Assembly: GCA_021730935.1 (NCBI GenBank) | Contig: JAKFYJ010000065.1 | Location: 1-35,458 of the forward strand | DNA length: 35,458 nt | Direction: 5' to 3' | Source of the DNA: Elusimicrobiota bacterium | GTDB lineage: Bacteria > Elusimicrobiota > Elusimicrobia > 2-02-FULL-39-32 | Shown here: in pieces, positions 1 through 35,458 of the stretch | How the letters are laid out: the number at the start of each line of letters is the position of its first letter | Numbering within the stretch: the first letter of the stretch is position 1 | Position numbers and translations under genes: made by a program | Notes under the pieces: model-generated | Seen by the model: the letters and a program-made list of their open reading frames with translations, nothing else | The model's database searches: none | Told to the model about the DNA's origin: nothing

Positions 1-383
1 AGGTTTATCGCAACCCCCAGGCGATCGGAGAAACTTTTGCGCTTGAAAATTCCATAAATAGCGCCTCCCCAAGCAGAATCGCTGCTCCAAAATCCTACAC
101 GATGAACAATCAGTCAATGCTCGCGGACTGGGACCTCAAAAATCCCGCAAGGATGGTCACCCACATCCCCAATTTTCCAGGCTGGAAAATATTCTGCGAA
201 GAACACGGCAGACACGAGCAAAACGGATCCGCGCCTGAACCTCTGGAAAACTATTTAAGCGCCGAATTGCCTTCCGGCTCTCACCATCTGCACATTTCCT
301 ATGACCCTTTGTCGTGGAAATTGGGACTGACTTTCACAACGGCAGGAATTTTCGCTTGCCTGGCTTTCATCATCCTCGCATGA
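1..383 (+). CDS. YfhO-family membrane protein, C-terminal part only
   Basis: The frame is open from base 3 to the TGA at 381-383, so the gene enters from outside the window and only about 126 residues are present. The visible part has the usual end of YfhO-type membrane glycosyltransferase-like proteins: a motif near NPQAIGETFAL (the family's proline-rich 'YRNP' stretch), then NFPGWKIF, then SYDPLSWKLGL, then one C-terminal hydrophobic segment. In the family this is an extracytoplasmic beta-rich domain followed by the last membrane helix; members modify cell-wall or lipid-linked glycans. The stop overlaps the start of the next gene as ATGA, and that gene is of the same family, so the two form a tandem pair. 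Family assignment is by motif resemblance. Confidence 0.7.
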   Translation, partial: VYRNPQAIGETFALENSINSASPSRIAAPKSYTMNNQSMLADWDLKNPARMVTHIPNFPGWKIFCEEHGRHEQNGSAPEPLENYLSAELPSGSHHLHISYDPLSWKLGLTFTTAGIFACLAFIILA

Positions 384-2347
384 TCCTTCTTCTTTTTATG
401 GTCACACTCATTTTCTGTTCTCCGTTTCTCATAAGCGGCAGAGTCCCGGGAAATTTCGGAGATCTATATCAATATGTGATTCCCTTCAGACACTTTGCAA
501 CCGAAACTCTTCAGACCGGCCATGCTCCTCTCTGGAACCCCTATATCTTTTCCGGAACCCCGTTCCTGGCCTCTCCGCAATCCGCGCTTTTTTATCCGGG
601 AACCCTTCTCTTTTATTTCCTGCCCATGACGTCCGCGCTCAGTGCCTTCACGGTCCTGCATGTCTTCTTAAACACGCTCGGAATGCATTTGCTGCTTAAA
701 ACTTTCAATCAAAAGCCCAGTTCCTGCCTCTTCGGGGCCCTCGCCTGGGGGTTTTCATTTTTCTTCCTGTCCAAAATATCCGCCGGACACATCATCCACC
801 TCTCCGGATACAGCTGGTTCTGCTTCATCCTCCTTTTCCTCCTCAAAGACAAAACTCTTCTCCTCTCAGCCATGGCCCTGGCCCTCATGTTTTTCTCCGG
901 ACATCTGCAAGTCTGGATGCTGACTGTCGTTTTTGTTGCTGCCATCTGGCTTATCAAGAAGTGCAAGAAAATAAAAGGCGTATTTTATATTTTGACACTT
1001 CTTGATAAACCCATAATCTATAGCTCAATGCTCGCCGCGGGCCTCGTCCTGGTTCAGGCCCTGCCCACCTTCGTGTTTTCGCGCCTCTCGTTCCGCGTCC
1101 TCCTCTCGGAAATCCTGGGCCCCAAAACGCTTTATGAGTTCGCCTCGTCTTATTCCCTTCCGCCCAAAGCCCTCATCACCTTGTTTCTGCCGGACTTTTT
1201 CGGCAATCCCATGCAGGGCACTTTCAAAGAAAAATTCGCCTCGTTTTATGTCGAAACCTATTCCCTCTATTTCGGTTTGATCCCGCTTTTCCTTGGCCTT
1301 TTAGGGTTTTGGGAACGATTCAGACACGGAAAAAAAACCCTTCTCCTTCTTTCTCTCGGATTTATCGTCCTGGCTCTCGGAAAAAACGCATTCATCTATC
1401 CGTGGATCTGGAAGATTTTCTCCTCGTTCCGCGTCCCCGCCCGATTCTATCTCCTGTTTTTGTTCCTCATCATCGCTTCCGCGGTCATGGCCTGGAACAA
1501 ACACATCGCGCCCCAAAAACCGGCCCTCAAATTTTCTCTTTTCATCCTGCTCTTCCTTGACCTTTTCCTCAACGGAAAGAAACTTATCTGGTCTCAGGAT
1601 ATGAACACTTATATCGGCAAAAGGGGACTCCTCTCGCAGATCGCCGAAGAACTGATGTATAACGTAAAACCCTTTAGAATTTTTTCCGGAGAAACTGTCG
1701 GGAACCCCAACAAAGCCATGATGTTCCGAGTCGAAAACGTGAACGGTTATGAAGCCCTTTGGCAAGCTTCGGCCCTCAGATATTTCGCCTGGACAGAAGG
1801 CATCGGCTCCGTCTCGACCACGGGATATAACGACATATCGCCCGAAAAAGAGCATTCCAGCCGTCACGCGATCAAATATTATGTCTCGGACCACGCGCCC
1901 GCAGCAACCTGGCCTTTAAAAAATGATCTGGGGATACTCAAGGTCTATGAAAATCCTTCGCCGCCTGCCTATCTAAGGCCCGTTTTCCCCGAAGGCGAAA
2001 AAATATCGCCGTCGATGGAATGTTTTCACTTCATTCGGAGAGGCCCCAATAAAATCCGAACAGTTTGGCGCGGTCTTGAAAACTGCACCTTTGAGGCCCG
2101 CATGGCCCAGGCGCAATATCCCGGATGGGAAGCCTGGACAGACCAGGGAGAAAAACTTGATGTGACCCAGGCGGATGGATATTTCCAATCCGCCTTCGTC
2201 AGATACGGCGCCCCTCGTTACAAACGCATTTTTTGGCTCTTCCGCCCCAAAGATTTCATGATCGGCCTCTGGGGCACCGTCCTTTCCGTGATTCTGCTGG
2301 CCGGAATCGGCATGAGAAGACTTTTGTTTTCCAACAAGAGTTTTTGA
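380..2347 (+). CDS. YfhO-family membrane protein (probable glycosyltransferase-like)
   Basis: The protein has 655 residues if it starts at the ATG at 380, which overlaps the previous stop as ATGA. The frame is open further upstream to 314, but the overlap and the hydrophobic MILLLFMVTLIFCSPF favour 380. The N-terminus shows the family pattern GNFGDLYQYVIPFRHF followed by PLWNPYIFSGTPF, which is an extracytoplasmic loop after the first helix in YfhO proteins. About ten further hydrophobic stretches follow to about residue 430. A soluble C-terminal domain comes next, with NPSPPAYLRPVF and AQYPGWEAW, and a last membrane helix before the stop. YfhO relatives decorate teichoic acids or lipid-linked glycans. 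Here the gene sits just before a WecA-type transferase, so a role in surface polysaccharide assembly is likely but inferred. Confidence 0.8.
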   Translation: MILLLFMVTLIFCSPFLISGRVPGNFGDLYQYVIPFRHFATETLQTGHAPLWNPYIFSGTPFLASPQSALFYPGTLLFYFLPMTSALSAFTVLHVFLNTLGMHLLLKTFNQKPSSCLFGALAWGFSFFFLSKISAGHIIHLSGYSWFCFILLFLLKDKTLLLSAMALALMFFSGHLQVWMLTVVFVAAIWLIKKCKKIKGVFYILTLLDKPIIYSSMLAAGLVLVQALPTFVFSRLSFRVLLSEILGPKTLYEFASSYSLPPKALITLFLPDFFGNPMQGTFKEKFASFYVETYSLYFGLIPLFLGLLGFWERFRHGKKTLLLLSLGFIVLALGKNAFIYPWIWKIFSSFRVPARFYLLFLFLIIASAVMAWNKHIAPQKPALKFSLFILLFLDLFLNGKKLIWSQDMNTYIGKRGLLSQIAEELMYNVKPFRIFSGETVGNPNKAMMFRVENVNGYEALWQASALRYFAWTEGIGSVSTTGYNDISPEKEHSSRHAIKYYVSDHAPAATWPLKNDLGILKVYENPSPPAYLRPVFPEGEKISPSMECFHFIRRGPNKIRTVWRGLENCTFEARMAQAQYPGWEAWTDQGEKLDVTQADGYFQSAFVRYGAPRYKRIFWLFRPKDFMIGLWGTVLSVILLAGIGMRRLLFSNKSF

Positions 2348-2362
2348 TACAATTGCATCTTA

Positions 2363-3412
2363 ATGTTCGGCCTTAACATCCACAGCTATCCGCTTTTATA
2401 TTTAATCGGCTTTCTCACCGCCGTGACCCTTTCCCTCATCCTGAGCCCCATTTTCCGCATGATCGCCATCAAATACGACATCATGGACCACCCGGCGACC
2501 GCGGTCAAAACGCACCGCGAACCCACGCCGTATCTGGGGGGCGCGGCCATCGCGCTCGCGTTCATTTTGAGCCTCATCCTCGTCCGAACCCTCTCCACCT
2601 ATCCCGCCGGCACCCTGCGTTCTCTGCGCGGCATCTTTTACGGCGGGTCCCTCATCCTCCTCCTGGGTCTCGTGGACGACATCGTGAGCGGGGGACTCTC
2701 CTTCAAAGAAAAATTCGCCGTCCAGTTCATTGCCAGCGCCATCTTCCTTTTTTATGACATCCAGCTGAACTTCATCCATCCCCGTTGGCTCGCCTTCATG
2801 CTCACCCTGGTCTGGGTCACGGGCATCATGAACTCCATGAACATCATCGACATCATGGACGGCCTCTCAAGCGGGATTGCCGTGTCGGCCGCCCTGGCAT
2901 TTCTCTTTATATCGCTCCCGACGGAGCAAATCTATGTCAACATGACTGCCGCAGTCCTTGCGGGCGCGGTGCTGGGATTCATGCCGTATAACCTGAGCAA
3001 AAAAAAGAAAATGTTCATGGGAGACACCGGAAGCCTTTTCATCGGCTATGTTCTGGCCGCGCTTTCCCTCGGAACCGAATACAGCACGGAACACAACGCC
3101 GGAGTGATCGCGCCGCTCCTGATCCTGGGCGTCCCCATTTATGACACGCTCTTTGTGGCCCTCCTCCGATACCGCAAAGGCATGTCGCCTTTCATGGGAA
3201 GCAAAGACCATTTCGCCCTCCGGTTGGAAAAAATGGGGTTCACCCGCCCCCAGATCGTCTCCATGGCGGTCGCCGCTTCCGTCACCCTTTCCTTTGCCGC
3301 CTGGCTCACCACCCGAGTCTGGTTTTGGTATGCCATCCCGATTTATGTTCTCGTTTTCGTCATCTGCTGGTTCGTGGGCGTCTGGCTCGCCAAGGTCAAT
3401 ATTGAAAAATAG
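2363..3412 (+). CDS. WecA/TagO-type undecaprenyl-phosphate sugar-1-phosphate transferase
   Basis: This is a 349-residue polytopic membrane protein of the glycosyltransferase 4 / MraY-WecA superfamily. Such enzymes move a sugar-1-phosphate from a UDP-sugar (often GlcNAc-1-P) to undecaprenyl phosphate and so start O-antigen, teichoic acid or capsule synthesis on the cytoplasmic face. Visible family motifs, in order, are HREPTPYLGG after the first helix, LVDDI, the catalytic stretch NIIDIMDGLSSG, and FMGDTGSLFIGY. About ten hydrophobic segments separate them. The start is the ATG 15 bp after the previous stop. The end overlaps the TTG start of the next gene by 11 bp. It is an initiating enzyme of a polyprenyl-linked glycan; MraY is less likely because the HREPTPYLGG and NIIDIMDG motifs are WecA-like. 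Sugar specificity cannot be read. Confidence 0.9.
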   Translation: MFGLNIHSYPLLYLIGFLTAVTLSLILSPIFRMIAIKYDIMDHPATAVKTHREPTPYLGGAAIALAFILSLILVRTLSTYPAGTLRSLRGIFYGGSLILLLGLVDDIVSGGLSFKEKFAVQFIASAIFLFYDIQLNFIHPRWLAFMLTLVWVTGIMNSMNIIDIMDGLSSGIAVSAALAFLFISLPTEQIYVNMTAAVLAGAVLGFMPYNLSKKKKMFMGDTGSLFIGYVLAALSLGTEYSTEHNAGVIAPLLILGVPIYDTLFVALLRYRKGMSPFMGSKDHFALRLEKMGFTRPQIVSMAVAASVTLSFAAWLTTRVWFWYAIPIYVLVFVICWFVGVWLAKVNIEK

Positions 3413-4754
3413 AAAGAAGGTCGCAGTTTTAGGCGGAGGTTTGGCCGGACTCTCCGCGGCCTATCATCTTGACGCTCAAACCCATGAAGTCTCCGTACTG
3501 GAAAAGTCCGATTGCGTGGGCGGCACGGCCCGATCCATCGAGATCAAGGGCTTCACCTTCGACATCACCGGCCACCTCCTCCACCTCCATTTTGATTACA
3601 CCAAAGAACTCATCAAGAAACTCCTCGGCGACAACATATACACCTGCGTCCGCAAGGCTTCCATCCATTCCAACGGCATCCAAACCGAATATCCGTTCCA
3701 GGTCAACACTTTCGGCCTCCCTCAAACCGTGATCCAGGAGTGTGTCGAAGGGTTCAAAGAAGCTGTGCAAAAATATTCTGATCCTGAACTGCGGAAAACG
3801 AGCCTCCCTTTTGAAGACTGGAGCACCCGGACATTCGGGAAGGGCATCCACAAGCATTTCATGAAGCCCTATAACGAAAAGCTCTGGCAGACCGATTTAA
3901 AAGTGATGACCGCCGAATGGTGCGGAATGTTCGTGCCCCAGCCCAAGCTGGAAGATGTGATTGCAGGTTCCCAAAAGCCGCCCTCCAAGGATTATGGTTA
4001 TAACGCCACATTTCTTTATCCGAAACGCGGGGGAATTCAGGTTTTATCGGAAGCTCTGGGCAAGGGGCTCCCGGTCCAGCTCAACACGGCCGTTGAAGGC
4101 GTTTTGTGGAGGGAAAAAAAGATCAAGCTTTCCGACGGGACAGTCCGGGATTATGATTCCCTCGTTTCTTCCATCCCCATGATGGAACTGCTCAAAAAGA
4201 TGCCGAATTTGCCCAAAGACATTCAAACCGCCATGGCCCAATTGCGCTGGACCTCCGTGCTCTGCATCAACATCGGCGTGGACCGAGCCAACATTTCTGA
4301 CAGAAGCTGGATATATTTTCCCGAAAACCAGTTCCGGTTTTATCGCGTGGGGTTTCCGATGAATTTCACGCCGCATGTCGTGCCGGAAGGCTGTTCTTCG
4401 ATGTATGTTGAGGTGGCTTATCCGCCGGACCAGGCGCCGGACTTCAAATCTCCCGCGTTCATGGAAAGAATCCGCAAAGATCTGGAAACGGCAAAAATCC
4501 TCAAACCCACAGACAAAATTCTCGTCTGCGACCTGATCCCCATCCGGTATGCTTATGTGGTTTATACGGCGGAACGAAAATCCGCGATGGAGCAGATCAC
4601 GAAATTCTTCTGGGAAAACTCCATTCAGTCGATCGGCAGATATGGCGGGTGGAAATATTCCTTCATGGAAGAAGCCATCATGGACGGCAAGAAAGCCGCC
4701 GAAAAAATCAGCGCTTCAAGTCCAGCTTCAGTTTCTCCTTCACTTTCTCAATAA
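3402..4754 (+). CDS. FAD-dependent amine oxidase-like protein (protoporphyrinogen oxidase / UDP-galactopyranose mutase superfamily)
   Basis: The open frame reaches back to 3141 inside the preceding gene, but that extension is a shadow of the transferase. The dinucleotide-binding motif VAVLGGGLAGLSAAYHL begins seven residues after the TTG at 3402, which gives 450 residues, normal for this superfamily. After the Rossmann motif comes the typical second strand with EKSDCVGGTARS. Later signatures include NEKLWQTDL and the C-terminal SIGRYGGWKYSFMEEAIMDG, which closes the FAD site. Relatives beside polysaccharide genes are often annotated as protoporphyrinogen-oxidase-like; the GxxRxGxWKYxSMEDA-like end is typical. 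The substrate is unknown, and a nucleotide-sugar or polyprenyl-linked substrate is a guess from context. The serine-rich last 14 codons overlap the end of the convergent next gene by 47 bp. Confidence 0.8.
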   Translation: MKNRKKVAVLGGGLAGLSAAYHLDAQTHEVSVLEKSDCVGGTARSIEIKGFTFDITGHLLHLHFDYTKELIKKLLGDNIYTCVRKASIHSNGIQTEYPFQVNTFGLPQTVIQECVEGFKEAVQKYSDPELRKTSLPFEDWSTRTFGKGIHKHFMKPYNEKLWQTDLKVMTAEWCGMFVPQPKLEDVIAGSQKPPSKDYGYNATFLYPKRGGIQVLSEALGKGLPVQLNTAVEGVLWREKKIKLSDGTVRDYDSLVSSIPMMELLKKMPNLPKDIQTAMAQLRWTSVLCINIGVDRANISDRSWIYFPENQFRFYRVGFPMNFTPHVVPEGCSSMYVEVAYPPDQAPDFKSPAFMERIRKDLETAKILKPTDKILVCDLIPIRYAYVVYTAERKSAMEQITKFFWENSIQSIGRYGGWKYSFMEEAIMDGKKAAEKISASSPASVSPSLSQ

Positions 4755-5709
4755 AATATTCGGCCCGCTTGAGGTGAGTGTGGTGCGCGAGCAAATGTTT
4801 TTTTCCTGCCGCGGCAATCTCTTCGCGCTCTTTGTCGTGCGCCAGAAAATAATCAATTTTGTCCGTCAAATCTGACAGGTCCGGCCTCACAAAAACCGCA
4901 CTTTTCCCATCGATAAAATTTTCTAAAATCTGGATGGAAGGCGTCTCTGAAATCATCAAAGACCCGCAAGCAGGAATTTCCCAATATCTGAGAGTGTCAA
5001 ACCCTTCTCCCCGAAAGCTCAAACTGATCTTGGCCTGGGCAAGCGCTTCAAAATATTTTCGGCCTTTGAGCGCATATTTCCTGAATTTCTGGTCCGGAAC
5101 AGACCCATTTGCCTCGCAGTCATATTTGCCCTTCAAAATCTGAAACGCTTTCTTCCGCGTCTGTGACGATTCCACAGCCCAAAACAGCACATCATGTTTT
5201 TTTTCGCCGAGACCTTCGATGATCAGAGATTTTTTAAATGAAAAGGGGAAAGAAACAATTTTGTCGTCCTGAGAGCCCAAAGCCAGTTCCCGTTTAAAGA
5301 TGAGAGACGGGGGAACCTTTTTGCATAACCCCTGAAACTGATCAAACGCGGCCTGCCCGCCTGTCCGTTTGAAATCCCCGCCGATCTCGGCCCAGTCTCC
5401 GCCGTCCAGAAAAACCCACGGTGCCCGGATTTTCTCCAACATTTCCGCAAAGCTTTCGAGCGCGTCAGGTTTCACGGACCCAAGAACAATCAGCTGAATA
5501 TCATGAGGTTTGACGGGCCCCACCCCTAAAACATACCCCAAATTATGGGGATATTCATTGCGGCAATTCCAGAAATGTTTTTTTTCTTTATGATATGCCC
5601 AGCGGCTGGGAAAATCGAGCACATGATCCTTCCCAAGCGTCTCCGCGAGCCCCGCATAAGTCAGGTCCTGAAGATAGTCGGTTTCTCCCGAACAAACATA
5701 TAAAATCAC
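4708..5709 (-). CDS. glycosyltransferase, CgeB / Glyco_trans_1_2-like
   Basis: The protein has 333 residues and starts with GTG (5707-5709, complement), with a GAGGG just upstream. The N-terminal half is a variable Rossmann-like region (ILYVCSGETDYLQD; LIVLGS; PWVFLDGGDWAE). The C-terminal half from about residue 210 matches the glycosyl-transferase-like domain found in CgeB/YkvP-type proteins: KISLSFRGEGFDTLRYWE, then IPACGSLMIS, and a C-terminal helical end with DKEREEIAAAGKKHLLAHHT. In that family the R-x-x-E (here RYWE) and ACGS segments line the nucleotide-sugar site. It is convergent with the FAD protein, overlapping its 3' end by 47 bp. It probably transfers a sugar in the same surface-glycan pathway; donor and acceptor are unknown. 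Confidence 0.75.
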   Translation of the reverse strand: MILYVCSGETDYLQDLTYAGLAETLGKDHVLDFPSRWAYHKEKKHFWNCRNEYPHNLGYVLGVGPVKPHDIQLIVLGSVKPDALESFAEMLEKIRAPWVFLDGGDWAEIGGDFKRTGGQAAFDQFQGLCKKVPPSLIFKRELALGSQDDKIVSFPFSFKKSLIIEGLGEKKHDVLFWAVESSQTRKKAFQILKGKYDCEANGSVPDQKFRKYALKGRKYFEALAQAKISLSFRGEGFDTLRYWEIPACGSLMISETPSIQILENFIDGKSAVFVRPDLSDLTDKIDYFLAHDKEREEIAAAGKKHLLAHHTHLKRAEYFIEKVKEKLKLDLKR

Positions 5710-6021
5710 GCCCTCATTCTATTAAATTCCGAAGTTGGAAGTCGTCCTAAAATATCCATCTAAACTGATTTTATTCTTTAACAGCCGTCCATTTTGCCGG
5801 ATATCCACTCGCGAGGAGGGATTCAAATTTCACAGATATGACATGATTTTTCAATTAGATCGCGAGCGATGGAAATATGTCAGCGAATGCAGAAATGTCG
5901 GTTGTCCATAAACCAATAGTTTTCCACAAAATATATTTATCTATTGAATTTTCAAGGTTATTGGGGTATTCTTGTCGTTGACAGAAGAAACACTAATCCG
6001 CAAAAATGCGGACTAATATAT
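5710..6021. other. AT-rich intergenic region before the cassette island
   Basis: No convincing gene is seen in these 312 bases. Near 5854-5865 there is a short palindrome, ATCGCGAGCGAT. A sigma70-like promoter sits at 5944-5972 (see separate entry). A 6-bp hairpin, TCCGCA-aaaa-TGCGGA, lies at 5997-6012, directly before the GTTAGGC core at 6022. The hairpin is followed by ACTAATATAT rather than a T run, so it is not a terminator. The region may hold a worn attI or a truncated attC, but no integrase gene or recognisable remnant of one is visible. Confidence 0.5.
5944..5972 (+). promoter_or_regulatory. predicted sigma70 promoter upstream of the first cassette gene
   Basis: TTGAAT at 5944-5949 and TATTCT at 5967-5972 are separated by exactly 17 bp. 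The -10 box lies 50 bp before the GTTAGGC core at 6022 and 70 bp before the ATG of the first cassette gene, a position similar to a cassette promoter (Pc). Seen by inspection only. Confidence 0.45.
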
Positions 6022-6028
6022 GTTAGGC
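6022..6028 (+). other. integron-type recombination core GTTAGGC (left boundary of cassette 1)
   Basis: GTTAGGC fits the integron core GTTRRRY. The extended sequence GTTAGGCAAC (6022-6031) is the exact reverse complement of GTTGCCTAAC (6405-6414) at the end of the same cassette. This is what a gene cassette should show: the first six bases after the cut G come from the cassette itself and pair with its own R'' box. The site to the left could be attI or an attC remnant; a matching R'' box within 150 bp upstream was not found. Confidence 0.6.
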
Positions 6029-6041
6029 AACTAAAATTAAT

Positions 6042-6413
6042 ATGGATATCCAATTAATATTTTCACTTGTGGTCGGATTGCCTTTGGCAGCCGTCGTTGC
6101 TTGGTTTGTGTGGGAAACGATGAATCATGTTCAAAAGGAGCAAAAACTGAATATTCAGTTGGGAAGGCCAATCGTGTTTGGGTGGGACAATCCAGTTGTT
6201 GTAACTACAGATTCTGGTCAAGTCAGATATCGCCCATTCCATTGCCCTCATTGCCAATCCATTAATCCAGCATTCTATGATGTAAATGATTTTCACACAC
6301 AGAAATCTGTTTTAAACTGTAAAGAGTGTGATGGCAAAATTGCTGTAACGATTCTGCTTAGAGGAAAAAATTTAGAGAAAATTACTGTTGAAAAGGCAAA
6401 AAACGTTGCCTAA
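6042..6413 (+). CDS. cassette-borne membrane-anchored zinc-ribbon protein, copy 1
   Basis: This 123-residue protein is of unknown function. Residues about 4-25 are a single hydrophobic segment (LIFSLVVGLPLAAVVAWFVW), giving a membrane anchor. A short linker with LGRPI follows, then two CxxC pairs, CPHC and CKEC, separated by a conserved loop with SIN and NDFHTQK. This is a zinc-ribbon-like fold. The ATG lies only 14 bp after the GTTAGGC core, and the TAA (6411-6413) falls inside the R'' box of the attC site, so the gene fills the cassette almost completely. A paralogue lies at 7162-7530. Its AT-rich codons differ from the flanking glycan genes. No weight should be put on any function beyond likely metal binding at the membrane. 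Confidence 0.75.
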   Translation: MDIQLIFSLVVGLPLAAVVAWFVWETMNHVQKEQKLNIQLGRPIVFGWDNPVVVTTDSGQVRYRPFHCPHCQSINPAFYDVNDFHTQKSVLNCKECDGKIAVTILLRGKNLEKITVEKAKNVA

Positions 6414-6509
6414 CAATGCGTTCCAGCTTATGAAATCCGCGCGAAATGCTCGATGGCGTTCAACAGAAGTTCTGGAGTTCAGATTTCTAGACTCAGCTCA
6501 GCGTTGGGC
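6408..6509 (+). other. attC recombination site of an integron gene cassette
   Basis: The R'' box GCCTAAC is at 6408-6414 and the R' box GTTGGGC at 6503-6509, 102 bp overall. The sequence after R'' (AATGCGTTCCAGC) and before R' (ACTCAGCTCAGC) closely follows the well-known aadA-type attC arms (AATTCGTTCAAGC and TTAACTCAAGC, from memory). R'' pairs with R' at six of seven positions plus one wobble. It pairs perfectly with the GTTAGGC at the other end of the cassette. Inner arms can pair in part (AGCT, GAAATC with GATTTC). This is the strongest attC in the window. Confidence 0.8.
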
Positions 6510-6520
6510 AAAGGAAAGGA

Positions 6521-7153
6521 ATGAAAACACTTAGACAGTCCATGGTGGTTGCCGCGGTTCTCATGACTTGGTTATCAGCAAAAACCATAGTTATTGAGGA
6601 AGATCAGCTTAAAAAATATAGTGAGGTTGTGACCAGAAACGGGGATACTTTAAAGCTAAAGCTCAGAAATGGAAAATCTTTACTGCTTAAAAATAGCGAT
6701 TCTAATAACCCTCAGTCAGCGATAAAATACGTCTATGGCGATTTCTATTCGAAACTGGATCTAAGCTTTGTCAAAGTGTTCGAGCATGAAAATGCCGAAT
6801 CCAACCTATTAATCGATCATAAAGCCGGAGGACGATATCAAATCATTGGGAGACCTCAAATATCCCCGGATGGGAAAAGAATTGTGACGAGTAACTTTGA
6901 CATATATAGTGATTTTTCGCCCAACGGGATTCAGATTTGGAAGGCAGATCGAGATAAGCTAAGCCTTGAATGGTCCTTAGAGCCAGGGCAAACAGAGCTG
7001 TGGGGCCCCACCGATGTCATTTGGGTGACTTCGAAAAAAATTCAATTAAATAAAACATTTCATCCGTCCGCCAAGAGGAATGAAAAAGTTCCAGCGATTC
7101 TGTCCCTCGAACAAAATGGTTGGTTGGTGCGCGAAGCCGAGGTTGGACGCTAG
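6521..7153 (+). CDS. hypothetical secreted or periplasmic protein in cassette 2
   Basis: This 210-residue protein is not recognised as a named family. The N-terminus is a likely signal peptide (MKTLRQSMVVAAVLMTWLSA, then KTIVIEED). The middle contains ISPDGKRIVTSN, which resembles one blade motif of TolB/PD40 beta-propellers, followed by GIQIWKADR; a single such repeat does not make a full propeller. It starts 12 bp after the attC R' box with a good ribosome site (AAAGGAAAGG) directly before the ATG, as is common for cassette genes. The next gene starts 8 bp after its stop, so the two probably share a cassette and a transcript. Composition is AT-rich like the rest of the island. Confidence 0.65.
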   Translation: MKTLRQSMVVAAVLMTWLSAKTIVIEEDQLKKYSEVVTRNGDTLKLKLRNGKSLLLKNSDSNNPQSAIKYVYGDFYSKLDLSFVKVFEHENAESNLLIDHKAGGRYQIIGRPQISPDGKRIVTSNFDIYSDFSPNGIQIWKADRDKLSLEWSLEPGQTELWGPTDVIWVTSKKIQLNKTFHPSAKRNEKVPAILSLEQNGWLVREAEVGR

Positions 7154-7161
7154 CATGAAAA

Positions 7162-7530
7162 ATGAAAATTGATAGCGATACATTTCTTTTCTTGCTTATA
7201 GGATTGCCATTAGGCGCGGCATTCGCCTGGTTTTTAATAGGAATGGCAAAAAGTGACATTAACGATTTCAGATTCGACACTCAAATGGGCAGGCCCATTA
7301 CAATCGGCAGAAATGATGTGAGAGAAGTTGACAGGGGAAATGAGCGTTATCATCCCCTCTATTGTCTTTACTGCTTTTCTATAAATGCTGTCTTCTTTAA
7401 CATGAATGATTTTCATACCCAAAAAAAATTTCTAAACTGCCACGAGTGTAAAGGTAAAATGGCTGTAACGCTTTATTTGCAGAATGGCGGCATAGAAAAG
7501 GTTGCTGTTGAAAAGACTGCCCATGCCTGA
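7162..7530 (+). CDS. cassette-borne membrane-anchored zinc-ribbon protein, copy 2
   Basis: This 122-residue protein is a paralogue of the 6042-6413 product. It shares GLPL in the N-terminal membrane helix, AWF, GRPI, the spacing of the two CxxC pairs (CLYC and CHEC), SIN, NDFHTQK, and the end GK-AVT, EK and VEK. The first helix spans about residues 8-28 and the zinc ribbon about residues 68-105. The TGA (7528-7530) lies inside a GCCTGAC box at 7525-7531, in the same position relative to the gene as the R'' box of cassette 1. No clear ribosome site is visible; translation may be coupled to the gene that ends 8 bp upstream. Function is unknown. Confidence 0.75.
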   Translation: MKIDSDTFLFLLIGLPLGAAFAWFLIGMAKSDINDFRFDTQMGRPITIGRNDVREVDRGNERYHPLYCLYCFSINAVFFNMNDFHTQKKFLNCHECKGKMAVTLYLQNGGIEKVAVEKTAHA

Positions 7531-7531
7531 C
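7525..7531 (+). other. attC-like R'' half site GCCTGAC
   Basis: The box overlaps the stop codon of copy 2, and ATGCCTGACAATAGC matches the pattern TGCSTRACAAT seen at 6407 and 8380. GCCTGAC can pair with the GTTGGGC at the left end of cassette 2 through five Watson-Crick pairs and two wobbles. No good R' box (GTTRRRY) is visible within about 130 bp downstream, so the site is either degenerate or interrupted. Confidence 0.4.
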
Positions 7532-7672
7532 AATAGCCTTAACGTTTTTCAGATCCATTTTTTCTATTCCTATGACCCGGACTGAGCAGTTCGGGGGCCA
7601 GCGAATATAAATGATTGATTCGATCAAAGAGGTGACAAAACGCGTATAAATCTGGCATTCTTTTCTTTTCCT

Positions 7673-8386
7673 GTGTTTTTGCTTTATTTCGCAACATCGA
7701 TTCATTGTGAAATGAAAGATCCCGTCAAAGTTTATAAGGCCTATTATGATAAAAAAACCAAAATGTTCTATAAGAAAACGCCCGACGGCAAGATCGTCAA
7801 GACTGAAAAGGATTTTCAGGATTTGAGCGGCATGAAAAGAGACGAACCCGTGAGTTTAAAATTTATTCTTATGACTCAATTTGTTAAAACACAAAGAAAA
7901 CGATTGGAAAAAGCTGCATATGATGCTGTTAAGAATGATGTTGAAAATTTTGATGAAAATGATGCCAAAATAGCTTTTGATGATGTCTTAAACGAATGGG
8001 AAGCCAAATCAAGAGCGCTGTCTCTATGGCTGTTTTGGTCCGGACTCTTCTCGATTTTCAGCTTGGGCTATCTTCTATTTTTCGCGTTAGTGGGCGAAAC
8101 CCCTCCATCCCCCACGCAATCATTTTTAAAAAATCTTTCATTTTCAATTTTAATTTTAACAGGTATCGGCATCCTCTATAGTTTTAAACCTCATCCTTAT
8201 TTTTTTGGCTTGATTCCTCTCGCTTTGATTCCCAGTTTTCCTTACCTGAGGATAAAAAAAATCTATACTGTCAGATGGGGCCAGCCTTCAAATGCGAATT
8301 GTTGGATATGCCGAACTTGTGGGAGGGAGAATAGCAACATTTTAATAGAATGTCCGGATTGTCATTCCCGTCAGAAACCTGCGTAA
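7673..8386 (+). CDS. membrane protein with C-terminal RanBP2-type zinc finger, cassette-like
   Basis: The protein has 237 residues from the GTG at 7673. The start is uncertain: a strong ribosome site GAGGTGA at 7629-7635 points to a start near 7646-7652 (ATA or CTG), which would add a hydrophobic NLAFFSFPVF and complete a signal-peptide-like N-terminus. A charged soluble part of about 110 residues follows, then three hydrophobic segments (about 113-190). The C-terminus reads WICRTCGREN...CPDC, which fits the RanBP2 finger W-x-C-x2-C-x3-N-x6-C-x2-C exactly. The TAA (8384-8386) lies in an attC-like GCGTAAC box. Function is unknown; a membrane sensor or scaffold with a zinc finger is only a guess. 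Confidence 0.65.
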   Translation: MFLLYFATSIHCEMKDPVKVYKAYYDKKTKMFYKKTPDGKIVKTEKDFQDLSGMKRDEPVSLKFILMTQFVKTQRKRLEKAAYDAVKNDVENFDENDAKIAFDDVLNEWEAKSRALSLWLFWSGLFSIFSLGYLLFFALVGETPPSPTQSFLKNLSFSILILTGIGILYSFKPHPYFFGLIPLALIPSFPYLRIKKIYTVRWGQPSNANCWICRTCGRENSNILIECPDCHSRQKPA

Positions 8387-8387
8387 C
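8381..8387 (+). other. attC-like R'' half site GCGTAAC
   Basis: CTGCGTAACAATGC at the stop codon of the preceding gene matches TTGCCTAACAATGC of the intact attC at 6408 in 12 of 14 bases. The sequence then runs into the glycosyltransferase upstream region without an R' box, so only the left half of the site is present. Confidence 0.4.
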
Positions 8388-8471
8388 AATGCACTCGTCT
8401 ACAAAATGGAAACTTTCTTCAAAACCTCCGCACAACCCCTCGTAGAAAACCAAATTTGATATGATTATGGC

Positions 8472-9626
8472 GTGAAAAAGCCCAAAATCATCCACGTCAT
8501 CACCATGCTGGAACTGGGCGGCGCCCAGGGGAACACGCTTTTCACCGTCGCAAACTTGGACCGCGAAAAATTTGAAGTCGGCTTGATCGCGGGGCCGGGG
8601 GGAATTCAGGACGAAAAAGCTCGCAAGATCCCCAACCTCAAACTTGAATTTGTTCAGGCTCTGGTCCGCCCCATCCGGCCCCTCGAAGACCTCACAGCGC
8701 TGATCCATCTTTTCCTCATCTTCAGACGGGAAAAACCCGGCATCGTCCACACGCATTCATCCAAAGCAGGGATCGTGGGCCGCATCGCCGCCCGAGCCGC
8801 AGGGGTTCCGGTCATCATCCACTCCATCCACGGGTTCGGGTTCAATCCGTATCAGAAATTTTTTATACGGTGGATCTTCATATTCCTGGAAAAGTGGATC
8901 GCCCAATTCACCCATATTCTAATCGCGGTTTCTCAAAATAATATCGAAGAGGGCCTCAAGCTCGGCATCGGAAAACGCGAACAATATGTTTTGATCCGGA
9001 GCGGCGTGGACATCGCCAAAATCAAAGCCAATGCCCAGGCCGCAGACGTCAAAAGTCTCCGCAAAAACCTCAATATCCCCGACGGAAAAAAGATCGTCCT
9101 CACCTTCGGACCCTTCAAACTGCAGAAAGATCCGATTTCTTTCGTTGAGATCGCGGCGAAGGTCAAAAAAGAAATTCCAGACGTGATTTTTTTATGGTCC
9201 GGCGACGGAGATCTGCGCCCCAAAGCGGAAGAAAAAATCAAGGAATTGAATTTGCAGGACACGGTGAAAATATTGGGATGGAGAGAGGACGTCCCCGCTT
9301 TGCTCTCGCTCTGCGACCTTTTTATTCTGACTTCACTCTGGGAAGGACTCCCCAGGTCCGGCGTGGAATCTTTGATCGCGGGCAAACCCGTGGTGGCATT
9401 TTCCGTCGACGGAGTGCCCGAGATTGTGAAAGACGGAGTGAACGGCTATGTCCTTAAGCCCGGAGACAAGGAAGGTTTCGCAGCAAGAGTCATCCGCATC
9501 CTGAAAGATCCCGAGCTCTATAAAAAGTTCGCCCAAAACGCCTCAAAATCCATCGACGCCTCTTTCGACATCCACGGCATGGTCCGTTCCCAGGAAGATC
9601 TTTATACAACCCTGAGCCGGAAATGA
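8472..9626 (+). CDS. glycosyltransferase family 4 (GT-B fold)
   Basis: The 384-residue protein starts with GTG (8472). The N-terminal domain opens with IIHVITMLELGGAQGNTL, the acceptor-side glycine loop common in GT4 enzymes, followed by VHTHSSKAGIVGRIAA. The C-terminal donor domain has the strand VLTFGPFKLQKDP, then the E-x7-E nucleotide-sugar motif in LWEGLPRSGVESLIAGKPVV and VPEIVKDGVNGYV. It acts at the cytoplasmic face and adds a sugar from a nucleotide donor to a lipid-linked or polymer acceptor. The gene ends in an ATGA overlap with the next membrane protein, so both are likely in one operon for surface glycan synthesis. The exact sugar cannot be told. Confidence 0.88.
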   Translation: MKKPKIIHVITMLELGGAQGNTLFTVANLDREKFEVGLIAGPGGIQDEKARKIPNLKLEFVQALVRPIRPLEDLTALIHLFLIFRREKPGIVHTHSSKAGIVGRIAARAAGVPVIIHSIHGFGFNPYQKFFIRWIFIFLEKWIAQFTHILIAVSQNNIEEGLKLGIGKREQYVLIRSGVDIAKIKANAQAADVKSLRKNLNIPDGKKIVLTFGPFKLQKDPISFVEIAAKVKKEIPDVIFLWSGDGDLRPKAEEKIKELNLQDTVKILGWREDVPALLSLCDLFILTSLWEGLPRSGVESLIAGKPVVAFSVDGVPEIVKDGVNGYVLKPGDKEGFAARVIRILKDPELYKKFAQNASKSIDASFDIHGMVRSQEDLYTTLSRK

Positions 9627-12037
9627 AATCCCGCCGGACCATAAACAGCGCGCTTTTCATTGCGTTCCGCTTGTGTCTTTTTCTGATCGCCCTCCTTTCA
9701 GTATTTATTCACTACAAATTTGTCTTGGTGTGCGACCCCGCCTCTTTGGTCTTGCCGTTTCTTGACAAGGCATCCAGGGATTTTAAAAATCTATTTGCAG
9801 GCCTTCCTCATCCGTCGGAAATGGCTCAGAACATCAGGCTCATCTTCAAAGGATATTCCGGCGGATATGCAAGGTCCCTGAAAGGTTATGCCGTTTTTAT
9901 ACTGATCGCATCCTTCTTCATCTCATCCGGAAGATATTTCCTGCGTCTGATTTTCCGCGCCGACAAATCTGCAGAGAACCCCATCGAAGCCTTGAACCTG
10001 CAGGAACGCATCTCAATGTACTATCTCCTCGGCTCATGGATCAGTGCGCTCCTCTGGTTTATCCTTGGAAATATGGGACGATTAGACTCGTCCATCGCTT
10101 GGCTGATGGGATTTATAGGATTTGGAATGCTCGCGGCGGGGTGTTGGAGCACAATATCAAAGAGGAAAAAATCGCTTCTGGAGGATTTGAAGGTTTTTTT
10201 TCATAAGCTCACGCTCAAGGAAAAAGGGCTTCTTGCCGCTCTTTCATTCATCCTAATTCTATATTCCGCAATTGCTTTCCGGCCTCCCGAACACCCGGAC
10301 GCGCTCCTGCACCATGCGGCTCTTCCGAACTTCTATATCCAGGAAGGCAGAGTGACCGTTAATCCCTACGATTATTATTCCTATTTCACACAGAATACGG
10401 AGATGATTGTCCTTTGGGCATTCATCCTCAAATCGGATTTTGCGGCCCAGCTATTAATCTGGGGGTTCTGGGTCTCACTGGCTTTATTCGTCTGGGGTTT
10501 TTTAAGGCGAATAACGGAGGAATGGATCGCTTTATGCAGCGTTTTTATTGTCATGTCAGCGCCCATCATGATTTATTCAGCCGCATACATCAAGCCGGAT
10601 CTTCCGTGTGCCCTTTTTGTTTTTGCGCACTACTGTGTTCTCTTCGAAGCTTTAAAAAGATGTTCCCTGGAGCCGGAAGATTCCAAGAATATCGGCAATC
10701 CTGAAACATGGATTTTTCTTTCCGGGATATTAGCAGGAGGCGCGGCAGGACATAAAATGTCTGCTCTTTACATAGGAACCCTCTCTTCGATCACTGTCTT
10801 GGGCGTGGATTTTTACCGCACAATTAAGCTGAAAATTAAAACAAAACCTCTGATGCTCTATTGGTCGGCGGGACTGATCGCGCCGCTTCTTCCGTGGTTC
10901 CTCAGGAATTTCATCGTTACAGGAAATCCTGTTTACCCTTATCTTGGGCGCTTGTTCGGAGTGCGCTTCGACGAAGTCTTTTATCAAACCGGGATTGGGA
11001 GCGTCTCGATCGGAACACAAGGTTTAGAAGGGGTGCGCCAATATATCTTGGGCCTTTTCACCGGCAATGCCATGCCTGATGTTCCTCAATGGGGGCCATC
11101 CCTTCTTTTCCTTTCTCTCCTTCCATTTTTCTTCTGGAAATCATGCTCCGCCAGCCTCCGATTGACCCTGGGGACAGCCATCGTTACAACTCTGGCAATG
11201 CATGTTTGGCTTGAGCCCAGATATCACATGGGATCACTGGCTTTTCTTACTGCGGTGCCCTTCGCCATGGCGTGGAATGAATATCATCAAGTCAATTCGA
11301 GCAGAAAAAATGGATTTATGGTCGGGGGGATCATTCTTCTCATGAGTTATCAGCTCATCCAGCTGACCATGATGATGCGTCTGTTCCGAATATCTGCAGC
11401 ACACATCATCGCAGGGTATAATCCCGAAAATTATGCCGCAATCGATCATGAGGAGCTCCTGAACGCGCGCTGGATTTATCACCTCATCAACACGCGAACA
11501 CCGAAAAACGACAAAGTTCTCTTCGCAGGATCCTCATTTCCTTACGGCCTGCAAAGAAAAATGATTTATAATTGGGATGCGGCCAATGAAGACCCCTTTT
11601 GCGGGATCGCAAAAGTTTCTGCGACTGCTGAAGAGATGAAAAACCATCTTCGTGACATGAAAATTGAACACGTCGTCATGTCCAACACCTTTTACGAACA
11701 GTTCAGAAATCACCCCTTAAAAAACTTCCGCCTGTCCGACTCCGAATTCGAGCGCGTCCAACTTTTGTTGCAGAAATACATGGTCCTGAGGTCGAAGAGC
11801 CCGGACAGGAAATTGGCTTGGTTTTCTCTCAGGTCTGACGAGAATCCTGCCCCGCTCGCGCTCACCCGCGAAGACGCTCAGGACTTTCCTCTGATGTATC
11901 TGTCAGAAGCGAGAGAGCAGATCTCTGAAGGAAATATCCCCTACGCTCAGAACCTGCTGGAGTCCGCATTGTCCGTTCCCATGGCGCCGAAAAACAAGCA
12001 ATCTGTTCATCAGCTTCTCGATTCCATTCGCAAGTAA
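9623..12037 (+). CDS. polytopic membrane glycosyltransferase-like protein (ArnT/GT-C type)
   Basis: This is an 804-residue protein with roughly a dozen hydrophobic segments to about residue 580 and a soluble C-terminal part of about 200 residues. The stretch PEHPDALLHHAALPNFY (222-238) resembles the first luminal loop of GT-C enzymes, in which an acidic residue is catalytic. These enzymes use polyprenyl-phosphate sugars as donors on the outer face of the membrane. The C-terminus contains LLNARWIYHLINTRTPKNDKV followed by LFAGSSFPYG, typical of the extracytoplasmic domain of such proteins, and a helical end. It starts by ATGA overlap with the GT4 gene. Its 3' end overlaps the convergent membrane glycosyltransferase by 28 bp. 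Function is by fold type; a family name was not certain. Confidence 0.7.
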   Translation: MKSRRTINSALFIAFRLCLFLIALLSVFIHYKFVLVCDPASLVLPFLDKASRDFKNLFAGLPHPSEMAQNIRLIFKGYSGGYARSLKGYAVFILIASFFISSGRYFLRLIFRADKSAENPIEALNLQERISMYYLLGSWISALLWFILGNMGRLDSSIAWLMGFIGFGMLAAGCWSTISKRKKSLLEDLKVFFHKLTLKEKGLLAALSFILILYSAIAFRPPEHPDALLHHAALPNFYIQEGRVTVNPYDYYSYFTQNTEMIVLWAFILKSDFAAQLLIWGFWVSLALFVWGFLRRITEEWIALCSVFIVMSAPIMIYSAAYIKPDLPCALFVFAHYCVLFEALKRCSLEPEDSKNIGNPETWIFLSGILAGGAAGHKMSALYIGTLSSITVLGVDFYRTIKLKIKTKPLMLYWSAGLIAPLLPWFLRNFIVTGNPVYPYLGRLFGVRFDEVFYQTGIGSVSIGTQGLEGVRQYILGLFTGNAMPDVPQWGPSLLFLSLLPFFFWKSCSASLRLTLGTAIVTTLAMHVWLEPRYHMGSLAFLTAVPFAMAWNEYHQVNSSRKNGFMVGGIILLMSYQLIQLTMMMRLFRISAAHIIAGYNPENYAAIDHEELLNARWIYHLINTRTPKNDKVLFAGSSFPYGLQRKMIYNWDAANEDPFCGIAKVSATAEEMKNHLRDMKIEHVVMSNTFYEQFRNHPLKNFRLSDSEFERVQLLLQKYMVLRSKSPDRKLAWFSLRSDENPAPLALTREDAQDFPLMYLSEAREQISEGNIPYAQNLLESALSVPMAPKNKQSVHQLLDSIRK

Positions 12038-13767
12038 AGAATTTTAGCCCGCTCCCGCTCCCTCTGAGCTTTTTCTTTTTCTCCGCTTCCTTCGTATAAC
12101 TCCGCCATTTTCTCATGCGCTTGCCGGTCGCTCGTGATGTCATACACAAAGATCGTCCTGCCGATGATCTTCATCGGCGTTTTTGATTTCAGCCACGCGA
12201 AGGACCCTCCTGACATCTGCCCCTGAATCTGGGACACGCTCACCGCCAAAAATTCCCTCGACGGACGCAGGCTGTTGATTTTGTTGGACCGCACCATCCC
12301 GCCCTGAGGCAAAAGCTCCTGAGGTTCAAGGCCATAAGCCTGCGGGACCGCCGTTCCCATATACGACAGCACGAGCTCCGTCCCGGGATAATTTTTCATG
12401 AATTTCCCGAGGGGTTTCAAGTCCTGTCCATAATCCAGATCCGACGAATATTGAATGCCTTGAGAAGGGCCTCCGCATAAAAAATTATAGAAAGCGATAT
12501 AATCAGGCGACACCCAAGCAATCTCAAAAACCTGAAAAAGGAGGAGGCCGGCGAGGGCAAGTTTGGGAAGCCCGCAAAATTCCACAGCCGCAAGCCGCCC
12601 GCACAGGATAAACAGGAAGGGATATATAAAAAGCAGGTGACGAATCCCGAGGTTTAAACTTGAGAACAGGGTGACCGCAGCATATCCCGCGGCCATAAAC
12701 ACGAGGGGAAATTCTCTCCGGCTCAATTTCAGTTTCCGGAACGAATATGCGGATCCAACGATCGCGGCGAGAGCGGCGGCAGGAGTCCTCAACAAAAATA
12801 TCGACGGAAAATAATACCACACGCCTTTCGGCAGTATTTCCCCGAAAAGATAAGTCGAAAATCCGCTTTTTAGGTGATAACTCAGAAACCCGAAACTCAT
12901 CAGATAAAAATCAGGCAGGGGAGCCCAGCGATAAATGAACTGTTTCAGAGGCCCCCAGCCATAGGCCTGAAGGTCTTGAGGGTTGATTCCGTGAGGGGGA
13001 ATGACGGATTGAAACCGATAACAGGCGTCCAGAAAAAGTGTTCCCGCGGCAAGCATGACCAGGAAATGCAGGACCCTTTTTTTTATGGAAATGCCGCTCG
13101 CGCCGGGATAAACCAGCATCATGAAAAACGCGGCGGGGATCAGGATGATGTTGGAGAGTTTGGAGGCCTGGGCCACGCCCAGATTAAACCCGCAATAAAT
13201 CAGGTTGGGCCAGGAGGGAGTTTCCAGATATTGGGAGAGAACATAGACGAAAAATAGAGCGGCCGCAGCTCCCCCGACATCGGTGTTGACGAGAGAGCCG
13301 TGCCCCAAAAGCGCAGGAAAAGTGACGGCCAGGAACAGGGAAAAGAGCCCGCCGTTCTCGCCATACAATTCCCTGGACCAATGCCAGACGAGAAGAAAGA
13401 GAAAAAGTGTGATAATGATCATCATCGACCGCGTCAAAATCATGATCTTTTCCGCGCTCGCTTCCGGGCTGTTATAGACGAGAAGCGTGCCGTAGAGCTG
13501 TTCCCGCCGCATGGAAAGGGGCCTCTGGAGGAACATGGCGTGCTCATCCTGGGGGTCCGTCAGATGAAGAAAATTGAGGGGGAACGCCGCGATCAGGCGC
13601 ATCAGGGGAGGATGTTCCAGGCCCCGTTCCATGTCGTGGTGGCGCCAGTGATAAAAACCGGCCTGTATATGCCCCGGTTCGTCGAAGGTGGGGGACTTCA
13701 CAACGGCATGCCAAAACATGGCAAAAGATGCGAACAGGAAGCACAATAAAACAAGCCATTTTTTCAT
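12010..13767 (-). CDS. membrane glycosyltransferase, GT39/ArnT-like
   Basis: The frame is open to 13803, but the hydrophobic MKKWLVLLCFLFASFAMFW starting at the ATG at 13767 is the likelier start; the extra residues would be coded by a palindromic repeat. That gives 585 residues. The first loop holds FDEPGHIQAGFYHW (28-41) and EHPPL (51-55), the acidic and His-Pro motifs of phospholipid-carrier-dependent (GT39/PMT-type) glycosyltransferases. About ten further membrane segments follow, then a C-terminal soluble domain with YSSDLDYGQDLKPLGKFM, a stretch common in this family. The last residues (GSGEKEKAQRERERA) are a charged helix. It stands alone on the minus strand between two plus-strand genes; substrate unknown. 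Confidence 0.82.
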   Translation of the reverse strand: MKKWLVLLCFLFASFAMFWHAVVKSPTFDEPGHIQAGFYHWRHHDMERGLEHPPLMRLIAAFPLNFLHLTDPQDEHAMFLQRPLSMRREQLYGTLLVYNSPEASAEKIMILTRSMMIIITLFLFLLVWHWSRELYGENGGLFSLFLAVTFPALLGHGSLVNTDVGGAAAALFFVYVLSQYLETPSWPNLIYCGFNLGVAQASKLSNIILIPAAFFMMLVYPGASGISIKKRVLHFLVMLAAGTLFLDACYRFQSVIPPHGINPQDLQAYGWGPLKQFIYRWAPLPDFYLMSFGFLSYHLKSGFSTYLFGEILPKGVWYYFPSIFLLRTPAAALAAIVGSAYSFRKLKLSRREFPLVFMAAGYAAVTLFSSLNLGIRHLLFIYPFLFILCGRLAAVEFCGLPKLALAGLLLFQVFEIAWVSPDYIAFYNFLCGGPSQGIQYSSDLDYGQDLKPLGKFMKNYPGTELVLSYMGTAVPQAYGLEPQELLPQGGMVRSNKINSLRPSREFLAVSVSQIQGQMSGGSFAWLKSKTPMKIIGRTIFVYDITSDRQAHEKMAELYEGSGEKEKAQRERERAKILYLRMESRS

Positions 13768-13787
13768 CGGGTTTATTGTATTAAATC

Positions 13788-13817
13788 TGTAGGGGCGATT
13801 CATGAATCGCCCTTACA
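13788..13817. repeat. 30-bp near-perfect palindrome (GGGCGATTCATGAATCGCCC core)
   Basis: The arms from 13788 to 13817 are symmetric about CATG-like GATTCATGAATC with only one mismatched pair (G opposite the arm's T). Sequences of this type, with a GTAGGGGCGATTCATGAATCGCCCCTAC pattern, recur as dispersed palindromic repeats in several bacterial genomes, according to general knowledge. It lies between the divergent genes at 13767 and 13904. In RNA it would form a long hairpin. Its copy number in this genome cannot be seen here. Confidence 0.6.
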
Positions 13818-13825
13818 AAGCGGCA

Positions 13826-13854
13826 TTGACAAATCGGCGTTCTGTTGTTATCAT
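13826..13854 (+). promoter_or_regulatory. strong predicted sigma70 promoter for isocitrate dehydrogenase
   Basis: TTGACA at 13826-13831 is a perfect -35 box and TATCAT at 13849-13854 is a good -10 box, with a 17-bp spacer. The transcript would start near 13861, about 43 bases before the ATG at 13904, and carries AAAGGAAG as the ribosome site. Confidence 0.7.
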
Positions 13855-13903
13855 TAAATGCTATGAATTTTCCGTCAACAAATAAAGAAAGGAAGTAACC
13901 CAA

Positions 13904-15001
13904 ATGAGCCATAATGTGACCCTTATTCCAGGAGATGGAACAGGCCCCGAAATCATGAGCACCGTCCGTCGGGTGATCGACGCGACCGGCGTAAAAATAA
14001 ACTGGGAAGTGCAGGAGGCCGGCGTCGACATCATGGCCAAAGTGGGCACCCCGTTGCCCGATGCCGTTTTGGAATCCTGCCGCAGAAACAAGGTCGCCAT
14101 CAAAGGCCCCATCACCACACCCATTGGAACGGGTTTCAGGTCCGTCAATGTGGCCTTGAGGAAAGAACTCGATTTATACGCGTGTTATCGCCCCTGCAAA
14201 TCTTACAAGGGCGTCCGTTCAAGATATGAAAAGATCGATCTGCTCCTCGTGCGGGAAAACACCGAGGATTTATACGCAGGCATCGAGTGGCCGGCGGGCG
14301 CTCCGGAAAGCAAGGAAGTCATCAAGCTTTCCAAGAACAAGATCCGCGAGGATTCTGCCATTTCCATCAAGCCCATTTCCAGGACCGGCACGCGCCGCAT
14401 CGTGAAATTCGCCTTTGACATCGCCGTGAAGGAAAAGCGCCGAAAAGTGACCGCCGTCACCAAGGCCAACATCATGAAATGCACCGACGGGCTTTTTTAT
14501 GAAGTCGCCCGCGAAGTGGCCAAGGAATATCAGGGAAAAATTGAATACGAAGAAGTTCTGGTGGACGCCATGTGCATGCAGCTCGTCCAGAAACCCGAGC
14601 TTTATGATGTCCTCGTGCTCCCGAACCTTTATGGAGACATTCTCTCAGACCTCTGCGCCGGCCTCGTCGGCGGACTGGGTGTGGCTCCCGGAGCCAATTT
14701 TGGGGACACCATCGCCGTCTTTGAAGCCATCCACGGCTCGGCCCCCAAATATAAAGGCATGAACAAGGTGAACCCTTCCGCCTGCCTGCTCTCCGGCAAA
14801 CTGATGCTGGAACACCTTGGAGAACATGAAGCCGCCAAAAAACTCGAAGCGGCCATCAAATCCATCTTCGCCGAAGGGAAAAACGTCACCTATGACATGA
14901 AACCTTTCCGCGACGATCCCACGGCAGTCGGAACTTCTCAGATGGGCGACGCGATCATCCGAAAAATGGAGGAAATGAGCACCGTTTCCGCAAGCGCATG
15001 A
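13904..15001 (+). CDS. NAD-type isocitrate dehydrogenase (isocitrate/isopropylmalate dehydrogenase family)
   Basis: The 365-residue enzyme oxidises isocitrate to 2-oxoglutarate and CO2 in the citric acid cycle. The start ATG has AAAGGAAG upstream. Motifs seen are [10 protein letters not shown] (8-17), the substrate stretch [15 protein letters not shown] (79-93), with Ser80 and Arg86 in the positions that distinguish isocitrate dehydrogenases from isopropylmalate dehydrogenases, then [22 protein letters not shown] with metal-binding aspartates, and the nucleotide loop [20 protein letters not shown]. The short length and motif spacing fit the NAD-dependent, archaeal/eukaryote-like type. Homoisocitrate or isopropylmalate dehydrogenase is the alternative but less likely. 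A good promoter lies upstream and the next gene overlaps by ATGA. Confidence 0.85.
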
Positions 15002-15966
15002 CGATCAAACGCTTCTTCCTCGTCGCTGTTCTGTTGATCACGCCGCTCGTGATCGGAGGAAGCGTTTATGTCGCGCAGTCCGATGTTCAGACCGCGCCTC
15101 CGCCGGACCGCAACTGGATCGAGCTCAACCAAAAAATAAATTATCAGATCAAGCATTTCCCGGGAATCGCGGGGATCTATATCCGAGACTTGAGGACAGG
15201 ATGGACGATCGAGCACAACGCGGACATGCTTTTCCCGAGCGCGAGCCTGGTGAAACTCCCCATCATGGCGGTGCTTTATCAGGCGCAAGTGGCCGGGCGG
15301 CTCTCGATGGATGAATCTCTCCCATTACTCCGCAAACTCAAAGCCAGCGGCAGCGGACATCTCCGGTTCAGGCGCACAGGGACGCGGGTCCCCGTGAGAG
15401 AACTCATCTTCAAGATGATCACCGAGTCCGACAACACGGCCACCAACATGCTCACCGACCGTCTGGACATGGATTATATCAACCGCCATTTCCTGGCCCT
15501 GGGGCTTTCCCGCACGAATTTCGACCGCATGATCATGGACCTCCGCCGCCGAGACCAGGGGATCGAAAACTATACCACCGCCAAAGACATGGGAAGCCTC
15601 CTCGAGATGATCTATTCCAAAAAGCTCACAGGCTCGGAAGAAATGCTCGAAATCCTCAAAGCCCAAAAGATCAACGACCGCATCGCCCGAGGCGTGCCCA
15701 GCGAATGGCTGATCGGCCACAAGACCGGCCTCATGAACAACGCCTGCCACGATGTGGGCATTGTGTTTTCGCCCTCGAATGATTATGTGATCTGCGTCCT
15801 CACCACGAACCTCCGCGGTGGTTTCCGCCGTCCCAAGAATTTCATCAGCGAAATCTCCTATCTCACCGCCTCGTATTATGGCGACCCCTCGCTCCACCCC
15901 CAGCTCCGCAAAGCCTCCTTCTGGACCCAACTCTTCCAGAAGACCGGCCTCGAAGAGCGGGGCTAA
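14998..15966 (+). CDS. serine hydrolase of the class A beta-lactamase fold
   Basis: The 322-residue protein begins with a likely signal peptide or anchor (residues 5-26) and is probably exported. The penicilloyl-serine transferase motifs are all present: SxxK as S83-L-V-K86, SDN at 144-146 and KTG at 242-244. In class A beta-lactamases the omega loop carries the deacylating Glu166 in a W-E-P-E-L-N-like stretch. Here the corresponding segment, [14 protein letters not shown], has no glutamate at the aligned place. The protein is therefore probably a peptidoglycan-related or other serine hydrolase rather than an efficient antibiotic-degrading enzyme. It starts by ATGA overlap with the isocitrate dehydrogenase gene, an unusual partner. 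Confidence 0.8.
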
Positions 15967-16023
15967 ACTTTTTCATTCCCTCTGTGGCTTTTCCCATCCA
16001 TTTTTGCTAAAATTAACACCGAT

Positions 16024-16476
16024 TTGAGACAAAGAACCTGTTTTTTAATAAAGCCTGACGGCGTGGCGAACAAAGTTGCGGGCAAAGTTATCAGCCGATT
16101 TGAGGGGGAAGGTTTCACTCTCGCCGGCATCAAGATGCTTCAGCCGGACAAGGCCCGGATGGAAAAGTTTTATTCCGTGCACGAAGGGAAGCCCTTTTAT
16201 GAAGGGCTCATGAATTTCATGCTGGAAGGGCCAGTGATCGCGATCGTTTGGGAGGCGGAAGACGCCATCTCAAAAACCAGAAGCATCATCGGCGCCACAA
16301 ACTCAAAAGAAGCAGCGCCCGGCACGCTCCGAAACCTTTACGGGACGGACAACCGGAGAAATCTGGTGCACGCTTCGGACTCTCCGGAGTCCGCGGAAAA
16401 AGAAATTGCGCTTCTTTTCAATAAGGAAGAACTTGCGGGAACCTCCGCCTCGGCGGACAAGCTCGCAAAAGTTTAA
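16024..16476 (+). CDS. ndk: nucleoside diphosphate kinase
   Basis: This 150-residue enzyme equalises nucleoside triphosphate pools by moving the gamma phosphate through a histidine. It starts with TTG at 16024; the conserved opening TCFLIKPDGVANK follows at once, so no longer N-terminus is expected. Lys10 is the family's ATP-binding lysine. The active-site block NLVHASDSPESAEKEIALLF carries the phospho-accepting His116 (usual pattern N-x-x-H-G-S-D; here Ala replaces Gly). The PGTLRNLYG helix before it is also conserved. No strong ribosome site is seen before the TTG. rpmF follows after 14 bp, so it may be cotranscribed into the fatty-acid operon. Confidence 0.92.
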   Translation: MRQRTCFLIKPDGVANKVAGKVISRFEGEGFTLAGIKMLQPDKARMEKFYSVHEGKPFYEGLMNFMLEGPVIAIVWEAEDAISKTRSIIGATNSKEAAPGTLRNLYGTDNRRNLVHASDSPESAEKEIALLFNKEELAGTSASADKLAKV

Positions 16477-16490
16477 CAGGAGTCAATAAA

Positions 16491-16703
16491 ATGGCAAATC
16501 CAAAGAAAAAACATACCCGAATGAGGACAGATTTAAGGCGCCACGCCAACTGGCGGATCTCGGCTCCTTCCATGTCCAAATGCTCCAACTGCGGAGCGCC
16601 GTCCCGTCCGCACCACATCTGCCCCGCCTGCGGCTTTTACGGCGGAGAGCTCCTCATCGCAAAAAAAACCAAGAAAAAAGAAGATCAGCCGCCCCAACAG
16701 TAG
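16491..16703 (+). CDS. rpmF: 50S ribosomal protein L32
   Basis: This is a 70-residue basic protein of the large ribosomal subunit. It starts MANPKKKHTRMRTDLRRH, the standard L32 opening (usually MAVPKRK), and carries a four-cysteine zinc ribbon: CSNCG and CPACGF. AGGAG lies 8 bases before the ATG. rpmF before plsX is a very common bacterial gene order. The lysine-rich tail with QPPQQ is slightly longer than usual. Confidence 0.95.
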   Translation: MANPKKKHTRMRTDLRRHANWRISAPSMSKCSNCGAPSRPHHICPACGFYGGELLIAKKTKKKEDQPPQQ

Positions 16704-16716
16704 AACTTAAGTTCTA
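16701..16716. promoter_or_regulatory. 16-bp perfect palindrome between rpmF and plsX
   Basis: TAGAACTTAAGTTCTA is its own reverse complement. It starts at the rpmF stop codon and ends one base before the plsX ATG (16718). As DNA it could be an operator for a dimeric repressor. As RNA it could form a 6-bp stem with a UUAA loop, covering the place where a ribosome site would be expected (none is seen). It does not look like the FapR or FadR operators as far as I recall them. Confidence 0.4.
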
Positions 16717-16717
16717 A

Positions 16718-17761
16718 ATGCGAATTGCCGTTGACGCCATGGGGGGCGACTACGCTCCACAGAAGATCGTGGAGGGGGCGGTTCTTGCCGCCCGCGAATC
16801 TTCGCATGTTTCCATTGTCCTCGTCGGGAAACCCCAGGAAATCGAAGCGGAACTCGCCAAACACGACATCTCAGGCCTTTCCATCACCCTCCACCCCGCT
16901 TCTCAAGTGATCGGGATGGAACATTCGCCCAGCAAAGCCACCAAAACCATGCATGACGCGAGCATTGTCGTGGCCATGCGGCTCCTCCACGAAAAGAAGG
17001 TGGACGCCGTCGTTTCCGCAGGCAACAGCGGGGCCGTCATGACCGCGGCCCTCCGAATTTTGGGCCGGATCCATGGGGTTTATCGTCCCGCCATCACCAC
17101 GGTCCTCCCAACCCTCAGCGGCCACTGCATGATCACGGACGCGGGCGCAAACACGGAATGCAAACCGGAATATCTCCTCCAGTTCGCCGTCATGGGGAAA
17201 ATCGCCGCCGAAACCATTTTAGACATCAAAAACCCCAAGGTCGGGCTCCTTTCCATCGGAGAAGAAAAAGAAAAGGGCAGTCACCTCACCAAACACGCTT
17301 ATCCTCTCCTGGAACACTGCAAAGACATCGAATTCGTGGGCAATGTGGAAGGCCGGGACATCCCGCGAGGCAAGTCCGATGTGGTGGTCTGCGACGGATT
17401 TGTCGGGAATGTCGTCCTCAAAACCATGGAAGGGACTGCAGATGTCATCGGGAAAATGCTCAAAACCGAAATCACCTCCAGCTGGATGGCCAAGATGGGA
17501 TATCTCCTGATCCGTTCTGCGCTCAAACGCTTCAAAAAACGCGTGGATTACGCGGAATATGGCGGCGCGCCGCTCCTTGGAGTGAACGGCGTCTGCATCA
17601 TCTCGCATGGAAAATCGTCCGCAAAAGCCATCAAAAATGCCGTGCGCGTGGCCAACCTCGTCTCCGAAAAGAAAATCGTGGAAAGAATACGCGAAGAAAT
17701 CGAAACCTTCACTCTGCCGCTCGTCCATAACAAAGAAGAAGCTCACGCCTCAGCGCATTAA
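16718..17761 (+). CDS. plsX: phosphate acyltransferase PlsX
   Basis: The 347-residue peripheral membrane enzyme makes acyl-phosphate from acyl-ACP for phosphatidic acid synthesis by PlsY. The start ATG follows the palindrome at 16701-16716. The family signature IAVDAMGGDYAPQKIVEGA opens the protein. Further conserved blocks are SKATKTMHDASIVVAM, VSAGNSGAVMTAALRILG, DAGANTECKPEYLLQFAVMG, SIGEEKEKGS and VCDGFVGNVVLKTMEG. Length is normal for PlsX. It begins the fatty-acid/phospholipid cluster and is followed by fabH after 2 bp. Confidence 0.95.
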   Translation: MRIAVDAMGGDYAPQKIVEGAVLAARESSHVSIVLVGKPQEIEAELAKHDISGLSITLHPASQVIGMEHSPSKATKTMHDASIVVAMRLLHEKKVDAVVSAGNSGAVMTAALRILGRIHGVYRPAITTVLPTLSGHCMITDAGANTECKPEYLLQFAVMGKIAAETILDIKNPKVGLLSIGEEKEKGSHLTKHAYPLLEHCKDIEFVGNVEGRDIPRGKSDVVVCDGFVGNVVLKTMEGTADVIGKMLKTEITSSWMAKMGYLLIRSALKRFKKRVDYAEYGGAPLLGVNGVCIISHGKSSAKAIKNAVRVANLVSEKKIVERIREEIETFTLPLVHNKEEAHASAH

Positions 17762-17763
17762 CC

Positions 17764-18750
17764 ATGCCCAATATCAAAGCCAAATTTCTCGGAACAGGAA
17801 AAGCGCTCCCGCAAAAGGTGCTCACGAACGCGGACATCGAAAAGATGGTTGAAACCAACGACGAGTGGATCCGCACGCGGACCGGCATTCTGGAACGCCG
17901 AGTGACGAGCCGAGAAGAAGCCACCTCGGATTTGGCCATCACAGCCGCCAAAGAAGCTCTGGCGAATGCCAATGTCAAAGCGGAAGAACTGGACAGCATC
18001 ATCGTCGCCACCTGCACGCCCGACATGGTTTTTCCATCCGTCAGCTGCATCGTGCAGTCCGCGCTTGGAGCCAAAAATGCCATGGGGATGGACGTTTCCG
18101 CGGCCTGCTCCGGATTTATCTTCGGCCTCGCCACGGCGAAAAGCTTTATAGAATCGGGACAATCCAAAAAGCTTCTTTTGATCGGCGTCGACACTCTCTC
18201 CAAAATCACCAACTGGCAGGACCGTTCGACCTGCATCCTTTTCGGCGACGGCGCGGGCGCGGCGGTGATTTCAGCGGAACCCGGAGACGCGGGCATCTTG
18301 TCGGTTTATACGGCGTCCGACGGAACCCAGGCCGACATCCTTAAAGTGCCGGGCGGAGGATCCAGAAACCCCATCTGCAAAGAAATTTTGGACGATAAAT
18401 CTTATACAATCCAGATGGACGGCCCGGAGGTTTATAAACTCGCGGTCACGAAAATGGTGGAAGCGTCCGAAAAAGCCCTGGAACTTGCCGGCAAACAAGC
18501 GTCTGATTTAAAACTGATCATCCCGCACCAGGCCAACCTCAGGATTATAGAATCCGTCGCGAAACGGCTCAAAGTGCGCGAAGATCAGGTGTTCGTGAAT
18601 GTCCAGAAATACGGCAACATGTCCGCGGCAACCACGATCGTGGCCCTGGACGAAGCCCAGCGCGAAGGACGTCTCAAGCGCGGAGATTTGGTGGAGCTCG
18701 TCGCGTTCGGCGCGGGCCTCACCTGGGGAGCGAGCGTCATCCGATGGTAA
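17764..18750 (+). CDS. fabH: 3-oxoacyl-ACP synthase III (KAS III)
   Basis: The 328-residue thiolase-fold enzyme condenses acetyl-CoA with malonyl-ACP to start fatty-acid synthesis. The catalytic triad is visible: Cys115 in SAACSGF, His255 in IIPHQANLR and Asn285 in YGNMSAAT. Other family blocks include NDEWIRTRTGILERR and LLFGDGAGAAV-like ILFGDGAGAAVIS. The gene starts 2 bp after plsX and its last 7 bases overlap fabD. Length is normal. Confidence 0.95.
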   Translation: MPNIKAKFLGTGKALPQKVLTNADIEKMVETNDEWIRTRTGILERRVTSREEATSDLAITAAKEALANANVKAEELDSIIVATCTPDMVFPSVSCIVQSALGAKNAMGMDVSAACSGFIFGLATAKSFIESGQSKKLLLIGVDTLSKITNWQDRSTCILFGDGAGAAVISAEPGDAGILSVYTASDGTQADILKVPGGGSRNPICKEILDDKSYTIQMDGPEVYKLAVTKMVEASEKALELAGKQASDLKLIIPHQANLRIIESVAKRLKVREDQVFVNVQKYGNMSAATTIVALDEAQREGRLKRGDLVELVAFGAGLTWGASVIRW

Positions 18751-19712
18751 AAAATATCGCCTTGTTGTTTCCCGGTCAGGGGTCCCAGTCTCCGGGCATG
18801 GGGAAAAATCTTTACGACAATTTTTCTGAAGCGAAAGCGATTTTCGATCAGGCCGACGAAATCATCCCCGGAATAAAAGCAAAAATATTCGAGGGGAGCG
18901 ATGAGGATTTGAGGCGGACCGACGTCACCCAGCCGGCCATTTTCATCGCGAGCTGCGCGGCCTATGAGGTTTTCAAGGCGAAATTTCCGGAGCTGAAGGA
19001 AAAAGTTGCGGCGGTTGCGGGCCACAGCCTGGGGGAATATTCCGCGTTATATGCCGCAGAAATTTTTGATTTCAAATCCGGATTAAAATTTGTAGAATAT
19101 CGAGGCCAAATTTTGATGGACGCGTGCCGGGAAGTTCCCGGAGGCATGGCGGCCATCCTCGGAATGGATCGTGACCAGCTCCAAAATCTCTGCCGGGACG
19201 TTCAAGACGGCGGCGAAGTCTGCGAGAGGGTCAATTTTAATTGCCCGGGCCAAATTGTGTGCGCGGGCACCGTGAAAGGCATCGCGTCGCTGGTGGAAAA
19301 AGTTTCCGTCATCGCGGGAGCAAAAGCGATCCCGCTCAATGTTTCAGGGCCTTTTCACTCGAGTTTGCTGGGCAAACAAGCTAAGATGATGGAAGAGCGG
19401 CTTCACGAGGCAACCTTGAAAGACGCGTGGGCGGATGTTTATAGCAACTGCGACGCCTCGCCCACAAAAGACGCCGCGAAGATCCGCAAAAATTTGGTGA
19501 CGCAGATCGACCATGCCGTGTTGTGGGAAGATTCGATCCGCGCGATGATGGAAAAGGGCATCGACACATTTGTGGAAGTGGGTCCGGGAAAAGTGCTCAC
19601 GGGACTCATGCGCAAAATAGACCGCAAAAAGAAAGCTTTGAATATCGAAGACCTGGATTCCCTAAATAAGGGAGTCGAAAATCTTCAAACAGCAGAGGTT
19701 AAATCATCATGA
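18744..19712 (+). CDS. fabD: malonyl-CoA:ACP transacylase
   Basis: The 322-residue enzyme loads malonyl groups from malonyl-CoA onto acyl carrier protein. The N-terminal LFPGQGSQSPGMGKNL is the classic FabD opening. The nucleophile elbow GHSLGEYSALYAA places the active serine at residue 95. The later VSGPFHSSLL holds the catalytic histidine, and VEVGPGKVLTGLMRKI ends the fold. It starts inside the last codons of fabH and overlaps fabG by ATGA, which implies translational coupling. Confidence 0.95.
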   Translation: MVKNIALLFPGQGSQSPGMGKNLYDNFSEAKAIFDQADEIIPGIKAKIFEGSDEDLRRTDVTQPAIFIASCAAYEVFKAKFPELKEKVAAVAGHSLGEYSALYAAEIFDFKSGLKFVEYRGQILMDACREVPGGMAAILGMDRDQLQNLCRDVQDGGEVCERVNFNCPGQIVCAGTVKGIASLVEKVSVIAGAKAIPLNVSGPFHSSLLGKQAKMMEERLHEATLKDAWADVYSNCDASPTKDAAKIRKNLVTQIDHAVLWEDSIRAMMEKGIDTFVEVGPGKVLTGLMRKIDRKKKALNIEDLDSLNKGVENLQTAEVKSS

Positions 19713-20452
19713 AATTAAAAGATCAAGTCGCAATTGTCACCGGAGGAGCGCAAGGCATCGGAAAAGCCATCGGGACCGCCCTGGCCAAAGAGGGAGCCAA
19801 CATCGTCGTCTGCGACGTGAATCTTGAGGGCTCGCAGAAGACCGCCTCAGAATTTGAAGCAACTTATAAAGTCAAAACCCTCGCTCTCAAAATGGACGTC
19901 ACCAAGATCGCCGAATGCGAAGATCTGGTGAAACAAGTCATGGATAAATTTGGCAAAGTGGACATCCTCGTCAATAACGCCGGAATCACCAAAGACAACC
20001 TCGTCATGCGCATGGACGACGCCGAATGGGACGCCGTCATCTCCGTCAATTTGAAAGGCGTGTTCAACTGCACCAAAGCCGTCTGCCGGCCCATGATGAA
20101 AGCCCGCTCGGGACGCATCATCAACATCGCCAGCATCGTGGGGCTCATGGGGAACGCCGGCCAAGCCAATTATTCCGCTTCCAAAGGCGGCGTGATTGCC
20201 ATGACCAAGACCTGCGCCCGGGAATTCGCTTCGCGTAAAATTTTGGTGAACGCCATCGCCCCCGGATTCATCCGCACGCCCATGACGGACAAGCTCACCG
20301 ACGAACAAAAACAGAATCTTTCCAAACTCATTCCGCTCGAACGCCTCGGAGAAGCCGAGGACGTTGCGAACGCGGCGCTTTTCTTAGCATCACCGGACTC
20401 TTCTTATATTACAGGCCACGTTCTTTCAGTGAACGGCGGCATGTACATGTAG
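19709..20452 (+). CDS. fabG: 3-oxoacyl-ACP reductase
   Basis: The 247-residue short-chain dehydrogenase/reductase reduces 3-ketoacyl-ACP with NADPH. Seen motifs are the cofactor loop TGGAQGIG (11-18), NNAG (89-92), and the catalytic triad Ser142, Tyr155 and Lys159 in [18 protein letters not shown] and [12 protein letters not shown] match the FabG C-terminus. It overlaps fabD by ATGA and precedes acpP by 20 bp. The gene context rules out most other SDR functions. Confidence 0.94.
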
Positions 20453-20472
20453 GAAAACAGGAGGAAATAACA

Positions 20473-20712
20473 ATGGCAGACGACATCGAAAGTAAAGTAA
20501 AGGGTATCATTGTGGAAAATCTGGGTGTGGACGCGGCAACGGTCAACCCTCAGGCGTCTTTCGTCAATGACCTCGGAGCGGATTCGCTCGACACCGTGGA
20601 ACTCGTGATGGCCCTCGAAGAGGAATTCGACGTTGAAATTCCCGACGAAGAAGCCGAAAAGATCCAGACGGTCGGACAAGCGATCGATTACATCAAGGCC
20701 CACAAGAAATAA
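20473..20712 (+). CDS. acpP: acyl carrier protein
   Basis: The 79-residue acidic helical protein carries growing acyl chains on a phosphopantetheine arm. The attachment site is Ser38 in [20 protein letters not shown], an exact family block. A strong ribosome site AGGAGGAA lies 7 bases before the ATG, which fits the high level at which ACP is made. It sits between fabG and fabF as in many bacteria. Confidence 0.97.
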
Positions 20713-20721
20713 ACAGCGACC

Positions 20722-21966
20722 ATGACTAAAACCGTTATCACAGGCATGGGGGTCATCAGCCCCATTGGCATCGGACTCGAAGCTTACTGGGATTCTCTCG
20801 TCCACGGCAGGAGCGGGGCGGGCAAAGTGAGCTTATTCGACACCAGCCAATATGCCTGCCAGATCGCGGCGGAAGTCAAGGACTGGAAACCCGAGAACTT
20901 CATCGACCGCAAGAAGGCCCGTCGAATGGACCGCTTCACGCAGTTCGCGATGGGAGCCACCAAAATGGCCGTTGAAGACGCGGGTCTCGACATGTCCAAA
21001 GTCAACCCCGAACGGGTGGGAGTGATTGTGGGAAGCGGAATCGGAGGGCTCACGACGATCGAAGAAGAGCTCGCCACCCTCCGCGAGCGCGGTTCAAGAA
21101 AAGTGAGCCCGTTCCTGATTCCCAAAATCATCTATAACATGGCCGCGGGGGAAATCGCGATCCAATACGGAATGGCGGGGCCCAACTATGCCGTGGCCTC
21201 TGCCTGCGCCACAGCCAACAACGCCATCGGGGAAGCCATGAGGCACCTCCGTTTCGGAGACGCCGACGTGATCGTCTGCGGAGGAACGGAAGCGGCCATC
21301 ACCCAGCTGGGACTCTCAGGCTTCTCTCAGGCGGGAGCTTTGGCGGAATCCTATAACGACCGCCCGGAAAAAGCGAGCAAACCCTTCGATAAAAATCGCG
21401 AAGGGTTCGTCATGGGAGAAGGGGCCGGCATCCTCATCCTGGAAACCGAAGCCCATGCCAAGGCCCGGGGAGCGAGGATTTATGCCGAGCTCGCGGGATA
21501 TGGCGCCACCGACGATGCTTATCACATCACTTCACCCTCGCCTGAAGGCAAGGCCCAGTCCAGAGCGGTCCGCATGGCCCTGGCTGACGCAAAACTTCAG
21601 CCGACGGATGTGGATTATGTGAACGCTCACGGGACTTCGACCGCCATCAACGACAAGGCCGAAACCCTGGTCATTAAAACCGTCCTCGGAGACCACGCGA
21701 AAAAGATTCCCGTTTCCTCGACCAAATCGATGACCGGACATCTCTTGGGCGCGGCCGGCGGCATTGAGATCATCGCCACGATCCTTTCCATGCAGAAAGG
21801 CATCGTTCACCCGACGATCAATTATGAAACCCCGGACCCCGATTGCGACTTGGATTATGTCCCCAACAAAGCGCGCGAATGGAAAGTCCGCGCCGCAATC
21901 TCCAATTCTTTCGGCTTCGGCGGACACAACGCGGTTTTGGCCGTGAAAGCTTATACCGGAAATTGA
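20722..21966 (+). CDS. fabF: 3-oxoacyl-ACP synthase II (KAS II)
   Basis: The 414-residue condensing enzyme elongates acyl-ACP with malonyl-ACP. The catalytic Cys162 lies in VASACATANNAIGEA (the usual pattern is SACATG-x-x-A), and the two histidines are His303 in NAHGTSTAIND and His340 in KSMTGHLLGAAGG. The C-terminus SNSFGFGGHNAVL is typical. The gene starts 9 bp after acpP and its TGA shares one base with the rnc ATG. Only one elongating synthase is in the cluster. Confidence 0.95.
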   Translation: MTKTVITGMGVISPIGIGLEAYWDSLVHGRSGAGKVSLFDTSQYACQIAAEVKDWKPENFIDRKKARRMDRFTQFAMGATKMAVEDAGLDMSKVNPERVGVIVGSGIGGLTTIEEELATLRERGSRKVSPFLIPKIIYNMAAGEIAIQYGMAGPNYAVASACATANNAIGEAMRHLRFGDADVIVCGGTEAAITQLGLSGFSQAGALAESYNDRPEKASKPFDKNREGFVMGEGAGILILETEAHAKARGARIYAELAGYGATDDAYHITSPSPEGKAQSRAVRMALADAKLQPTDVDYVNAHGTSTAINDKAETLVIKTVLGDHAKKIPVSSTKSMTGHLLGAAGGIEIIATILSMQKGIVHPTINYETPDPDCDLDYVPNKAREWKVRAAISNSFGFGGHNAVLAVKAYTGN

Positions 21967-22649
21967 TGGCAGGGTCAGGAAACCCCAAGGAAGAAAACCT
22001 CGAAAAGAAAATCGGGGTCAAATTTAAGAACAAGGCGTTGCTGGAAGAGGCTCTCACCCACAAGTCGTTCGCGATGGAGCAGGGGGGGATTCCGTTTAAC
22101 GAGCGTCTCGAATTTTTAGGCGACAGCGTCTTCAACACCGTCATCGCCACACACCTTTTCCTCCGTTATCCCGCGGAAGACGAAGGCAAGCTCTCAAAAT
22201 ATAAGTCCCAGCTGGTGGCGCGAGCGAGCCTCCTCTCCTGGGGAAAAGCGCTCAAAATTGGGAACTTTTTGCGGCTCTCGGAGAGCGAAGAGATGACCGG
22301 CGGGCGCGAGCGCGAAAGCCTGATCGCCAACGTCATGGAAGCGCTCATCGGCGCAATGTATCTGGACCAGGGATTTGAGACGGCGCAGGAATTTATTTTA
22401 GGCCATTACGGCAAAAAGAAGCGGATCATAGAGAACGATTTCAAGAGCGCGCTTCAGGAACTGATCCAGAAAAAGTATAAAATGCCTCCGTCTTATGCCG
22501 TTATCCGCGAAGACGGCCCGGACCACGACAAGGTTTTCACCATCGAGGTCCGGATCAAGAAGAAGGCGCTCGGAAAAGGCGAAGGCAGATCCAAGAAGGA
22601 AGCAGAGCAGGACGCGGCGCACGAAGCATTAAAAAAACTTAGAAAATAA
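21966..22649 (+). CDS. rnc: ribonuclease III
   Basis: The 227-residue enzyme cuts double-stranded RNA, including rRNA precursors. An in-frame opening reaches back into fabF (21843), but the ATG at 21966, sharing a base with the fabF stop (TGATG), leads to the normal N-terminus and length. The signature NERLEFLGDS (45-54) carries the metal-binding acids. IANVMEALIGAMYLD supplies the second acidic motif, with the common Asn variant at residue 122. The C-terminal double-stranded RNA-binding domain spans about 155-227 (FKSALQELIQKKY to KKEAEQDAAHEALKKL). fabF-rnc is a common bacterial order. Confidence 0.95.
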   Translation: MAGSGNPKEENLEKKIGVKFKNKALLEEALTHKSFAMEQGGIPFNERLEFLGDSVFNTVIATHLFLRYPAEDEGKLSKYKSQLVARASLLSWGKALKIGNFLRLSESEEMTGGRERESLIANVMEALIGAMYLDQGFETAQEFILGHYGKKKRIIENDFKSALQELIQKKYKMPPSYAVIREDGPDHDKVFTIEVRIKKKALGKGEGRSKKEAEQDAAHEALKKLRK

Positions 22650-22659
22650 AGAGGACATC

Positions 22660-23886
22660 ATGAATTACTTTTTAACGGAAGAACAACAGGCCATCGTTGA
22701 GACCGCGCGGGAAGTCGCTCAAAAGAAAGTAAAACCCGTCCGCGAACACTGCGATGCGGAAGAAAAATTTTCCTGGGAAGCCGTTGAAGCCATGCGCGCG
22801 GCCGACCTCTTCGGCGTCTACATTCACCAAAATTACGGGGGCCTTGGCGGCGGCGGACTGGAACTTTGCCTCGTCGTGGAAGAAATCTCGAGAGTCTGCG
22901 GCGGCGTGGCGTTGGCCATCGCCTGCGGCGGCCTCTGTTCGTTCCCCATCATCCTTTACGGGACCCCGGAACAGAAGAAAAAATATCTCCCGGACATCGC
23001 GAGCGGCAAAAAGCTCGGCGCTTTCACCATCACAGAACCCGAAGCCGGCTCTGACGCCACCGCCACCTCCTGCACCGCCAAGCAAGAAGGGGATTATTAC
23101 ATTCTTAACGGCGTAAAGAATTTCTGCTCCAACGGAGAAGTGGCTGAAGTTTACACCCTTTTCGCCACCACCAACAAAGCCAGGGGAGCCCGCGGCATCA
23201 CCGCTTTCATCGTCGACAAGGGCACTCCGGGATTCACTTTCGGCAAAAAGGAAACCAAGATGGGCATCCGCTCTTCGCCCACCTATGAACTCCATTTTGA
23301 CAACTGCAAAGTCCACAAGAGCCAGGTGCTCGGCGGCGAAGGGCGCGGATTGTTCGTGGCCCAGGGAACTTTCGACATTTCCCGGCCCGGAGTCGCGGCC
23401 CAGGCGCTCGGCATCGCGCAGGGAGCCGTGGATGAAACTTTGAATTATGCCAAGATGCGCAAACAGTTCGGCCAATCCGTCTTGTCGTTCCAGTCTTCCC
23501 AGCACATGGTGGCGGACATGGTGACCCAGATCGAAGCCGCGAGAGCGCTTCTTTATTCCGTGACGAAAGCCATGGATGTGGACCTCAAGCTTGCCGTCGA
23601 AGCGTCTGAAAAGTCCGGAAAAACCGTGGCTGAAGAAATGAAAAAAGTTTCTTCCGGCCGCTGGACCAAATATTCCGCAATGGTCAAACTCTTCTGTTCC
23701 GACATGGCCATGAAAGTGACCACGGACGCCGTTCAGCTCTGCGGCGGCATCGGATACATGCGGGATTTCCCGGTCGAAAAATTCATGCGGGACGCCAAAA
23801 TCACTCAAATCTATGAAGGCACCAACCAGATCCAGCGCAACGAGATCGGCTATGCCGTCATCAAGGAACTTGCTCAGAAAGGATAA
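22660..23886 (+). CDS. acyl-CoA dehydrogenase
   Basis: The 408-residue FAD enzyme interconverts acyl-CoA and 2-enoyl-CoA. Family signatures are FTITEPEAGSDA, the substrate loop GIRSSPTYELHFDNCKV, KQFGQSVLSFQSSQH, QLCGGIGYMRDFPVEKFMRD and the catalytic base Glu386 in IYEGTNQIQR. A stretch of about 25 residues near 310-335 (AVEASEKSGKTVAEEMKK region) looks like an insertion between the usual C-terminal helices, making it longer than short-chain acyl-CoA dehydrogenases (about 380). GAGGAC precedes the ATG. It follows rnc by 10 bp and etfB by 5 bp, so it is in the fatty-acid operon and surely uses the adjacent electron-transfer flavoprotein. Direction in the cell (oxidation or enoyl reduction) is not known. 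Confidence 0.9.
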   Translation: MNYFLTEEQQAIVETAREVAQKKVKPVREHCDAEEKFSWEAVEAMRAADLFGVYIHQNYGGLGGGGLELCLVVEEISRVCGGVALAIACGGLCSFPIILYGTPEQKKKYLPDIASGKKLGAFTITEPEAGSDATATSCTAKQEGDYYILNGVKNFCSNGEVAEVYTLFATTNKARGARGITAFIVDKGTPGFTFGKKETKMGIRSSPTYELHFDNCKVHKSQVLGGEGRGLFVAQGTFDISRPGVAAQALGIAQGAVDETLNYAKMRKQFGQSVLSFQSSQHMVADMVTQIEAARALLYSVTKAMDVDLKLAVEASEKSGKTVAEEMKKVSSGRWTKYSAMVKLFCSDMAMKVTTDAVQLCGGIGYMRDFPVEKFMRDAKITQIYEGTNQIQRNEIGYAVIKELAQKG

Positions 23887-23891
23887 CCATC

Positions 23892-24698
23892 ATGCACATC
23901 GTCGTTTGCATAAAACAGACCCCAGCCACAGCCAATGTTCAGATCGACCCCAAAACGGGCACGCTGAAACGCGAAGGCATGGCCGCCGAAATCAATCCCT
24001 TTGACAACTACGGGATCGAAGAAGCCGTCCGCATCAAAGAACGCGTTCCTGGAACCACCGTTTCAGTTCTAACAATGGGCCCGCCTCAGGCCGAAGACGC
24101 CTTGAGAGAAGCCATTTCCCGCGGCTGCGACCAGGCTTTTCACCTTTGCGACCGCGCTTTCGCGGGAGCGGACACCTGGGCAACGTCTTATGCCTTGCAG
24201 ATGGGTATCCGAAAAATTTCCAAAGACACAGGCAAGCCTGTCACGCTCGTGATCTGCGGCAAACAGACCAACGACGGAGACACCGGCCACGTCGGGCCCG
24301 GAATCGCCGCCTGGCTGGAAATGCCGAATGTGGCGTATGTCAAAAAAGTGGACCAAATCGACGAGACGAAAATCGTTGTGTGGCGCATGATGGAAGACGG
24401 AACAGACGTGATTGAAATGCCTCTGCCCGCAGTGATCGCGGTCGTCAAAGAAATCAACGAGCCCCGCGTGGCTTCGCTCAAAGGCAAGATGAACGCCAAG
24501 AAAGCCGAAGTCAAGCGCTGGACCGCCGTGGACATCGAGGCGGAAAAATCCAAGATCGGACTTTCCGGATCTCCCACCATCGTTGCGAAAAGCTATAACC
24601 CGCCGCCCCGTCAAGGCGGAATCAGAATCGACGGCAAAACTTCGGAAGAAAAAGCGGTCAACCTCGTCGCCAAACTTCGCGAAATGAAAGTGATCTAA
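23892..24698 (+). CDS. etfB: electron transfer flavoprotein, beta subunit
   Basis: The 268-residue subunit opens with MHIVVCIKQTP and DPFD-like INPFDNYGIEEAVRIKE, the standard EtfB start. The nucleotide loop reads DGDTGHVGP (128-136). In classical human-type EtfB this region is DDD-x-NQT and binds AMP; the DGDT-x-x-VGP form is the one known from EtfB proteins that bind a second FAD and take part in electron bifurcation. Together with the ferredoxin-fused EtfA this suggests a bifurcating or confurcating complex with the upstream acyl-CoA dehydrogenase. etfA follows after 4 bp. Confidence 0.93.
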   Translation: MHIVVCIKQTPATANVQIDPKTGTLKREGMAAEINPFDNYGIEEAVRIKERVPGTTVSVLTMGPPQAEDALREAISRGCDQAFHLCDRAFAGADTWATSYALQMGIRKISKDTGKPVTLVICGKQTNDGDTGHVGPGIAAWLEMPNVAYVKKVDQIDETKIVVWRMMEDGTDVIEMPLPAVIAVVKEINEPRVASLKGKMNAKKAEVKRWTAVDIEAEKSKIGLSGSPTIVAKSYNPPPRQGGIRIDGKTSEEKAVNLVAKLREMKVI

Positions 24699-24702
24699 TC
24701 CC

Positions 24703-25980
24703 ATGGCTAATGAAATTTTCGTTATAAAAGAACGTTGCACAGGCTGCGGTTCGTGCGTCAAAGTCTGCCCCGTCAACTGCATCTCCATGGCGGACAGAAA
24801 CGAACCCAATGTCCGCTGGAAAAAACTCGCCGTCATCGACGCGAACAAGTGCGTCTTCTGCAACGCCTGCGTCCTGGACTGCGACAAGCTTTTCGATAAA
24901 ACCAAAGCCAAGGTGCCGAACCCCGAATTCTTCCATGCCATCGTCATGAAGAAAGAAGAGTCCGCCGCCGTGAACATCGATCAGACCCAATATAAGGGCG
25001 TCTGGTGCTATGCCGAACAGCGCCACGGAAAGATCGTGCCCACCATTTATGAGCTCCTCACTGTCGGAGGCCAGATGGCCAAGGACCTGAACGAAGAGCT
25101 GTGCGCCGTTTTGATCGGCCACAATGTGACCCAATATGCCCAGGACATCATCGATCACGGAGCCGACAAGGTTTATGTGCTGGACCACCCGTCTTTTGAG
25201 CATTTCGTGGATGAAGCCTATGCCCAGGCCATGACGGACCTGATCAAACAGGAAAAGCCCAACAAGCTCCTCATGCCCGCCAGCATCATCGGCCGTTCTT
25301 TCTCGAGCCGCGTGGCGATCATGGCCAACACCGGAATCACCGCGGACGCCACAGAATTCGCCATTGACCCCAAAACCCGCATGATGCACGCCACCCGCCC
25401 GTCGTTCGGCGGAAACTTGATGGCCACCATCCTCTGCGAGAGACACCGCCCTGAAATGGCCACGGTGCGCCCCATGTCGTTCCCGAGGACGCCCAAAGTC
25501 GCAGGACGGCAAGGCAAGGTCATCAATGTTGCCGTGGACCCGTCAAAGTGGAACATCCGCACGAAATTTGTTGAATATAAACCGGAAACAAATGAACAGG
25601 TGGACATCACGGGCGCCGAGAAAGTGGTCGCAGGCGGCAGAGGCCTCGGAAAACCCGAAGGTTTCAAGCTGATCGAAGACCTCGCTTCCACTCTTGGAGC
25701 CGCCGTCGCCGCTTCACGCCCGACCGTGGATGCCGGATGGATTCCTTATCGTCACCAGGTGGGTTTGACCGGACGCACGGTCCGCCCCAAACTTTATATC
25801 GCCTGCGGCATTTCGGGCCAGATCCAGCATTTGGCCGGCATGTCCTCCGCCGAAACCATTGTCGCGATCAACAAAGATCCCGACGCCCCTTTAATGAAGC
25901 TCGCCACCCTCTCCGTGGAAGGCGACCTTTACGAGCTCATCCCGCTCATCATTAAAGAAATCCAAAAAGCGAAGAATTAA
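24703..25980 (+). CDS. etfA: electron transfer flavoprotein, alpha subunit, with N-terminal ferredoxin domain
   Basis: The 425-residue protein is about 100 residues longer than plain EtfA (about 310-330) because of an N-terminal two-[4Fe-4S] ferredoxin domain: C12-x2-C15-x2-C18-x3-C22-P and C50-x2-C53-x2-C56-x3-C60, the second without the usual proline. The EtfA core follows from about residue 85 (GVWCYAEQRHGKIVPTIYE). The FAD domain has GGRGLGKPEGF, SRPTVDAGWIP, HQVGLTGRTV, YIACGISGQIQHLAGM and INKDPDAP. Such fusions are known from caffeoyl-CoA reductase (CarE) and related bifurcating complexes. It is the last gene of the operon and ends 1 bp from the convergent queD. Confidence 0.93.
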   Translation: MANEIFVIKERCTGCGSCVKVCPVNCISMADRNEPNVRWKKLAVIDANKCVFCNACVLDCDKLFDKTKAKVPNPEFFHAIVMKKEESAAVNIDQTQYKGVWCYAEQRHGKIVPTIYELLTVGGQMAKDLNEELCAVLIGHNVTQYAQDIIDHGADKVYVLDHPSFEHFVDEAYAQAMTDLIKQEKPNKLLMPASIIGRSFSSRVAIMANTGITADATEFAIDPKTRMMHATRPSFGGNLMATILCERHRPEMATVRPMSFPRTPKVAGRQGKVINVAVDPSKWNIRTKFVEYKPETNEQVDITGAEKVVAGGRGLGKPEGFKLIEDLASTLGAAVAASRPTVDAGWIPYRHQVGLTGRTVRPKLYIACGISGQIQHLAGMSSAETIVAINKDPDAPLMKLATLSVEGDLYELIPLIIKEIQKAKN

Positions 25981-25981
25981 T

Positions 25982-26383
25982 TCAGCCGGAATACTCCGCG
26001 AACGAGGTGTCCGTTTCCCATAGGAGGACGGACTGCACGGGGAGTTTTTTGGCGCGGGCGAACTCATAGATGAGTTTGGCTATGTTTTCGGCGGTGGGGT
26101 TCTCTTTCATAAGAAAATAGGGCTCTCCGCGCTCTTTAAGCATCGGAATAATCGAATCTTTGTCGCACAAAATCATCTTGTGGTCCAGTTCACGGTCCAC
26201 GAACCCCTTCACGATCGTCTTCACATCCCCGAAATCCACAACCATGCCGCGCTTGTCTAGTTTTTTTGTGGATAACTTTATTTCTATGCGGCCGTTGTGG
26301 CCGTGAAGGTGCTTGCACTTGCCGTCATAGTTGAGCAGGCGGTGACCATAACAAAAAGAAATTGTTTTTGTGACGCTATACAT
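25982..26383 (-). CDS. queD: 6-carboxy-tetrahydropterin synthase (QueD / PTPS family)
   Basis: The 133-residue enzyme turns dihydroneopterin triphosphate into 6-carboxy-tetrahydropterin in queuosine (7-deazaguanine) synthesis. Zinc ligands are His14 in YGHRLL and His27/His29 in LHGHNG; Cys23 in GKCKHLHGH is the catalytic cysteine of the family. PTAENIAKLIYEFA and a C-terminal ETDTSFAEY (usual WET-x-x-x-x-A-x-Y) complete the signature. It overlaps queC by 8 bp, so both are coupled. queE and queF are not in the window. Confidence 0.92.
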   Translation of the reverse strand: MYSVTKTISFCYGHRLLNYDGKCKHLHGHNGRIEIKLSTKKLDKRGMVVDFGDVKTIVKGFVDRELDHKMILCDKDSIIPMLKERGEPYFLMKENPTAENIAKLIYEFARAKKLPVQSVLLWETDTSFAEYSG

Positions 26384-26963
26384 ATAAAGGGTCCTTCACT
26401 TTGGCTTCTCTGAAGCCGGATTCGCGTTCGCGGCAGGAATTGCAGTTCCAGCAGTGTTTTCGGCCGTCGCGTGAACAGCTCCAACATCGGTCAAACGGGA
26501 CCTTGAGCCGTGAACCGGTTTTTATAATATCTTTTTTCTCCATGCCTATAAAGGGAAATGCGAAGGGAACGCCTGCGAGGCGCGAAATTTTCATCAAATA
26601 ATCTTTCCTGGCGTCCTTAAACACCGCCCCGTCGTGCCGGATGTGGCCTCCGAATATCTTTTGGGCGCCGATGATGTCGGCAAGTGAGGCGGCCATGCCG
26701 TAATACATGAGATTCCGTTTGGGGATATAACAGCCTTCTTCGGCTTTGGGGGAAGGGATAAAGGGGATCGTCACTTCATAATTTTCTTTTGAGCCGGCGA
26801 GGCGGGCCAGGTCGCGCGCGGCGTGGATTTCATTTTTTCTGCGGCCCGGGAAAAGCACCGTAAGCGTTGAGAGAACATACCCCTCAGATTTCAGTTTCCA
26901 TAAAAGCACACCCGAATCGAGGCCGCCTGAAAGAAGAACGAGAGCTTTATTGCGCTGTTTCAT
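26376..26963 (-). CDS. queC: 7-cyano-7-deazaguanine synthase
   Basis: The 195-residue ATP-dependent enzyme makes preQ0 from carboxy-deazaguanine. The PP-loop SGGLDS is at 12-17. The zinc-binding end reads CWSCSRDGRKHCWNC followed by NSCRER, which holds the four conserved cysteines of QueC. Length is slightly short (usual about 220). Its start overlaps the comEC end by 17 bp and its end overlaps queD by 8 bp. Confidence 0.9.
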   Translation of the reverse strand: MKQRNKALVLLSGGLDSGVLLWKLKSEGYVLSTLTVLFPGRRKNEIHAARDLARLAGSKENYEVTIPFIPSPKAEEGCYIPKRNLMYYGMAASLADIIGAQKIFGGHIRHDGAVFKDARKDYLMKISRLAGVPFAFPFIGMEKKDIIKTGSRLKVPFDRCWSCSRDGRKHCWNCNSCRERESGFREAKVKDPLYV

Positions 26964-28029
26964 ATCTTTGTTTTATCTCGATTATTTTGCGCCGGATCGG
27001 ATTCCTGAAAGCCCACAAAAGAATGATTGAATAAAATATCGCTATCTCAAAATTCTCCATCGGGCGCACCTGAAAATGACTCATCGGCCAGGAAACGAAC
27101 CAGTCGCTCAGCTTGAGGGCGCCTTCGCAAATGAGGGAAAAGGACGCTCCCAAAATATCTTCTAACTTATGATGGACAGAACCGAACACAAGGAACAAGA
27201 ATCCGCTCACCTGCAAAAAACTGAAATAGGGCACGAGGACGAGGTTCGCGACAATCGCAACGGGGCTGATGGTTCCAAACACCTGCGCGCTCAAAGGCAT
27301 CGTGCCGATCCACGCCGCGACCGAAATGGTGACGGATTCTTCAAGATAATAAATAATTTTATTTATAATGCCGGGCTTGGTTTCCGGGTCCAGTTCATCG
27401 GAACCATCTGAGGCCGCGGCCAGCATAAAGACTGAAACAAAAGAGAGCTGGAATCCAAGGTCAAAAAGCTGGAGAGGGTCATAGACCAGGATCAATATGG
27501 CGGACCAGGCAAGAGAGAGCAGGATCTCCGGTTCCCGACGGAAAAAAGCTCCTGAGAGGATCATGGAAACCATGATGGTGGCGCGGACGATGCTGGCGGA
27601 AGCGCCGGTGAGGAGGCAATAGAAAACGAGGAAAGCGATGGCGCAGGCGAAAAGAATTTTGCGGGGGACATAAAAAAGACGCAGGACGAAAACGGCGCAG
27701 AGGGCCACAAGCGCGATGTTTCCGCCGGAGATCGCAAGCAGATGAGCGGTGCCGGAATATGAAAAGCTTTGGCGCACATCATAAGGCATGTCTTTTTGGT
27801 TGCCCAAGAGCATGGCCTTGGCAATGGAGCCGAAACGCGGGGGAATTTGGCGGTCTATTTTTTCTTCCATCTTGAGACGGATGGGGTTCAAAACTTCGTC
27901 ACCGATGCCGGGCATGGAGCGATGGGCTCGAAGATAATCCCGTGCGGAGGCGGATAAAAATATTTTGGAACCGTAAAAAATTCCCACGCACAGGATCGCG
28001 GCAAACCACACGACGGGCCTCATTTTCAT
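26947..28029 (-). CDS. comEC: ComEC/Rec2-family competence membrane protein, short form
   Basis: The 360-residue membrane protein matches the central Competence domain of ComEC, which forms the inner-membrane channel for single-stranded DNA uptake. Motifs are the hydrophobic AKAMLLGN, then FSYSGTAHLLAISGGNIALV (family: SG-x-H-L-x-AISG-x-N/H), LTGASASIVRATIMVSM, and YDPLQLFDLGFQLSFVSV. Only about 75 residues precede the first motif, so the usual N-terminal OB domain (DUF4131) is missing. There is also no C-terminal metallo-beta-lactamase nuclease domain; the full family is about 700-800 residues. It overlaps comEA by 4 bp upstream. Whether the other domains are encoded elsewhere or have been lost cannot be told. 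Confidence 0.85.
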   Translation of the reverse strand: MKMRPVVWFAAILCVGIFYGSKIFLSASARDYLRAHRSMPGIGDEVLNPIRLKMEEKIDRQIPPRFGSIAKAMLLGNQKDMPYDVRQSFSYSGTAHLLAISGGNIALVALCAVFVLRLFYVPRKILFACAIAFLVFYCLLTGASASIVRATIMVSMILSGAFFRREPEILLSLAWSAILILVYDPLQLFDLGFQLSFVSVFMLAAASDGSDELDPETKPGIINKIIYYLEESVTISVAAWIGTMPLSAQVFGTISPVAIVANLVLVPYFSFLQVSGFLFLVFGSVHHKLEDILGASFSLICEGALKLSDWFVSWPMSHFQVRPMENFEIAIFYSIILLWAFRNPIRRKIIEIKQRYETAQ

Positions 28030-28409
28030 TGGAGCGTGAGGGACGATTCGATTTTTTTATAAAGTGAAATTGAAATGCCGTCCACTCGGAGCAGATCTGT
28101 CTTGTCTTTGAACGGGCCGTGCGTTGAACGATAATCAATGATTTTTTGAGCGGTGGGCTTTCCGATATAAGGAAGTTTTTCTAGCTCTTGGGCCGATGCC
28201 GCGTTTAAATTAAAAATTTTGGGCGCTTCGGGCTCTTTTGGGGAGGAACCCTTTCCTTCAGGTTTTGCTTTACCTTTGAATGCGGACTGAAAAACGGTTT
28301 TGGCAGGCAGGACTTCCTTGTTCAGGCGATAAAATTTGGCGGCCAGGCCCGTGATCAGGAGGAAAGCAAGGAGAGCGAACGCGAGTTTTTCTGTTTTGGC
28401 CATTTTCAT
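28026..28409 (-). CDS. comEA: ComEA-like helix-hairpin-helix DNA-binding protein
   Basis: This is a 127-residue protein from the ATG at 28409 (28403 is also possible; the frame opens at a TTG at 28436 with no support). The N-terminus is a single membrane anchor (KLAFALLAFLLITGLAAKF), so the protein is exported. After a proline/lysine-rich linker the C-terminus has two helix-hairpin-helix motifs: FNLNAASAQELEKLPYIGK, then LLRVDGISISLYKKI. ComEA binds double-stranded DNA outside the membrane and passes it to ComEC, the next gene. A TATAAT-like box lies at 28414-28419 (complement), very near the start codon. Confidence 0.85.
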   Translation of the reverse strand: MKMAKTEKLAFALLAFLLITGLAAKFYRLNKEVLPAKTVFQSAFKGKAKPEGKGSSPKEPEAPKIFNLNAASAQELEKLPYIGKPTAQKIIDYRSTHGPFKDKTDLLRVDGISISLYKKIESSLTLQ

Positions 28410-28429
28410 AAATATTATATTAAAAATAC

Positions 28430-28459
28430 TTGACAAAAGATGGCGGGATGGGGTAATAT
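28430..28459 (+). promoter_or_regulatory. predicted sigma70 promoter for a short RNA before smc
   Basis: TTGACA (28430-28435) and TAATAT (28454-28459) are separated by 18 bp. The promoter points toward smc, but an intrinsic terminator lies only about 60-85 bp downstream of the expected start site, near 28466. Confidence 0.6.
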
Positions 28460-28465
28460 ACCCGA

Positions 28466-28549
28466 AGACGCTAAATGAACAACCTTAAAGTGGTACTTTA
28501 GGTGATGCATTTGAGACCGGCCAAAGGGGTGATGGGCCGGTTTTTTATT
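28466..28549 (+). ncRNA. predicted structured short RNA or attenuated leader before smc
   Basis: The predicted transcript of about 80 nt begins after the promoter at 28430-28459. AAATG (28473-28477) pairs with CATTT (28508-28512) and encloses a long hairpin, ACCTTAAAGT / ACTTTAGGT (28482-28503) with a 3-nt loop and one bulge. A terminator hairpin follows. The nested stems suggest a structured RNA or riboswitch-like leader. It does not match a riboswitch class I know. Short ORFs inside (28475-28501, 28505-28555) are not convincing. Confidence 0.45.
28516..28549 (+). terminator. intrinsic terminator of the short RNA
   Basis: ACCGGCC (28516-28522) and GGCCGGT (28535-28541) form a perfect 7-bp GC-rich stem with a 12-base loop, followed by TTTTTT (28541-28546). 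This is a textbook rho-independent terminator. Confidence 0.75.
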
Positions 28550-28576
28550 GACTAAAATGTCGAATTCTTGTAAAGT
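28548..28576 (+). promoter_or_regulatory. predicted sigma70 promoter for smc
   Basis: TTGACT (28548-28553) starts right at the end of the terminator T tract and TAAAGT (28571-28576) lies 17 bp further. The smc ATG is at 28623 with GGGAGA as ribosome site. Confidence 0.55.
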
Positions 28577-28622
28577 AACAGACGGTAAAAGGCGGTAACT
28601 AAACGCTAATGGGAGATAAAAC

Positions 28623-31600
28623 ATGCACTTAAAAAGCATAGAGATGGTGGGTTTTAAATCCTTCGCCGACAAAACTGTCGTCGAGCTCAAGCCGGGCGTC
28701 TCCGGAATTGTGGGCCCGAACGGCTGCGGCAAATCCAACATCGTTGACGCGCTCCGCTGGTGCCTGGGGGAAATGTCCGCAAAATCCCTCCGATCCAAGC
28801 AGATGCTCGACGTCATCTTCGCAGGCGCTTCCGGGCGCGCCCCCATGAACATGTCCGAAGTGACGCTCACCTTCGACAACTCTCACGGACTCCTCCCGAT
28901 CGATTTCACGGAAATTCAGGTCACGCGCCGCCTTTTCAGGAGCGGCGAATCGGAATATTTTTTAAACCGCACGCAGTGCCGGCTCAAAGACATCAAAGAT
29001 TTGTTTATGGACACCGGCCTGCATGAAGGATACAGCATCCTCGCGCAGGGCGAAGTGGATTTCGTCATGCACGCCAAGCCCGAAGAGCGCAGACAGCTTT
29101 TCGAAGAAGCCGCCGGCATCACCAAATATAAAACCCGCAGGGAAGAAGCGCTCCGGAAACTCGAAAAAGTCGAACTTGATTTAAACCGCCTCAACGACCT
29201 GATCTCCGTCATCAAAGACCAGATGGGTTCTTTGGAAGCCGCCGCGCGCAAAGCGAAGCTTTTCCAGAAGGCCAAAGAGGAGCTGAAAAACCTCGAGGTG
29301 ACGGACGCGCTCCACAAGATGATTTCGTTGGATGAGCAGATGGCGCAGGCTGGAAAGAAGATGGAAGAGCTGAAAGCGGAACACGAGAAGGCGTCCACGG
29401 ACTTAAATTCCGCAGAAGCCGCTCTCACGCAATACCGCATTGACCAGGACGCGACGGAGAAAGAGCTTTATGAAAACCAGCTCGCGACCCTTGAGTTCGA
29501 CAAGGCCATCAACGCTTCCGACAACGCGGTGCGCACGGAAAAAGAACGCGAAAAGGAATTTTTGGAAACCGCGCAGAAGCTTGCGGAAAAAATAAAAATT
29601 TTGGAAGCGAGCGAAGTTGAGCTTCAGCAGAAATGCGACGAGGCCAGAAAAGAAATCGAGACGGCGTCGGAAAAAGTTGCCGCGCTCAAAGAGGCCTATG
29701 CCGCCGCGAAGCAAAACTGGGAAACCGCCAAGGGCGGACGAACTTTGATCGAAACGAAAAAGAACGAGATTTCAGCCGCCATCTTTAAAATCACTTCCGA
29801 AGTTTCCTCCGCAGGCAACGAAAAAAATTCTTTGAGCTCGCTCCAGATCCACAAGGAGTCGGAACTCGCGTCCTCCCTCCGGGAACTCACCAAAGCGGAA
29901 ACAGAAGCGGTCGCGATTGAGGCGGAAATCGCCGAGAAAAACATGAGCCTCGCCGAAATCTCAAACGGGCTTGCCGCGGCCAAGGAAGAGGCGCTCAAAG
30001 CCAAATCAGACCTGAAAGCCGGCGAAGAGCGGAGAGAATCTCTCCGCCACCAGACCCAGTCTCTCCGGATCGCCCTGGCCCACGCCCAGGCGCAGAAGAA
30101 AATTCTCGACTCCAAATTTCAGAAAGATCCCTATCACAAAGGGACGCAGAGCATCCTGAACCAGTCTCACCCGGGCCTGCACGGAGCGGTGGGCATCCTC
30201 ATGAAATATCCCGCTCATCTGGCTCATTGGGTGGAATCCATTTTGGGAAGCAAGATCAATTATCTGGTCTTTGAACGCACCGACCAGGCCAGGGACGCGC
30301 TCGCCTGGCTCAAAGAACATTCCCTGGGCCGCGCCCGATGCCTCATCCTGGAGAAAATTCCTGCGATCCAGGTTCCCGACCTCAGCCAGATGCCCAACGC
30401 CAATTCTCTCCTCAATTTTGTGCAGTGCGCTCCGGAACTGGACTCCCTCAAGAGATATCTTTTCGGCCAGGCGTTTTTGGCCGGAAACACGCTTTATGAC
30501 GCCGGAATCATTGACGGCGGAAGCGACCTCCCTCAGGTGGAGCCGGTCAAAGACGGCGAAGCCGTGGAAAGTTTCCAGAACGAATTTTTGGCGCTCTCCA
30601 ATTTGGAACGGGAAATCGCGGCCAACACGGATCTCCTTAAAAATGTCGAGAGAGATTTCTTCGGCGCGGAAATGGACTGCGAGAATTTGAAAACGGCTCT
30701 CGAAGAAAAAACCGCCCAGCTCGGGAAACACAGCCTTCAGGAAGAGCATTGGAAAGACATCGTCGCTCAAAAGAAGGAAGAGCTGGATCTCTCCCTGAGA
30801 GAAGCGGCTTTCCTCAAAGATTCCCAGGCGCAATATCAGAAAGATCTGGCAGACATTCACTCCAAGATCGAAACTTTCACCGCCATCGTCAGAGAGTCCA
30901 ACGAACTGCTTTCTCAAAAAGAAACGGAACGGACCGGGCTTCAATCCGAAATTGACGCGTCGCTCACCAAAGAACATGAGCTTGAAGTCATCTCCAAGGA
31001 AACCGAAATCCGTTTTGAAACTTTCCATTCGGATTATGAAAAACGCGAACAGTCTCTCCGGGGCTGGGAAGAACAGCTGAACCGTTCCGTCAAAGAACGG
31101 GAATCTTCTTCAGCCGAGATCGGGGATTATCATAAAAAAGCTGAAGCGGCCCTCAAACGGTCTTCCGAGGAAGCGGAAAACATCCTCAAACTCCAGGAAG
31201 AGAAAAACAAGACGTCCCAGATCATCGAGAGTCTCCTCAAAGTGAAAACGGAACGCGAAGAAAAGAACAAAGTTTTTCTGAGCGAGATTCAGAGCACGCG
31301 GGAACGGCAGACGGGACTGACCGAAACGCTTCACAGCATGGAGCTGGACCTCCGGACCCTCCAGTCCGACAAGAAAAATGTCCTTTCCAGAATGGAAGAG
31401 ACGTATCAGCTCACGCTTGAACAGCTTGAAAAAGAATTCAAGCCCGAGCCCGCTGACGCAGAAGAAATTGCGCGGCTCAGGAAACGCGTCGAATCCATGG
31501 CGAACTCAGTCAACCTGGAAGCCCCGGAACAGCATCAGGCTCTCTCGGAACGGTTCAATTTCCTGAACACTCAAACGCAGGATCTCGCCAAGGCGCGCGA

Positions 31601-32144
31601 AGATCTGAAAAGCGCGATCCAGCAGATCAACGGCACGACGCGGGAACAATTCAAGGAAAGCTTCACGAAAGTGCGCGAAAACTTCCGAAAAATTTACGGC
31701 ACCCTTTTTGAAGGCGGTGTGGCCGACCTGGTGTTCACCGACGAGAACAATCTCCTCGAGACCGGCATCGACATCGTGGCTCAGCCGCCCGGCAAAAAGC
31801 TTCAGAACATCGCTCTCCTCTCCGGCGGAGAAAAAGCGCTCACGGCGATTTCCCTCCTCTTCGCTTTCTTCATGGTCAAACCCTCACCCTTCTGCGTCCT
31901 GGACGAAGTCGACGCTCCCTGGGACCCCGCTAATGTGGGACGGTTCCTGAACCTCGTCAAAGAGTTCACCCAGCGCATCCAGTTCCTCGTGGTCACGCAC
32001 AACCCGCGCACCATGGAAATGGCGGATGTCCTTTATGGAGTGACCATGCAGGAGTTCGGAATCTCCAAAGTCCTCTCGATGAAGCTCAGAAAAGACTCGC
32101 CCAACACCGCCGTTCCCGTTAAAGAAGAATTAACGCCTGCATAA
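28623..32144 (+). CDS. smc: chromosome segregation protein SMC
   Basis: The 1173-residue ATPase folds into a long antiparallel coiled coil and organises and segregates the chromosome with ScpA and ScpB (neither is in the window). The N-terminal head has GPNGCGKSN (31-39, Walker A). Coiled coil runs from about 170 to 500, the hinge lies about 510-625, and the second coil about 660-1000. The C-terminal head has the ABC signature LLSGGEKALTAISLLFAFF near 1065 and Walker B with D-loop, FCVLDEVDAPWDPANV, near 1090-1105. The usual form is DEVDAPLDDANV, so Trp and Pro replace Leu and Asp here. GGGAGA precedes the ATG. Confidence 0.97.
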   Translation: MHLKSIEMVGFKSFADKTVVELKPGVSGIVGPNGCGKSNIVDALRWCLGEMSAKSLRSKQMLDVIFAGASGRAPMNMSEVTLTFDNSHGLLPIDFTEIQVTRRLFRSGESEYFLNRTQCRLKDIKDLFMDTGLHEGYSILAQGEVDFVMHAKPEERRQLFEEAAGITKYKTRREEALRKLEKVELDLNRLNDLISVIKDQMGSLEAAARKAKLFQKAKEELKNLEVTDALHKMISLDEQMAQAGKKMEELKAEHEKASTDLNSAEAALTQYRIDQDATEKELYENQLATLEFDKAINASDNAVRTEKEREKEFLETAQKLAEKIKILEASEVELQQKCDEARKEIETASEKVAALKEAYAAAKQNWETAKGGRTLIETKKNEISAAIFKITSEVSSAGNEKNSLSSLQIHKESELASSLRELTKAETEAVAIEAEIAEKNMSLAEISNGLAAAKEEALKAKSDLKAGEERRESLRHQTQSLRIALAHAQAQKKILDSKFQKDPYHKGTQSILNQSHPGLHGAVGILMKYPAHLAHWVESILGSKINYLVFERTDQARDALAWLKEHSLGRARCLILEKIPAIQVPDLSQMPNANSLLNFVQCAPELDSLKRYLFGQAFLAGNTLYDAGIIDGGSDLPQVEPVKDGEAVESFQNEFLALSNLEREIAANTDLLKNVERDFFGAEMDCENLKTALEEKTAQLGKHSLQEEHWKDIVAQKKEELDLSLREAAFLKDSQAQYQKDLADIHSKIETFTAIVRESNELLSQKETERTGLQSEIDASLTKEHELEVISKETEIRFETFHSDYEKREQSLRGWEEQLNRSVKERESSSAEIGDYHKKAEAALKRSSEEAENILKLQEEKNKTSQIIESLLKVKTEREEKNKVFLSEIQSTRERQTGLTETLHSMELDLRTLQSDKKNVLSRMEETYQLTLEQLEKEFKPEPADAEEIARLRKRVESMANSVNLEAPEQHQALSERFNFLNTQTQDLAKAREDLKSAIQQINGTTREQFKESFTKVRENFRKIYGTLFEGGVADLVFTDENNLLETGIDIVAQPPGKKLQNIALLSGGEKALTAISLLFAFFMVKPSPFCVLDEVDAPWDPANVGRFLNLVKEFTQRIQFLVVTHNPRTMEMADVLYGVTMQEFGISKVLSMKLRKDSPNTAVPVKEELTPA

Positions 32145-32199
32145 TTTCCCGTCCTTCAGAATATTAAACGGAAGAGTCGACGCGATTCCGCTTGATCAT

Positions 32200-32871
32200 T
32201 TGTTGCCGTTGATCGAAGACAGAATATCCCAGGGACTTTTCACCCAAATTCTGACGGTCAATCCGCTCATGCTCGAAGCCTCAATGAAAGATCCCTTGCT
32301 TGCGGAAATATTCAACATGTCTGACTTCTGCATTCCCGAGTCGACAGGCATGGGATTCATCGCAAAAATAAAGGGATTTCCTCTCCAGGAAACGATTCCG
32401 GGCATTGACCTTATGCTCAAACTCTGCTCGCTTGCCGCCCAAAAAAAATGGAGCGCCGCTTTGATTGGAGGTGCCCCTGGAATCGCGGAGGCGGCAGGAC
32501 GGAATCTGCGAAACATGTGTCCCGGACTCGAGCTCGCGGGAACCGTTCACGGATATCACACGGCCGCCGAAGAAGCGCGCGAACTCGAAAAAGTTTTCGC
32601 GCTCAAACCCAAATTTGTTTTTGCGGCGCTCGGAGTTCCTCGACAAGAAAAATGGATTTATAGACATAAAGACAAATTGGCCGGAGCGGCGGCTCTTGGA
32701 ATCGGGGGGAGCCTGGATGTTCTCTCTGGAAAAATAAGCCGAGCGCCGTTATGGATGAGGCGCGCCGGACTTGAATGGCTTTATCGGACTCTCCGGCAAC
32801 CCTGGAGAATCGTCCGAGTGGCAAAAACCTTTAAAGCGGTATTCCTTGCGATAACCACGCCTATTTCCTAA
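32200..32871 (+). CDS. WecG/TagA/CpsF-family glycosyltransferase
   Basis: The protein has 223 residues from the TTG at 32200, but the frame is open back to 32134 and the residues coded just before it, ILNGRVDAIPLDHLL, look like the family's first strand. The true start may therefore be CTG 32137 or another rare codon. Members transfer N-acetylmannosamine(uronic acid) to undecaprenyl-PP-GlcNAc, the step after a WecA/TagO enzyme. Motifs are LTVNPLML, CIPESTGMGF, ALIGGAPGIAE, FAALGVPRQEKWIY and GGSLDVLSGKISRAPLWMRR. The catalytic-base position, normally Asp in PDG-x-G, is Glu47 here. It may act in the same pathway as the transferase at 2363-3412. Confidence 0.88.
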   Translation: MLPLIEDRISQGLFTQILTVNPLMLEASMKDPLLAEIFNMSDFCIPESTGMGFIAKIKGFPLQETIPGIDLMLKLCSLAAQKKWSAALIGGAPGIAEAAGRNLRNMCPGLELAGTVHGYHTAAEEARELEKVFALKPKFVFAALGVPRQEKWIYRHKDKLAGAAALGIGGSLDVLSGKISRAPLWMRRAGLEWLYRTLRQPWRIVRVAKTFKAVFLAITTPIS

Positions 32872-32882
32872 AATATCAAGTA

Positions 32883-33620
32883 ATGCGTTATGGTGTAATC
32901 TCTGACATCCACTCCAACCTTGAAGCGTTGGACGCTGTGCTGGCCGCTTTCCGAAAAGAAAGGATTCAATCTTTCCTTTGTCTGGGCGACATTGTGGGTT
33001 ACGGCCCAAATCCCAACGAGTGCATCGAACGCATTGCCTCTCTCAAGAAAGTGCAGGTGACCGGAGGAAGCCATGATTTCGCGGCGGTGGGGCTCAAGGA
33101 GACCACCTGGTTCAACGACATGGCCGTGCGGGCTTTGAGTTTCACCAAGCGCAAGATCAAGGAAGAGAACAAAAGTTTCCTCATGAGGCTTCCCAGACTG
33201 ATCGACGGGTCTCTGTTCACAATGGCTCACGGGTCCCCAAGAGACCCGACCGACGAGTATCTCCTGACCGCAAGGCAATATCTCGACAACCTCGAATTTT
33301 TCCGCACCCCGATTTGTTTCATCGGGCACACACATGTGCCCTGCACTTTTTTCACGGATTCTCTGGGCATGATCCAGCACAAACCGCTTCCTGAAGGTGA
33401 ACCCGTGACCTATGATCCCCAAGGAAAAATGATCGTGAATGTCGGGTCCGTGGGCCAGCCTCGGGACGGAGACACGCGGGCCTGCGGCGTGATCTATGAC
33501 ACGGACAAGCACGAAGTGAAACTCATCCGCTGTGAATATGATATCAAGGCGGTGCAGGACAAGATGAACCAGGCCAGTTTGCCTCTGTTTCTGATTGAGC
33601 GTTTGAGTTACGGCAGATAA
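32883..33620 (+). CDS. calcineurin-like metallophosphoesterase
   Basis: The 245-residue protein belongs to the YfcE/MJ0936-type metallophosphoesterases. Metal-binding motifs in order are D-x-H (Asp8, His10 in ISDIHSNLEAL), GDIVGYG (Asp36), GSHD (62-65), AHGSPRDP and GHTHVP. In nearly all relatives the third motif is GNHD, whose Asn bridges to the second metal; here Ser63 takes its place. Members act on phosphodiesters or phosphoproteins; the natural substrate is unknown. The gene lies 11 bp after the glycosyltransferase and precedes the OmpA-family gene by 21 bp. Confidence 0.85.
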   Translation: MRYGVISDIHSNLEALDAVLAAFRKERIQSFLCLGDIVGYGPNPNECIERIASLKKVQVTGGSHDFAAVGLKETTWFNDMAVRALSFTKRKIKEENKSFLMRLPRLIDGSLFTMAHGSPRDPTDEYLLTARQYLDNLEFFRTPICFIGHTHVPCTFFTDSLGMIQHKPLPEGEPVTYDPQGKMIVNVGSVGQPRDGDTRACGVIYDTDKHEVKLIRCEYDIKAVQDKMNQASLPLFLIERLSYGR

Positions 33621-33641
33621 AATAAACCGGGAGGCGGACAA

Positions 33642-34487
33642 ATGAACAAAACAACATTATTAACGGTATTCTTGATGACGGCTCTGGCCTCCTCCGCGTT
33701 CGCCATGGGACGGATTCCCAAAAAGGTTTATGATGCCAAAGTGGCCGAGCTCGCGCAATGCAATGCGAACGTTGCGGATGCCCAGCAAAAAATTTCCGAC
33801 ATTCAGGCCAAGCTCACCGCCATTGAATCAGCCAAAGCGGAACTTGAGAAATCAAAAGCGGGCCTCGAATCAAGCAACGCCCAGCTCCTGAAAGACATGG
33901 ATTCGAGCAAAAGCGAACTTCAGCAGAGGCTCGCGGACATGACGCGAGAAAAACAGGAAATCGAGAAACAGAAGAGCGAAATTGAGCGTCAAAAGCAGGA
34001 AGAAGTGAGCAAGCTCAAAAACACCTATGAAGATCTGGTCAAGGATATGAAAAGCGAAATTGAGCAGGGTTCCATCCAGATCACCCAGCTCCAAAACAAA
34101 CTTTCCGTCAACATGGTGGATAAAATTCTGTTCAATTCCGGAGAAGCGGACGTGAACCCTGCCGGAAAAAAAGTCTTGGAGCGAGTCGCGAACGTTCTTA
34201 AAAAAGTTCAAAACAAACAGATCCGCATCGAGGGACACACGGACAATGTTCCGATCGGCGGAGCGCTCAAGGAGAAATTTCCGTCCAACTGGGAACTCTC
34301 CACCGCCCGCGCCACCACCGTCGCCCGATATTTGTCTGAAGTCTGCGGGATCAACCCGGGCATCGTTTCCGCGGCTGGATACGCCCATTTCAGGCCGATT
34401 GCCGACAACAGCACGAACGAAGGCAAGTCCAAGAACCGCCGAATCGAAATCACTCTCGTTCCAATGGATGAAGTTAAAAAACCTTGA
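33642..34487 (+). CDS. OmpA-family peptidoglycan-binding protein with long coiled coil
   Basis: The 281-residue protein has a signal peptide (MNKTTLLTVFLMTALASSAFA), then a charged heptad-rich stretch of about 125 residues (about 30-155, with EKQKSEIERQKQEEVSK), and then an OmpA/MotB domain from about 160: LFNSGEADVNPAGKKVLERV, IRIEGHTDNVPIGG, and NRRIEITLVP at the end. These residues bind peptidoglycan diaminopimelate. No beta-barrel is present, so it is a soluble or lipid-free periplasmic linker. GGGAGG precedes the ATG. MotB is the alternative, but no N-terminal membrane plug is seen. Confidence 0.85.
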   Translation: MNKTTLLTVFLMTALASSAFAMGRIPKKVYDAKVAELAQCNANVADAQQKISDIQAKLTAIESAKAELEKSKAGLESSNAQLLKDMDSSKSELQQRLADMTREKQEIEKQKSEIERQKQEEVSKLKNTYEDLVKDMKSEIEQGSIQITQLQNKLSVNMVDKILFNSGEADVNPAGKKVLERVANVLKKVQNKQIRIEGHTDNVPIGGALKEKFPSNWELSTARATTVARYLSEVCGINPGIVSAAGYAHFRPIADNSTNEGKSKNRRIEITLVPMDEVKKP

Positions 34488-35458
34488 ACGATGACCGCAA
34501 ATGGATTTTACGCTGTCTCGAGCTCGCAAAAAGGGGACACCCTCTAGCCAGCCCGAACCCTCTCGTCGGCTGTGTCATCGTCAAGGGCGGCCGGCTCATC
34601 GCGGAAGGCGCTCACCTTAAATTCGGAGGGCCTCACGCCGAGATTCGCGCTCTGAGAACTGCGGGCAAAAGGGCCAGGGGTGCCACGATGTATGTGAGCC
34701 TTGAGCCTTGCTGTCATTGGGGAAAAACGCCGCCCTGCGTGGACGCCATCATCGGTTCGGGCATAAAAAAAGTCGTCGCCGCCATGGCGGACCCCAATCC
34801 TGTGGTTCATGGAAACGGTTTTAAAACGCTCAAGTCCGCTGGGATCAAAGTCACAAGCGGCGTTTTCGAGAAAGAAGCCAGGGAACTGAACCGTTCCTTC
34901 ATAAAGTTTTCTTCTCAAAAAAAACCGTATGTGATCCTGAAATCCGCAGTCTCGCTGGACGGCAAAATCGCTTCGCGCTCAGGAGATTCCAAATGGATCA
35001 GTTCCGGCGAATCTCGAAATCTCGTTCATAAATTAAGATCGGAATGCGACGGGATCCTGGTGGGAGCGGAAACAGTCCGGACGGACAATCCGGAGCTTAC
35101 GAGCCATGGGGCCGGGAGAAATCCCGTGCGAATCATTCTCACGAAAAGCGGGAAGATTCCGAAAACGTCGAAAGTTTTTAACGATGACTCCCCGACCTGG
35201 GTTTATAAAAACATAAAGATTCCCGGTCTTATGAATGAGCTGGCTGAAAGAGGCATTTCCCGGCTCCTGGTTGAAGGAGGCGGGAACGTCGCGGCAGAAT
35301 TTATTGAATCGGGAGAAGTGGACGAAGCGGTTTATTTCATCGCTCCGATATGGATCGGCGGAGAAAGCGCCAAGACCTCGTTTGAAGGCAAGGGATTTCC
35401 GAGCGTCCATAAAGCTCTAAAATTGGAGATCGTCGAAAACAAAAGAATCGGGCCGGAC
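34484..35458 (+). CDS. ribD: riboflavin biosynthesis bifunctional deaminase/reductase RibD, 3' end missing
   Basis: The frame is open from the TTG at 34484, which overlaps the preceding stop as TTGA, to the window end, so 325 codons are present without a stop. The N-terminal zinc deaminase domain has PNPLVGCVIVKGG, the zinc ligands His51 and Glu53 in PHAEIRAL, and Cys76/Cys85 in EPCCHWGKTPPC. The reductase domain begins about residue 145 with PYVILKSAVSLDGKIAS and continues with SECDGILVGAETVRTDNPEL and LLVEGGGNVAAEFIE. The enzyme carries out the second and third steps of riboflavin synthesis from GTP. Normal length is about 360-380, so only a short tail is missing. Confidence 0.92.
   Translation, partial: MNDDRKWILRCLELAKRGHPLASPNPLVGCVIVKGGRLIAEGAHLKFGGPHAEIRALRTAGKRARGATMYVSLEPCCHWGKTPPCVDAIIGSGIKKVVAAMADPNPVVHGNGFKTLKSAGIKVTSGVFEKEARELNRSFIKFSSQKKPYVILKSAVSLDGKIASRSGDSKWISSGESRNLVHKLRSECDGILVGAETVRTDNPELTSHGAGRNPVRIILTKSGKIPKTSKVFNDDSPTWVYKNIKIPGLMNELAERGISRLLVEGGGNVAAEFIESGEVDEAVYFIAPIWIGGESAKTSFEGKGFPSVHKALKLEIVENKRIGPD

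Follow-up and report, generated by a model that had tools for sequence, protein, structure and literature searches.

Why do three small proteins with predicted membrane segments and zinc-type cysteine motifs lie side by side between two glycosyltransferase genes of an Elusimicrobiota bacterium, and is the finger that closes one of them a member of the eukaryotic family whose spacing it reproduces? The preliminary description of the window (the whole stretch of DNA analysed, 35,458 nucleotides) had read the open reading frame at 7673-8386 as a bacterial membrane protein with three helices and a RanBP2-type zinc finger, and had raised a theme possibly shared with two neighbouring zinc-ribbon paralogues in one cassette region. 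The features of the gene itself are:

7628-7642 (+), RBS-like AGAGGTGA (7628-7635) followed by an in-frame ACG at 7640, from sequence and translation
7673-8386 (+), GTG start, 237-aa orphan membrane protein (predicted) with a C-terminal Cys4 finger
8303-8362 (+), W-x-C-x2-C-x3-N-x6-C-x2-C finger, residues 211-230, exact pattern match

The reading frame is real. It stays open upstream as far as 7619, and its 255 codons exceed the longest frame (227 codons) in all 500 Markov sequences of the same block. Its start is less clear, as no RBS is evident in the sequence upstream of GTG 7673, while the ACG at 7640 behind the RBS-like site may be the real start or an ancestral one; it would extend the protein by a hydrophobic N-terminus resembling a signal peptide (RINLAFFSFPVFLLYFATSIHC), into which the GTG cuts. 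Either the ACG is used, or a start codon was lost, or the assembly is in error there. Two of the three membrane helices claimed earlier are clear (residues ∼123-141 and 150-168, Kyte-Doolittle 1.88 and 1.65 over 19 residues), and the third (176-194) is marginal, with 1.36 over 19 and 1.62 over 15 residues.

Searches of species genomes, viral contigs, plasmids and phages gave no homologue of the 237-aa protein, and among 97 relatives there were weak matches at most (5 of 98 genomes at E ≤ 0.1, its own included); all these collections leave the protein an orphan. The four proteins of the surrounding block had no match in PADLOC, weak unnamed matches at most in PHROGs and weak matches at most in NCBIfam, and Rfam gave no match in the window at the gathering threshold.

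The tail of the protein (C-W-I-C-R-T-C-G-R-E-N-S-N-I-L-I-E-C-P-D-C) fits the spacing quoted in the preliminary description exactly, and the motif is not there by chance: it arose in none of 200,000 residue shuffles of the protein, and the corresponding DNA pattern occurs once in the organism's own genome and, this one included, in 7 of the 294 genomes sampled from the phylum, against none of the 294 for the reversed pattern. The RanBP2-type zinc finger family (PF00641) is characterized by the spacing W-x-C-x2-4-C-x3-N-x6-C-x2-C, and the residues encoded at 8303-8362 match it exactly. Nevertheless, the RanBP2-type label did not hold in the profile comparison, whose outcome was the one that the preliminary description had named as speaking against it, a low score against RanBP2 fingers. 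PF00641, with a curated cut-off of 27 bits, reported nothing at E ≤ 10 for either the whole protein or the isolated 34-aa finger, and a search of the genome gave nothing at this locus and a sole match elsewhere (C1:185218, 23.7 bits). Across the 294 genomes, 18 had a match at E ≤ 0.001 and none lay above the cut-off. The finger thus has RanBP2-like spacing without belonging to PF00641 by profile, and a match in spacing to a eukaryotic finger, even an exact one, does not amount to family membership.

The alternative that the preliminary description had named was a generic zinc ribbon; in our version the tail is such a ribbon, a short one, or a knuckle of rubredoxin type, with a structural role only, and we consider its chances about even. 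The best Pfam match of the protein is Zn_ribbon_LapB (PF18073, rubredoxin-type), at 13.9 bits vs. a cut-off of 25.7, and the other weak matches are to Anti-TRAP and HypA, with RanBP absent. These weak matches favor a generic ribbon, but none reaches its own cut-off, and this reading leaves the tryptophan and asparagine at the RanBP positions unexplained. A sequence search of the PDB with the finger gave a heterogeneous set of hits, in which PRDM9 and PHD fingers ranked near the top and which also included ZRANB2 (E 0.17), Nup153 (E 0.35), eL40 and rubredoxin, the last two in keeping with a generic ribbon. AF2 models built without relatives were poor (mean pLDDT 60.5 for the finger; 53.0 for the full-length protein, with the finger region below 50), and fold searches, in which a RanBP2 finger should show as two crossed β-hairpins around one zinc, were run with the finger model alone, the full-length model being left out. 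With this poor finger model (pLDDT 60.5), the best Foldseek hit had an E of 2.5, RanBP entries appearing among others at 5.5 and worse, and the best VIA-align hit had a Z of 2.3.

It is rather improbable, in our judgment, that the tail is a genuine RanBP2-type finger too diverged for the profile to recognize and serves as a membrane-anchored RNA- or protein-binding module. The exact spacing with its tryptophan and asparagine and the two RanBP fingers in the PDB list favor such a descent, against which stand the silence of PF00641 and the PRDM9 and PHD fingers in the best PDB rows. Points on both sides come from a look-alike of 203 aa in another genome of the phylum, G172 (L055, or L109:3544-4155; G172:C65:29546-30154, minus strand), whose signal-like N-terminus is followed by three helices and a C-terminal finger, and of which one clear copy exists in the 294 genomes. 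Its isolated finger reaches 28.2 bits against PF00641, above the cut-off, and retrieves TAB2 and RanBP2 first in the PDB sequence search; the full-length protein, however, scores 23.0 bits, below the cut-off. It matches the last ∼59 residues of the 237-aa protein with an E of 6e-4, in a single comparison that covers mostly the finger. No attC (the recombination site of integron cassettes, see below) was found near its gene by model R2, and the neighbors are, by their sequences, a glycerol kinase-like gene and two pilin-like genes.

Besides the locus studied here and this look-alike, five further loci carry the exact motif. L049 (G012:C17) and L052 (G033:C13), from genomes of the same class, are related-looking open frames of ∼330-340 codons in which the W-C2-C-N-C2-C finger is flanked on both sides by hydrophobic stretches; the two look like a small family. 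The remaining three were set aside as chance-like by eye, L051 and L054 with frames of fewer than 60 codons and L053 with a frame unlike a protein.

The surroundings of the gene are more informative about its origin. They contain the following features:

5731-8450 (+), inserted block of ∼2.7 kb (approximate ends) between two divergent glycosyltransferase genes
5779-6028 (+), copy of an integrase promoter/attI region that closes with the core GTTAGGC (6022-6028) and lacks the integrase coding sequence
6042-6413 (+), cassette gene 1 for a 123-aa protein with a membrane helix at the N-terminus and a C-x2-C/C-x2-C zinc ribbon
6408-6509 (+), complete attC (48.4 bits, E 1.4e-11, model R2, filters off)
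6521-7153 (+), 210-aa protein outside any family, its N-terminus signal-like by eye
7162-7530 (+), 122-aa paralogue of 6042-6413 (44% identity)
7525-7534 (+), half-site GCCTGACAAT resembling attC R'' and enclosing the stop codon TGA, by reading
8381-8392 (+), half-site GCGTAACAATGC resembling attC R'' and enclosing the stop codon TAA, from a GCSTRACAATGC match

An integron fragment with cassettes and without an integrase has been inserted here in the organism's own lineage. Twelve related genomes were searched for the locus, one of them without a match, and in six of the eleven loci obtained (G002, G003, G005-G008) the two flanking glycosyltransferase genes (4708-5709, minus strand, and 8472-9626, plus strand) are adjacent without the block; in the other five (L081-L085) the left gene was not found beside the right one, which is neutral on the empty site. 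The genes of the insert occur in none of the eleven. The block ends, near 5730 and 8450, were read by eye against a 35-nt gap in G002. The GC content of the insert (39.5%) departs from that of its flanks (50.9 and 52.7%) and lies close to that of the cassettes on contig C25 (40.8%). No transposase was identified in the block, and no clear terminal repeat was seen by eye.

C25 carries the resident integron, with an integron integrase, IntI, at C25:5482-6426 (418.5 bits vs. a cut-off of 265) and an attC array downstream. Its cassettes (L047:6705-14672, G000:C25) include a BrnT-type toxin, a trypsin-like protease, a VasI-like protein and DUF4160/DUF2442 genes. IntI matches also exist on C63, C49 and C41, those on C25 alone exceeding the cut-off, and none exists on C27, the contig of the window. 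The stretch at 5779-6028 is identical in 230 of 251 positions (92%) to C25:6438-6687, which adjoins IntI, and the genome has no further strong match to it. On C25 the copied part starts at the codon with which the integrase probably begins (CAT at 6436-6438) and extends to the core GTTAGGC; since it lies between intI and the first cassette, we infer that it is attI. The homology of the two copies ends at the likely integrase start codon (G000:C25:6436-6438; window 5779), which may be either coincidence or a sign of the copy's origin.

The complete attC was identified with a model (R2) built solely from nine C25 sites and hence independent of the window; a previous model (R1), built with the window site among its sequences, was left out of the evidence. 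In a scan of the whole genome R2 returned its nine C25 sites, C25:15026 (E 0.033), C27:6408-6509 (E 8.1e-9) and a weak match on C54 (E 2.81), so that the site in the window is the only one outside C25 with an E below 1. Three of the four ORFs of the block have their stop codon within attC R'' sequence: 6042-6413 in GCCTAACAAT (6408), 7162-7530 in GCCTGACAAT (7525) and 7673-8386 in GCGTAACAAT (8381). Of the five exact matches to GCSTRACAATGC in the genome, three lie at C25 attC sites and two in the window, and four of the five are attC sites found by the model, the remaining one being that at 8381. There is no complete attC at 7525 (R2: 4.6 bits, E 6.3) or at 8381, after the ORF studied here (4.1 bits, E 8.4), and between 6521-7153 and 7162 there is no site of either kind. 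With R''-like ends and no complete attC, 7162-7530 and 7673-8386 look like cassettes whose attC has decayed or been cut, and their status as cassettes rests on half-sites and position.

Taken together, the attI copy, the complete attC, the ORF ends in half-sites, the AT-rich block and the empty site in relatives make it most likely that 7673-8386 is an integron gene-cassette ORF in a displaced, integrase-less fragment of the genome's own chromosomal integron, to which we assign a probability of roughly 65%. The cassette region of the preliminary description was therefore rightly named and is now sharpened to such a fragment, with a copy of the attI region and one complete attC. Against the reading weigh the want of a complete attC behind 7162-7530 and behind the ORF itself, the lack of an integrase in the insert, the weak third helix, the poor AF2 models and the assembly of the genome in 96 contigs.

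The cassette might also be decaying or already non-functional, with its start codon lost, its attC lost and the array silent, as the lack of a canonical start behind the RBS-like site (ACG at 7640) and the reduction of attC to half-sites at 7525 and 8381 would suggest; but a frame open for 255 codons, beyond 500 of 500 Markov controls, and the retention of all four cysteines make us regard this as doubtful. Least probable is that the second, integrase-free attI is kept on purpose, the promoter/attI having been duplicated and cut at the integrase start, with the C25 IntI loading cassettes in trans, so that one integrase would serve two platforms and the second would feed orphan membrane/zinc proteins into the glycosyltransferase region. 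If the attI copy were live, it would nevertheless be a natural case of cassette loading in trans.

Under the displaced-fragment origin that we prefer, the integrase promoter and attI would have been copied without the integrase, with captured cassettes behind them, and the whole inserted between the two glycosyltransferase genes. The 237-aa protein would be anchored in the inner membrane through two or three helices, its putative C-terminal Cys4 zinc knuckle probably on the cytoplasmic side, as the RIKK..R stretch before the finger suggests, where it may dock a protein or RNA partner. Signal peptides or an association with the membrane are common among cassettes; a review reports signal-peptide domains in 10-30% of them and names the membrane as the commonest location (PMC8618304).

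The grouping of the three membrane/zinc genes is then explained by a cassette system that collected them rather than by one pathway. The two zinc-ribbon paralogues (6042-6413 and 7162-7530) are real, and a search of 60 genomes matched these two copies only, while the third protein is unrelated to them (BLASTP no better than E 0.18), so that the proposed shared theme reduces to a pair. Most likely the cassette system brought two paralogues and one unrelated protein together, and the apparent themed trio is better explained by its vehicle, the integron fragment. No match to the pair was found in viral contigs. The first ribbon protein (6042-6413) has a weak NCBIfam match (E 0.0093) to bacterial arginyltransferases, in their N-terminal cysteine region. 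A search with the pair in a collection of genome contigs gave one match, L108, which by its sequence looks like an arginyltransferase gene (the weak NCBIfam match agrees); it was rejected as a cassette relative, being arginyltransferase-like and without attC by R2.

Integrons are not rare in this phylum, since integrases above the cut-off were found in 26 of the 294 genomes sampled. Our literature search found no paper linking integrons or integron integrases with Elusimicrobiota, and none on a zf-RanBP zinc ribbon in bacterial membrane proteins. The phylum is not named in a 2021 list of phyla with integrons (PMC8618304).

Among known systems, the closest are chromosomal integrons and CALINs, clusters of attC lacking an integrase, which the IntegronFinder 2.0 article proposes to be degraded integrons (PMC9024848). 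Like the CALINs, the locus has cassettes and attC without an integrase; unlike them, it keeps a recognizable attI/promoter copy while a full integron exists elsewhere in the same genome, and it has one complete attC where the default CALIN definition of that program requires two (PMC9024848). With the PF00641 proteins (Zn_ribbon_RanBP: ZRANB2, Nup153, TAB2) the 237-aa protein has in common the tryptophan, the asparagine and the Cys4 spacing, but it lacks a profile match and carries its single finger at the end of a predicted bacterial membrane protein. Archaeal ArnA has also been described with a finger of this type (PMC6509490). With Zn_ribbon_LapB the protein shares a Cys4 knuckle, and this is its best Pfam match, yet one well short of the cut-off. 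The G172 protein resembles it in its signal-like N-terminus, its three helices and the identical spacing of its C-terminal finger, and differs in having no attC nearby and a finger that, taken alone, scores as RanBP. Decayed cassette arrays with an orphan in them are a known kind; the retained attI copy is the unusual feature of this locus.

Follow-up and report, generated by a model that had tools for sequence, protein, structure and literature searches.

The smc promoter region

Upstream of smc in a bacterium of the phylum Elusimicrobiota, two promoters flank a short stretch that ends at a terminator, which raises the question of whether this stretch yields an RNA acting on its own, a leader that controls smc, or neither. 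To address it, we analyzed a contig of 35,458 nucleotides (hereafter the window, from genome G000, a metagenome-like draft in 96 contigs); features lie on the plus strand except where indicated. Analysis of the window recovered the first promoter (P1), a strong terminator and the second promoter (P2), all as given in a preliminary description. P1 (TTGACA-18-TAATAT, 28430–28459) matches the consensus at 10 of 12 positions. It is followed by a predicted RNA of ~80 nt (~82 nt, about 28465–28546), with its start placed from the -10 element and its end from the T tract. The intrinsic terminator (28516–28546) consists of the arms ACCGGCC (28516–28522) and GGCCGGT (28535–28541), which form seven pairs and one G-U around a 12-nt loop, and a run of six T (28541–28546); no other terminator of such strength occurs in the window. 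P2 (TTGACT-17-TAAAGT, 28548–28576, 9/12 consensus match) faces smc and starts at the T tract as described earlier, its -35 element beginning two bases past the six-T run. The smc gene (28623–32144) encodes a protein of 1173 amino acids with a PF02463 match (9.9e-69) and an SMC hinge. The upstream neighbor, a comEA-like helix-hairpin-helix gene (28026–28409, minus strand, ATG at 28409; PF12836, 3e-17), is divergent, which leaves the window with no other gene to be served by the terminator. By eye, a TATAAT faces this gene just before its start codon (28414–28419, minus strand); it has a poor -35 and is nearly back to back with P1.

The window was scanned on both strands for a composite of a promoter with at least 10 of 12 matches, a terminator 20–110 nt downstream and a second promoter on the T tract. 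The 35-kb sequence contains one instance, and 100 dinucleotide shuffles contain none, this chance test being made on the window sequence only. The promoters, the terminator, their conservation (see below) and their placement can be regarded as established at the level of sequence.

Distribution and conservation of the unit

The unit is present in a single copy in its genome. Homologous units, likewise one per genome, precede smc in both congeneric genomes, G001 and G002 (74% and 72% identity, E values of 5.5e-7 and 5.9e-6, respectively). In G006, from another genus, TTGACA-17-TAAGAT is followed by a short, presumably transcribed segment, by the terminator stem of the window, which is also retained in G001 and G002, and by a P2 that starts on the T tract, while the RNA sequence is unrelated apart from the terminator. 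The upstream neighbor of smc in G006 is a transposase-like gene, not comEA, and retention of the layout despite this other neighbor indicates that the unit goes with smc. A covariance model of the unit, searched against 235 genomes of the class, found full homologues only in G000, G001 and G002; in G006 it matched just the half with the terminator. Among the additional matches to the model, the stronger ones that were aligned proved to be ordinary terminators.

A promoter at the P2 position was found in the family genomes examined, including G003, G004, G005, G007 and G008, where it is the single promoter and P1 is missing. Because P2 keeps the same spacing in these members, smc does not need P1. 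In the SMC tree, the four unit-bearing genomes fall into one group (support 73/67), consistent with a single change. P2 is probably the older smc promoter, to which the P1 unit was added; most likely, a single gain placed the unit upstream of P2 in the lineage that comprises this genus and the nearest neighbor genus among those sampled, or else the unit was lost in the sister branch. Separately, the sequence ahead of smc is longer by a few hundred bases in G008 (L029) than in the closely related G007 (L030), perhaps because of a mobile or repeat element.

Conservation within the unit was read from an alignment of G000, G001 and G002, and the strength of these counts is limited by the three sequences. 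In P1, the -35 element is identical at 6/6 positions (its TTGACA is present in G006 too), the -10 element at 4/6 and the spacer at 6/18. The T tract is identical at all six positions, and P2 at 5/6 positions of the -35 element and 8/17 of the spacer. Within the RNA, 16 of the 21 positions of a block at 28470–28490 (GCTAAATGAACAACCTTAAAG) are identical, and 8 of 23 in the 3' half of the leader. For comparison, third codon positions of smc are identical at 86/199 (0.43), and spacers at 0.33–0.47. The promoter, the terminator and the 21-nt piece of the RNA thus appear constrained, and the rest not visibly so; the hexamers of P2 are conserved like those of P1, in contrast to the spacers.

Folding of the RNA and readings of the unit

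The ~82-nt RNA is predicted to fold at -25.3 kcal/mol (z = -2.5), with most of this contributed by the terminator; the leader alone has a z of -0.8, or -2.0 once trimmed. Of the nested stems proposed in the preliminary description, a stem is indeed predicted, but as a single irregular hairpin that differs from those predicted for G001 and G002. Conservation and covariation in relatives had been proposed as a check, with a divided outcome: the sequence is conserved in the close relatives, while covariation did not exceed that of shuffles (81% of cells paired, one pair changed on both sides), with low power from three sequences. Across the genomes compared, no conserved antiterminator pairing was found between the leader and the 5' arm of the terminator. 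The pairing probability of this arm with the leader is at most 0.10 in G000 and about 0 in G002, leaving it essentially unpaired in both until synthesis of the 3' arm; in G001, only two of its bases pair with the leader, at 0.69. Searches against Rfam returned no matches in the window, and the best match at a relaxed threshold scored 15.9 bits versus the 51.4 needed, which agrees with the earlier statement that the unit could not be assigned to a known class.

The earlier account had left the choice between a small RNA and a riboswitch-like leader. Its first half holds to the extent that the conserved hexamers, the 21-nt block, the terminator and the overlap with P2 point to a discrete short unit followed by smc's own promoter. 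The reading we favor, to which we give about an even chance, is that P1 would produce a ~80-nt RNA ending at its own strong intrinsic terminator, that the product itself matters, and that P2 would transcribe smc separately. We take the RNA to matter because its 21-nt segment seems to be under selection; it would be a small RNA that acts in trans and may encode a tiny peptide as well. We infer the transcription of the unit, the ends of the RNA and any function from sequence. At that level, the unit has both its own promoter and an intrinsic terminator, as expected of a trans-encoded sRNA, and it resembles intergenic sRNAs of this kind in size, sigma-70-type promoter, Rho-independent terminator, single copy and lineage-restricted distribution. 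It departs from them in that neither a target nor a chaperone site is known for it, its end lies on the promoter of the following gene, and no Rfam family matches it. Pairing of the RNA with the smc or dnaA leaders showed no excess over shuffles.

One alternative places the function in the arrangement itself, with the RNA as a by-product: polymerase from P1 would terminate on the -35 element of P2 and occlude it, or the terminator would insulate P2. All four genomes have in common P1, the stem, a T tract that leads into TTGAC(A/T) and near-constant spacing. Because the layout extends to G006, whose RNA sequence is unrelated, transcription from P1 may also affect P2. However, the 21-nt block in the RNA is conserved within the genus beyond the spacers, and the constant spacing may reflect mere common descent; we hold this alternative to be unlikely, though not remote.

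Equally doubtful in our estimate is a leader-peptide attenuator, in which a ribosome on a short open reading frame would cover the 5' arm of the terminator and allow read-through from P1, adding to smc expression when the leader is translated efficiently. A candidate frame, MNNLKVVL* (28475–28501), lies on the smc strand directly before smc. Its ATG and first codons align in three genomes (G001, MNNLKGVLEGFKG*; G002, MLNLKTLLEGFR*), and its stop codon abuts the stem in G001 and lies 3 nt before it in G002. In the window, however, the stop codon lies 14 nt before the stem, the ribosome-binding sites are weak, the frames differ in length (8, 13 and 12 codons) and show a mixed pattern of substitutions, and G006 has no such frame. 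A short frame followed by a terminator before a structural gene recalls the trp/his-type attenuators. The unit differs from them in having neither alternative hairpins nor a regulatory codon run (the frame contains no run of one amino acid), in the separate promoter of the gene after the terminator, and in the missing frame of G006.

That there is no functional unit at all, only a chance promoter and a terminator left over from an earlier upstream gene, is very improbable; the terminator of G006 could serve the co-directional transposase-like gene, but in the window, with its divergent upstream gene, nothing else needs this terminator, the hexamers are conserved, and the composite is unique against shuffles. 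Least credible of all, and already disfavored, is a riboswitch or other structured cis-regulator of smc, the second half of the earlier proposal, which has in its favor the predicted stems ahead of the terminator on the smc strand but lacks covariation (among three sequences), a structure kept across the three relatives, conserved leader-terminator pairing and an Rfam match, and is confined to one genus and one further genus. The unit is real and ordinary in kind, and is best read as a lineage-specific, unclassified and independent short transcription unit, whose product would be either a small RNA or else an abortive leader.

A repeat shared by the smc and dnaA leaders

Downstream of P2, the 5'UTR of smc contains 10-bp direct repeats (GACGGTAAAAGGCGGTAACTAA, 28581–28602) that also occur in the dnaA leader. 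The repeats read GACGGTAAAAGGCGGTAAC, with the repeat unit ATGGYAAAAG, and related repeats with the consensus GTAAAAGATGGTAAAAGATGGAC lie ahead of smc in several of the families that make up the class. Such repeats also precede dnaA, adjacent to DnaA boxes, in each of the eight family genomes in which dnaA was detected, and are degenerate in some of them. The orientation of the repeat in the leader never varies, for which reason its recognition at the RNA level may be considered too. A degenerate pattern searched without mismatches through the whole genome of the window matched at two places only, the smc and dnaA leaders, the latter at G000:C4:76406-76428 (L281, L327). A scan of 41 genomes with a sequence model gave 11 matches with E below 0.015, all at smc or dnaA, of which nine are training sequences or a near-identical dnaA copy from G002 and two are independent (smc of G010 and G037). 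The repeat was not found in most of the dnaA leaders sampled outside the window's family and families f6 and f12, and the literature searched yielded nothing relevant on an smc leader already known or on an operator common to dnaA and smc.

Several other features of these leaders were observed. In families f6 and f12 (L045, L047 and L080), the repeat GATGGCAAAAGATG occupies the same position as the smc ribosome-binding site and start codon. By eye, the smc promoters of families f8 and f13 (L055, L060, L063 and L079) show, between their -35 and -10 elements, the palindrome TTTCTCGACGAGAAA or something close to it, and a similar sequence (TTTCCGTCGAGAAA) is seen ahead of dnaA, in its leader, in the window's genome (L281). 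The same dnaA leader contains, again by eye, a hairpin resembling a terminator (AAAGGCCC-TGTTC-GGGCCTTT), which lies downstream of the promoter and upstream of the start codon.

MraZ was considered as the protein that binds the repeat. The mraZ promoters of the same genomes (L240, L225, L229, L231 and L227) carry MraZ-like boxes (GTGGGGAAAAGTGGGG) just past the -10 element, and the smc repeats resemble such boxes in that they are direct repeats spaced by 10 bp, lie a short way past the -10 element and contain AAAG and GG. The core shared by smc and dnaA is ATGGYAAAAGATGG, however, as against GTGGGGAAAAGTGGGG at the mraZ promoters, and the smc repeat is present in G010, a genome of 99% completeness in which no mraZ match was found. 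The assignment of the repeat as an MraZ box was rejected on these two grounds, which make MraZ an unlikely binder.

The two parts of the region can be joined in one scheme, in which smc would be controlled by the short transcript interfering at its promoter and by the repeat in its 5'UTR, an operator coupling replication initiation to chromosome organization through a regulator that is probably not MraZ. The two layers would differ in range, the transcript being lineage-specific and the repeat operator occurring in several families and shared essentially only with dnaA; we regard the combined scheme as a tentative one that is more likely wrong than right by a wide measure.

Whether small RNA or abortive leader, the P1 unit would add one to the lineage-specific regulators, notable for a termination site that lies on the smc promoter. 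The repeat common to smc and dnaA is the better lead and may be a control element. Such a shared element, if true, would link replication initiation with chromosome compaction across several families of one class; it would matter more than the P1 unit and would offer a concrete target for finding the regulator.
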